Shown here: positions 1-5,624 of the stretch, in pieces
How the letters are laid out: every line of letters begins with the position of its first letter
Position numbering within the stretch: the stretch's first letter is position 1
Assembly (NCBI GenBank): GCA_903930515.1
Contig: CAIYYW010000211.1
Location: forward strand, 1-5,624
Direction: 5' to 3'
DNA: 5,624 nt
Source: an uncultured delta proteobacterium
GTDB taxonomy: Bacteria > RBG-13-61-14 > DRUE01
Position numbers and translations under genes: made by a program
The notes under the pieces: model-generated
Database searches by the model: none
What the model was told of the DNA's origin: nothing
The model's input: only the letters and a program-made list of their open reading frames with translations

Positions 1-1
1 G

Positions 2-526
2 ATCGCGGCCGGCGTGATGAAAAAGCTCTTTGCCGAGACCTACAAATACCGCGCCTACAAGGACGGACCGTTTGTGGTTTATGTGATCAGTATGATCACC
101 CATACTATTGACGGAAGGCTGTCCATCGCCACCCCGGACGGAAGGCGCGCGGCTACCCCTTATGCCGCGAGCTGCAACCCTTATAATGTGGAACGATCGG
201 GCGTGACCGGGGCATTGAGATCGGTGTCCACGCTTCCTTTTGAGGATGTGATGGGATGCGCGGTCAACATAAAATTTCATCCGAGCGGGATCGGCGAAAA
301 TGCCGAGGCGCGCGCAAAATGGGTCTCGCTGATCCGGACCTATTTCCAACTGGGGGGATCCCAGGTTCAGCCCACGGTGGTCAGCGCGGAAATGCTCCGG
401 GCGGCCCGGTCCGATCCGGAAAGTCATCGGGACCTGATCGTGAAGGTCGGCGGATACAGCACCTATTTCGTGGACCTGGGACAGGAGATTCAAGACGAAA
501 TCATCGGCCGGACCGAACATTGCTAG
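2..526 (+). CDS. Glycyl radical enzyme (pyruvate formate-lyase-like), C-terminal fragment
   Basis: This is the last 174 residues of a GRE. The reading frame is open to the left window edge, so the true start and the catalytic-Cys half lie outside; GTG 14 and ATG 17 are internal codons. Family landmarks seen in order are TPDGRRAATPYA, VNIKFHPS, the YFQLGGSQVQP strand, and the glycyl-radical loop IVKVGGYSTYF near the C-terminus, followed by QDEIIGRTEH. The radical-bearing residue should be the second Gly of VGGY (codon 452-454). Family knowledge: this Gly is converted to a stable radical by an activase and passes the radical to a Cys thiyl that acts on the substrate; members include formate-lyases, diol and hydroxyproline dehydratases, choline lyase, decarboxylases and fumarate-adding enzymes. 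The usual Arg of RVxGY is Lys here. The QDEII-RT tail resembles the dehydratase/lyase groups more than PFL itself, but the substrate cannot be assigned from this end. The adjacent activase supports the call. Confidence 0.93.
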   Translation: MAAGVMKKLFAETYKYRAYKDGPFVVYVISMITHTIDGRLSIATPDGRRAATPYAASCNPYNVERSGVTGALRSVSTLPFEDVMGCAVNIKFHPSGIGENAEARAKWVSLIRTYFQLGGSQVQPTVVSAEMLRAARSDPESHRDLIVKVGGYSTYFVDLGQEIQDEIIGRTEHC

Positions 527-538
527 GCGGGGAATGAA

Positions 539-1447
539 ATGAGCGGGATGATTTTTGATTTTCAAAACTACGCGATCTATGACGGACCCGGGATCCGCAC
601 CTGCGTCTATTTCAAGGGTTGCCCGCTCAGGTGCTGGTGGTGCCATAACCCGGAAGGCCGGGATCAAAATCCGCAAATGGCTTACTGGAGAGAACGCTGC
701 CGGGCCTGCGGCAGATGCGTGGAACATTGCCCGGAAAAGGCGCTTTTGCTCAAGCAGGATATAGTGAGCCGGGATCGGCAACTCTGTGCCGCTTGCGGGA
801 AATGTGCGGAGGTCTGCCTCAATCAGGCGATGGAAAAAATCGGAGCCGAGATCACGGCTCAAGAAATCGTAAAAAAGGTTTTGCAGGACAAAATCTTCTT
901 TGAAAATTCCGGCGGCGGGGTCACCATCAGCGGGGGCGAGCCCACTTTCCAAAAAGATTTCCTGCTGGAACTGCTCGCGCAATTGAAATCATCCGGCCTT
1001 CAAACCGCCCTGGAAACCTGCGGACATTTTTCCGCAAACCTGGTCCAACCGCTGCTGGAGCTGAGCGATTTATTCTTATATGACTTGAAGCAGATCAACC
1101 CGCAAAAGCACCGGCAGGGAACCGGAGCGGATAATCAGATGATCCTGGAAAATTTCATCGCCATTTTCAAAAAAGCCGGGCCGGACCGGGTGATCGTCCG
1201 GATCCCGTTGATTCCCGGCTTCAACAACGATCCCGATTCCATCGCCGCCCTGATCGCGTTCCTGGACCAGGCCGGATACCGCGGCCGAGTCCACCTCCTG
1301 CCTTATCACCGCTGGGCCAAAGGGAAATATGAGCGGATCGGACGGGAATCGGAATTCAGGGAGCCGGCCGCCCTTGACCGGCTTGAGCTTGAGCGGATCA
1401 GCCGGGCATTTGAAAATTCCGGAATAAGCGTTTTGAATTATGGATGA
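539..1447 (+). CDS. Glycyl-radical enzyme activating enzyme (radical SAM, with 2x[4Fe-4S] ferredoxin insert)
   Basis: This 302-residue enzyme would cleave S-adenosylmethionine reductively and abstract hydrogen from the glycine of the GRE encoded just upstream, a cytosolic and anaerobic reaction. The N-terminus has the family signature YDGPGIRT and then the radical-SAM triad CPLRCWWC (Cys28, Cys32, Cys35). An inserted bacterial ferredoxin domain follows, with two CxxCxxCxxxC motifs (Cys54/57/60/64 and Cys83/86/89/93). That insert is typical of activases of dehydratase, decarboxylase and fumarate-adding GREs and is absent from PflA. The SAM-binding SGGEPT is at 131-136, and the C-terminal LLPYHRWAKGKYE matches the family. 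Length is normal. ATG 539 is preferred over the in-frame ATG 548 because a modest GGGGA (529-533) lies 5 nt before it. The 12-nt gap from the GRE stop suggests cotranscription. It would be specific for its neighbour; the substrate of that enzyme is unknown. Confidence 0.95.
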   Translation: MSGMIFDFQNYAIYDGPGIRTCVYFKGCPLRCWWCHNPEGRDQNPQMAYWRERCRACGRCVEHCPEKALLLKQDIVSRDRQLCAACGKCAEVCLNQAMEKIGAEITAQEIVKKVLQDKIFFENSGGGVTISGGEPTFQKDFLLELLAQLKSSGLQTALETCGHFSANLVQPLLELSDLFLYDLKQINPQKHRQGTGADNQMILENFIAIFKKAGPDRVIVRIPLIPGFNNDPDSIAALIAFLDQAGYRGRVHLLPYHRWAKGKYERIGRESEFREPAALDRLELERISRAFENSGISVLNYG

Positions 1448-1469
1448 GCCTTTGGGAATGAACTGAAAA

Positions 1470-1475
1470 AAGGAG
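1470..1475 (+). promoter_or_regulatory. Shine-Dalgarno site deciding a GTG start
   Basis: AAGGAG lies 6 nt before GTG 1482. The encoded protein then begins MKIFLTGPDGLLG, with the beta1 strand and nucleotide-binding loop exactly at the N-terminus as expected for an extended SDR. This fixes GTG 1482 as the start rather than a later ATG. Confidence 0.8.
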
Positions 1476-1481
1476 TAGGCC

Positions 1482-3287
1482 GTGAAAATATTCTTGACCG
1501 GGCCGGACGGGTTATTGGGAAGCAATGTGGCCAGGGAATTGATCTCAGCCGGGCATTCGGTCAAAGCCTTTCTCCTGCCCGGAATTTCAGCCCCGACCCT
1601 GGAGGGTTTGGACCTGGAAAAAGCTGAGGGCGATCTGCTGGATGAAAATTTCAACCTGGCCCGGGCAATGGCCGGGTGCGACGCCGTAATCCATTGCGCG
1701 GCCATCACCGATCTCTGGGCCGACCCGAAGCTGACCTGGAAGGTTAATCTGGAGGGCACGCGCCGGATTTTGGACGGATCTCTGGCCGCCAAAATCAAGC
1801 GCCTGATTTTTGTCGGCTCGGCCAGCTCCTATCAGCCGGGCACTTTGGAAAAACCCGGTAACGAGACCGGCGGATTTCCAGCCGTCTATCACGGTGAGGC
1901 TTATATGGAGTCCAAGTATCAGGCGAGCGAGCTGGCGCGAAAGTATGTGCGCGAGCGCGGCCTGGACGCGGTGATCGTCACGCCCACCTTTATGATCGGT
2001 CCCTATGATTCGCGTCCGAGCGGCGGGGAAATGGTCCGGCAGTTTTTGGAAAAAGGAATGAGGGTGTCCACCCGGGGCGGAAGGAATTTCGCTTATGTCA
2101 GGGATGTGGCCGGGGCGATGGTCAATGCTTTGGACCGGGGCAAGACCGGCGAGAGTTATATCCTGGGCGGAGAGAATTTATCTTACTTGGAATTCTTCGG
2201 ACGGATCGCCAAAATCGCGGGCAGAAAGGCTCCCAACATATTGCTCCCGGACCCGCTGGTGCTTCTGGCCGGATCCGCAAGCTCGCTGGTCCAAAGAATC
2301 ACCGGGAAGAAAATGGTCTTCAACCGCCGGATCGCGCGCTACTCCCTGCTCAGCACCTTCTATAGTTCGGCCAAAGCGGAAAAAGAGCTCGGGCTGAAAC
2401 ATTCCCCGATTGATCTTGCCCTTGAGGAATCCATCGGCGCGCTCAGGAAATACGGACACCTTAACCTGGATCAAACCGGATTCTTCAAAGACAAGGCGGT
2501 CTTGATCACAGGCGGCAGCCGCGGGGTGGGCTTTGCAACCGCGCGCGAGCTGTCCTTGCGCGGGGCAAAGGTAGTGATCAGCGCCCGGGGCGCGAAGCGG
2601 CTGCTGGATTCCCGCGACCGGCTGGAGCGGATGGGCGCCGAGGTGGCGGCAGTGGCCGGGGATGTGGGCAAATGGGAAGACGCGGAGAAAATGGTGAACG
2701 CGGCGCTGGAGAAATTCGGCCGTCTGGACATCCTCATTAACAACGCGGGCGTGAGCATGCGCGGTAATTTTTCCGAGCTGGCTCCGGAAGTTATTGAACA
2801 GGTGTCAAGGACCAACCTGATCGGATGTCTCTATCCGACCCGGGCAGCGATCAACCATATCATAAAGAACCAGGGCCACATTGTTTTTATCTCCAGCATT
2901 GCCGGACTGTTCGGCCTGCCCGGCGCGAGCGTTTATTGCGCGACCAAGAAAGCGCTCACCGGCCTGGCCGAATCCATGCGCCTGGAGCTGATCCCGAAAG
3001 GGGTCCACATCGGGGTGGTATATCTCGGCTTCACCGAGCACGATCCGGAAAAGAGGATTATTGCCGCGGACAATCAACTGGTTCCTCCCGACCGGCCCGC
3101 GCATCATACCCAGGCCTTTGCCGCGGACCTGATCGTCGGGATGTTGCAAAAGAGGACAAGGCAATTGATTATGACCCCGATCGGAACCTTGGGCTGGCTG
3201 ATCTATCGGCTCTCGCCGGCCATGGTGGAAAAGGCTATTCTTTGGGCGCAGTCCAGCCAGTGGGCGGTTTTCAAAAGGTTTTCTTAA
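1482..3287 (+). CDS. Bidomain oxidoreductase: extended SDR (epimerase/3beta-HSD-like) fused to classical SDR
   Basis: The 601-residue protein is two complete Rossmann-fold dehydrogenases in one frame. Domain 1 (about 1-330) is an extended SDR of the NAD-dependent epimerase/dehydratase or 3beta-hydroxysteroid dehydrogenase type, with TGPDGLLG at 6-13, HCAAITD at 71-77, Ser115/Ser116 and YMESK (Tyr141, Lys145), then TPTFMIGP. Domain 2 (about 335-601) is a classical SDR with TGGSRGVG at 343-350, NNAG at 420-423, Asn445, Ser472 and YCATK (Tyr485, Lys489). Both catalytic sets look intact, so two NAD(P)H-dependent carbonyl/alcohol reactions, perhaps consecutive, are plausible. After about residue 550 comes a hydrophobic, amphipathic tail rich in Trp, Leu and Ile, which could associate with membrane; there is no signal peptide. 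Domain 2 broadly resembles lipid or ketosphinganine-type reductases, but this is only an impression. The gene starts 34 bp after the activase and ends 13 bp before the ADC-like gene. The substrate is unknown. Confidence 0.9.
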   Translation: MKIFLTGPDGLLGSNVARELISAGHSVKAFLLPGISAPTLEGLDLEKAEGDLLDENFNLARAMAGCDAVIHCAAITDLWADPKLTWKVNLEGTRRILDGSLAAKIKRLIFVGSASSYQPGTLEKPGNETGGFPAVYHGEAYMESKYQASELARKYVRERGLDAVIVTPTFMIGPYDSRPSGGEMVRQFLEKGMRVSTRGGRNFAYVRDVAGAMVNALDRGKTGESYILGGENLSYLEFFGRIAKIAGRKAPNILLPDPLVLLAGSASSLVQRITGKKMVFNRRIARYSLLSTFYSSAKAEKELGLKHSPIDLALEESIGALRKYGHLNLDQTGFFKDKAVLITGGSRGVGFATARELSLRGAKVVISARGAKRLLDSRDRLERMGAEVAAVAGDVGKWEDAEKMVNAALEKFGRLDILINNAGVSMRGNFSELAPEVIEQVSRTNLIGCLYPTRAAINHIIKNQGHIVFISSIAGLFGLPGASVYCATKKALTGLAESMRLELIPKGVHIGVVYLGFTEHDPEKRIIAADNQLVPPDRPAHHTQAFAADLIVGMLQKRTRQLIMTPIGTLGWLIYRLSPAMVEKAILWAQSSQWAVFKRFS

Positions 3288-3289
3288 CA

Positions 3290-3296
3290 AAGGAGG
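3290..3296 (+). promoter_or_regulatory. Strong Shine-Dalgarno site
   Basis: AAGGAGG is placed 4 nt before ATG 3301, in the 13-bp gap after the SDR fusion stop (TAA 3285-3287). It is strong but close, and it supports ATG 3301 as the start of the ADC-like gene. Confidence 0.75.
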
Positions 3297-3300
3297 CACA

Positions 3301-4068
3301 ATGGGATTTGTCAAAACCAGGCAGGAGTTGGAAAAATATTACTCCATCAAGGACCGGAAATTCATCGGCGCGAAAATGATGGGCGTGCTGTTTGAGACCA
3401 AGCCGGAAATAGTGAAGCGGCTTCTGCCCGAGCCGCTGGTTCCGGCGGACGCGCCCGGCGCGATGATCTTCATCGCCCAGTATCCGGAGACCAACCTCGG
3501 CCCGGGTTACCGCGAGGCCGCCCTGTTTTTGCGCTGCAAATATGGAAACGAGCCAGGCACTTATTGCCTGGAAATGCCGATCCAGAGCGAGGAATCAAGG
3601 CTTTACAACGGGAGGGATATTTTCGGCTTTCCCAAAAAAATAGCCGAGATTCACCTGGAGAAAAACGGCCCGGCCGCTTCCGGCTGGGTGGAGCGGAAGG
3701 GAATAAAATTCCTGGAACTGAAAGTGAACCTTACCGGGCGGCTTCCGGGCTTGCCCCCGTCCGGTCCGAATTTCCTGTTCAAGGGAATGCCTAAAATAGA
3801 TTTGACGCCCGGGTTTGACGGCCCGCTGTTTTTATGCAAACAGCAGACCGAGGTGGAAGTGCAAAGCCTGGAGATCGGCTCCGCGGAATTGATCTTGCGG
3901 CCGTCGGATTCCGACCCCTGGGCCGAGGTGGAGCCGGTAAAAATAATGGCCGGATTCTTCCTGGTCAGCAATAACACGATGTTGCCGGGAAAAGTGATCA
4001 AGGAAGTGGATGGAGAAGCATATCTTCCATACTATTTCAAAATCACGGATTTTTTCGCCGGGAAATAA
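3301..4068 (+). CDS. Acetoacetate decarboxylase-like (ADC superfamily) protein
   Basis: This 255-residue protein has the usual length of the family. The hallmark GRDIFGFPKKIAEI at about 104-117 matches the active-site lysine segment of acetoacetate decarboxylase. Lys112 would form the Schiff base and Lys113 would lower its pKa. The N-terminal RLLPEPL (40-46) and YRE (Glu72, equivalent to Glu76 of the Clostridium acetobutylicum enzyme) also fit. By hand alignment against the remembered clostridial sequence, the residues equivalent to Arg29 and Glu61 are not conserved (Ala24 or Lys25 in place of Arg, Phe57 in place of Glu). Family knowledge: members with altered pockets catalyse decarboxylation, but also aldol/dehydration or cyclisation through the same imine. 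The substrate is therefore more likely a larger beta-keto acid or other keto acid than acetoacetate, and decarboxylation itself is not certain. No signal peptide is present. It is 12 bp from the acyl-CoA dehydrogenase-like gene, so the two probably act in one pathway. Confidence 0.88.
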   Translation: MGFVKTRQELEKYYSIKDRKFIGAKMMGVLFETKPEIVKRLLPEPLVPADAPGAMIFIAQYPETNLGPGYREAALFLRCKYGNEPGTYCLEMPIQSEESRLYNGRDIFGFPKKIAEIHLEKNGPAASGWVERKGIKFLELKVNLTGRLPGLPPSGPNFLFKGMPKIDLTPGFDGPLFLCKQQTEVEVQSLEIGSAELILRPSDSDPWAEVEPVKIMAGFFLVSNNTMLPGKVIKEVDGEAYLPYYFKITDFFAGK

Positions 4069-4074
4069 AGGAGG
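4067..4074 (+). promoter_or_regulatory. Shine-Dalgarno site overlapping the upstream stop codon
   Basis: AAAGGAGG begins inside the TAA stop (4066-4068) of the ADC-like gene and lies 6 nt before ATG 4081. The arrangement suggests translational coupling of the two genes and supports the chosen start. Confidence 0.75.
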
Positions 4075-4080
4075 GAGAAG

Positions 4081-5283
4081 ATGATAGATTTTGAGTTGAC
4101 GGAAAGCCAAAAGCAGATTGTGGGAACCGCCCAGGAGTTTGCCCGGGAAGTGCTGGGTCCGGCCGAGGTTGCGCTGGACAAAATTTCCGATCCGGAACAG
4201 GTGTTCCAAGGCAAACTGTACTGGAATTGCATGGCGCAGGCCTTTGAACTCGGCTTTCATAAAATGGCGATCCCGGAAAAATTCGGCGGACTGGGCTTGG
4301 ACCCGCAGTCCACCCACCTGGTCTGGGAGGAGATTGCCAGATGGGCGCCTGGTTTCGCGGCCGGCCTGATCCCGTCGGGGGTTGCCCCTCAGTTGATCTG
4401 CTTTTTGACCCCGGACCGGAAAGATCTGACGGAAAAATTCGTGGCGCCTTATTGCGAGGATAAAAGCGGAAAGCGGATCACTTCCTGGTGCAGCAGCGAG
4501 CCGGAGATCGGCACGGACGGAAGCAACTATTATGATCCCAAGGTTCATCATCACACTTCCGCGGCCAAAAAAGGAGACCGCTACCTTCTGACCGGGGCCA
4601 AGTCGGATTTTGTCAGCAACGGAGGGGTCGCCGACTCCTACATTGTTTTCGCCTGCACCAACCCGGAACTGGGGATCAAAGGATCGGGCACCTTCGTGGT
4701 TCCGGCAAACGCCAAAGGATTAAGCCACGGCAAAGCCCTGGACAAAATCGGCCTGCGGGTTCTGAACCAGGCGCCGGTGGTTTTTGACGAGGTGGAGGTT
4801 CCGGGGGAATATTTGCTTTTCCCTTGCGGAGAGTTATATCCCATGCTCCACAATTCCATCATCACGGTCGGGAACCTGGCGGTCGGATATTTGGCCGTGG
4901 GGATTATGCGCGGCGCGTATGAATACGCCCTGGAGCATTCCAAGAAACGGGTGCAGTGGGGAAAACCGATTTTCCAGCATCAGTTGACCGCGGCCAAACT
5001 TTTTGAGTGCTGGCAGGCGATTGAGTCGGCGCGCGCCTTTCTCTGGAAGGGGAGCTGGCTGAGCAAAAACAAGTTCCTGGGAGATGTAAAAACCAGCCTG
5101 GCCGCCAAGGTATATGCCACCAACCAGGCGGTCAAGCAGACCGCGGAGATGATCCAGGTGCTGGGCGGATACGGGATCAGCAAGGAATACCCGGTGGAAA
5201 AATTCGCCCGCGACGCCAACCTGCTCAAGATTATGGACGGCGCCAACGATATCCTTATTGCCAAGGCCGCGGCGTTTTTATAG
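4081..5283 (+). CDS. Acyl-CoA dehydrogenase family protein (atypical catalytic residue)
   Basis: The 400-residue flavoprotein has the full family architecture: an alpha-helical N-terminal domain beginning with FELTESQKQIV, PEKFGGLGLD at about 65-75, the FAD/substrate loop CSSEPEIGTDGSN (Glu140-Pro141), KGDRYLLTGAKSDFVSNGG in the beta domain, KRVQWGKPIFQHQ, and the C-terminal LGGYGISKEYPVEKFARDA. Members remove hydrogens from C2-C3 of acyl-CoA thioesters using FAD and pass electrons to ETF. The residue in the catalytic-Glu position (Glu376 of medium-chain dehydrogenase, in the motif YEGT) is Asp386 here (IMDGAND). The alternative Glu of isovaleryl- and long-chain-type enzymes is also absent by hand alignment (Gly there). 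The flavin-contacting Trp motif KxWITN reads KSDFVSN, one residue longer and with Phe. This resembles an uncharacterised subfamily with KSxWVSNG and EDGTND motifs that I recall only loosely. Substrate and reaction direction are unknown. It is the last gene of the tight gene run. Confidence 0.9.
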   Translation: MIDFELTESQKQIVGTAQEFAREVLGPAEVALDKISDPEQVFQGKLYWNCMAQAFELGFHKMAIPEKFGGLGLDPQSTHLVWEEIARWAPGFAAGLIPSGVAPQLICFLTPDRKDLTEKFVAPYCEDKSGKRITSWCSSEPEIGTDGSNYYDPKVHHHTSAAKKGDRYLLTGAKSDFVSNGGVADSYIVFACTNPELGIKGSGTFVVPANAKGLSHGKALDKIGLRVLNQAPVVFDEVEVPGEYLLFPCGELYPMLHNSIITVGNLAVGYLAVGIMRGAYEYALEHSKKRVQWGKPIFQHQLTAAKLFECWQAIESARAFLWKGSWLSKNKFLGDVKTSLAAKVYATNQAVKQTAEMIQVLGGYGISKEYPVEKFARDANLLKIMDGANDILIAKAAAFL

Positions 5284-5295
5284 GAACCCTGGATC

Positions 5296-5304
5296 TGATA
5301 TAAT
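5296..5304 (+). promoter_or_regulatory. Candidate extended -10 promoter for the downstream secreted-protein gene
   Basis: The 42-bp gap after the acyl-CoA dehydrogenase-like gene contains TGATATAAT, a perfect TGnTATAAT extended -10 element. No good -35 is seen at 16-18 bp upstream (the region reads T-rich, such as TTTTAT). Initiation about 7 nt downstream would leave a leader of only about 15 nt, just enough to include the AAGGGG ribosome site. It could be a chance match in a short AT-rich gap. No rho-independent terminator hairpin was seen in this gap. Confidence 0.4.
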
Positions 5305-5325
5305 AACCAATAAGGGGAAAACCAA

Positions 5326-5624
5326 ATGAAGATTGTTAAGGCCGTAAAAATATCTTTCCTGCTCAGTTGGATCTTAACCGCCCCAGCCATCTTTGCCCAG
5401 AATCAGCAGGCCGTTGCGAAAAGTCCGCTTGACCGGTTCAGCGCCGGGCAAAAGCAGAAGTTGCTTAAGGGGGAAGCGATTTATGAGAGCGTGAAAGAGC
5501 CTGACGCTCAGGGCAAAATTTATGGACACGCCCAATCCGTCGTGATCATCAATGCTGATCTTGAGCAATGTTTTAAAATATTCTGCGAGTTTGACAAACA
5601 GCAACTATATTTCCCGCGCAAGAC
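5326..5624 (+). CDS. Secreted START/SRPBCC-like domain protein, N-terminal fragment
   Basis: The frame stays open for 99 codons to the right window edge, so the 3' end is missing. ATG 5326 is preceded by AAGGGG (5312-5317) at 8 nt. Residues 1-24 form a Sec signal peptide: basic start (Lys2, Lys5, Lys8), hydrophobic core ISFLLSWILTAPA, and a likely signal-peptidase I site AIFA/QN after Ala24, so the mature protein is probably periplasmic or secreted. Cys occurs only at 82 and 87, so it is not a lipoprotein. Residues 63-98 (GKIYGHAQSVVIINADLEQCFKIFCEFDKQQLYFPRK) match the opening of SRPBCC/START-like folds: a beta strand ending in an INA-x-x-E turn, then the helix and the FD-x-x-x-x-FP segment. 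Such domains bind hydrophobic ligands, and no catalytic role can be inferred. The gene is visibly less GC-rich than those upstream and may be a separate unit. The domain call is moderate because only its first third is visible. Confidence 0.7.
   Translation, partial: MKIVKAVKISFLLSWILTAPAIFAQNQQAVAKSPLDRFSAGQKQKLLKGEAIYESVKEPDAQGKIYGHAQSVVIINADLEQCFKIFCEFDKQQLYFPRK

Follow-up and report, generated by a model that had tools for sequence, protein, structure and literature searches.

The gene at 1482..3287 (+) of the window, i.e., the whole stretch of 5624 bp analysed here, which makes up an entire contig (G000:C211) of a draft genome, encodes a 601-residue protein in which an extended and a classical SDR are fused in a single chain, as indicated by Pfam, AlphaFold2 modelling and comparison with orthologues. 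The fusion is real, but ordinary in its parts and in its mode of origin. We consider it nearly, though not quite, an even prospect that it arose by loss of a stop codon and serves two hydroxyl/carbonyl interconversions of one intermediate in an anaerobic pathway initiated by a glycyl radical enzyme (GRE). The best indication of the chemistry comes from the upstream GRE and its activase, which were omitted from the original prediction; the fusion itself is a modest finding, and the unexplained pathway of the operon is the more interesting part.

Domain structure of the fused dehydrogenase

Positions 1482-3287 (+) form one intact open reading frame that starts with GTG and is preceded by AAGGAG. 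Based on Pfam, NCBIfam, the alignment of orthologues and the nearest structures, the extended SDR half comprises residues 1-327 (1482..2462, +) and the classical SDR half residues 331-601 (2472..3284, +); the stop and start codons of split orthologues map to the linker at 2463..2480 (+). The N-terminal half is matched by the Pfam domain Epimerase (PF01370, residues 3-229, E 3.4e-36) and carries the cofactor motif of extended SDRs, TGPDGLLG (residues 6-13; 1497-1520, +), and the YxxxK motif with Tyr141 (1902-1904, +) and Lys145 (1914-1916, +). Correspondingly, the C-terminal half is matched by adh_short (PF00106, residues 338-523, E 1.7e-50) and displays the classical cofactor motif TGGSRGVG (residues 343-350; 2508-2531, +) along with Tyr485 (2934-2936, +) and Lys489 (2946-2948, +). 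With an Epimerase-type domain, TGxxGxxG and YxxxK on one side and adh_short, TGxxxGxG and YxxxK on the other, the two halves qualify as an extended and a classical SDR, respectively; the motifs are kept in 14 orthologues of the former and 13 of the latter, and YxxxK occurs in every orthologue aligned (14 extended, 13 classical). An AlphaFold2 model of the fusion, computed from an input alignment of 22 orthologous rows, had a mean pLDDT of 92.5 and a pTM of 0.86.

The proposal that two SDRs of different type are fused is thus confirmed by the single frame and the two Pfam domains, all motifs lie where they had first been placed, and the conservation of YxxxK in all aligned orthologues fits the view that both domains are seemingly catalytically complete. 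The C-terminal tail had also been taken to hint at a lipid-like substrate. The helical tail is real, however, it also occurs in unfused orthologues and is therefore not peculiar to the fusion, and the hint at a lipid substrate is weak.

Origin and distribution of the fusion

To place the fusion among its relatives, sequences were collected from nine genome contigs and by whole-genome searches. The whole fusion was found in four other assemblies at 56-64% identity, in frame and with short linkers: two Hydrogenedentota (L019, L020), a member of the Phycisphaerae (L021) and a deltaproteobacterial/myxobacterial assembly (L027). A fifth fused relative (G286) continues in frame past the junction to query residue 357, where its contig ends. 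The possibility that the frame is a sequencing or assembly artefact, raised along with the original prediction, is ruled out by these in-frame relatives, and the fusion is genuine.

In eight further assemblies (L022, L023, L024, L025, L026, L044, L070, L071), the halves are separate neighbouring genes. Their homologous ends are 18-25 bp apart in six of the eight; at L025 the distance is 155 bp and the frame differs, and at L026 it is 783 bp with two small genes in between. The only stop between the halves at L022 is an in-frame TAG, and the junction site is identical in fused and split forms. As the split genes mostly lie about 20 bp apart, the fusion amounts to the loss of a stop codon. The genes between the halves at L026 are nucleotidyltransferase-like (6016-6327) and HEPN-like (6324-6698), by eye of the MNT/HEPN toxin-antitoxin type.

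In a tree of the concatenated halves, the window groups with L019-L021 (support 95/96), and L027 joins this group weakly (62/42), so that the fusion may have arisen once or twice. L026, from the window's sister species in the same genus, has the halves unfused and falls outside the window's group, which suggests horizontal transfer or an old duplication. Within the phylum of L027 the SDR pair is rare (3 of 282 genomes). No full match was found in phage records, and plasmid records yielded one distant pair of extended and classical SDR genes. On a plasmid of Hymenobacter volaticus (NZ_CP095063.1; L086, 9995-11867), an HpnA-like extended SDR gene overlaps a PRK06181-like classical SDR gene; the two belong to the same SDR branches as the halves of the fusion (34% and 42% identity) and adjoin a TIGR04283 glycosyltransferase gene and arsS, with no GRE in the stretch examined. 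This different setting suggests that the partnership of the two SDRs predates the GRE operon.

A recurrent operon surrounds the SDR pair

Within the window, the 3' end of a GRE gene is followed by genes for the GRE activase, the fusion, an ADC-like protein and an ACAD-like protein and by the start of a further gene. According to Pfam and NCBIfam, 2..526 (+) encodes the last 174 residues of the GRE, including the KVGGY motif with its radical Gly at about 452-454. The 5' part lies at the end of another contig (G000:C184, L079), which encodes residues 13-692, while residues 694-864 are in the window; on C184, a TetR gene precedes the GRE on the same strand. The GRE-activating radical SAM enzyme (302 aa; 539..1447, +) scores above the cut-off of TIGR02494 with 342 bits. 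The ADC-like protein (255 aa; 3301..4068, +) reaches 143.5 bits for PF06314 (cut-off 29.8) and carries PKK with Lys112/113 (3634-3639), so that by sequence it appears to have an acetoacetate decarboxylase domain with its Lys; all orthologues covering the site have PK[K/E] with the first Lys always kept, which we take to be the Schiff-base site. The ACAD-like flavoprotein (400 aa; 4081..5283, +) has Asp386 (5236-5238), kept in orthologues covering the site, at what is presumably the position of the usual catalytic Glu of short-chain ACADs. The last gene (5326-5622) starts a probably secreted protein that has no Pfam match and is truncated where the contig stops; the same genome has a paralogue at L009 3001-3564 (35% identity), likewise near an SDR gene.

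An operon of genes for TetR, a GRE subfamily, sometimes the activase, both SDRs, the ADC-like and the ACAD-like protein recurs across several phyla. It had been asked whether the separate halves occur elsewhere as adjacent genes near ADC-like and acyl-CoA dehydrogenase-like genes; they do in other genomes, which makes it reasonable that both SDR domains act in one pathway. A full-length GRE, 59-64% identical to that of L023, adjoins the SDRs in L019, L020, L021, L023, L025, L027, L044, L070 and L072, and a partial one in L022. The ADC and ACAD genes lie 3' of the SDR pair in L022, L023, L027, L044 and L070; at L025, an ADC gene following the pair is cut at the contig end, at L020 both genes are a few kb off on the opposite strand, and in genomes G098, G001 and G103 they are on separate contigs. 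In L025, L027, L044, L070, L071, L072, L079 and L085, a TetR homologue is found ahead of the GRE or the SDR pair; most loci whose contig covers that end have it upstream in the same orientation. In a small sample of 19 genomes picked via the SDR pair, a GRE of this subfamily (52% identity or more) occurred in 13 of the 14 genomes bearing the pair; the five that lack the pair (G002, G107-G110) had none. ACAD orthologues above 1e-140 were restricted to pair-bearing genomes. A search of the open-access literature retrieved no published operon combining GRE, SDR, ADC and ACAD.

Further genes accompany the operon at several loci. In L024, L026, L070, L071 and L079, it has a gene nearby for a hydrophobic protein of some 280 residues that matches no Pfam family. 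TauE/SafE-type membrane protein genes are found at L023 (2211-2960), L070 (13273-13995), L071 (11628-12347) and L085 (1073-1915) and at L022 (5595-6353). They fall into two families, one represented at four of these loci and the other at one; the organosulfonate role that they hinted at was dropped because this pattern is too inconsistent. In the window's own genome, an AbiEi/AbiEii-like gene pair lies upstream of the operon (L079, 3987-5890).

The GRE represents a distinct subfamily

Full-length orthologues of the GRE keep both GCV[E/D] and KVGGY, of which the window itself contains the Gly loop only. They thus have the Cys-x-Glu and glycyl radical motifs of GRE diol dehydratases. However, the positions of His283, Ser284 and Asp452 of RiPDH (5i2a), which we take to be its diol ligands, are occupied by Asn, Phe/Leu and Ser/Gly, respectively; the equivalent of His166 is kept. 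The orthologues score below the cut-off of every NCBIfam GRE model (TIGR01774, 483 vs 678 bits) and far below those of the equivalog models (best 441 vs 1000). Judged by sequence, the operon GRE is a distinct subfamily of putative dehydratase/eliminase type with C-x-E and without the known diol-dehydratase ligands. A sister GRE (52% identity) is encoded in genome G037 (C143; L082, 5462-11988) in a cluster with genes for GntR, an iron-dependent alcohol dehydrogenase, an activase and a classical SDR. This arrangement fits a pathway in which radical elimination yields a carbonyl compound and alcohol dehydrogenases act next.

Proposed role and alternative explanations

The proposed role starts from what is observed, namely the fusion and its split orthologues, a conserved neighbourhood and intact catalytic motifs. 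From this we infer that both domains share an intermediate, what type of reactions take place and in which direction, and that the pathway operates anaerobically, the latter because known GREs are oxygen-sensitive. Within one operon, two neighbouring SDR genes would have lost the stop codon that separated them. The GRE, of dehydratase/eliminase type and activated by the radical SAM enzyme, would make or prepare a carbonyl compound, on whose carbon skeleton the extended and the classical SDR may catalyse two hydroxyl/carbonyl interconversions that depend on NAD(P)(H). The ADC-like protein may act on a keto acid by Schiff-base chemistry, the ACAD-like flavoprotein would introduce or remove a C=C bond, and the TetR protein probably controls the gene set. 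Most likely, both domains act on one intermediate of the GRE pathway, turning hydroxyl into carbonyl groups or the reverse, and the fused gene provides a Rosetta-stone hint in this direction. A more far-reaching version, in which an alcohol that is bulky or lipid-like is the substrate of the new GRE subfamily in an undescribed anaerobic pathway and the fused SDR passes the carbonyl between its active sites, is possible but doubtful. Against the proposed role stand loci L071 and L024, where the SDR pair is present with no GRE nearby, and the draft genome G103, the only pair-bearing genome without a GRE of the subfamily; the SDR pair can therefore occur without this GRE. The Hymenobacter pair of the same branches in its different setting is a further point against it.

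The fusion might also mean nothing mechanistically, the stop codon having been lost neutrally between co-translated genes whose products are independent and perhaps act on different intermediates. The short linker where split genes sit some 20 bp apart would agree with this, as would the persistence of both forms, including the unfused pair of the sister species with its two inserted genes. However, the fused form has been kept in a supported clade of the window, Hydrogenedentota and Planctomycetota (95/96), and we regard a neutral origin as rather unlikely. Less probable still is a four-electron acyl-thioester reductase resembling FCR1 and Maqu_2507, enzymes that take acyl-CoA to the alcohol (PMC3522743): one domain would convert acyl-CoA to the aldehyde and the other the unreleased aldehyde to the alcohol. 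The domain order is identical, both halves match NF005539/PRK07201 weakly but in the order extended then classical SDR, cinnamoyl-CoA reductase is among the nearest structures of the N-terminal half, and the ACAD-like gene implies CoA thioesters. Yet the fusion scores 147.4 bits for this model against a cut-off of 549, and its N-terminal half is Epimerase/HpnA-like (PF01370, 125 bits vs 38 for NAD_binding_4). By analogy, the two domains could act as a lipid-modifying pair, reducing sphingoid-base or similar long-chain ketones, since extended and classical SDRs function in bacterial and eukaryotic sphingolipid synthesis and the classical SDR BT_0972, a proven 3-ketosphinganine reductase, behaves as if membrane-associated; the classical SDR of the fusion has a predicted helical hydrophobic tail. 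This is very improbable, as the conserved neighbourhood contains no sphingolipid gene and sphingolipid synthesis has no step for GRE, ADC or ACAD.

A GRE subfamily below all NCBIfam GRE cut-offs that comes with the same SDR pair, and usually with ADC- and ACAD-like proteins, in uncultured bacteria of several phyla points to a pathway now open to experiment, for which the fused protein offers a handy single assay target.

Comparison with known enzymes and families

Among solved structures, the N-terminal half is nearest to Gox2253 (3wj7, 33% identity), followed by PA4631 and cinnamoyl-CoA reductase; the carbonyl reductases among its nearest solved relatives include Gox2253, cinnamoyl-CoA reductase and dihydroflavonol reductase. 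The C-terminal half is nearest to 3tjr, 5ig2 and 2jah. A VIA-align structure search gave no two-domain fusion among the matches listed, which were filled by single domains.

The best NCBIfam match of the N-terminal half is the hopanoid-associated sugar epimerase HpnA (TIGR03466), which it matches over its full length, but its 239.9 bits fall short of the cut-off of 367.65. None of the operon-bearing genomes tested encodes a squalene-hopene cyclase that passes the TIGR01507 cut-off; weaker relatives are present in G103 and G106. A hopanoid role, as the name HpnA might imply, is therefore not supported. Membership in SdmB of sterol demethylation (NF052578) is ruled out by a score of 127.7 bits against a cut-off of 600. 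The C-terminal half best matches PRK06181 (NF004825; 214 bits vs cut-off 215, and 232 bits for the orthologue of L023), a family with no assigned reaction, whose relatives here occur in a fusion or a fixed gene pair.

With (2S)-3-sulfopropanediol dehydratase, CutC and the propanediol and glycerol dehydratases, the operon GRE has the fold family, Cys-x-Glu and the Gly radical loops in common, but it differs from the diol-type enzymes in the three RiPDH ligand positions and in its far lower equivalog scores. As to the fusion, it had been stated that no characterised enzyme with this domain order was recognised. This did not hold, as FCR1 (Rv3391, AcrA1; 650 aa) and Maqu_2507, both of the PRK07201 type, have the same order of extended then classical SDR and a similar chain length. 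The fusion is excluded from this fatty acyl-CoA reductase family by its score; its N-terminal half comes from another branch of the extended SDRs, and its gene has different neighbours.
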